This document shows positions 1 to 64,000 of a DNA stretch of 64,000 nt, one piece after another. The DNA comes from Liolophura sinensis (lineage: Eukaryota > Mollusca > Polyplacophora > Chitonida > Chitonidae). Position 1 is the stretch's first letter; each line of letters opens with the position of its first letter. Where the stretch lies: assembly GCF_032854445.1 (NCBI RefSeq), contig NC_088302.1, positions 32,705,979 through 32,769,978 of the forward strand, in the 5' to 3' direction. The translations under genes and the position numbers were made by a program. The notes under the pieces are model-generated. The model was not told the DNA's origin and ran no database searches. It saw only the letters and a list, made by a program, of their open reading frames with translations.

Positions 1-860
1 TGTGCGTCGATCCGCACATGCATTGTGTTTAAAAGCCACAAGAAGTTATAGGCTTTTGTGCGCATAAGCAAAGCAAATACCTACAAATCAGCCAAACTCT
101 ACAAGCTTATTAACATAAGAGCACTTGTTTCTGTGCAGCGTACAAAAGCAATTACAACACTATATAATTCGTATCAGAACTTCCACCTGTACAGCACACA
201 ACCCCGAACTCCGTTCAACCTTTCAACAATCTATACTAATGTCTCCACCCACCGCACATAAAGTATATCAATCAGGATGTATTTATGGTTATTAGAATGT
301 CCGTCGGTCCGTCCGGCATTTGGATTTTGTATATATTGGTTCAAAGGTCTTAGATTGCATGTAAAGGCTCAATTTTGGCATATAGGTGAACTGTATAAAA
401 TGCCTGTATATATACACCCTAAGCATTTTGCTATATTTTTTACACAGATTACTATTCAAATGTACTCCTATATAGGTCTCCAGTACTGATATGACGTAAA
501 CGTAATTATTTAACTTATACAGCACCTTGCTTATGTAACCGTACGCAATCGGCTGTATATTAAATTACAGTCAGAGTTGAGAGTTGTTTATTTATATATA
601 GCTAATGAACTATTGCCAAACCTGCCAGCTAATTTTACTATACAATTCACAATATGTTATTGCGGTGTATCTGAATATGCAGTCTTGTTTGGTATTGTTT
701 TATTAATCTGACCCAGTCCAACCCGTATGGTCTTTCATTTACATAGGCATTCCGGTATTCCTGTTCATTCCTGTATTTCCTATGCTCAACCGTTCACCTG
801 TATATTACCCCGACCGGTATTTGGTTTCCGCATTATATTTTAGCTAAAACTTTTGGGATT

Positions 861-1080
861 GATTCATTGATTGATTGGCGTTTAACACCACATAATTTGT
901 CACTCAGCAATACGCATGACGGCGATCTGGTTTGTGGGTAGAGGAAGACGAAATGCCCGAAGTAAACCACCAGTGTTCGCCTGTTACCTGACTAATCTCC
1001 TGAATTAACCCCGCAGCCGAAACAGCGAGAGCTATAAGTTGATTCGAACACGCCACTTCAGTGCTTGACGGTTGTGGCAA
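861..1080 (-). repeat. tRNA-derived SINE, second family, reverse orientation
   Basis: On the minus strand a Pol III box-B-like word (GTGTTCGAATC, complement near 1050-1062) lies near the 5' end. The other end, on the plus strand, has a gattgattggcgtttaacac tail. A diverged copy at 23771-23995 shares the order gattgatt, gtaaaccacca, ttacctgac-like word and box-B-like word. Pol III-derived SINEs have this layout; the family name is unknown to me. Confidence 0.5.
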
Positions 1081-1099
1081 GCCATTGCTTTATCGTCAG

Positions 1100-1840
1100 C
1101 CATCGTCAGTCACGCCCGTAAAAATTTTCGGACTGGTACCAGATTTGGCCTGTTGGTATACATCGGTTTGGCAGTGTCTTTTGTCTGCCTGCAACCCCAC
1201 CGTTTGTGTGCAAGGTGGTACTGGTTTCCCAATGATATAGATTAGCTAAAAAATTTTGGGCTAAACCCAAATTTGGTCCGTGTTTACCCTGACATGAAAC
1301 CAAAATTTCTTTGGACTGTTTTGCGCCCACCGTTCCTCCGTCAGTTAGTCCATTCAGTATTTGTTTTCCCAATGATATCTCGACTTCATGTATGTTTGGA
1401 TTGCTACCGAATTCAGCTTGTTGGTTCCCTGGCATGAGACATTAACCTAGCTGGTATGGAATTACTTTTTGCCTGTCTGCGCACAAGCGTTCATCTGTCC
1501 GATATAGTCAATGTGGAATTCGGTTCCCACATCTTGATATCTTTACTGTATACATGCTTGAATGGTTCTCAGATTTGGCATTTTGTTATCTTGGCATGAA
1601 ACTTTCTCTTGGGATTGTCTTTTTGCTTTATACTTGCATGCGACCAATCGCTTCTATGCCACTTCTGTCAGGCATTTGGATTGCTCTCACGTTTGGTTTA
1701 CTAACTGGTGCCTGTTTGTATCCTTACTTGGAAATGCTTTTTGTTTTTGCCTGCCTGCAAACATCAAACTTTTCGTCTGTCAGTTAGCCCATCTCTTATG
1801 TGATTACAACATGATGACATTGGCTCAAACTTTTTAAATG
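1100..1840. repeat. Degenerate repetitive block
   Basis: Several words recur at irregular spacing of roughly 150-200 bp: ccctgacatgaaac / ccctggcatgagac / cttggcatgaaac, a tttgcctgcctgc-like word, and cgtcagttag. This looks like an old, decayed tandem or nested repeat. The short open frames here have no protein-like composition and I do not call them genes. The flanking stretches 1-860 and 1850-2890 are AT-rich DNA in which I see nothing definable. Confidence 0.4.
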
Positions 1841-2889
1841 GGCCTTAAAGTGTGCCTGTGGGTACGTTCCCATGAGACTTGGTTGGGAATGCGTTATACC
1901 TGTTGTAGACAACTTCGTCTGCATCCTTGCCCTGTCTTCCTCCACCTATAAACCTAGCTATGTAGCCGCCGTCGACACATACATCAGTAAAATATCGTTG
2001 AGGGGGGCGTACAACACAAATCAAATAAATAAATGTTATAATTTCTGCATAAAAGAATAGCTGTCTTTCGATCAACGTTATGAAAGTTACGGAAAATAAT
2101 CTTCATGAACGTATACCTCCCACAGCAGGGACACTCACAGCCTCTGTGTGCCAGAAAAGGCTTACCTTAAGAAAACCTGTCTTTTTTGAAAACTTCAGTA
2201 AAATGTTTTCATATAGACCATATAGAGTTTTGGGGCCTAGAATCTCCGAACAGGTTTGTTAACTAAAAGCAAAATCAGTCACACGGTTGACATCGTTTCT
2301 TGAAAGGAAGGGTTTTATATTTGTTCGCGTGAACAGCTCGTCGCCGTAATTCCAACACATACATAAAGATCGTTGGGGAGTAGGGGTTGGGGTGTTGGTG
2401 GTGGGGAGTGCTGTGGGTTATCCCCATAATTACACGCTGTTAGGTCTAAAGGGACTGTAGAATTATCTACTCCAGGCTGCAACAATTATAAGTGTACGTA
2501 TATTATATTTCGTCTATTCATTGGACTCGTATAACGTCGCTTGTGTGACAGTTAAGGAATGAAGGAAAACGGCGGACAGAAAAGACGTCCCTCTCCAGTT
2601 GTAGCGCGTAATTAAACCCACTGTCATAAAGACGCATTCACGGAGAATGGTGACGGAGCTTAAAAGAGAATATGGGAGACTTTTTGTCTGGTAGAAGAGT
2701 TGTCTTCTAATAAAACGCTGTAAACTCTTCGCATATTTACATAATGGGTCCCTTCAAGCGTAGACAGAAAATTGAAGCGCCATTGAAAATTGGAACTGTT
2801 TGCCAAACGTGTAGCCTCTATGTATTTAGCATGAGTAAATTCGTCAGTAATACCAGTACTGCCAAAGATCACCCATCAGAACTCCGCCG

Positions 2890-3362
2890 CTCTGCATCGC
2901 TGTTGACATCACGTGGGTCAGGTCACATGATGCATTTGCAAAATTAATACCGTCTCTGATGGCGCGACCGGCGAGGTGCCAACATCGAGCTGCACGCAAG
3001 AGATACCATGCAGATCCCAAGCCTATCTCGCTACCGCGTCTCAGAATACGGATGGCGACAGCAAGAGCTTAAGGCGATGACCTTGGCGTATGTCTGATAT
3101 ACGCGTAGAGTAATGTCTGCGAGAACACTCGGTGAGTTTGGGAAAACGGCTTTTGTGGAGATCAAAGGAATCCTCGCAGGTTAAAACGTCCAGGGATGAG
3201 GAGACAAGAAATGATGATGTTGCAAGGCAGTATTGGCGAGTCGATGCTGTAATCTGCCGCGTCAGAGCTACTCGGTGAAGGCGGACAGAGGCACAATGGC
3301 AGCCCGAAGACCGGGGGACATCTTCACCCCTGACCGAAGGCGCAAGTCACTAGGATACTGGT
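2890..3362. promoter_or_regulatory. CpG-rich patch, possible promoter or untranslated first exon
   Basis: CG dinucleotides are clearly denser here than in surrounding DNA. The patch contains a CACGTG E-box near 2911 and a good 5' splice-site word (CTCG|GTGAGT, intron from 3132). No long open frame is present. A promoter with an untranslated exon for the plus-strand TPR gene 6.3 kb downstream would fit. A relic of a GC-rich repeat is an equally simple explanation, so the call is weak. Confidence 0.25.
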
Positions 3363-3369
3363 ACCCGGG

Positions 3370-4440
3370 TGGGTAGGCTGATGTAATACAATAACATTAA
3401 CAAATACATTTACATTTGTTTGTGTTTTATGTTTGGCAGCTGGCAGTCTTTAACGATGCTTCCATTCTAAATTATTTAAAGGTAAACATTCATTGCAGCA
3501 TATATCCACATACAAGCATGTAGAGATATGCACGTTATATAAACGCTGATGCACGTAAAACTAACCGTTGGACATGATCAATGCCTGTGTGCTGCAAAGC
3601 TTATTCGATCAGTTGGAAGGTATTGGTGCTGATAAGGTAGGAATGCAGGCCTGCCGTCGAATTAACCCAAGGTAAATCAATATCCACTCATAGAATGGCT
3701 GTCCAGTGGTGTTATCATATGTTGAGAAAAAGAGTACAAGTCTGACAAAATGTCAGCAGAAGTGTCCACTATATGACATTTCTACTGTTTCCAAAAGAAA
3801 ATATATATAATCTGTTTAAAAAAAGCTTCTACTGCATAGTTTCGTTGTAAACAATATTAGGTAACGGCTTAAAACATTTATGACTGGGTTTGTATTATTT
3901 GTATGTTGTATTACTATTCAGTATTAATATCTTCAGAACATGTATCCATGAATACTTTCAGTACAAACATGTAGCCTACTTGTGTTTATACGTGCACATT
4001 CTTCAAATCATATCTATGTGTAAAAAGCATCTGTTTTTTGGCTTTAATTGGTGTACCATACATATATAAAAAAGTGAGTACGTAAGCCTATTTTAAGGGT
4101 TAAAAGATATTTTAGTGCGTATATCATTCAATCAGCTGAGCTGATAGCAGATCCTCAGGTCCAGTGTATATCTGCTGTCATTGTGACAGGTGTAGTCTGG
4201 CATATGACCTGTTGTCAGTCACAATGAAGGTTGTTGTCCTATGAACTAGGATCATCCAGGTGTGGACCTCTGTGATTTGACACTAATTCATGGTCAGTCA
4301 CACAATACCTTTAAATATGCCCATAGCCTTACACTTCTATACAAATATGCACAATGGTCACTGTACATGAACAATATTTTTATATGCCATTAATCATATG
4401 TGGTGTCAGTGTGGTAAATACATTTAGCTACTATAATTCC
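3370..4440. other. No feature seen
   Basis: AT-rich DNA with short simple-sequence runs. No exon with splice sites, no inverted repeat and no repeat shared with the rest of the window was noticed. Confidence 0.5.
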
Positions 4441-4459
4441 ACAATTTTTTGCATGTTTT

Positions 4460-4675
4460 TGGTTACCCTTATTCCTCAACCTTTTCACATATAAAAGAGC
4501 AACTTTCAGTACAATTTATGCACATTTTAAATTGATTTTGGAAACAAAACTACATTGGTAGGATTGGTCAGTTATAGGAGCTTCACAAATAGTGTAATTT
4601 TGTCAGCAAACACAGAATAATGCCTTCAGAATTTGCTTGAACAAACATCTTCCAAACATGTGAAGCGGTTGAAGA
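4460..4675 (+). repeat. Interspersed repeat family C, copy 1
   Basis: Shares an ordered set of words with copies at 38363-38535 and 44735-44890: a cctcaac-like left word, gattttggaaacaaaac, a ggattg word, gtgtaattttatc-like, cagaataatgccttcagaat, and a caaacatg-like end. All three copies are in the same orientation. No inverted ends or coding capacity are visible, so it may be a SINE body or a truncated element. The other two copies lie in introns 2 and 5 of the MBD2/3 gene. Confidence 0.6.
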
Positions 4676-4687
4676 ATTACAGTAGGT

Positions 4688-4882
4688 ACGAACATTATCT
4701 GAACGATTTCTGGACGAACATTATCTGAACGATTTCTATACGAACATTATCTGAACGATTTCTGGACGAACATTATCTGAACGATTTCTGTACGAACATT
4801 ATCTGAACGATTTCTGGACGAACATTATCTGAATGATTACTGGACGAACATTATCTGAACAATTTCTGGACGAACATTATCC
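4688..4882 (+). repeat. 26-bp tandem repeat (about 7.5 copies)
   Basis: The unit is built on acgaacattatctgaacgat followed by a variable six-base spacer (ttctgg, ttctat or ttctgt). Unit starts at 4688 and 4714 give the 26-bp period. Spacer variants alternate in the first units, hinting at a 52-bp dimer. The last unit is broken by an extra base (ttatcctgat). Confidence 0.9.
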
Positions 4883-4889
4883 TGATAGA

Positions 4890-6430
4890 GTGTAGACTGA
4901 AATTTGTTTATTTTGTTTTAAATTTGAAGGTAGCTTTGCCGGCCCAGTTCACGCAGGGTACGTCTTAGTCATTTTGTACTTGTATACCAGTTAGGATATG
5001 CATGTAAGCCTAGTGTGAACATTGTAGTTATAAGAATTACAGAGAGAAACTTGAATGATTATTTTCCAGTATAATGGTAAGGAGCTAAAATTGTTCAGTT
5101 TTACACACATATCCAGCGTATACTGCAAAGAACCCGGACTTGGCTGTAGCCCGATGAGAAAAGTGTCAGTTTCTGTAAAGTTGGGTGATTGTCATGGGCT
5201 GTTTTTCGTGGTTGAGTGAGCCTCAAGATAGGTAATTTAACAATGAGAACACTCATGCATTTGACCCAGCTAAATTAAGTTTTATTGTGTCTGTGTGAGT
5301 GTGAACAGCGACAAAATGCTCCTGGATAGTGCTGTAACTCTAACATACCCTAATAATCTAAAATTTTGCCTCCAGAAGTTGCTTTTAGAGCCAACTGAAA
5401 ATTACATTAAAAATTGGCAAAAATTTGGGGTCATTCAATACCATATTTATGTAAAGTTTGATTCTGTTCAATTTACACAGCCGTCCGATTAGACTGCCAC
5501 TTGACTTGACAGTGTTTCATTCAGGCTACATCAGTATATCCTTGTAATATTTGCATACATTGAGATATAGTGCTGCCTCACTGCATAATGTATTAAGGAC
5601 ACCTGAAAAAAAGCCTCAGTCTTTTGCCATGCCTCAGCACTGGTGATCTACTGGAAACAAAATCACTGACAGTTCACAGAACTTAATGTCATATTCACGC
5701 TCACCACAAAAAAAAACAGCTGCAGATTATAATTCAGTACTTGAAAATTTCATGTTGGCCACATTTAAAACTTGTGCAGTAGGGTGTATACTTTTAAATT
5801 TTTGCTTTGTATCCAGAAGAGCTTTTTGTTGGCTTCTTAGGCCTGAAGCATCAAAGGTCCATTATCCACCCCTAAACAATGAGACTGCAATATCAAATCC
5901 TGCTCCTGCGTAGTCAGATTTTTGTCAGGTTTCGTTCCTCATCTTAATAAATAAAACTCAACCAATAGCACCACCAGGTGCTGTTTCATCATACATGGCA
6001 GTCTACATGTAGCTATTGCTTTTAATTTTCATGTGTGTTACAGCTCTATCGGGCATAACAAGTATATTCTCTTTTTTTTCTTATTTGCCTTATATACTGG
6101 CAGACTTTAAGGCCTCTGGGGAATTGAGTTTCATTTACTAATGATGATTAAAGGCAGTGCCCAGCAGCTGTGCTGAAGCTGTGTATCATCTGGTGGTCTT
6201 TGACAGACTCGGATCCTATATATTGAGTTTTCTGATCTACTACAAAATATAGCTTACCTGTGTACATGTATGTAGCAGTCTACATGCATAGTGTAATTTA
6301 ATTACTCCAAACTCCATATACACATTACGGAATTATAATTCACAAATTACATGGCTAATAAAGCCTATACCGTGGTCATTCCCTATAAGCACCTGCCATT
6401 ACAGTTATACAAATCATCTATGCAATTTTA
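4890..6430. other. No gene seen
   Basis: AT-rich intergenic DNA. Open frames of 60-75 codons occur but show neither splice context nor protein-like composition. Nothing else definable was noticed. Confidence 0.5.
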
Positions 6431-7537
6431 AATAAAAAATCTCTCTGAATAATAATAAATACAACTAGAATGGATCTGCGAATAGCAGATCCTAGGCCGG
6501 GATCCCGGATCTGATCGATGACGTTTTCCCCTTCATGATCTGTTCGAAGGACCCATGTTCCACATACACGGCTTTCAAAGTTTCTATGCGACCTTACACC
6601 GTTTGTCACTGAGGCAGTCGGCCGGTCATTTGCAATCCCTCGAATAGATCGGCGACCTTGATGATACTACGCTATGCCCAGTGAAAAACGGTCGTTCCTT
6701 GGCAGACTTAGCCATTAATTGTAAGAAATAATGCAAAACACGACTAGTGCAACACAAAGTTTGTACAGACTCACAGCTCCACTGATAGCTTGGCCATCGT
6801 TAGAAAGTCAGCACTTGGACCACGGCACATGTCCATATCTGTCAATCACCCTGAACTGTTTAACGTATAGTAAAGAGCACGAGGTCTGCGCAAAACAAAG
6901 CTAACTTTTACAGGTCCATGTCATTTGCTGTTGTAGTTAGATCTCTACGCCTTCTAATAGAGTACTGGAGTTAGATGGGAACTGGAATCAATGTCATCCT
7001 ACAACCGTTTCGGGAAATCACGGACAGTGTAGCCGAAAGCATCAGGTCAAATACTACAAACCCAGTCCAGTCCCCATCTAACTCCATGTTAAAGCAATGG
7101 GATTTCCACATTTTTCCAAACAAAAAACGGTGTTGTCATTTAAACGCTTCTAGCGAAAAATCTATCGATCGCAGCTCAAATCCATTGACGAATGTTCGAA
7201 AGAGCATGTCTTGGGCTACAATTTCGTGCAGGTTGCACATTTCTAGCTGTCATAGTTCTCGAGTTACAGGTCATTCAAGTTACGTAACTTTTTTGAGTTT
7301 TTTTGCTAATATCTCAAAAAGTTACATAGATATGCAAAAAATACAAGCAGATTCGGAATTAGCAGCTCAAGATACATCAGAATATGTTCAGAACAATTGA
7401 ACTTTGAGAACTTTTTGTGACGTCACAAATTCGACCAATAGCGAACTTCCAGAGTTTTGACCGGAAGTGAACCATTTTCGCAAACTTTAAAGAACTCGTG
7501 ACTTACTAGCTGCATGTCAAATTTGAAAACTATCGGT

Positions 7538-7568
<31 letters not shown>

Positions 7569-7728
7569 GTTTTACACAAAATCCAATATGGCGGCCGAAC
7601 CACGTGACATAGCAAAAAAGTGGAGAATTTGTCCCGAGATATTGACCGCCAGAATATGTGTGCGAAATTTGGAACCTGTATGTTGAACAGTGAAAAAGTT
7701 TCCTTGCTAACAAAGTCGGTGAAAAAAA

Positions 7729-7729
<1 letters not shown>

Positions 7730-7766
<37 letters not shown>
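7730..7766 (+). repeat. (AAT)n microsatellite
   Basis: About twelve uninterrupted TAA/AAT triplets directly after a run of nine A bases. Confidence 0.95.
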
Positions 7767-7787
7767 GAAAAAACAGAACGATTACAA

Positions 7788-7819
7788 TAGGGATCCCGTT
7801 CGGGAGAACGGGATCCCTA
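7788..7819. repeat. Perfect 14-bp hairpin
   Basis: TAGGGATCCCGTTC (7788-7801) is followed by the four-base loop GGGA and the exact reverse complement (7806-7819). It sits 21 bp after the (AAT)n run at the right end of repeat W. Confidence 0.95.
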
Positions 7820-8251
7820 ACTAGTTTTTACAACGCAAAATACAGGTATATGGTGATATTTCAGTCTGCCATTTTTGCACTTTAGAATGTGAAATTATAC
7901 TACTAACAAAATACTGGCTTTTTTACAGAATTTTATCCATCAGTAAGTTGAATTATTTGCCTGATTGTGTGGGTTCCATGGTGTTTGTGGTTCGGTTGCA
8001 AACCAGTTACATGTAGAATGATATTGTACTGAAAACATGTAACGTTCTGCACCAAAAGTAGCATATTATAACATTATATCATTTGCTTCTAAAAGGGGTG
8101 TTTTGGGCGAATTTTTTGGACAAGTGCAATAATTTTGTTAGCAGATTGTTATTAGTGACAGCCAAAGATACGACCCTAAATCAAAAATGACACTGAAACA
8201 GCGTATTTTCTTAGTTCAACCTAATCTCAACACAACAAGACCAACGCTGCA

Positions 8252-8570
8252 TTAAGGCAACACCACTTTTAGTTTGTGTTTTACGGGTGAGATGACAATA
8301 AAAAATCCCCCCCAAAAAAGCCAATGAAAATAAAATTTAAACTTCAGCTTTTTATTTTGTCTGATATTAATGTTCAGTAAGATTTTCCATTTAGTAAAGG
8401 CTGTCTGATCGCATGAATACATGTATGTCTTCAGCATAAGTAATTGCTGGGACAGTCCACATTTCCCACAAATGAGAAGAGATTTTTCAGCTTTTTTTTG
8501 TATTCTTCCCATACATTAAAGAGAGATTAATTCTGCCCATAAAACAAACATTTAATTTGGTGTGGCCTAA
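8252..8570 (+). mobile_element. MITE family M, copy A
   Basis: About 320 bp bounded by imperfect inverted ends (left ttaaggcaacacca, right tggtgtggcctaa). Internal landmarks shared with the copies at 24815-25121, 41163-41476 and 51268-51552 are tttattttgtctgat, a ggacagtccacatttcccac word, and ctgcccataaaacaaac near the right end. It has no coding capacity. The short inverted ends and compact size fit a non-autonomous DNA transposon. Confidence 0.65.
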
Positions 8571-9690
8571 AGAGCAGTCATTGTAAACACCTGAAAACCT
8601 GTGAAATACTTAAATTCAGACGTCTATCCAGAATTTATTTCCAAGCTTCAGATTTTATCTGAACTGAAAGACACTAGAGCCAGATATGTCTTGAAAAATT
8701 TAATGACTTACAGAAGAAATCACCATATAGGTAGCACAGTTAGAATACTTGAACACTGTATACATGGTAACTTTAGCAGTTTCACGTGGATTTGTGTGAA
8801 AAGTAGGTCCATATTTAGAAAATTGATTCTGTAGATAGTGGATTGAGTCGAATTAGTTTACTTTATCAGAAACATGGAAAGTGCGCTGTGCCTGGAAAGG
8901 GGATTGTGCAGAAAATTGATACAAATGTATGTTCATTGGGGACAGACAGGAAGTTACCATTAAATCACTCATATGTTCAAATATCCAGCAATGGGTTTAT
9001 ACGACCTTAAAGATGAGTAAACAGAGGTGTAATTGCCGGATGACAGGAAATTGAATACAGCAGGGTGCAGTTTAACGTAGCCTACCTGGCCATACATGTG
9101 GCTTACCAGTGACCTAGTTAGAGTCAGCTGATAGCGACATATTTAAAGTTGACCCATTTCTACTGGTCGGTTGTCATAACCGACTTTATGTGCACCAATG
9201 AACTTAAAGCGAGGCTCAGGTTAAACTGACTTTACCATAAGTACACCTACAATGTATAGCCCCAGGTCATGCATCTATCAGTGAAGTTTTCCTCTGTCTG
9301 GGCTAAAACCTGTTCAGTTCATGAAGGCAGCGGGAACTTTAACAGAACTAGACAAAACATGAATTTGAATTTGCTGTGTTTTGATTAGTTGAAAATGTTT
9401 TTGCTTTGATTCAAAAGTTTTTGAAAAGTTTGTGCTGGGCATATATATAAGAGAATCTGGTAATTAAGTGAAGAACAGTTATTATCAGGTCATAGACCAA
9501 TTAACTGCTCCAGTAGCTGTAATATAGATCATCAGAAGACTTAAATTCAGCTGGATTTTAATGGACTTAAAACTGGGAAGCCTTGATTTTTCTACCCAGT
9601 AAATGCTGTTGGATAACACAGAGAAAAGATAACATATTTGTTTCCTGGCAAAAACTTATTTACTGGTAGAAGAGCTAAAAAATTACTAAA
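8571..9690 (+). promoter_or_regulatory. Upstream region of the TPR gene
   Basis: AT-rich sequence preceding the start codon at 9691. No clear TATA box or GC-rich promoter can be fixed by eye. The bases just before the ATG are presumably 5' untranslated exon, since the start has A at -3 (ctaaaATG). Confidence 0.3.
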
Positions 9691-12600
9691 ATGCCACCAA
9701 ATCTAGGAGAAGAGGACACAATTGAAAGGATCATAAAGGATCCAAAATCTGTTTCCTGGGAAACATTCAAAGAATTTGGAATCGGTAAGTGTTGTAAATT
9801 TGACCAAGCTTGTTTGATTTTATTTTAATTTGGAGTTATTACAGTGTATGTTAAGACAAAATGCCTCAGCCACTATCATTGTTGGCTTAAAAATTTGTTG
9901 AGTTACTAATATAGTTTCTACGAACAAAAATTCATTACTACTGTATTTCATGTGCAATTTTGTAACAGAGGAGTTTAGTCTCTTAGTTTCTCACAGAAGA
10001 CAGACATTACTTTGTGCAGTTAGTCTTTTCTCAGATAGTCTGTCTGTGTTAAATCTCAGGTCATCAGTGCTGCTGAAAATGGTGTAAAAGATGAAACTGA
10101 AAAGAAGTGTACACACTTGATATATTTTCAGATCAGCATAGAATCCATTAAGCTGGTTATCATGTTTCTATATTTAATACTGTATTATATCATTGCATGC
10201 ATGGGTGGGTTTAAACTCATTTTTTTTTAATATCTAAAATGTTATCATCATGCTAGATGTCAGGTGTGTGAATTTAGTGGTAGAAAGTATTGCTATTAAT
10301 TAATGAAACTGATTGATTAATTAATTAATGAAGCAGTAGCAATATTTTCATAATCATATTCATTAGTAGGAACACAGCCTTTAATATCAAAATGATGGTC
10401 CCACATTGGTCAGCCTTCATTATTATCTACATGTAGCCTGGATTTAAACTGAAGTAGAATTCAGTTTGAAGAATTATTACACTTACATATATTTCCAATT
10501 CTCTTGTTTTATGTTTTAAGTGACCATGATCAAGACTAAACAGTGAATTATGACTATATATGGAATCTGACAATGTGAACTCTACACAGCTTGAATTTCT
10601 GATAAAATTTAATCCAGGAAATTAATAAATTTTAAGAATAAGCAGTGCACCAAATTACAGGAGTAGCCAGCGTGTGACTACAACAATTTAATACATTGTT
10701 TCTCTTCATGCCTGATATATAAATGTTTCTAAAACTCCAGATGCTGGAACACAAACAATACATAGTTCCTGAAATAAAGCATTGTGCAGAGTTATGTCCC
10801 TTTCATGGTATTATTTTGTAATCTTAACACAGTATTAAAAAGCCTCACAGCTTTCTTCTTGGGTCATCAAAACTACATCTTTCCTAAGGCCCCCATCGGC
10901 CAGTTCAGAAATTAAGAACAAGTATGCATCACCTCTGGTAAAAGCCACAATATGGGGCAATGTACACAAAATGTTACATTTGGGGTTGTATCTTAAAAAG
11001 TACTGCAGGTATTGAGCTCAGGGTTTGCACACATGTAGAGCACAATAGGACAAGGGTGATAGTCCACCGTTGATTTGATACACATCATAGATTCGTTGAT
11101 TGGGTGTGCATATCGAATACTGTAAATTACTGAATTCCTGACATAATGTATTGTGTATTAGAATCAGTGTTAAACAAATTGTTTGAGGTGGTATCTCAAT
11201 GACTACTGCATTTATTGAGCTCAGGGTATGCACGCATGTAAGGCACAATAGCACGAGGGGGATGTTCCATCATTGATTCCTGACTAAGAGTGTTGTGAAT
11301 TAATGTTAAACAGATTGTTAGGGGTGGAAGTATTGACCTGAAGTTTAACATGCATATAAAGCACAATGACACAAGGAGGATATTCTAGCGCTGATTCTCT
11401 GCGGCATGCAAATTACTGTAAATTACAAAATTCACGAATTTAGGACTTGAGCTCAAGTTTTGCATGTATCTCTACAGGCGAGCTCTTTCGTAGCTGGGGG
11501 CCTCCGTGGCTCAGTCATTTAGCGCCCTAGCGCAGCGTAGTGACCCAGAAGCCTCTCACCAATGCAGTCGCTGTGAGTTCAAGTCCAGTTCATACTGGCT
11601 TCCTCTCCGGTCGTACGTGGGAAGGTCTGCCAGTAACCTGCGAATGGTCATGGGTTTCCCCCGGGCTCTGCCCGGTTTCCACCCACCATAATAATGTCCG
11701 CCGTTGTATAAATGAAATATTCTTGAGTACGGCCTAAAACACCAATCAAATCTTTGGTAGCCTTGCTACCAAATTTAAGTGCTTTTTAAAGTGAAAAGCA
11801 AAGATTTTTTCTCTGGATGACAGCACTTATTTGAACTTGAATTTACATCTGAAACTTTAAGTCTAACACTTCATTTTCTAAGGAAAGAGACAATTTTAAT
11901 TAGATGTTGAGTGCTTATATCAAAAGTTGCTTTTGTGGTATTCTGTTGAAAGTCCACAGTGCACATCAAATTATCAACAGGCAACCCTGGTTTGGACAAG
12001 ACAATGCATGTTCATTTGGTCCGAACTCTGATACGAGCCAATGTGTTTGGAAATACCCTGGAGTATAGACTTAATGAGTCAATAGTACAGAAATTCACAA
12101 TGATGTCAGCAGAAGCAAATGAATAATTCACGCCACGACTGAAAATCATATGTTGTTATTTTTGCAGACCCTGTCTCCCTCATCCCTCCGCGCCGAGACT
12201 ATGACTGGAGCGTCCACAGCAAGCTTCCTGTCCACTCATACACTGGAGTCTCCTCCTTATGGAGAACCAGGAAGACCTTTGTGCCTGCGAAATACAAGAG
12301 TTTCTGCTCAAATGTGTCCAGCACTGACCGTGAGAATCTCTACAGCTCATCTGTAAGAAACACTGACCAGGGTGACAAGTGGCAAGCCAACACTTCTGCA
12401 GTAAGTCAGACATTCAGCTGAAGTTACATGTATATATATGTAACACTTGTTAAGTCAGGGTATGGTTGATATCTACTCGCTGAATGAAGATTAGCCAGGG
12501 CAGATTTTTTTTTGTTTTTACTGGAGTTAGAGTCTTTACAGCATTTCTCCTTCAGCAAATACTATGATCAAAGAAGTTTTTAACCATGGTATCAAACAAA

Positions 12601-15600
12601 TAGAGTATAATTAGGTTCCTAAATCTAGTTACTAATCCTTAAAAGATGTTCTGGGGCCTCCGTGGCTCAGTTGGTTAGTGAGCTAGCGCAGCGTGATGAC
12701 CCAGAAATCTCTTACCAATGCAATGGCTGTGAGTTCAAGTCCAGCTCATGCTGGCTTCCTCTTCGGCCGTACGTGGGAAGGTCTGGCAGCAACCTGCAGA
12801 TGGTCGTGGGTTTCCCCCGGGCTCTGCCCGGTTTCCTCCCACCATAATGCTGGCAGCCGTCGTATAAGTGAAAAATTCTTGAGTACAGTGTAAAACACCA
12901 ATCAAATAAATAAATAAGTAAATTAAAAGATGTTCTCAACACATCCACCCAAACTCCACAACTTTGACACCACGCTACCTCCCTGAAACTCCACTTGTAA
13001 TATATATGACATCTGCTCTGAATAAGTCCACAGATTATTATTAAAATATGAAGTGTTCTTAACGGGAAATAGTGGAATATACTCAAACATTATATATTCA
13101 ATTGGCGTTTTAAAATATTGTCATATATTCCATATTGAAAAGAAATTCAATTAAACTATGGCAGTTGGCTTTATGTGTGTAGGAAACCTAGCACAAACCA
13201 CCAAAACCAGTTGTTCTTGGAGTAGGTTGCACTGTACATTGTATGTTTAATTATATTTATTATACATTTGAAGCCAAATTTCATACTGAAGTCCAGACCT
13301 TACCAGTCATGTAGATACTCAGTTCGTATAGCCTTCTCTTTAACTATTGCAGGATGATGAACTGATTGTGTATGACACTGAGGTGATCTATGTGAACTGC
13401 ACCCCAGACAATGTTGAATCAGAAACCAATGTCCGCTCAGATAACGAAACGTTTTATCAGAGCCCAGAATCAGACAGCCATCTGGATGATTCCGTGGACA
13501 ACGCTTATGAGCTTCTGGCCAGTTTCAAGCTCAATGATGCGGAAACAATGTTCCTGAACGTGTTCAAAGACCTGGATGAAACTTCTGAGGAAGGCAAACA
13601 GTCAACAGTGAAGGTGATGATGGGTCTGGCTGAGATCTGCTTACGGAAAAGTCGTATGACACGTGGGAATCCAATGGAGAGTCAGTGGCTGCAAGCGCAC
13701 AACATTGCACTTCTGCAGTATGCTGTTCAGCTGTGCAGTGAAGCACTGCAGAGTGAGGGCAACAACCAAATGATCACCTGGTATCAAGAGCAGCACAATT
13801 GTGCGCTTAAAAAAATGAAACCTGCAGAGGAGAACTTTGTTAAGTCCATGTACACATACATCCAGAGTGACAAAGCTTCTCTTCAACGTCAGATGTTCTT
13901 TTCACTCTCTGCACCCACAACGCCAACGGGAGAATTCAACTTTCCCCTGAGCAGCACCCCACTTCAGCATGTCTTCCCTGGGGTACAGTTCCAGAGGAAT
14001 GCCTCTGTGGAACACTTGTCATCGGAAAATAATGCTTTTCCTGGGGGACTCCAATGGATGGTGAAATTTCAAGAATACTGCCAAGACCGTCTCCGAAGTA
14101 AGGATTCAGCGCGAATCGTGGAGCAGCTGTTTTCATTGAACTCTGAAATTTCTGACCTACTGAATAAGGATCCGGAGGATTGTGATAAAGACAAGGCTAC
14201 TGCACAATCCGAAACAAAACCTGATGAAGGATGTAATGATATAACTCAAGAATTAGACGTGCCATCTGAACAGCAGTCTGATGAAGGATGCAAGGATAAT
14301 GTTCAGGAATCAGGAATCAGAGATGAGGCTGTAGAGCTTCAGACAGTGTCTCCTCTACATGCCTGTACAGTGAGCCTCACCCTAGCCAAACTGATAAGTA
14401 AACTTGCAGAAAAACTGGTCGGAGAAGGAGAATGTGTGAAAGGGGAAGCCCTGTATGAACAGAGCAGAGAAATTCTAGAGTTCATTCAGGATGGAACAAA
14501 AGGTATGGTGGTGCTGTATGCCCAGACTGTCAAGAAACTAGGGATGCTGAAGATTAAACTAGGCGATATTAGCTCTGGCATCCAACTGCTACAAACAGCC
14601 ATTCGCTCATACAGGGAAGTGGGCGATGAGGCCTCTAACGGAGACATTGCCTTGGCGCTAGTAGAAATTGGGGACAGTCATACCATTGAGAAATGGGATT
14701 CGGAGTCCATATTTGATCATGTTATTGATGTCATACGAGAGGCTTTTGACAAGGAATCTCTTGCTGATGTCCCACTTACGTCTAAGAGCAACAATGACCC
14801 AGAGGAGAGCAAGTGCAATTCACCAAGCAAAGAGATGAGCCAGAGCTACTGTTCGAGCACTCAGGAAGCCATATGGTGTTATGAGGAGGCCATTGACATC
14901 CTTGAGAATCTGCCATTGTGCGATGTTCTGAACAGTACCGTGTATGCCCGTGCCATCACCAGGCTTGGGGATTCGCACTTCATACAACAGGAGTACAATG
15001 AAGCTCTGTTCTGCTACGAGAAAGCTCAGACACTCTTCCGTGTGACAAGCGGGAGGAGTGCCCTAATACAGCATGGTCACGTCCTCTGCATGCTTGGCAC
15101 TACCAGTTTCATGTTACATCTCTACCCAAAAGCTGCCATGGTTTTCGAGTGTGCATACCGTATGCTGAAGCACGCATTCAGGGGAGAGTACCCTTACAAA
15201 ATGGCCCTCCTTTTGTCTCTGCTGGGATTAGCCACTTACAAGCTCCAGCATTACCACAAGTGTATTTCATGGAGCTTCCGTGCCTATGAAATGTACATTG
15301 ATCTGTTTAAAGACAGCCTAACAAATCTGCCCAGACAGAAGCTCTGGATAGCCTGCCAGACTCTGTACATCCTGGGGAATTCGTACAACGTCCTGAATCT
15401 TCATGAGAAGGCCATCCACTACTTAACCCTTGGGAGATCCATCATGACTGTGGCCAGTAACACGGACAGGCGACAGTACATGCGGGTTCTACAAGTCCTG
15501 GGGGACTGCTACTTTGCGCAGTACGACTACAAGACAGCTCTCACGTTTTACAACGAGGCGCTGCAAGACTTTGAAGGAGAAGCCTTGCAGCTGATTCGCG

Positions 15601-16550
15601 TTCATCAGAACATCGCGGAGCTGAACCAGTCTTCGGATGACAAGGGTTTCCACAATCAACTACTGAGCAGATCAGCCGATGCTCACCTCCACATGCAGGA
15701 GTACAAGGATGCATTCGGGCTTCTTGCACAGGTCAGCAATATTCAGGACGTTTTAGAAGATGACATAAAGGGTGATCTGGTGACGACACTCCATCAACTA
15801 GGCAACATGCACTCTATGTCTGGGGATGCAGACCAGGCCATCCAGTCATTCAAGGACTGTGTGGAAATATACCAGGAGGTGCACGGGGATCTTGGGCCCG
15901 AGATGAGCATCATTCTGGGCAACCTGGCCACAATGTGCTACGTGAAGGCATGCACCAGCGAAGGCGCCGAAGAGGAGTTGGAGATGACCATAGCTGCAGA
16001 GCAGAACTTCCAGGATGCCATTGCCCTGGAGAATAATCTCAACGTTCTGGTGAAGTATTCCAGCTTTCTGTTCAGCCAGGGAAACTATGACGATGCTGTC
16101 ATGTATCTCCAAGACGCCTTAAAGCAAGCCCATGAAGAGCAGTTGATTGGTTACAGTGGGCTAGAGAAGGTCACTCTGCCAGAAGTTCTCCAGGATGAGG
16201 TGGATTATCAGTCCGAGGTCAGCTTCCCAGCTACACCTCTCATCCACTACCTCCTGATGGTATCACACAAGGCACTGGGTGAAATGAAAGTGGCAGAGGA
16301 CCATCTCCTCCTCCTGATGAAGGAGGTCATGAAGGGAGACAACCCTGTCATGCACTCTCTGGTAGGCTATGCTCTCATGGACATGGGGATGTTCAAGGAT
16401 GCGGCAGAGTTCTTTGCTATTGCGTTTCACATGAAAGAGGATTATCATTTGGCCACAGACAATTATTGTACATGTTTAGGGATCATGGTACTACACACTC
16501 TACAGAAATCTGTGGAAAACATCTACTTCAGCAGAAACAAAGAGCAGTAG
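9691..16550 (+). CDS. Tetratricopeptide-repeat protein, 1174 aa, three exons
   Basis: Exons join in frame: 9691-9784 (MPPNLGEEDTIERIIKDP..., donor GTAAGT), 12168-12400 (acceptor tttgcag, donor GTAAGT) and 13353-16550 (acceptor ctattgcag, stop TAG). The phases are 1 then 0, giving 3525 nt. Residues 1-110 are basic and low in repeats. From about residue 440 to 1150 there are roughly nine or ten helical TPR units, recognisable by patterns such as LGDSHFIQQEYNEALFCYEKA, LGDCYFAQYDYKTALTFYNEA and LGNMHSMSGDADQAIQSFKDC. An acidic linker at about 395-425 holds two DEGC-type repeats. There is no signal peptide or membrane segment, so a cytoplasmic scaffold is likely. TPR domains bind partner peptides; the partner here is unknown. 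I do not recognise an orthologue. The first ATG is chosen because it opens the frame continued by exon 2; upstream noncoding exons are possible. Confidence 0.85.
10980..11480 (+). repeat. Repeat family E, three or four diverged tandem units
   Basis: Lies in intron 1 of the TPR gene. The words attgagctcagggt-tgcac-catgta, agcacaat-g-aca-gggggat and gttaaacaaattgtt recur at about 11012, 11215, 11330 and 11450. A second locus with the same order lies at 45590-45865 in intron 5 of MBD2/3. Confidence 0.6.
11496..11750 (+). mobile_element. tRNA-derived SINE family S, copy 1
   Basis: It has a Pol III box A-like word (tggctcagtcattt), box B-like word (gagttcaagtcca), a conserved gggtttcccccgggctctgc core and the tail tgaaatattcttgagtac. 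It is flanked by an imperfect 12-bp duplication, tctttcgtagct (11484-11495) and tctttggtagcc (11751-11762). It lies in intron 1 of the TPR gene. Confidence 0.85.
12653..12922 (+). mobile_element. tRNA-derived SINE family S, copy 2, with exact target duplication
   Basis: A full-length copy in intron 2 of the TPR gene, ending in a (aaat)n tail. The 14-base duplication ttaaaagatgttct is exact on both sides (12639-12652 and 12923-12936). This is direct evidence of insertion by LINE-type retrotransposition. Antisense open frames over it are not genes. Confidence 0.92.
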
Positions 16551-16744
16551 AAGCAACATAGTACATGCAGCAGAGTCAGCAAGCCACCTCTTCACACAAC
16601 TCCTGAAGCAAAACAAGTGCTCTATGATGTTACATGTTTCTGAACTATCTGTCTTTCTTGGGTCTACTTTTCTGTGTATTACTGGCGTACCAAACTTGTT
16701 TTAATAGACACTACACATGCATACATTCAATCAGATGAAAGCAT

Positions 16745-17346
16745 TATATCAGGTGGGCATAAAAGAATGGGCCGTACTTTGACACTCAATATTTCTGTTA
16801 CCCTCTTACGTCAGCTTCTAAAAATTTACACACTTACAAGCCATTATGTCCTAAGTATACAGACCAAAGCTCAATTTCATCCTTTAAGATTTCTGTTCAT
16901 GGGACCAAAATCGAGTCAAAAACGCATGTTCCAGACATTTAAAAATGATGTTCTATCTTGTTTTACTTGAAAAGGTGATCAATTGGTCCTCCATCTTGGC
17001 GCGTAAATGTTTCTTCCGAGAAATGATCGAGTCCCGAATTTCCTTTAATTTTTTTCCAGCAGTCCTTGATGCATGCTTTTAGTTCATCCTCAGTGAATTT
17101 TTCCATGCAACCCTCATAGGTCCCTGACAGGTGATGCAATGTGGGTCACCAAAACGTGCAATTTTGAGGGTATGTTTTCATTTTAACCCTGTGTACAGAC
17201 TACTCAAGCTATGACCTTGAAAATTGATCAGTATATTAACAAAATCCTGTCATTTGAATGTCTGAATTTTGAAAGGGTTTGAACTAAGGATAATGGGGCA
17301 ATGCAGCATCAAAGTACGGCCCATTTTTTATGCCCACCCGATATAT
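16745..17346 (+). mobile_element. MITE with about 37-bp terminal inverted repeats
   Basis: The left end (16745-16782: tatatc, ggtgggcat, gggccgtactttga) is matched by its reverse complement at 17309-17346 with only a few differences. About 600 bp, no transposase. The ends abut TATA-like bases, so a TA target as used by Tc1/mariner elements is possible. It starts 195 bp after the TPR stop codon, so it may be in that gene's 3' UTR. Confidence 0.8.
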
Positions 17347-20300
17347 ACTACATGCAGTAAATGACCTAAAATTTTGCCCCCAAAAATTGGATTGTTAGAG
17401 ACAAATAAATGTCATAAAATATTACATTTAGTAATGACATTTTCCCAGTCATATCATCCTACATTCCAAACAAAGTTCAGACCACTTTTCTAAGACCAAT
17501 ACAAATCTCAGAATCTGGCAAAATATGCATCTTGGTAATAGGAGAAATTTTAGGCCGCCACCTTTGTATAGTAATTTAAATCTTAATCCTTTTCGAATGA
17601 TGTTGTCAAAATAGATCTTTATAACGATAGGTCTTTATAATGATCTATAGCATGTGAAACTTGTCCTGTCTTTTCTCTCTATCTCTTCCTCTTTACCTTA
17701 TGAATATTCATATACATATATCTAAGCAGCATTAGCAGTTGTGATCAACACTGTAGCCAGCAGCCCTAGATTTGCTTGCAAGCTAAATCGCTAGTGTATC
17801 TTGTCTGCTGTTTAATTAAGTTGAATGTATTTTTATACAACACACAGAGGAAGGTTATTTCACAAACTGTTTACGTTGTAGAACTGCTAACATTTTCAAA
17901 TATGCAGTTCTTCTGTGATACATATAAATACTTCACATGCATTTGGTGCTACTGAATATTATTTAACAACATACCTGTATGTCATGAATCTGTAAGTTTT
18001 GTGCGTCCAAATCAGTATGTATGTCAAAGATCTAGAGCCCTGTAGTTGCTTACTGACGTGTTCAGCGACATTTTTAATTGCATTTAGTGCTTTTGTTTAA
18101 CTTATTTATTCAGAGTAGAGAGCTGAATGCTTTGAAGTATAGTTTATTGAAGAAGTGGATCACCACTAGTTGATCTTCAGTTGCTGTGTACACAACAATC
18201 CGTATTTCTGTGACATTTCCATATGATTGATACTACTTGTGACCAGGTGAGGGTCACAGCCGAAACACCACTGATCAAGGGAAACAGCCAGTCAGGTGAA
18301 ATAGCTGTGGAATTACAGTATGCTGATCATTTCAGATCTATTCACTACAGTCCCATAGGACATCTGCGCTTCAAAGAGACTTTTGTAAGTGTGAAAGTTA
18401 AGTATCGAGGTATTGAATTTGTGTTATACATATAGTCCTGATCTTTAAAAACCAAGTGCATGTGGTAGCTAGAATTGTAATCATGCCTGTTTGAAATTTG
18501 CACAAGAAATGATAAGTCATGGTTTCAAAGCAATAATTGGGGAAATTTTTATTGAAGAGTCATAGCATGAATTATGGCAACAAAGAACAAATGCGAAACA
18601 TACAGAAAATATTGCGTGATTTATTAAAAAGGTGGATGATTTCATGCACTCATGCCTAGCTATTATATAAAATTTTGGAAACTGTATCTTTCAGCAACAT
18701 TTGTACATGACCATGATAATTTACAAGTTTAATTGTCTACATGAATATTTCAAAGGTTGTTTGAAGGAGGAATTTTTAACCTGGCCCTAGACAGGATATA
18801 GATGTAATAGATTTACTGTATGAATTTACACATTACGCTAGTAATGTACATGTACAGCTCAACTTTTTAAAGAAAGTATCCTTGTCCTTTGTTTAAGCTG
18901 TGATGAAAACCAATGGGCTTGGTTGTGATAATGCCAGATGCCTATGCATGCAAACACAGGTTTGAACTAACCAAAACCAACAAAAATTTCCGTGCACAAA
19001 TAAAGCAAAACATGTATTGTTGATACCAAAACAAGGAATAAAATGTACATGCAAACGCACATGTAAACATGTCAAACCAACAAAATTTCCTGTCACAAAT
19101 AAAGCAAAACATGTATTGTCAATACCAAAACAAGGAAGAGAACACATAATTACATGTCAAATGTCATACGTGTCAATGTTACAACAGTCAATGACAAATT
19201 GCATATCGTACACATGACAATTGCATATATCACATGTACAGTATATACACACATACGTACTGTGTAATACATTTTCTCTGGCATTCACTGTTTTCCCATA
19301 TTCATGCAGTTTTAATGTCTAAAAAGCAGACATTTGTCAAAATACAAGTACAATTCCAAGTACATGTATTAGAGTTTAACTCGGCTGTTAAAGAAAAATT
19401 CGCATCACCATTTCCCCCTAAAGACACTGAAAACTGTCATTTTAATACATGTACCCATACAATTACATGTACAAATGCCCATATAACAGTTTGTTCAACA
19501 GTGCTTGCTTACAATCAGCATCCTCCTGTCCCTAACCACAACTGTCAATGTTAGAAGATATTAAAGCCAGCTAAATCTGTAACCATGAAACTGGATCAAA
19601 ATAAAAGTGTACACCAAAATCGGACTTTGACTTCACAGTGTTGTTTTATTTTGAAGTGAAATTTGAATTAAACTTGACAAAACATAGAAGTTGTATCTTG
19701 TCAGGTGATCACTGAAGGTCCCTAACCATATGTATACATTACTTACCAGGGTATGCAAGAAAAGGAGGGGATATTCTACATAAATTATTCACAGCTAGAA
19801 TTAACATTCAACATCTTCAATTAGATAAATAGTTTATCAACACCACCAAAAAATCTGATGAAGGAAGTTACAATTTACACACAAGTTTTAATTTACTTGT
19901 GATTTAATCAAATGTATGGAAACATTCAAGTGGATAAATTTTTGATGCAAATTTAAAAAATGCAGCCTGATCAGATTTGTGTTCATTGTGAGACAAAATG
20001 TCGGCATGGTAACTGTGTTGTGATGATCACCATGACATGTCCCAAACAGCCTGTAAACCCTGATGACATAAGTTATTGCCGATTTGCATAATGATCTCTA
20101 TTAATATATCTGATTATAGTTTAATGTCAAACTGAAGAACTTTGCACTTATACAGTGGCAGATGACTTTATAGATGGAGGAAACCATGGAAATTAAATAG
20201 GCAAGTTACATGTACTTACAAACTTCCTCAAGTGACATTCAGGTACATGTATGCACAACATATTGTTGGAAGACAAGTTCTCAACGAAGCTTAGACTGCA

Positions 20301-20440
20301 CAACCTGAAACAGTCATGTAAGTGTCCTCCACCTTTGTCACAATCGTCCAACACTCAAGGACGGTGGGTGAATACAAAAAAATACTGTTCAAAGCCAAGA
20401 TTGAACCCATTTATCGTGTCGTGACGACAAAAAGACATAA
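17347..20440. other. Noncoding; one 99-bp tandem duplication
   Basis: Two copies of a 99-bp unit occur at about 18970-19135, keyed on cacaaataaagcaaaacatg at 18995 and 19094. A possible AATAAA polyadenylation signal for the TPR gene is at 17404-17409. Otherwise the stretch is AT-rich with many acatgta words and no supported gene. Confidence 0.5.
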
Positions 20441-20450
20441 CCACTTGGCC

Positions 20451-20756
20451 ATGACCCACTGTTTGCAAGGTTGTTAACAAAGTTAGAGTTGCATGAAGAT
20501 GTGTAACACCCCATGACCAACTGTTTGCAAGGTTGTTAACAGAGTTGAGTTGCATGAAGATGTGTAACACCCCATGACCGACTGTTTGCAAGGTTGTTAA
20601 CAGAGTTGAGTTGCATGAAGATGTGTAATATCCCATGACCCACTGTTTGCAAGGTTGTTAACAGAGTTGAGTTGCACGAAGATGTGTAATATTCCATGAC
20701 CCACTGTTTGCAAGGTTGTTAACAGAGCTGAGTTGCAGGAAGATGTGTAACACACC
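20451..20756. repeat. 61-bp tandem repeat, five copies
   Basis: Units start with atgacc at 20451, 20513, 20574, 20635 and 20696, each holding gtttgcaaggttgttaacag. The spacing is 62, 61, 61 and 61 bp. The repeated antisense open frame over it is a by-product of the repeat and is not a gene. Confidence 0.93.
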
Positions 20757-21655
20757 TTGTATTAGACTAGGAGGGTACTATGCACACCTAAATCCATGCT
20801 CTCCAGAGTTTGGAGTGTGCTACACGTTTTTATTCGCATGTCCATATATTGTTTCAGGAGTGCACAGGTGTGGGCCAGAGTGTGATACCATTCCTCAGAT
20901 CTGAAGGCCTACTAATGTCTTGAGCTATGTATAGTAAAGAACCATGTTTGATGTTGTATTATTCTTTTAACACAGGCTCAAAATTTTGTCTCAGTCAGGA
21001 TATAATTTTGTATTTCAGGCCTCAGTTATCTGAATAACAGCATTTCATAAACAAAGATATTGTATAACACTGTCTTAAAAGTTCAGGTACATTCTTAATT
21101 ATACAGGTAAATCAACAGACAGCAACGTGTAACTGGAAGGTACTCACTGAGGGGTGTCTCAGTGTCTTTGAGAGGCCCAATTTTACAAATTAACATGCCA
21201 GAGATAGGAAAAATAGGAGAAAATTGGAAATGTGATGGCATGACTTAAAATTCTGGCTAAATCTATGCTCACTGGTGTATCACTCAATATATTACATGTA
21301 TAATAAACACATCAAAGACATCACGAAGTCCAGGTGAGAGTAAACCATGTTGCACAAGATAATGACTGCACCATCTATAGCGCTGGATCTTCTGATCACT
21401 GATTGATACTAGTAGTTCATCAGTGCATTGCATGCATATTCAAATCTCCTGATATGTACTCCTTAAACCACACAAACATGTAGTTGCATCCACAGGCAAC
21501 TTCTGTGAAGGGAACAAAAGGCATGTATACCACCAGTGGACGATGTACAAACAAATACACCAACGGAGTGGCACTTCTTCCCCACTTCCATAGTACACTT
21601 GTGTAGCTGATGCATATGATCAGTAACAAATACACTTTCCATCACATTTGTCTTG

Positions 21656-21739
21656 TCACCTTAATACACAAAACACTTCGTTGCCATTTTTGCCAGGTTG
21701 AAATTCTGTCAAAGGTCCTTCATATTTTGGTACTTTCTC
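21656..21739 (-). CDS. Possible further exon of the minus-strand gene
   Basis: On the minus strand an open segment reads KVPKYEGPLTEFQPGKNGNE and ends before a weak donor (TTAAG|GTGACA). It would accept the phase-0 end of the exon at 24523-24644 only if the acceptor is the AG in GTGCTGAG|AAAG, eight bases after the stronger TTACAG. Composition is protein-like but the splice choice is uncertain. It may be an exon of another gene or chance. Boundaries are approximate. Confidence 0.3.
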   Translation of the reverse strand, partial: EKVPKYEGPLTEFQPGKNGNEVFCVLR

Positions 21740-22417
21740 AGCACCTGTAACACACAATTTTGAAAAACGGAACTACTAACTAGAAGAACTGAGCAAATTA
21801 AGAACTGGTTACAATTTGAGGGGCCTGACTTATAAAAAGAATGCATGCAGTTTTCCTGCCTGGCTCAAAACTGTGTCTTGCATAAGCGGATCATCCACTG
21901 ACAAAGGATGTACATGTAGCAAACTCAAATCTAGGATTGCTAGTCTGGCTGCAGCGCCACGTCAGGAGGTTTGTCTGGTCCACTGCCTAGGGCAGCTATT
22001 TACTCAACATGCTCAGGTTTCCTCCACCCTTGGCACAGTACCATGTTTAATCTAACCATCAGAAAAATGTTTCAATTACAAGACAGCAGTCAGGTTACGG
22101 GTGCAAAAAACCTGAGCGACCCGGGTAAATCACCTAATGTAAATTAAGTTGCAAACAAACCAGTGAGGTTTGATCTTGTCACTTCACCGGTGCGAGGGTG
22201 ACTGCATGGTTGGGAGGAGAACAACTTGAGTGCATTAGAATGATCCAGTGAAGGCTTAAACATTGTTTCATTCGTATTACTGCCTAAAGTATAATCTACT
22301 GGAGTGTATGTGTCCTCGTAAATCCATTTTGGTGTCGATATCCATGCATTATAAATATACACAAGAAATGCCCACTGCACATTTGTGCACGACACAATTC
22401 AGGCTTGACATATACAC

Positions 22418-22557
22418 CTACCTGTCTGCAAGAAACCTGCAGGTGGTCGTGAGCTTCCCCCAGGTTCTCCCCCGACTCCTCCCACCGCAATGCTGGTTGC
22501 CGCTGTATAAGTGAAATATTCTTGGGTACAGCGTAGAACACCCATCAAATAAATGAA
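22418..22557 (+). mobile_element. SINE family S, 3' fragment (copy 3)
   Basis: Retains only the core and tail: gcaagaaacctgcaggtggt, cccaccgcaatgctgg, gtgaaatattcttgggtac and aaataaatg. The Pol III head is missing. Confidence 0.75.
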
Positions 22558-23287
22558 TCAGATCACATACTGCCACCTGATCCTACAAAACCAGTGCCAC
22601 TGCATTTTTTTTTTTGTTGGACTGGTGTTTAATATCATATTGAAGAATTTTTCATTTGCACAAAGTCAGGTATGTGGTCAACTATGTGCCTGCAGTAAAT
22701 TACAGCCCTTTACTATGTACACATGCATAGAACAAATCCTGAAGACTTAAAGCTGTAACAGAACACGTAAACCTTGCTGCTTCATTGGTAAGTGCCTTAA
22801 TGAGTCCTCTAGGACAATAAGCCAGCTAAAGTCACTGTCAGCTAAATGTAGTATTTGGTCCAACAATTAACACACATGAAACTGAACAAAACTTGGTAAC
22901 ACAAAACAAATCAGAATCTGTTTAGAATACGTTTTCGTGTTACTCTGAACATGAGATGGATTGGATCGTGTAAATCAAAGTTGATCTGAATTCAGTAAGC
23001 AATCTGCATATGGTGTAGACTGTCATTTGTTCAGCAGTAATTTTTACTCTGAAAGGTATCACTTCTTCTTGTCTTGTGCTCAAAGTGCTAATGCCACAAA
23101 AACCCAAGAGGCAATGCTATACAGACAAAAAAGTTTACTATTTTACCTGCACATGAACAGGAGCCAGGAGCATTCTGATGTTCTGTACCCTGTAACAACA
23201 TACACAAATATTATAGCCATTTGTCTAAACCTCAACCATGCATGAGAATAGGCGTTTGAAAATGTGGTTTAATCAAGACATACATAA

Positions 23288-23412
23288 AACATTTATTTAT
23301 TTGACTGGTGTTTTATGCCGTACTCAAGAATACTTAACTTATATGACGGTGGCCAGCATTATGGTGGGAGGAGACCGAGAAGAGCCTCGAGGGAAACCCA
23401 CAACCATCAGGT
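23288..23412 (-). mobile_element. SINE family S, reverse 3' fragment (copy 4)
   Basis: The reverse complement shows the family tail: atttatttgactggtgtttt, then tactcaagaatac and ccagcattatggtgggagga, on the plus strand. It breaks off after the gggtttccc core. Confidence 0.75.
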
Positions 23413-23770
23413 TTATTCATATAATAGAAATATTACTAAAAAAGTATCAGATTACTAACTTTAAAAGGTACAAAAAATGGATGAAAATTTCACTATATTT
23501 CTCAAGTGTGAATACACTGTACATCACAAGATGCATTACGTATATATTTCCACTACATACAGAAATCATTTATAAATTGCTTTTATAAAAATATATTCAC
23601 TGGTTTCACTGGCATTGTATGTCATTCTGAGCTGAGTTCTCTTCTTACAATCAACAGGACAGCAATCATTTTCAAAAGGGTTCCAGTATTCTTCTGCTGT
23701 ACAGCGAATCTGGTAATTCTAAACCTTCCACCCTTTTGCACCTGCATGTTGGAAGATGGGAATTCAAAAA

Positions 23771-23995
23771 CCACATTTGTTTGATTGATTAGCTAGCGCT
23801 TGATGCTAAGCTTAACAATTTTTCTCATCCATGACAGCTGTCTGGGATACGGGTGGCAGAAACCACAGTAAACCACCAACCTTTGCCAGGTACCTGACAA
23901 GCCCAACCAGTCAGAACTGGATTCAAACACATGACCTGATTGGTCAACATGAGTTTGAGCTGCCTAGCAGGGTTGGTGAAACAGAATCATCAATA
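23771..23995 (-). repeat. Second SINE family, diverged copy
   Basis: Same word order as 861-1080, with a box-B-like word on the minus strand (complement of ggattcaaacacatgacc, near 23929). Strongly diverged, so old. Confidence 0.4.
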
Positions 23996-24522
23996 AGATA
24001 TAAGAGACCTATATAGAGGCCACTTCCACAGATCTATCACAATTTATACTTTTTTAATCAAACTATTCATCACCTTCTTTTTTTATGTTGAAGTTAAAGC
24101 AATTTTGTAGCAGGTGTTATATCTTATAAACAACTGAATGTCATTTAATCGCCTTGTTTGGTGAGTGGCCTATGTTAAAGACAGGTGAAAAAATCGTTCA
24201 ACTGACAGACAGAGTTATGTGTACCAACGAAACCGCTCGTTATCCTAGAAACTTTTGTGGAATCAACCTTAACTCAGGCAACGTCACACACGTTACAACT
24301 TCGTACTGAGGTTCCTTCCCAAAATGGTGGGTATTTCTTATCCACTCTAAGAGCCTCTGTAACCTTTCCTATCTGAAATTTTCTTAATCAGATATCCATG
24401 AACAAGAGTCAATTGAGCTCTAGCTAGCTCGGCTAGGGATTGCCCACTAAGGAAATTTCAGAACGCTATGGAAGTTCTCACAGATATTAAAGCTGCACAC
24501 AATTGTAAGGCGTTTGAATTAC

Positions 24523-27500
24523 CTTGTGGCTTGTGGACCTTCTCTTCACCGGTGAGCCTACACGACCCTCTGAATCTGACACAACCTCTTCCTGGTCTGC
24601 TGGCTCATCAATCTCCCATTTGTAGTGTACTTGTTTCCGGGCCACTGCAAGAAATCAGCCAAGTTCTTTACAAGATCAAAACAAGAAAGATATGTTATGT
24701 CATCTCCATGTAGTCACTACAAAAATATCAAATCAACAAATTATGTGTATAAGCAATACAACAGGAAATTGTTTTCATATACTGGAAGTTCTTAAATCAA
24801 GATATCTGCCAAAGTAAGCTGACACCAACTTTATTTTAAGTTTTACAGGTGAGCCAACACTCAAAAATCCAAAACTGGAATGAAAAATAGAATTTAAATC
24901 TATTTCATTTTAGCTGATCTGTATGCTTTTTTATGATTTTCCTTTTTTCTAGGCTTTGTGCTCCAGTAAATATGCTTTTAACAGGAACAAGTGTTGGGAC
25001 AATCCACATTTCCCACAAGTAACATGATTTTTCCGTTTTATTTATATTTATACCCTCCTATGACATTGATAAAACATTTAGTCTGCCTGTAAAACAAAAT
25101 CTTTAATTGGTGTGGTGCAAAGTGATCTTGAGTATGTATTCATTCAAATGTCTGGATCTCAAGAAGTACTCACATTCCTGAATATCAGCAGGAGGCAAGA
25201 AGTAGTCCCCCAGCTTAACATCAGCTGTGCTGCCCATGCTTTTACACTTCTCTATATACATGGAGTGAAACACGGAGATATGGTCCCTTTCATAGTCATC
25301 ACTTTTGTATATCCTAAAAGAACATGTGATATCGAAATAACTCATGATTTTGGCACTCTTACACATTTATCTTCACTTCTGTAAATTCACTTCACATAAA
25401 TTACATGTATATTCACCTGTGTGACATCTACAGATGGAAGGAAACAATATTTTGATCAAGTTCACTATTTCCTAGGAAGAAGTTGACATAATATATGATA
25501 TTCTGGGAAATAAATTCATTTAAATCAACTATCCTGAACACTTAACATCCTTAACATGTCTCACTTATTCATTGTCAGCTTAATTACGACAGCCATGATT
25601 TATGATTTGTATAATCATAACACTTTTAATAAAAGGTACTCTTAGTCTGTCCATTTAGATATAACTACAGTCAGGTTTAAAAGCAAAGGCATCTAGAATT
25701 CAGAATTTTAACTCCTTTGATCCAAATATGAACTTTTAAGAATTCAGATTTTCTTTTCCTGGCATCTTCACATAGTGCTCAACTATACATACATCTGTAA
25801 GAAATGACTAGACCCATGATCTGAGCAACATTCAAAATTACCTCCTAACTCCAAATAATTTTTTTTTTATTTCATTTGTTGTTTTACACTGTACCCAAGA
25901 ATATTTCACTTATACGTGGATGGGCAGAATTGTGGTGGGAAGAAAACAGGCAGCTCTAAATAAGCTGGACCACAATTAGCCCTTACCAGAAGTGGTACTT
26001 ACCATTCTGTGTCCTCAGCCTCAGCATTTTCACTGAAGAAGAACTCAGCTGTGTCAAAAGGAGTTACCTCCCCTCCCTCCTTTTCTGAAACATAAATGAG
26101 ACTATCAAAGAAAAGGGCACTAAAACTGAAGCTTGCCCACAAAAATGCATTTCAATTTACTTATCATGAAAGAATGCAGATATACATTAGCAATGTTGTA
26201 CGACATAATATCACAGCACTTGATGACAGGATGAGTTTTCTCAACAACCATCATTGCATATCAAGTTGCCATGGTAAAGGGAGTGATATGGTACATGTAC
26301 AAGCTTGAAATCAGTTTTCATTTGGTGCATAAGGGACATAAGGGAATATCTTTCAGCTATGCACATTATTACAGGCCTCCACAGCTCAGTTGGTTAGCGC
26401 ACTAGCGCAGCATAATCACCCAGGAGCCTCTCACCAATGAGGTCCCTATGTGTTCATGTCCACCTCTTGCTGTCTTCCTCTCCGCTGTAAGTGGGAAGGT
26501 CTGCCAGCAACCTGCGGAGGGTCGTGGGTTTCCCCCGGGATCTATTTGGTTTCCTCCCACCATAATGCTGGACGACGTCGTATAAGTGAAATATTCTTGA
26601 TTACGGCATCAAACACCAATCAAATAAATAAATCCAATCAATATTCACATTACTGACAAAATTGTAAGGGTATTTACATGGTAATTTTGTTCTGCACCAA
26701 CCAGCATTCCCCTGTCAAAACATTCTCAACAACTTCAGACGCATTTTTAGGAAATGTACACCATGATGCCTTGCAGGGGTTGTTGTCTGAAGTCGTACAG
26801 TCTCTGTGGGGAATAGGGGATTACTGGTAGTTGAACAGTGACAGTAGTTCACATCTCCATCACACCTCAGTGAGCCTCACCAGCTTGGCAAGACAGGGAG
26901 AGACACTGCCGCATTTTGAAAAGATTAAACTTTTTGTGTGATTGGTCAGCTGTTTTCCAATCATGCCAATGTTGGTTAAAACTCTGCTTACATTTGTAGA
27001 TCTATATTAACTACGTTTTCAGAATTTTCACTTGTAACATATGGGTACATTGCATTTGTGACGTATTTATTAGCTGTGTTCAACTGAATGTGAGCCAATA
27101 GAATCTCTTGTTGGATAACATGACATGTTGTCAAAACATGTAGTTCTCGAAATTTGAAAGCTAATTATTTGTCATTCATAACAACTAGTGGCATTTGCAA
27201 CTTACACAAAGACTATCTAAAAAAAAAATTATTTTAAACATCCTTGTGTAAACTGTCAGGCAGTAAAAGACTACACAAACGCACGTTAGAAATAATTCTG
27301 GAGAAACAACGACAACAGCGACACGATTCGACACAAACCTTTCAAGAAAATCAAAGCTTGGCAGAGTCTGACATATATACACAGCTACTTACTTATTTCA
27401 CAATATTTCTGAGCCCATAATATCGCCCTTGATATTTGGTGAGATACTTTACGCATACAGGCCTACGTCAGAAACAGACATGCATGTTTCCTGGCATACC

Positions 27501-29122
27501 AGGCTTGGACAGTTGAGGAGGTTTTATAGCCTACCGGCTGGTGTCATAATACAGCATTCAATACTCAGTAATAAATTCTGTATTGTGTAATGTGAATTGT
27601 CAAACTATGAGGAAATCTTGGCTTGGAATCTAATTAAGAATACCAATTTCTAGGACTTTTTGATGTGACCAGAGGCGTCTTGTGTGGGCTCCTGCTGCTC
27701 AAGCCATGTTTTTATTGCCATATTGAAAATAAAACCTGGTTCAAAATTTTTTTCACAGTAGGTAATCGTTCATTCATTAGCCATTTCATGTACCTGTAAG
27801 CCTGCCAATGATTTGGGAAAGCTCCTTAAAAGTATATTATCAGCAGGATATATAAAAGCTGTGAATTTCTATAACATTTTAATCATGCTTTTTGTTGTGA
27901 GTTTATTATCTGGTAGTAATTTGTAAAACCAGTACCTGTAACAGGTGCATGAGGTTTTGATTTTTGTAATCCACATACACATTGCATATTTTGTATCACT
28001 CACATTCAACTGAAGAGTTTGTCAAGATACTTCAGTTTAATTGAAGTGCGAATAAATGGAGAGGTTTCCGAGGGATGGGTGTTGATATACCTAGCAATGT
28101 AGTTACTGAGGCCATGTCTTGCCGTGCATCATTCATAACTTATGAGCATACTTTTATAGTGATTAGTAGATAAATACAAATGGGGATTTCTCTTTAATTT
28201 AGACATTCATAAGGACACTGAACAAATGGTATGTAAGGCATGTCTTAGACCTGCACATGTTTGATGAAATCTACATGGTTTGTATTCTTGTCAGTGAACT
28301 GGGAAATCAGGCCTTTCATATTTACAGTTGGATCTAACCACCTGAACTTTGTTTTCTGAGCAAACATTGTTTATGTATTTTCTGTGAAATTACCGATGCC
28401 ATTTACGGCAAAACATACTCCTCAGAGCTAAATATTCTCTCAAGGTCGTCTGGTACGTATATGAGTGGGTTTTTAAGGCATTTGTATGGTAAAGTTTAAA
28501 GCCCGGTTCAGCTAATTTAATGACATAAATATATGAATATACATGTATGAATATGAATATATATGAATATACATGTATTACTAACTCTTTCTTGAAATGA
28601 CTGCGGTAATATGTTGCAAACTATCTTTTGAAAATTAATCTAAAAAGAGTGTAGCCCAATCCCCCCCCCCCACCCCAACTCCCTCTTGTCATTGAGACTC
28701 CACTGTCAGATCTATGTCATGTTTTTACCAAAGTAGACATGTCATCTGTAATAAATGGAAAGTCTGCCTTCAGCTCGACATGTATGCTTTATCGTCATGG
28801 GGGTTTTATCCACATATGCAAGGCAGCATTATTATTTCAAAGATCAAATGGCAATCATCCATGTTCCATTCTTGTGTCTCAATAAGTGAGTATCTGTAAT
28901 TATTGAGAAGGTATGGTAATATATGGTGAAGGAGATTGTCCTATGAAGGGAGCATTGTGCTATAAAATCTGAATACCGTGAACTGTCTAATGACGACGCA
29001 TAAATACTCACCCCAGATCTTACGCCTCTTCTTTCTAACACTTGTAGAAAACCAGGCAGTCAAACCATTGAAGATTCCTCCTTCACTCTCAGTCATGGTT
29101 GCTGTCACCAGCTTGGCTAGGT
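24523..29122 (-). CDS. Unrecognised gene, four consecutive exons (partial)
   Basis: Four exons on the minus strand join without a stop: 29012-29122 (acceptor TTTTATAG, donor GTGAGT), 26003-26084 (TTTCAG, GTAAGT), 25174-25313 (CTTTTAG, GTGAGT) and 24523-24644 (TTGCAG, GTAATT). The junction phases 1, 2, 1 and 0 all agree. They encode about 150 residues. The first exon holds a basic stretch (VRKKRRKIW), the next two are acidic/aromatic (FDTAEFFFSENAEAEDTEW, then IYKSDDYERDHISVF), and the last ends with VKRRSTSHK. An ATG lies inside the first exon (MTESEGG), but the frame is open up to its acceptor, so it may be internal. No signal peptide or membrane segment is seen. I do not recognise the family. 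Both ends of the gene are unresolved. Confidence 0.72.
24815..25121 (+). mobile_element. MITE family M, copy B
   Basis: Left end gctgacaccaact, right end aattggtgtggtgc. It contains the shared words gggacaatccacatttccca and ctgcctgtaaaacaaa. It lies within the intron between two exons of the minus-strand gene, ending about 50 bp from the exon at 25174. Confidence 0.6.
25862..25962 (-). mobile_element. SINE family S, reverse 3' fragment (copy 5)
   Basis: The plus strand reads cacccaagaatatttcac-like tail words (tgtacccaagaatatttcac) after a T run, then gtggtgggaagaaa. Only the 3' end is left; it sits in an intron of the minus-strand gene. Confidence 0.65.
26373..26632 (+). mobile_element. SINE family S, copy 6
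   Basis: A full-length but diverged copy: box A-like cagctcagttggttagcg, core gggtttcccccgggatct, tail tgaaatattcttgattac and (aaat)n. It lies in an intron of the minus-strand gene, in antisense orientation to it. Possible weak target duplication (cacatta on both sides). Confidence 0.85.
28662..28678. repeat. Poly-C run
   Basis: A run of eleven or so C bases followed by A and CCCC, lying in otherwise AT-rich DNA. Confidence 0.85.
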
Positions 29123-32100
29123 CTATAAAATTTATGAGATTTCAATTACAACATAGTTATGTGTTGTTATAATTGTAGCACAAGCTTTATATCTCTGAAA
29201 ATCCAGTTTAAATTATGATTTAATGTTGAAAGTAACATGATGGAAAGGTTGTCAAGCCAGAGCCAATGAAGGTGGAGGAAATGAGATGGAGAATGAGAAT
29301 GATCAATGCAGAGTCAGAACAAATACAGCTTTCTAATTTGGTCACCCTTTTCGTAGCATATGTTGGGCTAAAATATTCAGACATTAAGAAGTTTGAAATT
29401 ACCAAATTACAGTGTAAAATTATACTGCAAAAAAATTACTTATAAATCTTTGTACAGTATAAAGCAAAATGTCATTGTGTTTGACCCTGGGAGCACATTA
29501 GAAATAACAAATGACTTGTGTATCAAGTAGAATACAAAAATATATTTTACCATCATTATGTAATGTGTACATAATGTAATCATGTGATATTAAGTAAATT
29601 TTACTTAATGGAAATGACATATGACACATATTTATAAGAAAAGGTTGTACTCACATCTTTACCGCAATGTAACAATGTGAAAGATATGGCAGACAGACCA
29701 GCAAAGACCCTGTGTCTACTAGTGATGACGCATGGGAACATCTACCTGGAACTGATAGCCGAAACGACGGTCACTACGGACAGACAAATTATTTGGTGCC
29801 CAGCAGGTTTCAAGGTAAGCTTATGGAACAAGACAGGGCTATGATAGTATATGTAGTCACAGCCCTACACAGCTAGGGCTCTATATACTAAATTAAGTCC
29901 TGTCCGACTGATCTACAAGCTAACCACCCAAAATCCGGTCTAAGCATGGCTTTGCCTTAGTATATCTACTCACACACAAGGACCACTCACCATCTTTAGC
30001 GTGGACGTCTTGTGCACCCCATTGCCGCCAGGGTATAGGTGAAATTCACCTGACTTCAGCCCATGGCAGGAATTTACTATGGATGTTCTCTCGGCTGTTA
30101 ACTGCCGATTTATTGACTAGGCTACATTACATAAGGCTACACATCATGTTAGCAATTAAATACGTACATCGCTGAATAAAACAGGGATAACGTTGAACTC
30201 TAAAAACGTTTAACTGTTAATAGACATGACCTTTTTTTAAATTTTTTGAAAAGCTTTCCTGTCATTTGAGTCAAGATACGGCTATATGTCAGTGTCCTGT
30301 CACTTGTACTTGTAACTATAACAGCCTGCACCCACTCCATAATCCCATACCCCTTACTCAACCATTAAAAAGAAAAATTCAAAGCCAGACAAATAATTTC
30401 AATCAAGTATAACCTGAGGAAGCGAAGAATTTGAGTAAAATGACAAACCCAAGAATTTCCCGGGAACGACGAGCAGACAACCGGAAATGGAACTGCTTTT
30501 GAGGAGCGTAGTAATATTAGTACTTGCAAATTGCAAAACAGGAATGGAGTCGAAAATGGATTTTCATAGTGAAGAACTGCCGAAAAGTCTCACACAGCAA
30601 AGATAATGAAATTAGATACTAAAAACTGAAGTGATGATGGACAAATCTTCAGTAAGGTAATCACCTTCATCAAACACAACACTTCAATAAAGAGAAAAAA
30701 ATGTTGACCAGGATTAAATCAATACAAAGGCCCCTACATCAAAATTTTGAAGTAGCCTTCATGACTATTTTCTGAGTATTTTTTCTCTCATAATCTTCGT
30801 TCACTCTCCATACAACAACGTCGAAATGACAGTTTTCCTATTAGCTCTCATGTTTATGTTTTTCAGCTCTTCCTATCCCTCACAAGCAGATTTAGAAAAT
30901 TAACATATTTTACAAAAATAAAAGTCTCCAGTCATGGTCTGTTTACTAATGGTAACTAAAGTCTGACGAATCACAGTAACAGCTATATCGAAACCAGAAG
31001 TGTATATCAAAATCATTTAAGGTCGAGAAAACATTAAAATTATATAATTACATTTTCTTTTCGATTTTTTTAAACAGAGAAAAAAAAAACACTTGAAAAT
31101 AATGTTTATGGTCGGTATTTGGGGCCACCTATATATTTGCCACGAAGCGCAATAATGTTATCTATAGATGTAGCACATGTTTAATAAATATATTTGTGAT
31201 AGAATTTGGTTTTTTCAGTTAGCCAGTGTGTTAATTATTTATATTTTTAATATATTCATAAATATTATCATAATTCAGATTAAATGCACATGTTTTCAGA
31301 CATTAGACAACACCACATCCTTATCATTATTATATGCAACAACGATAAACACCAAAAGGTGGTAGGCCTACCACATACCCACCATACAAAAATATTTTAA
31401 AATACTTTTTTTTCTTCTGAAAGGGAATATCGCATAAAAATATTAAAGACCATATTTGCAAATAAGTTTCACGATCTTTGGTCCGATTTTTGGCATCAAT
31501 TTTAGGTTTTCTTCACCTTAAACTACTTTCGCGCGATTAAAGATGCGCGACAGCTGTCGTATGTCGAAATATAATTTGGTACTGCATTGCAAATCTCTGT
31601 ATCCTCTGGGAATAATATATTAGTCCCAGGTATCATGTGAAAGTCGTGTTATGTTGATTAAGTTAAAGCCCCTAATTAAGTACCAATACTGAATTTTAGG
31701 AACAGTCCATTTTCATCAGTTTGAACTGTTCTAACTGATTGTTAAAGTCGAGAATAGGATGGCGTCCTATATATGTCTTGACATACCCGGATGGCATGGG
31801 GTGGTACATACAGTGTAGTAGGATGTGGCTTCCATAACCAATTTTAAGAGGAATTGCTTATAAATAAGATGTACATAGAGCGTGAATGGCAGTGACAAGC
31901 TTAGAAACTTTTCTAAACTTCCACCTACCCTGACTGCGTTGATGGCATTTGAACAGTTGCGTTACATGTTAAAATCGTGTGGTTGACTGGAAGTTATACA
32001 TTGCCAATATACCCATATAACCTTGTCATTTAAAACAGTCATTTAATTTATCTCTACCCAAACTGGTTGTAGTTGCAACTGAAATATATTAACGTCTATA

Positions 32101-32718
32101 CATAAGTGCAGTTATGAAAGCAATGAACCAAGTTCCGTTCAACATCCAATTTTTTATAGTTCCTGATCACGAATGTTCTGTCTGAAGTCGGAATCATTCT
32201 GTTTAATGTTTAAAAATTAACTGCTAACCGATTTTCTATGTCCATTTACAGTTAGGTAATGTTTGTGTGGTCTCGCCAACATGCCAGCTGTGCGTTGACT
32301 ATACTTTGCATGAAACCAAATAAATACAATTTGATGATGTATACATACAGCTAAGATTAACGTAGCGGTATCGGTTAAAGCTTGAACACAATATGATCTA
32401 CCAGTCATGTACACAATGAAGAGAGTGCGATTGGAAAGACTTCCAGTTGATGTTGTTGCTTTTTTGTTGGAAACAATTTTGAGTTCTTGGAGCCTACGTG
32501 CGAAAATAATCTCAAAGCGTCCGATTCCGTAAATTATATTACAATGAGTTATCAGTAGTGGTTATGGATTTGTATGCACTACTCTATTTCAAAAATAAAT
32601 TCATAAAATCACGACTTTAAGCTGTTACAGCACAATTTTCTTAGATAATGCACATAAATTTTCAGTGGAAATAGATATTTTCTCATTAAAATGGCCCTAT
32701 ATCTTTTAGAACTATATC
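29123..32718. other. Intergenic region with a repeat fragment
   Basis: No supported exon. A fragment at about 29805-29872 (atggaacaagacagggct, then cagccctacacagct) is shared with 43752-44105 and is discussed as an empty SINE site. The rest is AT-rich, with no other recognisable element. Confidence 0.45.
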
Positions 32719-32802
32719 GTGAGACTGTTTACTCATTACGCCATTAATAATCGTCAAAACTTCCGGTTTAATCGAAGAGGAAGAAAGACATTGTTACCCA
32801 AA

Positions 32803-35800
32803 ATGATGTCCGAAAAGCGTCGAAGTGATTGTGTCGGATTGCCCACAGGATGGAAGCGCGAAGAAGTTGTGCGAAAATCTGGCCTCTCTGCTGGAAAAAC
32901 AGACGTGTATTACTTTAGGTTTGTGTTCCACGATGCAGGAAATCGTTCACAAGCGTTGTTGTTGTTTCGGTGATAATTTATTCTGTGTTTAGGTTTTGGA
33001 TAAAAGGTGTGTTACTAGTGTTCTACTCCCAGAAGTAAGATGAAGGTCAAAGGCCATAAGGGCTAGACAACTGTAACACTCATGTAAAATGAATCTGGGA
33101 AGGGGGATTAGGGGAGGGAAGTTATAGCCATCTTATTGGATGAATTTGCTAGAGGCTAGACATAGTCAGCACTTTTATCTAATATTAGAATAATGACCAC
33201 AATAACACTGATCGATGGCAAAGCGCTTTCATTTTGACACAGCGTAATTTGTTGAAGAATGTCTCCTGTCTTGCAGTAACATCGAATTATTGATCCATTA
33301 GTAGATTGCTTGGTAAACCCGAATTTATGTAGGCTGGTCGTTTTGAGCGATCAATAATTTTCATTGCCAACGAGTACCATATTCTTAGAGTCGCACTCCT
33401 GTTCACATGAAACCCCTTGCCTTGCATCTCTTTGCTCAGTGAAAAGCCACTGGATCAGGGTAATCTATTTTCGTAACAAGGAAAATCTCGTACAGGAAGT
33501 CTGGTACATTTTATGGAAATGCAATTTTCCGATGAAGTGATATTTTGAAGTCATTTAATGTTTTCTCACGAGCTAAAGACCCCACTATGAATCCACTTGA
33601 ATGCCAGTGTGGGAAACTGATCAAAGTAGCAAAGTTTCATGTATGTGCAAATTGTCATCGCCAAATATTCTACTGGACAACTGCACATAAAATTTTACGC
33701 ACAAAACCACTTTTTGCTGGACATGTCTGACAAGTCAACTGTAATATCGAACCCTGGTGTTAAACTGGGAAAAAAAAAGGGTGGCCAAAACTCTTGTTGT
33801 ATGACTAAGCCACATTCACACTCTAGTCTGCACATTACTGCACTCGCCACAGCAGACCAGCCATGGTCAAATTAGCTCCCGGTCTGGACAGTGCCCATTG
33901 ACGTTTGTGGCTGCAGCAGCTTTTCAGTGTCAATAAAATGGTAACATATCAAAATAACACTTTCTGATTGACATTTTCAGTTTCATTATTTGTACTACAA
34001 GTTGCTGCCAATGGGGATATGATTTCTAAGGCAGAATTTCAATGAAACAGGCACTTTAAGTAGCACACATACCACTAGTAGGGTTTAAGCGTAGCGCTTA
34101 GTGCGAAAATTAAGACCCAGCTCCCGTATCTTGTTACATTTTGATTGAGAAAATAGCGGCCATCTGAAATGTAAATGTGGCTCTTGTAACTTTTAAGTGT
34201 GGACGTTGGTCAGCTTTTCTCCAAATATTTAAAATATGTCTTCATACCCAAAGAAAAGGGCAATACTAAAATGTTATTGTTGACCCTTTCTCCTGTAAAG
34301 TTTTTTATATTTTCTGTTTTCGATGTAAACTATAACTGCCGGCAGTTATATGGCTTTCATGTGGTTTGTACACCCAACCTTTAGCGTCCACTTGCTAAAA
34401 CTTTCCACTTTCTCCACCACAGACCATTCAAATCAGTTCTATGTTCTTCTGAAACCAGATCTCATATTTTCATTTAAAACAAAACTATTTCAGCAATACC
34501 TGTCATCATGATCTTCACAAATGAACCATAGTGTCCATACTTAACTCCAAAATGAATTTGGTAAGATTGGTACGGAGTAGACTGGACTTGGACCCCAGGT
34601 TGAGAGGACCGATAGTCTGGTAAATTCATGATAATTGAAGAAAAAAAGGGAACAAAAGATTGGCAGGAATAAACTGTATTTGAACCGGTGAGTGCTATGG
34701 GTGATGTTCATTGAGGCTATGGTGAAGTGCAGTAAAAAGAAAAAAACATTGCTCTCAAATAACAGTACTGGGCCACATGTTTAGAAAGATTATTCCTTTG
34801 ATCTACTGCTCCCCCTGGCCAGACAGAATTAGAATTCACACCCTGTAGCCAGCACTCTACAGTGAACGTGTTTCATGCAGTCTTAACATGAAGCTCTCGT
34901 GTTATTTGAATGGGAGATTTTGTCCATTTTGGTATGTATGTACGCTGGGGGCGGGTGGGTGAGTTTGAGTCATACTTCATATTTTTGATGGTTTTGTTGT
35001 CATAACCTGAAAACTATACCAAGTACAAAATAATTGTGACAGATCTGTAATCCTGACGTCAAGACTACTAAACAGTGTGTTTTTAAGCATTTTATGCAGT
35101 TTTTAGACTTGACCTACTTTATAGCTAATTTCATTGGTCAGTTACAGCATAACTTGCATACCAAACAAAAAGTTTTTTGACAATATAGGCACAGCAATCC
35201 ACCTGAAACATGCAAGTGAAATTTCGTCTAAAGATCAGTAGCCCTTTCTGAAAAAGGATGGTTTAAGCTTATCAATAAAATTCAAAATGGCTGCTAGTTG
35301 ACGTGACTGGTCAAACTGCCCAAAATGTCAAGAGCTGCTTCATATGTTTGTTTTTTAAAATGCCAAGTTTATTTTTGCTACCTTTACCGGTTTTGGAGAT
35401 ATTGCAATTTTACGAGCTGGCTGTGAATAAAAATAACAAGTTTTTAACACATTTGAATGGCAAAACTATCACTTGTAGCCCTGTGGTCCTACCAGTCAGA
35501 AATGAAGATATTTAGTTGATCTATCTACTGACCAATTTTCAGCTTCATAGCTTTTGCGGTATCCTGTCACTTGACATTTGAAAAATGACACTAAAACGAG
35601 CTTTAATTGCAATTTAAAGAAAACTACACATTGTAGGAAAGAACTAAAACCATGATTGTCTTCAGCAGGTCAAACTACATCTGATTGCTATCTTGTTTTT
35701 TTCAAAATTCAACAGTAGGTCATCATGTGACTAAAACGACCAACAGCGAGCTTCCACATTTCTCGACCAATTTGCATAAAATTATCAATCCTTTATCAAT

Positions 35801-38800
35801 ACTGGGGGTAATTATCAATACCCCCAGTAGTCTTGTACATGCATATCAATTTTCATTGCTATCAAATAGGCAGTTCTGGAGAAGAAATTTTTTCTAGATT
35901 TCCATACTTCTCCAATATGGCCGAAAAGTGGGTCACAGGTGGGTAAAGTTTGATACTCCAGCTGGTAGCCCAAGTGATTTGGTAAATGAAACTGTGTAGA
36001 AAGTTAACAGCTGTGACAGGAAGTTATCTCGCAGAAGGAAAAAACAGTTGTCAGAGGAGAAGAAAAATGATCTGTAGTGAGAACAGTAGTCCTCTAAGCG
36101 AAGCTTGGAAGCCCAACAAATAATTATTTTTTGAAAGTCTTCAGCGCTTGTTACTTCTGGCACTCTAGTATCATTTTTACATAAAACTGACTGATATTTA
36201 ACCTTAAATCATTCGTGAAAAGGAACTCTAAAAAAAGATTATGGGATGTGAAGAAGGTGACTTCCCTCCCCCCCTCCTCACAAAAATTAATTTGTTTTTG
36301 ATACATATTTTCTGTTGTTTAGCCCTCTACTTTAAGCATACTTTCCACCAGTTGTCAAAAATTTGAGGAAACAATGTCAGTGATGCACTTGAGAGCTTAG
36401 CCTGACCAGGTTAAGCACTCCGCATGCATGACATGCTGGCTTTTCCCAAACACAATTGTTTTCACAGCTGTCACAGTTGATGCCACAAGTGCAGGTTACT
36501 TAATTTCCAGATGCACAACTAGAGTCTTATGATAACTCTACTTAAAATCCACTTTTACACCCTGGGAAGAAATCTGGGAATTTTTTTGTTTCTTCATATA
36601 TTCAGTTAGGGAGACATTCTAAACCGCATATATTAAGAAAGTTTCATGTATCCTTTAAGTGGAAAACATTTTCAGCATGGTGTTATACAGGAAATGGGTT
36701 AATTTAAGTAAGTTTATGATACAAAAGGATTGAAACTCATAGGGGTAAATCAAAGGAGCTTTATTTTAGCTGCAGGGGCCTCCATGGCCGAGGTGGTTAA
36801 CCTGCCAGCACGATGCAATGATCCATGAGCCTCTCGCAGATGCAGTTGTGGTGAATTCAAGTCCAGCGCATGCTGGCTTCCTCTCCGACCATACGTGGAA
36901 AGGTCTGCAGCAACATGCAGATGGTCAGGGGTTTCTTTATTCCATCTCCCACCATTAATAAGTGAAATATTCTTGAGTATGGGTAAAACACTAACCAAAT
37001 AGATAAATAAATAAATTTTCGCTGCATATATTTTCTTCAGAAGCAGTCTTCCTTGGAAAAACAATCAAGTGAGGCCCTTTCAACATTTTCTAAAAATATT
37101 AAAACTAGGCAGCTTTGCCTAACCTTATATATTTTTCTTTTTCTCAGTCCTGATGGCAAGAAGATCCGAAGCAAACCTCAGTTGTCACGTTATCTGGGAG
37201 AACTGTTGGACTTGAGCGCCTTTGATTTCCGATCTGGGAAGACAATTCACAGCGCTCTGCGCAAAAGTAAGCGGCACAGAGGAACTGTATATGACCACGC
37301 CAGAGGTTTGTCTTACGACTCAGTTTGCATTTTTGGGGTGAGCATGGTGGAAAAGGGTGTTTGGGGGTGATGCGTGTACTAATACTGCTGGGATCATGGA
37401 CACTTGTGCATATTCATTTAACAAAGTCTTGCCAGATTTCAGCTTCTAGTGTAGTTCTAGGGAATGCCCAGTGCTTTGATAAGGGGCTTTGCTTCCAAAT
37501 GGTAATGGCTAACAAATGCTAACCAACCCTTGTGTTCTCAGCGACCTAACTTGCAGAATTCAGTTAATTTTCAGTTAGCAATCACACTTATTTACAGATT
37601 GAGAAAATTTTATTGAGATTTTCATTAAAAAAAAAAGAGATGGGAGATAATAAGTGTATTCAACATTTATGCTGTTTGCATTGTTTGAAGTACACAAATA
37701 CATTTTAACTCTTGGTACAGTAAAATTCTTTTATCCCAGGCTAGAGATGCATGGTTGTACTGTCTGGTGTGAGTTGCCTCCCTTACATTGACTCTTCACC
37801 ATGGTTTATATAGATAGGTGTCTGTAAATCAGGTGACCAGAAATAATGCTTGCGAACATAAATGAAGAAATGAAATTATAAAGCATGAGAGCCTTGCTAT
37901 TTCCTCCTCCCTACCTTTGTTTCTAGGCAGAAAAACCTCCAATTTTTCAGGTAATTTTTGTTTGCCTTCATTTAAACACTTAAGCTCTTAAGCTGTATTC
38001 TGATTATTTTGTTTCACATGTTGCAGATTTTCTGAATTTCTGTTTGTTTTGATATTAAGATCACGTCCACATTTTTTTACTGAATTCTTTCTGTTTCTGC
38101 TTTCCCTTCGTCGATTTGACAAGTCACAAACAACAGATCTGTTCAAATTTTTTGGTGTTTATTAATATGAAACATATGATAGAAACAGAAAACAAATGAT
38201 AGAAACGGAAAACAAATGATAGAAAAAGAAAACATATGATAGAAACAGAAAGCAAATGCAGATGAATAAAGGTAGTGTTTTGCAATTTATTTTGATCTTG
38301 TATATGTACTTTTGGTTCACCTGAATTTGGAACTAGCCTATAAGCTGTTGGTACCCCCAATTCTGCAACCTTTCAGTGCAGCTTATGTGCATTTTTCATT
38401 TGATTTTGGAAACAAAACTACATTGGTTGGATTGTCCAGTTTCTGGGCTTCACTAAAAGTGTAATTTTATCTTTCGTCACAGAATAATGCCTTCAGAATA
38501 TGCTTGAATTAACACCTTGCAAACATGCTTAAAGAATGAAGAAATAAAGTATACATATAATTTCTTTCTTGGATTTGCTTGAACAAAACTTCTTATACAA
38601 AAGTGCAAATTTTCATTCAAGAAGCTCCATGTACCATGTATTTATTTCAAGACCGGAAACAGTTTAAAGTGTTTTCTATTCCCATATGCCCTATGAGCAA
38701 TTTTGAGTAATACATTGCGCAATATTTCTACATTTAATTCATGAAGCTGGTGTATGTCGTTTGTAAGGTCTGAAAGCAGCCTGCTAAAGATTGTGGGTTT

Positions 38801-40669
38801 TCTTCCACCATAATGCTGGCAGCTGTTGTAGAAGTGAAATATTCTTGACAACGAAAAAAAAAAAAAGAAAATCATTAAGCCAGTGGTAAATACATGTAAT
38901 ACACAGCTGACAAGATGGTAAGAATCCAAAGACTACATTAGTTTGTTCCCTAGAGTATTGTCCCGTGCTCTATCTCTTTTTACTCCACCCTGAGATGCTA
39001 TCCCTTCACCACCCCCCACCTGAACACCCTGCCTCACCCCACGTGCGTAACTGACAGGCAAACTGTATGGAGCCACCGTGTGTTTCCCATAAATTCCTCA
39101 TCCCAAATTTGCCAGTAATGATTAAATCTAATGTATTATGCACGGTGTGATGTTGCATATTCAGCCATATGTAGATACAGTGTGGCATAATTTTGTGTCA
39201 AAAATGTGTCAAAATGTAAGGTATGACATTGTGACTCAGTTGTCTGTAATTGCTGTTCTTTTCTGCGCCCGATCTGGTCAGTTTAGTGATGTGCTGCCGC
39301 TGACAAACGTGCACTGGACCAAAACTTCTCCAGAAAATGTCTACAAGCATCGTGTGTAATTTACTCACCATGTTTGAATATCCTGGATAATCGTTTAGCA
39401 ATTCTCGGAACTTATTCTCCTTTCGTACCTGTCTCTCTCTGCATATTGCCGAGCGATTAACAAGGACATTCAGTGTTGGCTCAATGAGCTGTGCAAGTCC
39501 TGTATCTAGAGAGGAGTTTGTCCAGGGCACGTTTGCAAGGTGATTGCAATGTGAAGCATATCACTAAAACTGACCACACTGTATATCAGGTGCAGAAACA
39601 CCACTTGGGCAACTAGTTGAACAATGTACAGATCATTAGAGTGAGGACAGCAGAAGGGAAGGATATACTAGCAGATTGGGCTATGCTTGTGAATTTATAC
39701 ATAAACATTACCCCACAGAGCCCCACAAATAGCGTATATACTTCTGCATTGTGCTGATGTTGAGCTTGGTGAAAAAATATTTTGTGTGTATAAACAGAAC
39801 CGTTAAATTGTTCATTGTTAAAATCTTTCATAAAATTGTGCTCCCTGTATATGGCAGAATTCACTGGCAACATCTATATTTCCGTTCACCTTCATACTAA
39901 TACATGTAACATATGTGTGTTACACATTTGTGTGTTCTTTCCTCACTACTTTTTTTTGCAAATATTTCAGCTGGCATCTGCACGTAATTAAGAGTGTTTA
40001 TGTTTAGCTTTTTTTTCTTGGATTCACTATATGCATGCTTTGCTCGCATACTAAATGTTTTTTTTTAAACAAGATGAAATTAGTTTAAATATGTACTTGT
40101 GCATTAGAGTTGGTTTAAATATACCTACAGTGGTTAATGTAATAATAGAACTTATGTACAATTGAAGTATTATAAGTTCAGGGCATTTTCACATGTTTTA
40201 GAAATCAACTGGTGCCAGGCGAACATAACATTTAAAAAAAACAACACAAAACGAAAAAAAAAAACAGCAATAATAGAAGCTTTATTCTGTTTGGATGAAT
40301 GGTCATTAAGGGTGAGGGTAAACACAGATCATTCGTTCATTCTGTCCCAAAACTAGACCTTCTAACATGGTTTCATTTATGCCATTCTGTGACCCTTCTC
40401 CTGTGCACTCTAATTTTGCATAAAAATCTGCGCACTATCACATTAACTGTTTATCTCTAACTCTAAATGGTGTTTGCATCTGGATTATCAGGAAGTATCA
40501 ACACTAATGATGAAAATTGTATGTACAGTTTCTGGTATTAATTATCTTGTTGAAAAAAATGGGTCTTGGACCATGCTAGAAGCTAAATGTTTATGTAACA
40601 ATAATATTTTATATTTTTCAATGATTGCTTCTGTAAGATTATGTGCACGTCTGTGTTTACATGTACCTG

Positions 40670-40730
<61 letters not shown>

Positions 40731-43700
40731 TATGTTTTTTTTTTATTATCATCTATGAAACCTTTAGGTTCTAAATGTAGCCCAGTCATGCTTATCACTC
40801 CAGTTTTGTTTCTCGTTACATTTTTCATTCATTTATTTTTTGTTCTGTTTTGCTTCCCTTTGTCTAGTTGACAAGCTGTTACACTGAACATTCTTGAATA
40901 TTAGCAAAGACTTAACCAATGGCATTGCTGTGTGTGATCTTGCAGGGATTTGTCACGACACTACACTGGCTCTGCCCATACGTCAGACTGCCTCTATCTT
41001 CAAACAGCCTGTAACTGTGGTGAGAACGCGCCCCGAGGGGAAGACTAAGTCAGACCTCAAACAGGGGTCTCAGGAGAATCAACCCAGACAGGTGGGCAGA
41101 GGTCATGTCAAGGTCGAAAACCACTCTCAGCCTGACCTTGATTAGAACAATTGAATCTTGCGTTAGACCACACCAGTTTATATTTTTGTTTTACCGGCAG
41201 AAATGACTCTCTTTCTCTTTGGCTGAAAGAGGTATAAAAAAAAAAAAATAACTGACAAATATCTTCTTTTTGAGAAATGTGGACTTTCCCAGAAATTTTT
41301 TTTGTCTTAAATTCATGTTTATTTGATCAATAAATATTTAAAAAACAGGAAAATCAAAAAAAATGTGTGTCAATCAAAATAAAAATGTAGGTTTTTAGGT
41401 TTTTTATATTCAAGTTTTAGATATTTTAGTGTCAGATTGCCCATAAAACACGAAATAAGATTGGTGTCACCTTAGCAGATGTCAAAATGACAAATTTATT
41501 AAAAAAATACCTTTTATCTGGACAAAGTGCAGAACCTTAAAAAGTTTTTGTGGAAATATGTCACTTTATTTCTTGTGTTCATACTGAAAATTGCTTTCAA
41601 GCCATTGATTTGTCATAATGATCTGTCTTGCACCATTGATTTTATATTTATAAACTAAGGCTGAATGTTGGGAAGCTAATGTGAAATATGAAAATATTCA
41701 TAATCGCGGGTAGGTGGTCCTGGATGGACGAGGTCTTGATGAAAAGTGTACTTGTTGGCATGTTTCAGCTGTTCTGGGAGAAGCGCTTACAAGGTTTGCG
41801 GGCCAGTGATAACACAGGAGAATCTCTGCTCTCCCTTCAACTTCCTAAATCCATTCATGGTGAGTCTACACTTGAGATGTGCTTGTATGTCAGTTGTTGT
41901 GTGTATGAGTCAGTGATAACACAGGAGAATCTCTGCTCTCACTGCAACTTCCTAAATCCATTCATGGTGAGTCTATACTTGAGTTGTGCTTCTATGTCAG
42001 TTATCAAGTGCATGGGTCAGTGATAACTCAGAAGAATCTCTGCTCTCACTGCAACTTCCTAAATCCATTCATGGTGAGTCTACACTTGAGTTGTGCTTGT
42101 ATGTCAGTTGTTGAGTGCATGAGTCAGTGATAACACAGGAGAATCTCTGCTCTCACTGCAACTTCCTAAATCCATTCATGGTGAGTCTATACTCAAGTTG
42201 TGCTTGTATGTCAGTTATCAAGTGCATGAGTCAGTGATAACACAGGAGAATCTCTGCTCTCACTGCAACTTCCTAAATCCATTCATGGTGAGTCTACACT
42301 TGAGTTGTGCTTGTATGTCAGTTGTTGAGTGCATGAGTCAGTGATAACACAGGAGAATCTCTGCTCTCACTGCAACTTCCTAAATCCATTCATGGTGAGT
42401 CTATACTCAAGTTGTGCTTGTATGTCAGTTATCAAGTGCATGGGTCAGTGATAACTCAGAAGAATCTCTGCTCTCACTGCAACTTCCTAAATCCATTCAT
42501 GGTGAGTCTATACTTGAGTTGTGCTTCTATGTCAGTTATCAAGTGCATGGGTCAGTGATAACTCAGAAGAATCTCTGCTCTCACTGCAACTTCCTAAATC
42601 CATTCATGGTGAGTCTACACTTGAGTTGTGCTTGTATGTCAGTTGTTGAGTGCATGAGTCAGTGATAACACAGGAGAATCTCTGCTCTCACTGCAACTTC
42701 CTAAATCCATTCATGGTGAGTCTATACTCAAGTTGTGCTTGTATGTCAGTTATCAAGTGCATGAGTCAGTGATAACACAGGAGAATCTCTGCTCTCACTG
42801 CAACTTCCTAAATCCATTCATGGTGAGTCTACACTTGAGTTGTGCTTGTATGTCAGTTGTTGAGTGCATGAGTCAGTGATAACACAGGAGAATCTCTGCT
42901 CTCACTGCAACTTCCTAAATCCATTCATGGTGAGTCTATACTCAAGTTGTGCTTGTATGTCAGTTATCAAGTGCATGGGTCAGTGATAACTCAGAAGAAT
43001 CTCTGCTCTCACTGCAACTTCCTAAATCCATTCATGGTGAGTCTACACTTGAGTTGTGCTTGTATGTCAGTTGTTGAGTGCATGAGTCAGTGATAACACA
43101 GGAGAATCTCTGCTCTCACTGCAACTTCCTAAATCCATTCATGGTGAGTCTATACTCAAGTTGTGCTTGTATGTCAGTTATCAAGTGCATGAGTCAGTGA
43201 TAACACAGGAGAATCTCTGCTCTCACTGCAACTTCCTAAATCCATTCATGGTGAGTCTACACTTGAGTTGTGCTTGTATGTCAGTTGTTGAGTGCATGAG
43301 TCAGTGATAACACAGGAGAATCTCTGCTCTCACTGCAACTTCCTAAATCCATTCATGGTGAGTCTATACTCAAGTTGTGCTTGTATGTCAGTTATCAAGT
43401 GCATGGGTCAGTGATAACTCAGAAGAATCTCTGCTCTCACTGCAACTTCCTAAATCCATTCATGGTGAGTCTACACTTGAGTTGTGCTTGTATGTCAGTT
43501 GTTGAGTGCATGAGTCAGTGATAACACAGGAGAATCTCTGCTCTCACTGCAACTTCCTAAATCCATTCATGGTGAGTCTATACTCAAGTTGTGCTTGTAT
43601 GTCAGTTATCAAGTGCATGAGTCAGTGATAACACAGGAGAATCTCTGCTCTCACTATGAGTAATCCCTACAGCCATGTTCATGAGTAAGGACAGATGCTT

Positions 43701-46259
43701 TTTAATGGCCTCAGCATCGACCCATTGAAGATTGGATTGGAAGTACATTGTACAGAGGTGTTCAAAGTAATCTCATGGAACAAGACAGGGCTGGGGGCCT
43801 CCGTGGCTCAGTCGGTTAAAGCGCTAGCGCAGCGTAATGACCCAGGAGTCGCTCACCAATGCGGTCGCTGTGAGTTCAAGTCCAGCTCATGCTGGCGGCC
43901 GTACGTGAGAAGGCCTGCCAGCAACCTGCGGATGGTTGTGGGTTTCCCCCGGGCTCTGCCCGGTTTCCACCCACCATAATGCTGGCCGCCGTCGTATAAG
44001 TGAAATATTCTTGAGTACGGCGTAAAACACCAATCAAAAAAAAAAAAAAAAAAAAAAAAAGACAGGGCTGTGGTAGCATACATATTTACAGCCCTACAGA
44101 GCTTGTCCACAGCTGATTATTCATGCTTGATCGTCTGCATTATTATAGGAAGTATGCAAGAATTGGTATGGAAACTTTCAGTACCTCAGTCTTTTCGCAT
44201 ATGAAGAGCATTTATTCACATTTTTAATTTGACTGTGAGACATGTACTGTGGAACTTACAGTACATGTATTGTCTGGGTGGTTTGTTGTCTGTGTTTTTG
44301 TTACTTTTGTGAGACAGAGATTTCTAGCCTTGATAATTCTCATACGATAACTTGAAATTAATGATAATGTACAGTGTTTCCCATATCCATCAACTAGTCA
44401 GTCACACTGTCACCAATTTTGTGTTGATGTTGTACAGGTATTGGGCCAGAGCTGACACCGGATAGTGTCTTACAGAGCATCTCGGCAGCCCTTCATCTCA
44501 ACAGTCAGCCTGTCACTGGCCAAAACGCTTCCAAATCTTCAATCAACAAAAATCCAGGTGTCCATATTGATGCGAACCAGCCACACATACAGGTAAGGCA
44601 AATAGCTACGTGTACATGCATCGGGGAGCAAGCTTTGTTGGAGGGGCTAAGGTGCTTGCCGCTTCAACACTATGTTACAAGAAATGTGGGCTCAATACCA
44701 GTCTCTGACGGCAAATTTTGAAGATTTCCATGCTTACCCGAATTCCTCAACTCCCTGTGTTTAATTTGATTTTGGAGACAAAATTGATTGGATTGGCCAG
44801 GGTCAGGGCTTTAGAAAAAGTATAATTTCATCAGTCTACACAGGATAATAACTTCAGAATATGCTTTAATAAACGCCTTGCCAACACACGGAAACACGCA
44901 ATGCTTTGTTCTCAGGACCTTGATGGTAACAATTGGTCAATGGAGTCTCCCTTGTATAGTCTTACATAAAGTTTACTGGAGACAATTTGTTTACCACCAG
45001 CATAATTTGTCAGGGTTAATGATTCACTCGGGGGCATACGGTTTTCTCTGCTTATACTATGCTGGTCGCCATGGTATAAGTAAAAAATTTGTCAGTACGG
45101 TGTTAAACAATGGTCGAAATGAAAGTGAACACAAGAAAAGAAAAATTGTGTTTTATTTTAACAGGTACAGCCAGCATTACTAGTATCATTGTGATGAATG
45201 CCAGTATGTTTGACATCATAAAGAAGTGCACATTCCGATGAAGATCCATTAACACATAGGTTTTGTGTCACTTTACAAAATTACTTTGATGGCTTTTAAC
45301 TCACTTGTGCAAAGTACAGGAGTAGATTATGTGATGTCCCAGGCCATACGCCTTACAGCACTCTCCCTGGCTTTACATCGCTGCCACCACTAGACAAGCT
45401 TGACATTTGGAGCCTGTGAGACACACGTAGGCTTGATTAGACTTAGCCTCACCACTTATGTCCTGGTCAAACTATTTAATCAGCATTGATCAATAAAATT
45501 GTTTCAGAGTTTGGTTAAAAACATGTTGCACAAATTTTAGATAAAGAGAATGCATGAATATACAGTATTATCAGAAGCAAAATTACAAAATTCATAATTT
45601 CATGCATTAGAATCAATGTTACTGTAAATGTTAGGGGTGGTCTCTCAAAAAAGTACAGCATGTATTGACCTGAAGTTTTACATGCATATGAAGCACAATG
45701 ACATGGATTGGGTGGGGTGGGAGGTGGGTGGTGGGGGGGTCGAGTTGGTATTCCATTGCTGGTGCACTGTGTGCATATTAATGACCATTAATTAGCAAAT
45801 ACACATCTGCAGTACCTCATGTATAAAGCTGAAGTTTTGCATTCCTATAGGTGAGCTGTTTGCTAACCTTAGCAGTTTTTTTAATGTTACTGGTAGAATG
45901 ATTTACTTACAATAATTTAGTTATCTTCTTTTTCACAGTCACATTCCTTACTTGTATATTTGAGGTGTTATAAGCATATCCCCAAAATAACTATGTTTGG
46001 GATAAAATCTGACAGAATTAATCAAGATACTTGCCGAAGGGTATTTGCCTTTAATGTGTACTTCACAGTGGCTATATTTCATTTCCTCAGATGTGCATTT
46101 TATAAGCACAAGTCTCCCTTAACCCTCAGTAATCACTTTTTACCTTATTTTGTGCCCCCAAAGGCGACGGTGGTGTCTGAGGAGGATGTGAGACAACAGG
46201 AGAGACTCGTGACTGATGCCAGAAAGAGGCTGCAGGATGCTATCAAAGGATTCGCTTAG
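32803..46259 (+). CDS. MBD2/3: Methyl-CpG-binding domain protein MBD2/3, 253 aa, six exons
   Basis: Exons 32803-32918, 37148-37305, 40946-41091, 41769-41859, 44438-44592 and 46164-46259 join in frame (phases 2, 1, 0, 1, 0), 762 nt including TAG. The MBD domain (about residues 10-75) shows LPTGWKREEV, SGLSAGKTDVYYFS and GKKIRSKPQLSRYLG. Next come the conserved LALPIRQTASIFKQPVTVV, LFWEKRLQGL, and the C-terminal coiled coil SEEDVRQQERLVTDARKRL. In this family the MBD binds methylated CpG, and the coiled coil binds the GATAD2/p66 subunit of the NuRD deacetylase-remodelling complex in the nucleus. The length is near that of animal MBD2/MBD3 cores. ATG codons at 32803 and 32806 are adjacent, and both fit the N-terminus. 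The exon 1 donor is the weak GTTTGT. Introns hold SINEs, MITEs, an antisense exon candidate (intron 2) and a remarkable exon-derived array (intron 4). Confidence 0.93.
35040..35960 (+). mobile_element. Repeat element W, diverged copy 2
   Basis: Lies in MBD2/3 intron 1. Shares cgaccaacagcgagcttcca, ttctggagaagaa and ccaatatggccgaa with 7430-7600, in the same order and orientation. It carries its own hairpin at 35801-35828 but lacks the (AAT)n and terminal hairpin of copy 1. Boundaries are approximate. Confidence 0.45.
35801..35828. repeat. Perfect 10-bp hairpin
   Basis: ACTGGGGGTA and its exact reverse complement TACCCCCAGT are separated by eight bases (attatcaa). Confidence 0.92.
36775..37014 (+). 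mobile_element. SINE family S, copy 7, with target duplication
   Basis: Its head reads catggccgaggtggttaa, the copy closest to a serine-type tRNA 5' half. It is flanked by attttagctgca (36763-36774) and attttcgctgca (37015-37026). The insertion lies about 120 bp before MBD2/3 exon 2. Confidence 0.85.
38173..38258 (+). repeat. 20-bp tandem repeat, about 4.3 copies
   Basis: Units of the form ca(a/t)atgatagaaac-gaaaa start at 38173, 38193, 38213, 38233 and 38253. It lies in MBD2/3 intron 2. Confidence 0.9.
38363..38535 (+). repeat. Interspersed repeat family C, copy 2
   Basis: Contains gattttggaaacaaaactac, ggttggattg, agtgtaatttta and cagaataatgccttcagaat in the same order as 4460-4675. It lies in MBD2/3 intron 2. 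Confidence 0.6.
38756..38872 (+). mobile_element. SINE family S, 3' fragment (copy 8)
   Basis: Core and tail only: accataatgctggcagctg, gtgaaatattcttgac and an A-rich end. It lies in MBD2/3 intron 2. Confidence 0.7.
39369..39505 (-). CDS. Candidate exon of an unidentified minus-strand gene, inside MBD2/3 intron 2
   Basis: On the minus strand a strong acceptor (ctcctctctag) precedes 137 nt that are open in one frame and end at a strong donor (AACATG|GTGAGT). The product reads TGLAQLIEPTLNVLVNRSAI, then CRERQVRKENKFRELLNDYP and GYSNM: an amphipathic, charged, helix-like composition quite unlike the surrounding AT-rich frames. Entry phase is 1 and exit phase 0. It could belong to the minus-strand gene at 24.5-29.1 kb, but the phase-0 exit does not fit that gene's first exon, which needs phase 1, so at least one exon would be missing between them. 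An unrelated nested gene or an exon relic is also possible. I do not recognise the sequence. Confidence 0.5.
40671..40733. repeat. (TA)n microsatellite
   Basis: About thirty TA dinucleotides with one TACA interruption near the end. It lies in MBD2/3 intron 2, 210 bp before exon 3. Confidence 0.95.
41163..41476 (-). mobile_element. MITE family M, copy C (reverse)
   Basis: Plus-strand ends are ttagaccacaccagtttat and gattggtgtcacctta, inverted relative to each other. The internal words appear reversed relative to copy A (gagaaatgtggactttccc). It fills about half of MBD2/3 intron 3, starting some 70 bp after exon 3. Confidence 0.65.
41804..43655 (+). repeat. 107-bp tandem array derived from MBD2/3 exon 4 plus its splice donor
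   Basis: Units start with cagtgataac every 107 bp (41804, 41911, 42018 and on to 43623), about 17.3 copies. The first unit is the true 3' part of exon 4 (41804-41859) plus the first 51 bases of intron 4. Each later complete unit repeats the exon-derived part, ending in ccattcatg|gtgagtct, and about 50 bp of intron-derived spacer. Spacers are of two types (acacttgag...gttgttgag and atactcaag...gttatcaag). From about 42660 they alternate in a four-unit pattern. The last unit is truncated after tctctgctctcact. Confidence 0.95.
43793..44060 (+). mobile_element. SINE family S, copy 9, youngest-looking, 25-base A tail
   Basis: Full length: head gggcctccgtggctcagtcg, box B-like gagttcaagtcca, core gggtttcccccgggctctgc, tail cttgagtacggcgtaaaac, then 25 A bases (44036-44060). 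The target duplication aagacagggct occurs at 43782-43792 and 44059-44069. It interrupts an older repeat also present uninterrupted near 29805-29872. It lies in MBD2/3 intron 4, just after the 107-bp array. Confidence 0.93.
44735..44890 (+). repeat. Interspersed repeat family C, copy 3
   Basis: Contains cctcaactccctgtgt, gattttggagacaaaattg, ggattggcca and aacttcagaatatgcttt in the family order. It lies in MBD2/3 intron 5. Confidence 0.55.
45590..45865 (+). repeat. Repeat family E, second locus
   Basis: Shares agaatcaatgtta, ggtctctca, gtattgacctgaagtttt-aca and agcacaatgaca with 10980-11480, followed by a G-rich run (ggtgggtggtgggggggtcg). It lies in MBD2/3 intron 5. Confidence 0.55.
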
Positions 46260-46275
46260 ACACCCTCATAACACA

Positions 46276-46281
46276 GTAAGT
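46276..46281 (+). promoter_or_regulatory. Possible 5' splice site just after the MBD2/3 stop
   Basis: ACACA|GTAAGT lies 16 bases after the TAG. A spliced 3' UTR would fit, but no matching acceptor exon can be fixed by eye. It is too close to the stop to trigger nonsense-mediated decay under the usual 50-55-base rule. Confidence 0.35.
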
Positions 46282-46585
46282 AACATCTGTTCTTTGAAAA
46301 TCAAGTGCTGAGCCCACTTTCAAGTAATTTCATGAGTCAAAAACTTTGGTTGTAAATCATGTTGTTTTAAGGCTTTACAGGGTCTTTCACTCAAAGTTAT
46401 GAGAAATTACATTTTGTAGCAGACAATTGGCCCTTGATAGGTTGTATTGCATACTTGTATCAACTCTTGCTGCTTTGGCTCTGACTTAAAGTAAGGCGGC
46501 TTGTGAGATACCTGGTGAAGGCCAGTGGTTTTCTCTGGTTTCTCCACCCATGAAAACCTGTACTCTGGCATATAAGTGAATTCTG

Positions 46586-46722
46586 AGAAAGTCTTCCAGC
46601 AACGTAAGGAAGGTTATCGGTTTCACCCGGGCTCCAAACAGTAATGCTGACCGTTGTGGTATAATTGAAATATTCTTGAGTACAGAGTAAAACACCAATG
46701 AAATAAATAAATAAATAATTAG
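46586..46722 (+). mobile_element. SINE family S, diverged copy 10
   Basis: Recognisable by ggtttcacccgggctcc, ttgaaatattcttgagtac, gtaaaacaccaatgaaat and the (aaat)n tail. The head is lost or unrecognisable. Confidence 0.7.
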
Positions 46723-46729
46723 AAAGAAA

Positions 46730-49370
46730 CACTTTTCCAGTAGATCATTAAGGCCTTTGTTTTTATAATTATCAGCAGTTAAGAAACACCGTTTTTCCTG
46801 GAAATTACCCCCACAAACGTTTCGTGTACATGCACTGTATTTCAAGCTATAAATACAACTATACACATTTGTTTTTTGGGCAAGTGGGTAAGTGTGTAAG
46901 ATAGGTAAATTTGACTTCTGAAGCCTTGTTACAATAAAGGATTAGGATAAGCCAAACTGGGTTGATGTCTGGAAGATAATGAATATTTACCATTATATTA
47001 CATGTAACAGAGACAATGGTGCCTTAACATTTGCTATGTGCTCAGAATAAAAAAAATCGAAAAATCCTACGAAAACAAGGGAGATAATTTTAACCAGATA
47101 CTTTGTTTGGCTGGTGACATGACTTGGTTACCTCCCTTTGATTGTGTACATGATTTACATGGATCCGAACCTCTATCTGTTTAAGAAACTAAGAAATGTA
47201 AGATAACATGTGCATGCAGAATTAAACTCTGATTTCCTCTTTGTTATTGATGTAGCACATTTCCTTTTTACAAGGTTCTTTTGCTGCTTGTACCCACTTT
47301 CACACTGCAGACCAGTGATAGACCATAGCTTTGCTAGGGCCGTACAAGGGCTTGAAATGCTGTTGGTATATCATTAAAATCTAATTGAATAAGTAAATAC
47401 TATCTGGACTTAGATGTTGTATTATAGCTAATAGAGATCTTTAGTTAGAAGTTAAACTTGTAACTTGTAACATCAAATTGTAATAGGTAAACTAATTCAA
47501 GTCAGAAGTCCCAAGTTACGACTTGTAACTTCTAATTAAAGGTCTCTAGTGACTGTAATTTGGTTTAGATGGGAGACACATCATAATAAAGAAATTATCA
47601 AAAACTCAAAGACTTCAGTGCTCAAAAGAACTGCAGAGGTTTTTGATCAGAAACTGAAAGTTGAGAGAATGAATACATTATAATGATTGTTCTACATTTT
47701 CTGTGTTTTGGTGTACATGAATGCTGTTTGTGAATTTCTTTTGCAAGGAAATGGATGGTTTATCATTTGGTTGAAATGCCTATGACTTGTGTCTCTGGAT
47801 TTTGGAACATTGCGACGCTATTGTGGCCCTAGTTCGTTTATCAGAGTGTCAACAGTGTCACAATAACCTGAATGACGAACACCACTGATCAATTATTGTG
47901 GCATTCTAAAAGCAAAGGGAGATAATCAATGGGCATTTTCCATAGTTTACATTGAAATTGTAAACATTTTTAATATTAAGAGTACTTTATGAATTTTTTT
48001 GACAAAGGTCGCTTCTGCCATCCTATTTTAAGAATACCAGGAGATGCTTGTTATTTACAGATTTTGCGAAAAAAAGCTGTTATTTACTCCGATCAGTGGT
48101 CTTCTCCACTCATACAGGGGTCAAAATATTTGGTCTTTAACTTATTTTAAAGATGTCATAATAACACTTCCGTGTTGAGTTACAGTATTTCTGAACAGAA
48201 TCTGCACTTCACTCCTTAAAATTCAATGACCTGGAACGATCTCAATTTTTGTTGAGGTCATCTCTCTGATGACCTTAAAATATTAAACATTTTGACCCCT
48301 GCCCATATAACTGAATTGAATGAAAATTCTTTAGTTTTCGAAAGAAACACCAATCAAATTGGAAAATAAAGGTGAGGTGGATGTCTGGACTAATTCTCTT
48401 ATTGGTTGATAGTTGGGACATCTGTTTGGTTAAGTATAACATAATCCTTACAGGGTCTGGGTCACTCATTACAATTGCTTCACATCAGAGAAAACACATA
48501 AACTTTAGATCAACCATTGTTTTTAGCAATACTGTATACATATGCATTCTCTGTGTGTAAAGTATGCACAGTGTTATTCTAACCAACACCAGAAACGTTA
48601 TTCAGGAATATTCATTATAAATAGCTTGAAGAAACCAGTATCACACAGACTTGAAATGTCAAGCTTGTCTGGTGGTTGCAGTGATATGTACTAGCGAGCT
48701 CAGAGAATGGCACATGCACTGTTAGGTGTTCGTAGTTTTACTGTGGACTGTGACGTAATGTGAAACAATATTTTGTACTTCAGATTCAGTGCGAGCTGTA
48801 TGGCTTTAGTTGGGATAAGCTGTACAATTAAGTGTATAAATAGCAATGATCTTCAGAGTGTTTTGTAGTGATAAAGTACAACTGCATTTCTTATGTCGTT
48901 TATTAAACCTCCTCTGCACTAAGCACTTTTTTAATTTTAATATGATGCAAAAATAATAGTTTATCTTATTTCTTTATGATGTATTATTACACTAATTTTT
49001 TTTCAATGTCAGTTTAAATGATGCAGTTATTTTACAATAAAACAAATTGTTTGTTTTTTTTATATATGGATTATATCATTCACACGCCTTGAAAAAAAAA
49101 ATATATTATTGGTGGGCAGTTCATTGTCTTGTCACGGGTATATTAATACTGTTGGAAACAAATCATGATGGCTACCATATATAGCAGTATGATTGTCACA
49201 ACAGGTGAAATTAATTTTCATGCATATCCTATGTGCAGTTTAGCGTATCTGTGCTTCAATCAACAAATTTTGTCGTATGTTGATGATTTCTAAGTATTTG
49301 GGATGAAATCTGTTTTCGTAAAGTTAAAAACCTAGTGTAAGTTATATTTTTGTTTCACATGGTTTACAGT
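46730..49370. other. Region downstream of MBD2/3; possible polyadenylation site
   Basis: No exon supported. An AATAAA at 49036-49041, followed by a T-rich run, could end an MBD2/3 transcript if its 3' UTR is spliced, or belong to nothing. The rest is AT-rich. Confidence 0.35.
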
Positions 49371-49374
49371 TCAG

Positions 49375-49500
49375 GAGCCCGTTTCACAAATTGCAAGTAG
49401 CGCTATGTTTTCATAACTACCGTGGCAACGTAATACCTACAATACTGGTCACCATGGAAGTTCAGTGCACGGAATGTTACATACGTTTGTGAAAAGGGCC
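49375..49500. mobile_element. 126-bp MITE with cccgtttcacaaa inverted ends
   Basis: The left end (gagcccgtttcacaaattgc) and right end (cgtttgtgaaaagggcc) are inverted repeats. The element is flanked by tcag on both sides (49371-49374 and 49501-49504). Short elements with gggcccgtttcacaaa-type ends are common in marine invertebrate genomes, which I state from general knowledge. Confidence 0.7.
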
Positions 49501-50049
49501 TCAGGTGACAAGCTGTGCGTCACCATAGGCTGTATTCTGTAGGCATTTGTTTTGTAGAAACCTAATAGTTAGATATACACACAAGCAGAGACAGGTTGAG
49601 TAAAGGTAAAGCTTAAGACACGACTGGCAGTCCCATGTTATGTCATCCATAATTCTGACAAACCATGATCAATGATACTCTTACAAAAGCTATTCTTTTA
49701 AGAAATCACGAAGTATTTTCACACAGTTTACCAGAGGACAAATTTTTGTTCTGTCAGTATACCTGCCCTGAAGCAGTCCATCTATCCACAAGGAGTGGCA
49801 GCCAGGAATGTAGACATTAGTTGGTCAACACCTAATTTTCTACCTTAATGGCTTTGTCCAGGTTTTCCGAAGCTAAAAACATTAGCAATCGGCAAACACG
49901 TCCAACCGGTTTTCCACTCCAATGATTGTTAACAAACCAAGGCGAGACAGAAGAAAAATTGTTGCCATTATGTGTACATCTGGGCAAACAATAGATCTCT
50001 CCGAAAAAAAGAAAAGTGAATTTTTTTTTGTTTTCTGATAGTAAACAGA

Positions 50050-50250
50050 GGTATATTGTTTGTTTACAGGCTAATTAAGTTGTCTAGCTGGCGTTTTGTG
50101 AGCGCTGGTCGAGCGGCTCGCACATGTACAGCATTCACAGCGCTCGGCCACACCATGGTCTCTCGCTGGCATGAAAATCAATTCCTGGCTAGTGTCCAAT
50201 TAGCGAGTAATGAGCTTCAATTTACATGCGGCCAGTGTTGAACATACTTT
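50050..50250. promoter_or_regulatory. Complex, CpG-containing block, possible conserved noncoding element
   Basis: High-complexity sequence with CpGs (gagcgctggtcgagcggctc) and homeodomain-type core words (gctaattaag, ccaattag) in an AT-rich desert. It has no splice-site-bounded frame. Regulatory function is only inferred. Confidence 0.2.
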
Positions 50251-51267
50251 CAGAGAACACTAGAGAGTCGGAGGACCACTGCGTAATGAAATGAGTGAAA
50301 CCCAGTCCTACTCACTGATTTGTCAGCTAGCTTACACACCAGTGACCCTGATTTATGTCACAGCTAAGGAAGAACAAGCTAACTTATATGACCCTTCACC
50401 AACTTATCTCTTTCTCTTTTGGTGGTGTTGGTCGGTGTGTGTGTTCCCCAGATTATGGAGAGTGACCAGATCTTGGTTGGTCAGTCAGTCAGTGAATCAC
50501 TCTCTCACTCACTGTGTAGCTGACAGAGGTATTTAACGGTGGTATTTGTCCTACAAGCTTGCTCAGGCTTTGTAGCTCAAACATCAAGAGTATTTTGAGC
50601 CCGGTGAATAATGTAATTGAGGACATGGCAACACCGTTTAGACGTCTTTGTTTTTTATTACCTCATGCCTTTTCTTTTTTTTTTGTAGGCACTCTTAAAT
50701 TGTTACACTTTTAGAATCTGGCCTGTGTTGACATCTCATCAGCAAAAAAGTTCTTAGTAGCTTTTGTTCCTTATTTCCAGTGTTATGTATTAGATTGCTC
50801 ACCCTCTGCCATGCTTCATCTGTGGCTAGCTGAAATTAACAAAAAAATTCAATTGCAAAATTTGAGATGCCCATTTTGTTTACAAGCAGACACAGAATTT
50901 TATAATCTGATTATTTCTGATTATAAATGTTAAAATTCAGTTGTCACATTGGCGACAGCGATAGTGAAAAAAATAGCAAAACAGATTGAAATTAAAGTGG
51001 AAATAACCGTAAACATGACCAGACACTTTTTTAAACCCTTTGATAAATATAATCCCTTGTAAATATACTTTTTGGGGCAATATGATGCAACATATAACGG
51101 TATTTTGGGTATAGATAATTTCCAGCTAGTGGAGATATCTAGTCCATGTGTTCCCTGACGATGATTGCAGTGTTACTGTATCTGTAATGTATGCAGGTTG
51201 TTATGTGCATATGGTGTGATGATTTGGGGCAAATTTATCACCTCTCATTTAAAACTTATTGTTTTCC

Positions 51268-51552
51268 TGGGTGACACCAGTTTTTATTTGTGTTTTTCGA
51301 GCAACACTATAAAAATCCTTAAGTCAAACTGAAAATCCACCTTTTTATCTTGTCTGATCTTGATGTTTTTGTGGTTTTTCAAGGCTTTCCAATCGTATAA
51401 ATATGTTTCCCAGAGGAAAAGTTGCTACATAGTCCACATTTCCCACAAATTAGATGATTTTCAACTTTTACTTCTATTTTTATACTCTCCTTCAACATTG
51501 AAAAACAGATTTATTCTGCTCCTAAAACAGCAATTTCTATTGATGTGGCTCT
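51268..51552 (+). mobile_element. MITE family M, copy D
   Basis: Left end gggtgacaccagttttt, right end attgatgtggct. It holds ttttatcttgtctgatct and the tagtccacatttcccac word of copy A. Confidence 0.6.
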
Positions 51553-51599
51553 GTGCAGTGACCCAACATTGAGAAGCCATGGACTTCGTTATCCTGTGA

Positions 51600-51905
51600 C
51601 TTTAGGTTGTCGTATGGTATTTCAAAGTCACCCTGTTATCCTGAATTTTCCTGTTATTCAGAGGTTTTCTGTTTATAATTCTGTTACCAGGAAGATTTCT
51701 CTTATTCCAAGGTTTTGTGTTATCCCAAGGTTTTCTGTTTATAATTCTGTTACCTGGAAGGTTTCTGTTGTCCTAAGGTTTTGTGTTATTCTGAGATTTT
51801 CTGTTATCCCAAGGTTTTCTGTTTATAGTCCTGTTACCTGGAAGGTTTCTGTTATTCCAAGGTTTTCTGTAATCCCAAGGTTTTTGATTATTCTGAGGGT
51901 TTTGT
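51600..51905 (+). repeat. Degenerate 18-bp minisatellite
   Basis: The unit aaggttttctgttatccc is repeated many times with variants. Two longer units contain tttataattctgttacctgg or its close relative. The open frame over it (a PRFSVI-like repetition) reflects the 18-bp period and is not a gene. Confidence 0.85.
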
Positions 51906-52439
51906 AGGGAACATACATGTTCATGTGCACTTCGTGATTATTCAAGCCAGTTGTTAGTGATGACACCCGTAGCCATTATTCACTCTGACTGGGCAGACAG
52001 TTGCTAAACACCAAAACAACAAATCATCTTCATTATCACTTTGTTACCCGATAGTGTTGTGTTATCAGCTATGCATGGAATGCTATTGTGATGTAGTGGG
52101 CATATTACTACTGTCAAGACTTATTATCAAACAGATATTTTTTTTAGATAATTTTGTATATGATGTACCTATTTGACAACCTCGAGACGAACTTGGCTGA
52201 CGGTCTGGTTTATCCTTTATCGACAGTTCTTGCTGTCCGTCCAGCGTAAGCTATAGTGTTTATCTCTTGCTATTGATTTCTTCTCTACGCCTGCCATGAT
52301 TTCAATAATTGCTGGTATAAATTAAGTGGAGCTTTCAGCTCCTAGTTGTAAATTTCATTGGCGTGTCTATGTTTTTTTTTTTCCCCCACACACAATTTTT
52401 TTTTTTTTTCGAGTTTGAAGCCTTTTTGGTTCCCACCCA

Positions 52440-52995
52440 CTTAAACTTGTCTGGCCGGGTAATAGAGTATGGGCGGATGGTCCGTTGACGTGGGCTGCTC
52501 TCGTCACTGTATCGCGGCGCTGTGCCGTGAAGCGACCGTAAGTGTTAAGTAAAACACAGTCTCAAACCAGGGTGCTGAGTGGCAGCCCAGAGGCCTGGAC
52601 ACTTCAGTCCACCGACCGATAAACCTGGTCAGGCCAGACTGGTGGAATTCAGGCTTCAACAATAATCAATGCAATCCAGGACAAGATTTTTCCATTAGCT
52701 GCATTACAACAAATGCACAAAGCCTTCCCCCGTGCATCAAGTTCATTTCATGTGCATAGCAAGAGTGTAATTACGTGAAGATGTTGTGAGCTGGCCTGAC
52801 GTAATTGCAGCACTCGTTAATTTCACACTTGCCAGATTTACCTGTTTGACCAATCAGGAGGCTAAGTGGGTTGTTTGGATACAGGCGATATGTGAGGCGC
52901 GGTGAGAACAATGCCACTCTGTTTCTGTTTGTTTACCTCTAATGTTGCGAGCCCTGTGATAAAAACGAGTATCATTAGGCTGTTACAGTGTGTGT
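52440..52995. promoter_or_regulatory. Complex GC-balanced block, possible enhancer or promoter
   Basis: Contains a CpG-dense part (about 52480-52540, with a donor-like word gcgacc|gtaagt) and a high-complexity part (52670-52980) with homeodomain-like cgttaatttc and several E-box-like words. No coding frame. It may be an upstream exon or element of the gene at 63.8 kb; this is inference. Confidence 0.25.
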
Positions 52996-54609
52996 ACATG
53001 TATATATACAAGCAACAATGAAACACCGTTGCCCTGACTGAAAGCCGTCGGACAAGTGTTGGTGCCTTAAGTTATGCCCCCTTGCTTAGAATTGGAGCTC
53101 GGTCAGATATCATGTCAGCTGTTGCACACCTAAAAACACGTTGCGTAATACAGTTTTTCCTGTTTATAAGCTGAGTAATAGCATGTTCTTATTTTAATGG
53201 CTGAACCACTTCAGGTTCAACGCAGCTGTCATGTTTACAATCAAAGTCTGACTCACGCACGTACATCACTTGTCATTTTACCATGATGAGTAAGAGTATT
53301 TCAGACATGGGTACATTAAGAAATAAATAAGTAAGTAAGTAAAGGAGTAAACGTATTTCAGCATTTTTTAGCTGCTGCTCTTTGTTTTAATGCACACCTA
53401 TAAAAGGAATGTTTATCTGTGAGCAACATTTCAAACTGTTTAGTTTCTGTTTTTACCAGATTAAGTGAATTTCCAAGTCACTGAACTGGTCTGACGAGCG
53501 AGAGAATGGTTGTGTTTTTGGAGGAATGTTCACTTCATGTGAACTTTACTGCTAAACTTGGCACATCTGTATTCACATCTCTTGCCTGTCATGGCACTAA
53601 TTTAATTCTGGCAAACTAACAACTTTATAATAATTTGTGTTTAATTGATATGCTCTGTATTGATGGTAGTGTTAGCCATTGTGTTGTCGTCGTAACGTCT
53701 TTCAGTCACATTCATTTTCCTTATTCAGATACGCACATGGAATAATCAACCATACACTATTTTCATGATTCAAGAGATGATACATTGAGTGACATCTTGG
53801 GTGATTGACTTATGAAATTTACAAGCGGAGTATTCATGTTGTTCTAGGAGAACCGGGAAAAATGTACAATAATGTAAAAATTTGAGGAGGTTTATTTTGT
53901 CTGTTTTCTTATATGTGTATCTGTTCTCCACATCAGAACATTTGACTTTACCAAACATTGTAGAGATACAACATCTTTGTTATCCTAGGTTAAGTTCTGC
54001 ATGTGAGTAACATAATTTTGTACCAATTATGAAAATAGAAATTAACCCTTGTAACTGCACTACCCTAAATAATGGTTTTATATCTTGCTTGTGGCAATTT
54101 GTAGATATCATTTAAGAGTCTTAATAAACTGTCAAAGTGATATTGCACTACCCCCTAGGAATAAGCAGAAATATGAACTGAAAGGATTGAATATGAAAAA
54201 AGTAGTTTCACTTAATCAAGTTTTCTAGTACTGTATTTCAAAGGTTAGATAGTTGCATAAAAGAAAGTTCAAATCAGTCCTGCCCTCTCCTTGAAGTGCC
54301 TTTGTATTGGAAGTTGGGAAGTCTCTTAAGAGCCGCATAAAAGTAGTGTTCTTAAAACCCCTCTTCTGACAAACATGAGAGTCTGAGTGTGAGTTATGAG
54401 TTTGAAACTCTATATATTACTTTGTAATTCTGGGCTGTAGATAACCTTTAATGATGCCAGCTTGTTCTCTTAATTTCCCCTTCTACTGACAAAGCCTATG
54501 TTATTGATGGAAATTTTTTTTATAATTTTTAGCCTCCTCTCCCTTCCCCCCCAAAACCAATCTTCTCCCCACATAACCACTTGGCCAGTTGTCGGCCTTT
54601 AGACCCCTG

Positions 54610-55000
54610 CTTGTCAGCCTTTCTCATTTAACCATAACAGTTGTGGAAGGAGTCAAGCGATAGTGTATGGCATTGTCTGAGCTGGCCACAGAATCGGGCT
54701 TTAAGTCTGACACAGACAATGACCCCGCAGTGAGGAGTTCGCCAACAAAAGCCCCGCAGCAACCCTACCTCCTTTTACCCGAGCCAAAAGTGGGGGGCGA
54801 GAGGCACAGCCAGGGCCTCTCCCCATTTATCAAAACCTCCGCGCCACGGCAAACATGCTCTTTTCAAGGGGCCCCAGCGAACTGTAAGCCTCTGGCTTTG
54901 TAGAGTGGTGCTCTTGAAGAGAGGCTTGCATGTGGCATTGTTCTTCTGGAAGGGAGCCCAGAAAGTGCTAAGCGGTTTAGAGGTTCCCCCCTACACCTAG
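54610..55000 (+). other. GC-richer block with a 78-codon open frame
   Basis: An ATG-started frame runs 54667-54903 (MALSELATESGFKSDTDNDP at its start), rich in P, S and Q. It lacks convincing splice sites and stops 78 codons in. It could be a short protein, an exon, or a conserved noncoding element. I favour noncoding because neighbouring sequence of the same character continues beyond the stop. Confidence 0.2.
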
Positions 55001-56539
55001 ACCAAATGTCCCATTCACACACAAGATTTGTGCTGAAAAAACTTAGTGGATGTGGGTAGGAGGGATGGAGTCTGCTCTTACCTTCATAGCGCGTGAGATA
55101 AGGTGCACTGAGGAGGACAGAGAGATTTGTGTCCTCCACACTGTCGGCGTAGGAGGATGACAGCAGCTCTTCAGATGACCATTGATTGACAGCATACACA
55201 GTGACCATTTATAATGTATATTATGGTGGCCTCGCTCACCTAAATGTCCATGGATTGAAAGGCACAGCAAGTGCCAGTTGAACAAATGGTTCCAGAGGAA
55301 TATCACCTTACAAATAACTTCTGATTCATATTACTTTAATTGCAATGTTTCAAGCCTGTTAGAATGTACATCGAAACCTTGCAAACTAATAAGTGAGAAG
55401 TTGTAATCCTGTGACTTTGATCTGTCAACTTCTGAACTATAGAGTCATAAATAAGTTAAGTGTAAAGGTATGTTAGGGTTTAAGAGGTTGAAAGTTTTCC
55501 AATAAAGGTTCATGTGTATGGCCATATTGGCTGTTGCATTTTAAAACACAAAAGGCAGAGAAAACTAGTTAAAATGAAGCATCTCATGTGGTTTGCAAGG
55601 AAGATCATTCAACATATATGTGCTGTTAAAGCATTGTAGTTGGCTTTGTTTTCATGGGGGTCTGTCTTGAATCATCCAGAAACACCTATCTTGAAATTAA
55701 AGCAGGTCTGGCGACTTTTGAAACTGCAGTCGACATTTAGAGTTTGTATGTATAAAATATTCAATTATTGCACATGTAGTATAGGAGATTGTTCTAGTGT
55801 GCCCAACAAAGTTCATTTTTGTTGATATTATTTGGATTTAAAGGTGTGATGTACGAATAACTGTGGTGCTACATGTAATTAATCGTGTTTTAATGAACTG
55901 ATTTTAGATTCCGAATACGTCACAATGCTGCCAACGGCTTTTGATTAAACTTGTATTATTTGATGACAATTATCCAGGAGTGCCATTGGTTTTTGTTTAT
56001 TCTTCATAACAACAGTCACTGACAAGACTGAAGTACTCTTACTGTGTTGCGTGTCAAAATAACACGTCAAGTATGATTGCTGAACACACTGCGGCATTGA
56101 TAGCGAGAAGAAAAAACTCACCACGTGCATTTGCTGTGAGCAACGTGGTGTGGACAGGTCACTGTGGTCTTACAAACAGCGATTTGCAAGCAAGCTTTTT
56201 GTCTTTGTGTATGGGAATATTGCTTTGGCGCATTGTAGATAGAACACCTGTGACTCTATGCAAAAATTTTCTGTTTACAGGTCTATCCGATCATTATGGT
56301 CACATATGAAATGGCAACGTAGAACTTTCATTGACATATGATTGGCAGATTTGACAGCTACATGTGTCCAGTAATAAATATTTGAGTGGTTAACGAGTGA
56401 GCATGTGTGGCTGAGTTGCTGATAGCGATCACACCACACCAGCTCAGCAGGAGGGATAATACCAGCAGGCATTTGAGCTCTTTAGGCTCCTAATATATAC
56501 ACTCACTGTCAACGGAACATAAACCACTTAATAACGAGT

Positions 56540-56760
56540 GCACTTTAATAATTAACAGTAAAACTGGCGTAGCGGTGGCTGGGTGTGAATTCAGGATGGA
56601 GCGGTGTTGTGAGGCGTAACGCCAGACATGTGTCGACATGAATCCTGCACCCTTGTCAGGCTCTCACCAATAATTCTATTTAACTTGTCGGCTGACAATT
56701 CACATAATTAAATTATTGTATTATTAAGTAAGGATCTAATTAGACTATTCAGCCTGTCAT
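56540..56760. promoter_or_regulatory. TAAT-rich complex block, possible enhancer
   Basis: Clustered homeodomain-type cores (taataattaac, cataattaaattattg, tctaattag) surround a CpG-containing middle (gaggcgtaacgccag). No gene. The regulatory role is inferred from composition only. Confidence 0.22.
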
Positions 56761-57639
56761 ATGTTGATGTATACACTACTGTAGTATACAGTATGTGCAT
56801 GTTTTCTGTTAGTTCACATGGTTTTGTAGTCAAAGGTACTTGTTTATGTATGATGAAATGAAGAGTTAAGGAATTTTAACTCAGCTGATTTAGATCAATT
56901 TTTCCAGATTGCATATTTTAAAAATTATGTGGGTTGGAAGTTTAATCGACGTTTGGTCCTTCTTAACTGGTTTTACACGTCCTTTGATTTTTTTTTATTT
57001 TTTATGCTCTCATTATCAACATCACATTGAAAACTATTTAATGCTTCATGACTTAAACATGTTCTTGCCATGATATGGCTTAAATGTTGCAGATGTGGTG
57101 TTAAGCTATAATCATTAATTCAATCGTTTGAAAACTGATTGAGCACTCGGCAGTATTTCCTGAAACTATTAATATTCTTTCTTAGGCTTTCTTCCCCTCT
57201 CCCTCTGCATCTGTTTTGGAGGTGACATAAAAATTTTAAATTTTTTATTTTTTTTTTAAATATTAAATACCTATTTGTAGGATTGCATACTTCAGGATGT
57301 GTAATATATCAAGATTATTTGGCATCTTTGCCAGTTATTAACTTGTGAAAATTTCCTTAGGGTCTCTTTATAAATAAAAATATCTTGACCTGCTGCAAGG
57401 TAGGGCTACTACAAGCACTGAAGAGCAACCCAGTTTTTTCACTGTGATTTTCTTGCCAAAGTTTCGGATTTCATGAGTAGCATTTGCTGGAAGTTTTGAT
57501 ACATCGTACTGACTCTAGGGCCTTAAGTAAAGCTGATGATGCAAGAACAGCCATCTATCAACTCAAAACTTCAAGAGCTACCAATTCGTCAAGCTATTTC
57601 ACCCACAGATAAAAAAAAATAAAAGCCAAAAGCCACATT

Positions 57640-58860
57640 CAGGGTCTCTCCAAGAAATGCATTAGCTCTTCAGACGGCCAGCCGTGCAGTGAAAATAATC
57701 GTTTTTCACGACTCTTATTTGTTTCATTTTTGGCCATAGTGATGCGTTAGAAACCCCTCTATAAAACTGCCAAATTTTCTATGGCACGGAGAAAGTTCCT
57801 CGGCAGAATGAAGGATGATTTGCTTTACCATATTCACCGCCTCGTTTTCTTTTTCTGCACTCGGCACGTTTAATCTGGTCGCAGATTTGACGTCTGAGTC
57901 TGGAAATGAAATGGAACAGCCTGCCATGAGCTACTGCTTGTATAAACCTCATCCCTCCATTGGTATTCCAAGAAGACCCTTTGCTTTGGTAATTAATTCC
58001 TTTTCACTTTACCAAATTAGTGTGAATGGTTGGAGAAGATTGGTGGTGAAGATTCTGATCAATAGGCCTGTTTGGAATGAGTATATAGGTACACTTTACC
58101 CGTTTATAGATACCTCAAGACATCCCCTCAATACAGAGCTGTAATCAATATATGCTGGTTGAGCTATGTAAACTTGTTTCACCGCTGGACACCTCTCAAT
58201 CCAATCTGTGCTGGTCACGGACAACTTTGCTGACCCTTCTGGACATTCCTCTGTAACAGTTTGGGATTTAATTGAATCACTGCGCAAAGCCATTTCGAAA
58301 GAAACCAGTGAACGTATGTAGGGTTTACCACGGCAGCCTGTGGGAGGAACAGATTGCCTGTACCTTTACACATCCTTACACTTCTCTGTTGAATCAATGA
58401 AGGTTTATACTGCTCCCAAGATTTTTATTTTTTGCTGCTTTTTTTTTTTTTTCCTCCCTTTTTTCTTTCTCTGTATTTTTGAATAATTACATTGCCATCG
58501 GTGGCACAGTAATCAATATAAATGGGCAACTAATTTGATATTTACTGAATTAATCGTGGAATTTGTATAGATTTGCAGGAAAATTGTCCTTCTCCTCCTG
58601 GATAATCACAAAGTGATTGACGAAGCCGATCTCCTTTCCAAGTGTTGTAACAATCCTCCCAGACTTGATATGGGCCCAACTTCTCCCGTAGCTCTGGTCC
58701 CAATTAATACCACTTTATTTCGGCGTGGTGAAAATGGCATGCAGAGGTTTTAACTGATATCGACTGTCTGAAATGGAGTATTATTGCAGCGGCTTGGTCT
58801 AATCTGGCCTCGGTTTCTTCTGAAGATCTACGTCTGAGAGCCGACAAGAAAAAGAAAAGA
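57640..58860. promoter_or_regulatory. Two complex blocks, possible conserved noncoding elements
   Basis: 57640-58000 and 58580-58860 are high-complexity, low-repeat stretches between AT-rich and poly-T DNA. Words include cacaaagtgattgacg (TALE/PBX-like TGATTGAC) and cccaattaatacc. The 109-codon frame at 57815-58144 shows no domain or splice context and is not called. Confidence 0.22.
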
Positions 58861-58869
58861 AAAAAACGG

Positions 58870-61330
58870 AGACAAAAGATTGGGTTTTAGACAGAGATAA
58901 GGAGTTGTATAACCTCAGATTTTTTTTAGGACAGATTCATTAAGTTAAAAGAAAATTGGCCACAGATTGTATGGAATTTATTTTTCTTAGGACCCAAATG
59001 ATTTACTGAGCTGGAGAAAGAGTATAGCCAATCCTGACACTGTACATTTGTTTTCAAGACAAACCCTTCACACCTACAAATCCTCATACTTCCTGGTTTA
59101 CAGTGTGTGCGTCTGACTTGTGATTATTTTAATAAGCATACAGGGAGGTTGTTGCCTTTGGCTTATTAGCGTTGGAATTGTTATTTCAATGTTGTTATGT
59201 GACTCCAAGACGAATTGTTTGACAACGGTGTTACAGTGTAAGCGAGCTTAAATGTGTTTAGACATTGTTTAGATGATAATGCTCATAATATCTTAAGTCC
59301 ATGGTGAGGAGCAATAAATTACATATACTGTTTTATTTCTTTACTGTCTTTTTATTTGCGCTTGCATGCAATGAGAGCATCTTGATTTGCAACTGTGGGT
59401 GTAGGGGTTAAGCAAATCAATGTGTGCTTGCCGTAAAATCTGCGAAACTAGTTAAAACTATTCCAGTTCGGTACATGTTTTATTGCCAGTTTGATAAATG
59501 TTGTCTCACTAGCTTTCAGTTTGTACCTGTTATTTACCCTTTGGCCATTTTGCTTTAGGTGTGAGGGTTGCACTGCGCGCAGATCGGAACTACCTAGTAT
59601 AATATTTCATTTCACCTGAATTGTAGTATTTTGAAACTACACATTTTGCTTGATCCTGATTGATTCAGAAACCTTATATAGGACAACTTAAATAGTTTTT
59701 TGATGATGTCTGATCAAGGGAAAACTTAACTGTTGACAAAAGTACCATATTAATGTATTTATATCCTTCTGAAAGTGCATTTTTACATTGCAAACTGTAG
59801 GTGAAATACAGTATGGAGAGATCTGTTTATTTGTATTGTTGAACTACTTGGCATATGCATATATATATGTACATGTAAGTTTGTACTTCGAGAGCTTTGT
59901 AATATTGATATTTAAGCATTGTTTGTTTGACGCGCTTCCATCGTCTGGCCTGTGCAGATATTTTGTTGTTCAGCATGTGGTTTTCGAGGCACGAAATTAT
60001 GACTATGCACGGATTTCCCTTTAGGCTGTTGTGAGTTTTGTATCTTGATAAGTATTCAGACTTCCGCCTTAATTCTACTGTCTACACCCCGTGATTGTAC
60101 TTGTTAATTAGATAATTACATTTGTTGTATATGTGAACCTATGTTACAGTTACTTTAAAAATGAATCTTTCATGTAAAGTGGCAACCTTTGCACAGGAAA
60201 GGGATGTCACTTGGGTGTCACACTCTTCTGTAGTTCATTTCATTTAACCCTCAGCTTATTTAATCCTGGGTTTATTGAATTATAAATACGATGTCTTTAA
60301 TTTCCATATTTAATCTTCTGTAATATTACCCTTCAGGGCTTCAGTAGGAGTTGACTGCTTGTTGGAAAATTTTACAAGCTTCAGGCTTCGAATCCCTGTA
60401 ATATTATTGGCAAACTTGACCTCTTTATTGGCGATAAGACCAAACGACCCGTTGATGGACACTTAGCCCTGTTTATGACGGGTGTATTTTAATACAGATT
60501 TGACAAGAGGTGTAAGAAAGTGGCTCTAAAATTCATTTTTCCACTTGAGCGAGTGCAGTGTTGAAGGGAGGATGTGATGAATACAGGTAATTCTGAAATC
60601 TTCTCCTAATGTGGAAACGTCTTCTGCTTGACAGGTCAGGGTGAAACCCAAGGTTTCAGTAGCACGTTTGCCAGTATTGAGGATATCTGTCCATCATATT
60701 AACATGACGCAGGCATGGGGATAAAATGTGGGGAGATGGTAATGTCTGATTGCAGCCTATGGTTTAAAGTCGACCACCGCCAGCTATCTAGGGAACCAAA
60801 CCGAATACTGTGCAGCAAAGCTTGCATGTATTTGTAACTGATATATAATCTACCTGATCGTACAGAGTCACCAATCAGCAAACAGTTGTTTTTAACAAAG
60901 AAATTATGCCCAAATGACGCACTTGATTTGCTTTGTGAAACAATGAAATCTGTGATATCGTTTGCTTTCCACTTAGCAACATCAAACTTTTTTTTCTTTT
61001 ACAGTAGCCTTTTGTACATGAATGTGACATTTTGTAAACATAAATATTGCTGTTCAATCAAGAGCTTTCCAAGAAATTATTGCATATCAAACAACTGTAA
61101 GTGGATTGTTTAAAATGTCATACTGTTGACTTTTTCTTGGTTACACCATTTTTGTGAGCATTTTGCAACCCTGAAGGCATTTATCAGGATGCTGTTGGAT
61201 TTATTTTCCTATTTGTGGAACCATCAGCCTACATGTATGTAGTTTTTTCTTGCATTATTTTTTTTTTTTCATAAACAATGACCCAGTGTAGGTCATGTGT
61301 AAGATACGACTTATTTGTGTATGTAATTAA
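58870..61330. other. Gene-free AT-rich stretch
   Basis: No exon, tandem repeat or shared repeat was noticed. Short open frames are of chance length. Confidence 0.45.
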
Positions 61331-61333
61331 ATT

Positions 61334-61532
61334 CGGTTGATGTGAGATCAAGTCCTACTTTTACTGGCTTCCTCTCCGGTCGTACATGGGAAGGTCTGTC
61401 AGCAACCTGCAGATGGTCGTGGGTTTCCCCCGGGCTCTACCTGGTTTCCTCCCACCACAATGCTGGCTGCCGTCATATAATTGAAATGTTCTTGAGTTTG
61501 GCATAAAACACCAATCAAATAAATAAATAAAG
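61334..61532 (+). mobile_element. SINE family S, copy 11, 5'-truncated
   Basis: Starts near box B (gagatcaagtcc), keeps the core gggtttcccccgggctct and tail ttcttgag-caccaatcaaat, and ends in (aaat)n. It is flanked by gtaattaaatt (61323-61333) and gtagttaaatt (61533-61543), so the truncation happened at insertion. Confidence 0.85.
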
Positions 61533-63798
61533 GTAGTTAAATTACTGATTTCTTTTTGTATGTACCCATTTGCTTGTGTATAAGCCTTTATTAGATACTA
61601 CTGATTAATAGGACATGTATGATACCAACATTATGAGTATTGGCAAAATTTATGGAGTTTGTTGTTATATGTAACACAGATTAGAGGGTGGGGGGAAAGT
61701 TGAACTTTTAATAGGATGTGATAGCCGACTGCATTAAGGGAAAGTAAGAAAAAAGCTGTGTTTGAGATTTCATCTCTTTGACATGTAACACAGCAAAGCA
61801 TTTAGATTCATTAACCTGCGGGTTGTCAACTGACAAACCCAACTGTGAACAATTGTACACTTTTATTCAGTGGCTATCGTAGCATAGCTGGCTGATGAGT
61901 ATTGATTCGTACCCAAGTGGAATTCAGTAGAGTTGGTAATGAGGGGATATCCCTTGTTCAGACATTGAGGCACATGAATTGGTTATTACATCTACAGGAT
62001 AGCACTAATGGATAAATACACCCAGATTGCATTATATCTTTATCAAAAACAGAAAAAAAAAGTAAAATGAATAAATGAATTTTTAAAAATTCAGCCTAAT
62101 TTGTTAGCAATTAAACTGCCACTGATTTCCCACAAATATGATCCATTTCATTCCTGATCGCAGATCTGTGTGATAGAAATATGATCCATGACATCTTAAA
62201 TATACAGCTTCTCATAAAACACTATAAATGGCCATCTTTAGCTAAAAATAGTAATGAAGCTGTATTGGAAATTTAAAAATGGACATCATGATGAAACGAT
62301 TACCTCAGTTACAACCTTACATAAACTGTTAAATATCTAGCTAGTGACAGCATTCTGTGTAACTTCTGAATTCTGTTAACATTTCTGAATGACACACTAC
62401 AGCTTTGCATGCCTTACATGATAATAATAAATACTTCTTGGTTGAAAAATATTCTGTTAGAAGGTATTGTTTCATTTCTCCGGTCTGCACCCACCTCCCC
62501 CAACCCGCCAAGCAAAAAGAAGTAGGATGGGGGACTGCTGCACTTGTAGTTCATCATCTGTACATTCACTCACTTTCTTACTGAACATTGCAGTTTTGTG
62601 AACCACATACCTGTTCGTATTAAAATGTACATGTGTGGTATAAGTTGTGGTTTTGCCTCCTCAAGGTCGCCTTGCCTCCACTGTTTTTGTGTTTGTGACA
62701 CCTCGGGTAGTATTCAGTTACTTGCCAGAGGCGATTGATTTGGTCCAGACATCTTTTTTTTCACATGTTGAATAAAGCATTATACACTAATAAAATATTA
62801 TGAAGTAAATAAATAAAATTTGTGGATTTAAAAACCCAGGGTTAAATATATGTAAATACTAATATGAAGCTACAGATTTGTTGGTACTTATTTGCTATTG
62901 TATACCAGTCCAAAATATTATTACCGATACAATAAGGGATCCCTTGCTGGCTTACTCAACAAAAGATGCTTTTGTGTGTCCTTACAAATCCTCTAATTAA
63001 TTGGTTTCATGTATTTAGTTCACATTCAGCCCCTGGCAGTTTGTCTTTGTTCCTAGGTGACTACATGTAGGTCCTGTTGTTCACCTAAAGCTCAGCATTT
63101 TTTATGTGACACATTTTGCTTGACAATCTGATTGATTAATCCAACCCAGTTAATCCAATTAGGACAACTTACGAGATTTTGTGAACTTTTTTTGTTTTCT
63201 ACTAGAAAACCATAAACATTGGAATCATCGGTATCATTCCCAGGCCTTTATGTCATCTGTACACTTGTGCATTTTTACATGTCAGAAACATAATACATTA
63301 TTTGTTCTCCACTCTGAAGATTTTTCTACTGGCATTGAACTATTTTAGTTTTACTTTCAGGATGAAATCCTTGTGACTTGCTAAAGAGACTAAATCTTGG
63401 GTGTGGTCGTCCCTGCTAATTAGTCAGTCAGTCAGTTCATGGGAATGGTTATAAAGCATTTTAGTCTGATGAAGACCTAGCTTAAGTGTGTCAGTGACGT
63501 GGGAGCGAGGTCTTTCCTGCCTTTTAGGGGTTACCATGGATTGCCGTTTTATGGGTGATATGACCTCAAGTACGGTGTTAAATGCTAGTCAGTCAGTTAT
63601 CTACCCTTTGATGTTCGCTATGGGGCTAATTCCATGCTGTCATAAAGCTAACCGTTCTGATTTTCAGACACTTCAGTAATCAGTAATATTTCTCACCCAC
63701 CTTGTGCACTGCCGGATGAAATGTGGTACCCATGGCCCAGTTTCTAACAATCTTTGCAGTTTACTCGTTCATTATTGGTTCTTCGTCTCATTTATCCA

Positions 63799-64000
63799 GG
63801 TCTTCCCCGGCATACTGCAAAGATGACTGGTCACATTTGCTGACGACTGAAGATTACAGCCGAAAAGGACACTTCTCCTTAAATGAGGACTTTCCAATCA
63901 AGGCTAGCAATGTCCGGCAGAGCTCTTCAGTTCAAGAGGTGGGAAAGATCAATGACATCACCATGGATACTGGGTATTGGGCATCTGGAGGATTTTTATC
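63799..64000 (+). CDS. Exon of an unrecognised gene, running off the right edge
   Basis: An acceptor (catttatccag) is followed by about 200 nt open in one frame only; the other two frames stop within 15 codons. The product begins SSPAYCKDDWSHLLTTEDYS and includes a KASNVRQSSSVQEVG stretch and DITMDTGYWASGG. Composition is hydrophilic and protein-like. I recognise no domain. It could be the second exon of a gene whose first exon lies in the desert upstream. Confidence 0.55.

Follow-up and report, generated by a model that had tools for sequence, protein, structure and literature searches.

A 107-bp minisatellite across the exon 4-intron 4 boundary of a chiton MBD2/3 gene and exon-based arrays of similar anatomy in other genes

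The MBD2/3 gene and the tandem array at exon 4

The window, i.e. the whole stretch of 64,000 nucleotides of Liolophura sinensis DNA that was analysed (RefSeq assembly GCF_032854445.1, contig NC_088302.1), carries on its plus strand an MBD2/3 gene with six exons, the limits of which were set by coding continuity. The coding part of exon 1 (32803..32918), placed by its reading frame and by the joined 253-aa translation, and exon 2 (37148..37305) matched Pfam MBD, exon 3 (40946..41091) matched MBDa, and exon 5 (44438..44592) and the coding part of exon 6 (46164..46259) matched MBD_C, each in its reading frame; exon 4 comprises 91 nt (41769..41859). Joined via the first donor at the end of exon 4, the six exons provide one uninterrupted frame of 253 aa. 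The matches to MBD, MBDa and MBD_C bear out the name MBD2/3 that the gene had received in the first-pass annotation. A search of the genome for PF14048 (MBD_C) gave no match beyond exons 5 and 6 of the gene and thus revealed no second MBD2/3 copy. Elsewhere on the plus strand of the window, positions 13344-16550 contain one open reading frame of 1,068 codons that appears TPR-like by eye.

About 70% of intron 4 (41860-44437, plus strand, approximately 2.6 kb) is occupied by a tandem array of 107-bp units that extends from 41804 to 43655 on the plus strand and comprises 17 full units and a partial unit of 33 bp. Tandem Repeats Finder reported the same interval with a period of 107, 17.3 copies and 93% matches, corresponding to a head-to-tail minisatellite. 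The unit consists of the last 56 nt of exon 4 and 51 nt of intron 4 and thus spans the exon-intron boundary, unit 1 being the authentic end of the exon (41804-41859) together with the first 51 nt of the intron. The initial description of a unit running from inside exon 4 through the authentic donor was thereby confirmed, as were the array end at 43655 and the copy number of about 17; the interval of that description opens at 41769, the first base of exon 4, whereas the unit itself starts at 41804, which is 35 nt into the exon.

The junction ATG/GTGAGT, in the context CCATTCATG/GTGAGT (the slash marks the exon-intron boundary), is present in 17 of the 17 full units, in agreement with the earlier claim that all complete units keep the donor. 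The sequence CCATTCATGGTGAGT occurs exactly 17 times in the window, always on the plus strand, compared with 0.01 times on average and once at most in 100 dinucleotide shuffles. The GTGAGT of donor 1 is located at 41860..41865 and is the sole donor yielding the full MBD2/3 frame; the GTGAGT motifs of donors 2 to 17 follow on the same strand with a spacing of 107 bp (41967..43577). With a U1 duplex energy of -9.2, the array donors are among the best 48 of the 4,039 plus-strand GT sites in the window, whereas the donors of exon 3 and exon 5 reach -10.3 and -11.5. Accordingly, the characterization of the donors as identical strong sites holds for the donor 9-mer, which is the same throughout, but not for the units, which differ in 10 columns, and the strength is good rather than the highest. 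Selection on the donors, as it might be read from their intact state in all 17 units, was rejected, since, given 10 variable columns of 107, chance alone would leave the nine donor columns without variation in 40% of cases. Four other minisatellites of the window (4688-4881, 20449-20753, 38170-38258 and 51662-51884) were tested as a local control, and GTRAGT was found in none of them on either strand.

The 10 variable columns were counted among 16 full units, with unit 1 excluded. On the plus strand, the region 42018..43655 displays a higher-order repeat of four units or 428 bp, consisting of three blocks that are identical letter for letter (starting at 42018, 42553 and 42981) and a fourth, partial block (43409) that ends early at the end of the array. 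Most units follow this order; one singular unit stands within the region at 42446 and another ahead of it at 41911. Unit 1 differs from the consensus in nine columns, five of which are invariant in the 16 other full units. Concerted evolution has taken place within the array, with the boundary unit excluded from it. Exchange in the array appears to be recent, since the three 428-bp blocks show no difference despite a genome heterozygosity of 1.24% given in the assembly paper of Liolophura japonica (PMC11068029). The identical blocks suggest that the array turned over recently and that individuals probably differ in copy number. Exon 4 differs from the copies by two synonymous changes, whereas the copies vary among themselves at two amino-acid-changing sites (codons assigned by eye), and for this reason coding constraint appears to act on exon 4 but not on the copies. 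Variable columns were less frequent in the exonic part of the unit (2 of 56) than in the intronic part (8 of 51; Fisher p 0.045), but the columns are linked, and this difference is a hint of constraint that is not built upon here.

The unit was also searched in the complete genome by a method that skips very common words, and all 10 matches were located inside the array. A genome-wide satellite that resembles exon 4, which the first-pass annotation had named as the case against its own reading, is rejected by this result. Another haplotype was sought through the flank 43656-44600, the matches of which elsewhere were confined to a dispersed element, and a search of Rfam gave no match at the gathering thresholds. 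The dispersed element is SINE-like, adjoins the array at 43789-44060 of the window and has 39 further copies with 97-99% identity among the 40 of 2,893 candidates that were scored; it has probably been active recently.

Exon-based arrays in other genes

The genome was searched for clustered donor motifs, the resulting totals being match counts that are inflated by long arrays, with an excess over the reversed motif that depends on the motif. Triplets of CAGGTGAGT at a spacing of 20-50 bases gave 735 matches, compared with 30 for the backward 9-mer; with 10,097 single CAGGTGAGT sites and 2,731 reversed ones, this corresponds to a per-site excess of about 7-fold in matches. The excess was smaller for triplets of CAGGTAAGT (301 versus 158 reversed), for AAGGTGAGT (153 versus 51) and for the looser motif GGTGAGT (3,186 versus 2,266). 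The acceptor 9-mer TTTTGCAGG gave 35 matches from 7,679 sites. Same-strand clusters accounted for 51 of the first 100 single CAGGTGAGT sites listed, whereas with the reversed motif the figure was 15 of 100.

Nine of the 40 donor-motif arrays that were fetched start within an exon that was identified by homology, and the homology reaches the first donor or ends within about five codons of it. These nine arrays, all on C1, affect exons encoding ankyrin repeats (L003), the Fe-hydrogenase C-terminal domain of a gene that we take to be CIAO3 (L016), a Mot1/SNF2-type helicase that is presumably BTAF1 (L017), OGDH (L020), an ABCC transporter (L023), an SPT3 homolog (L026), the RNA polymerase III subunit RPC1 (POLR3A; L032), a glycosyl hydrolase of family 31 (GH31; L034) and SUFU (L040). 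In each case the exon tail accounts for 26-85% of the unit and is repeated downstream, followed by GT, with a mean identity of 0.74-0.99; within the stretches fetched, there is one downstream copy for SUFU and there are two for OGDH.

The arrays were taken from four overlapping lists (sharing L012, L015 and L016) that cover the first places listed, mostly on C1. From the GGTGAGT list, 14 of 14 arrays were fetched and two were supported (L003 and L016); the list of CAGGTGAGT triplets provided five supported arrays (L016, L017, L020, L023 and L026) among 14 of 14 fetched, that of CAGGTAAGT triplets two (L032 and L034) among 9 of 15 fetched, and the clusters of at least three single CAGGTGAGT sites one (L040) among 8 of 8 fetched. 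Pfam was run on the edge ORFs of 17 of the 40 arrays, the other 23 having no edge ORF of 25 aa or lying outside the test. All 12 reversed-motif control arrays were fetched and Pfam was run on 10 of their 11 edge ORFs; none was supported, with a single match at E 0.077, and one of the controls (L043), inspected by eye, looks like a donor array when read on the other strand. For the two motif-triplet sets, the comparison of 7 exon-based arrays in 23 with 0 in 12 controls gave a one-sided p of 0.036 and a two-sided p of 0.07 under unequal search effort, the PDB searches having covered six donor-side ORFs and two control ORFs. With Pfam alone (E up to 1e-3), the comparison was 3 of 23 versus 0 of 12 (p 0.27). 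The control contrast behind the recurrence is accordingly weak.

Exon overlap was also detected for two of seven acceptor-motif arrays, the units of which contain TTTTGCAG and the start of an exon. One is located on the minus strand of C2 (L056; YjeF_N, E 1.7e-11) and the other on the plus strand of C11 (L061; HR1_TOCA, E 2.8e-5, below the Pfam cut-off). A bias of exon-based arrays towards donors is thereby weakened, with the reservation that one of the two matches lies below the cut-off, and since acceptor-motif arrays overlap exons as well, both exon boundaries appear to be affected, as in lancelets. In L023, L032 and L034, the native first donor has a U1 energy of -8.2 to -8.3, compared with -12.1 to -12.9 for the commonest copy donor, a difference that is biased because these arrays came from a search directed at strong copies. 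Scaling the 5 exon-based arrays of 14 by 735 matches per 100 listed would give about 37 genes for CAGGTGAGT triplets at 20-50 bases, a rough estimate extrapolated from the beginning of a single chromosome. Judged by homology and unit structure, donor-side exon-tail arrays appear to be recurrent in several genes of the chiton genome.

Comparison with known repeat systems

Tandem repeats spanning exon-intron boundaries have been described in amphioxus under the name of mirages, in globin genes and, with reference to Canestro et al. 2002, in Adh3 (PMC3087553), and further mirage genes are TnC and PGBD5 (PMC3902484). According to the former report, the units measure 10 to 160 bp, are of unstable length and involve either exon boundary, and RT-PCR suggests that regular splicing is undisturbed (PMC3087553). 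The MBD2/3 array resembles the mirages of Adh3, the globin genes BflGb6 and BflGb9, TnC and PGBD5 in its boundary-spanning unit with splice signals and in the occurrence of such arrays in several genes per genome, and it resembles BflGb9 in particular in the duplication of a 3' exon boundary. It differs from them in belonging to a mollusc and to the gene of a NuRD subunit, in its four-unit higher-order repeat and in its 17 units, the two haplotypes described for BflGb6 having 6 and 3 units. In amphioxus, RNA and length polymorphism were examined, whereas the MBD2/3 array is matched on anatomy from one assembly. The array shares the anatomical features of a mirage, i.e. a head-to-tail array, a boundary-spanning unit, splice signals, concerted evolution and presence in several genes.

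Repeated donors are likewise offered by a tandem repeat of human IFI6, which has a unit of about 12 bp. This minisatellite with multiple splice donors in IFI6 (6-16, G1P3) is reportedly named in the title of an article by Turri and co-workers from 1995. Two downstream repeat units of IFI6 serve as donors and give rise to three mRNAs (PMC4526556), whereas the later donors of MBD2/3 would truncate the protein. Arrays of dual-specific splice sites, human UBC among them, are similar in providing a splice site per unit and in that extra units can be spliced out, but the UBC sites are AGGT with frame-neutral intervals of 228 nt (PMC10809524), whereas the MBD2/3 array has TG/GT and a unit of 107, which is not a multiple of 3. 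Dual-specific splice sites of the UBC type were therefore rejected for the site CATG/GTGAGT, which has no AG before GT, with 107 mod 3 = 2. Finally, internal tandem repeats in human segmental duplications also represent minisatellite expansions at exon-intron boundaries that alter gene structure; they have mean units of 30 bp in four copies and belong to duplicated genes (PMC2812944), whereas MBD2/3 was the one MBD_C locus found and has 17 units of 107 bp. A search of the open-licence literature returned no report of mirages for molluscs and none for an MBD gene, which is an absence from that search rather than proof, and no MBD gene on record with an array of this kind was found, MBD2 being covered by one broad literature search.

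Splicing products, explanations and significance of the array

Extension of exon 4 to donors 2-17 leads to an early stop in 16 of 16 cases, as does retention of intron 4, and the exon 5-6 part of MBD_C is lost from these products. Repeats that extend the protein were thus rejected by frame, since 107 mod 3 = 2 and every extension meets a stop. Each unit also contains TATGTCAG as a candidate acceptor with a pyrimidine content of 0.60-0.67, compared with 0.53-0.93 for the real acceptors of the gene, a range for which the position used was off by one base in two of the five acceptors. As the content lies within the real range, pseudo-exons from the array may be possible; those made in this way, of 73 nt, would introduce a stop in 16 of 16 cases. 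Among the products examined, donor 1 alone gives the MBD2/3 protein of 253 aa.

The array is probably a passive minisatellite of the mirage type that is spliced from its first donor, tolerated as intron and one member of a recurrent class. A local tandem duplication over the exon 4-intron 4 junction would have started the array, and repeated unequal exchange or slippage may then have placed about 16 copies of the exon tail and its 5' splice site in the intron. The first copy would remain the intact exon end, and because splicing from donor 1 would remove all later copies and leave the protein unchanged, the array would be tolerated as non-coding intron. Use of a later donor would give MBD2/3 without the exon 5-6 part of MBD_C, from transcripts that would probably be removed by nonsense-mediated decay. 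The MBD2/3 array would thus be one instance of a class in the chiton genome that presumably also includes the nine other arrays recognised by homology. Of 10 exon-tail arrays, 3 have a unit length divisible by 3, which is the chance level. A point against the passive reading is that, when donors are comparable, the intron-proximal one tends to be chosen for reasons that are not known (PMC6002489). Such a preference would select donor 17 and yield truncated MBD2/3; if donor 1 is used nonetheless, the position of the donor must be outweighed by signals at the start of the exon.

A switch by decoy donors, in which use of the 16 extra donors or of pseudo-exons in the array would be regulated and truncated or decayed transcripts would tune how much of a NuRD subunit is made, or which isoform, is unlikely. 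It would fit the donor 9-mer that the 16 later donors share with donor 1, the early stop in every alternative product, as expected of a switch-off device, and the lower variability of the exonic part of the unit (p 0.045); moreover, downstream repeat donors are in use in IFI6 (PMC4526556), and mammalian MBD2c, which is devoid of the C-terminal region, does not join NuRD (PMC4880565). However, the equal anatomy of arrays in unrelated genes speaks against a NuRD-specific purpose, the fast turnover of the array is likewise unfavourable, and lancelet mirages reportedly give rise to no aberrant mRNAs (PMC3087553, PMC3902484). Titration of U1 by the array, as proposed in the first-pass annotation, is unlikely because donor-motif arrays are common in the genome, CAGGTGAGT triplets by themselves having 735 matches, and both this role and the tuning of NuRD found no support here; a regulatory role of the array is possible, but nothing in the analysis points to one.

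The 17 sites with a U1 duplex energy of -9.2 within one intron could also bind U1 in such a way that the intron is shielded from premature polyadenylation (telescripting) or that transcription through it is aided, but this is highly improbable in view of an intron of just 2.6 kb from which AATAAA and ATTAAA are absent, so that there is little to protect. Similarly remote is an intronic enhancer based on TGAGTCA, which we take to be the AP-1 consensus and which is made at the unit junction: its 12 repeats in the array compare with 18 TGASTCA in the entire window, but the motif was chosen after the fact, and 5 of the 17 unit junctions have GGGTCA instead. Hardly any weight is left for an assembly artefact, with a true locus of one or a few units. 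The three exactly identical blocks would speak for such an artefact; against it, the differences among the units follow an ordered pattern, and the assembly of Liolophura japonica is based on PacBio HiFi reads (mean 8,347 bp, 14x; PMC11068029), which can cross an array of 1.85 kb; with reads averaging 8.3 kb, an artefact is unlikely.

The MBD2/3 array extends the mirages from lancelets, the only animals to which this name was applied in the literature searched, to a mollusc, and it offers raw material for intron gain. Exon-boundary minisatellites might, as a tentative generalization that we would not yet put at even chances, represent a genome-wide recurrent form of intron growth in the chiton affecting, by extrapolation, dozens to hundreds of genes, with its spliceosome reliably picking the first of many equal or sometimes stronger donors, contrary to the common preference for the intron-proximal site. 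The MBD2/3 array provides a natural ladder, comprising 17 copies of one donor with one spacing and a nearly identical context that differ mainly in their distance from the true exon start. It therefore bears on how the spliceosome chooses among comparable 5' splice sites, for which the intron-proximal preference is unexplained (PMC6002489), and as RNA from Liolophura japonica exists in the form of five transcriptome accessions (PMC11068029), the choice of donor is testable now. If the generalization is true, exon ends would be set from the exon start and not by the strength or position of the donor.
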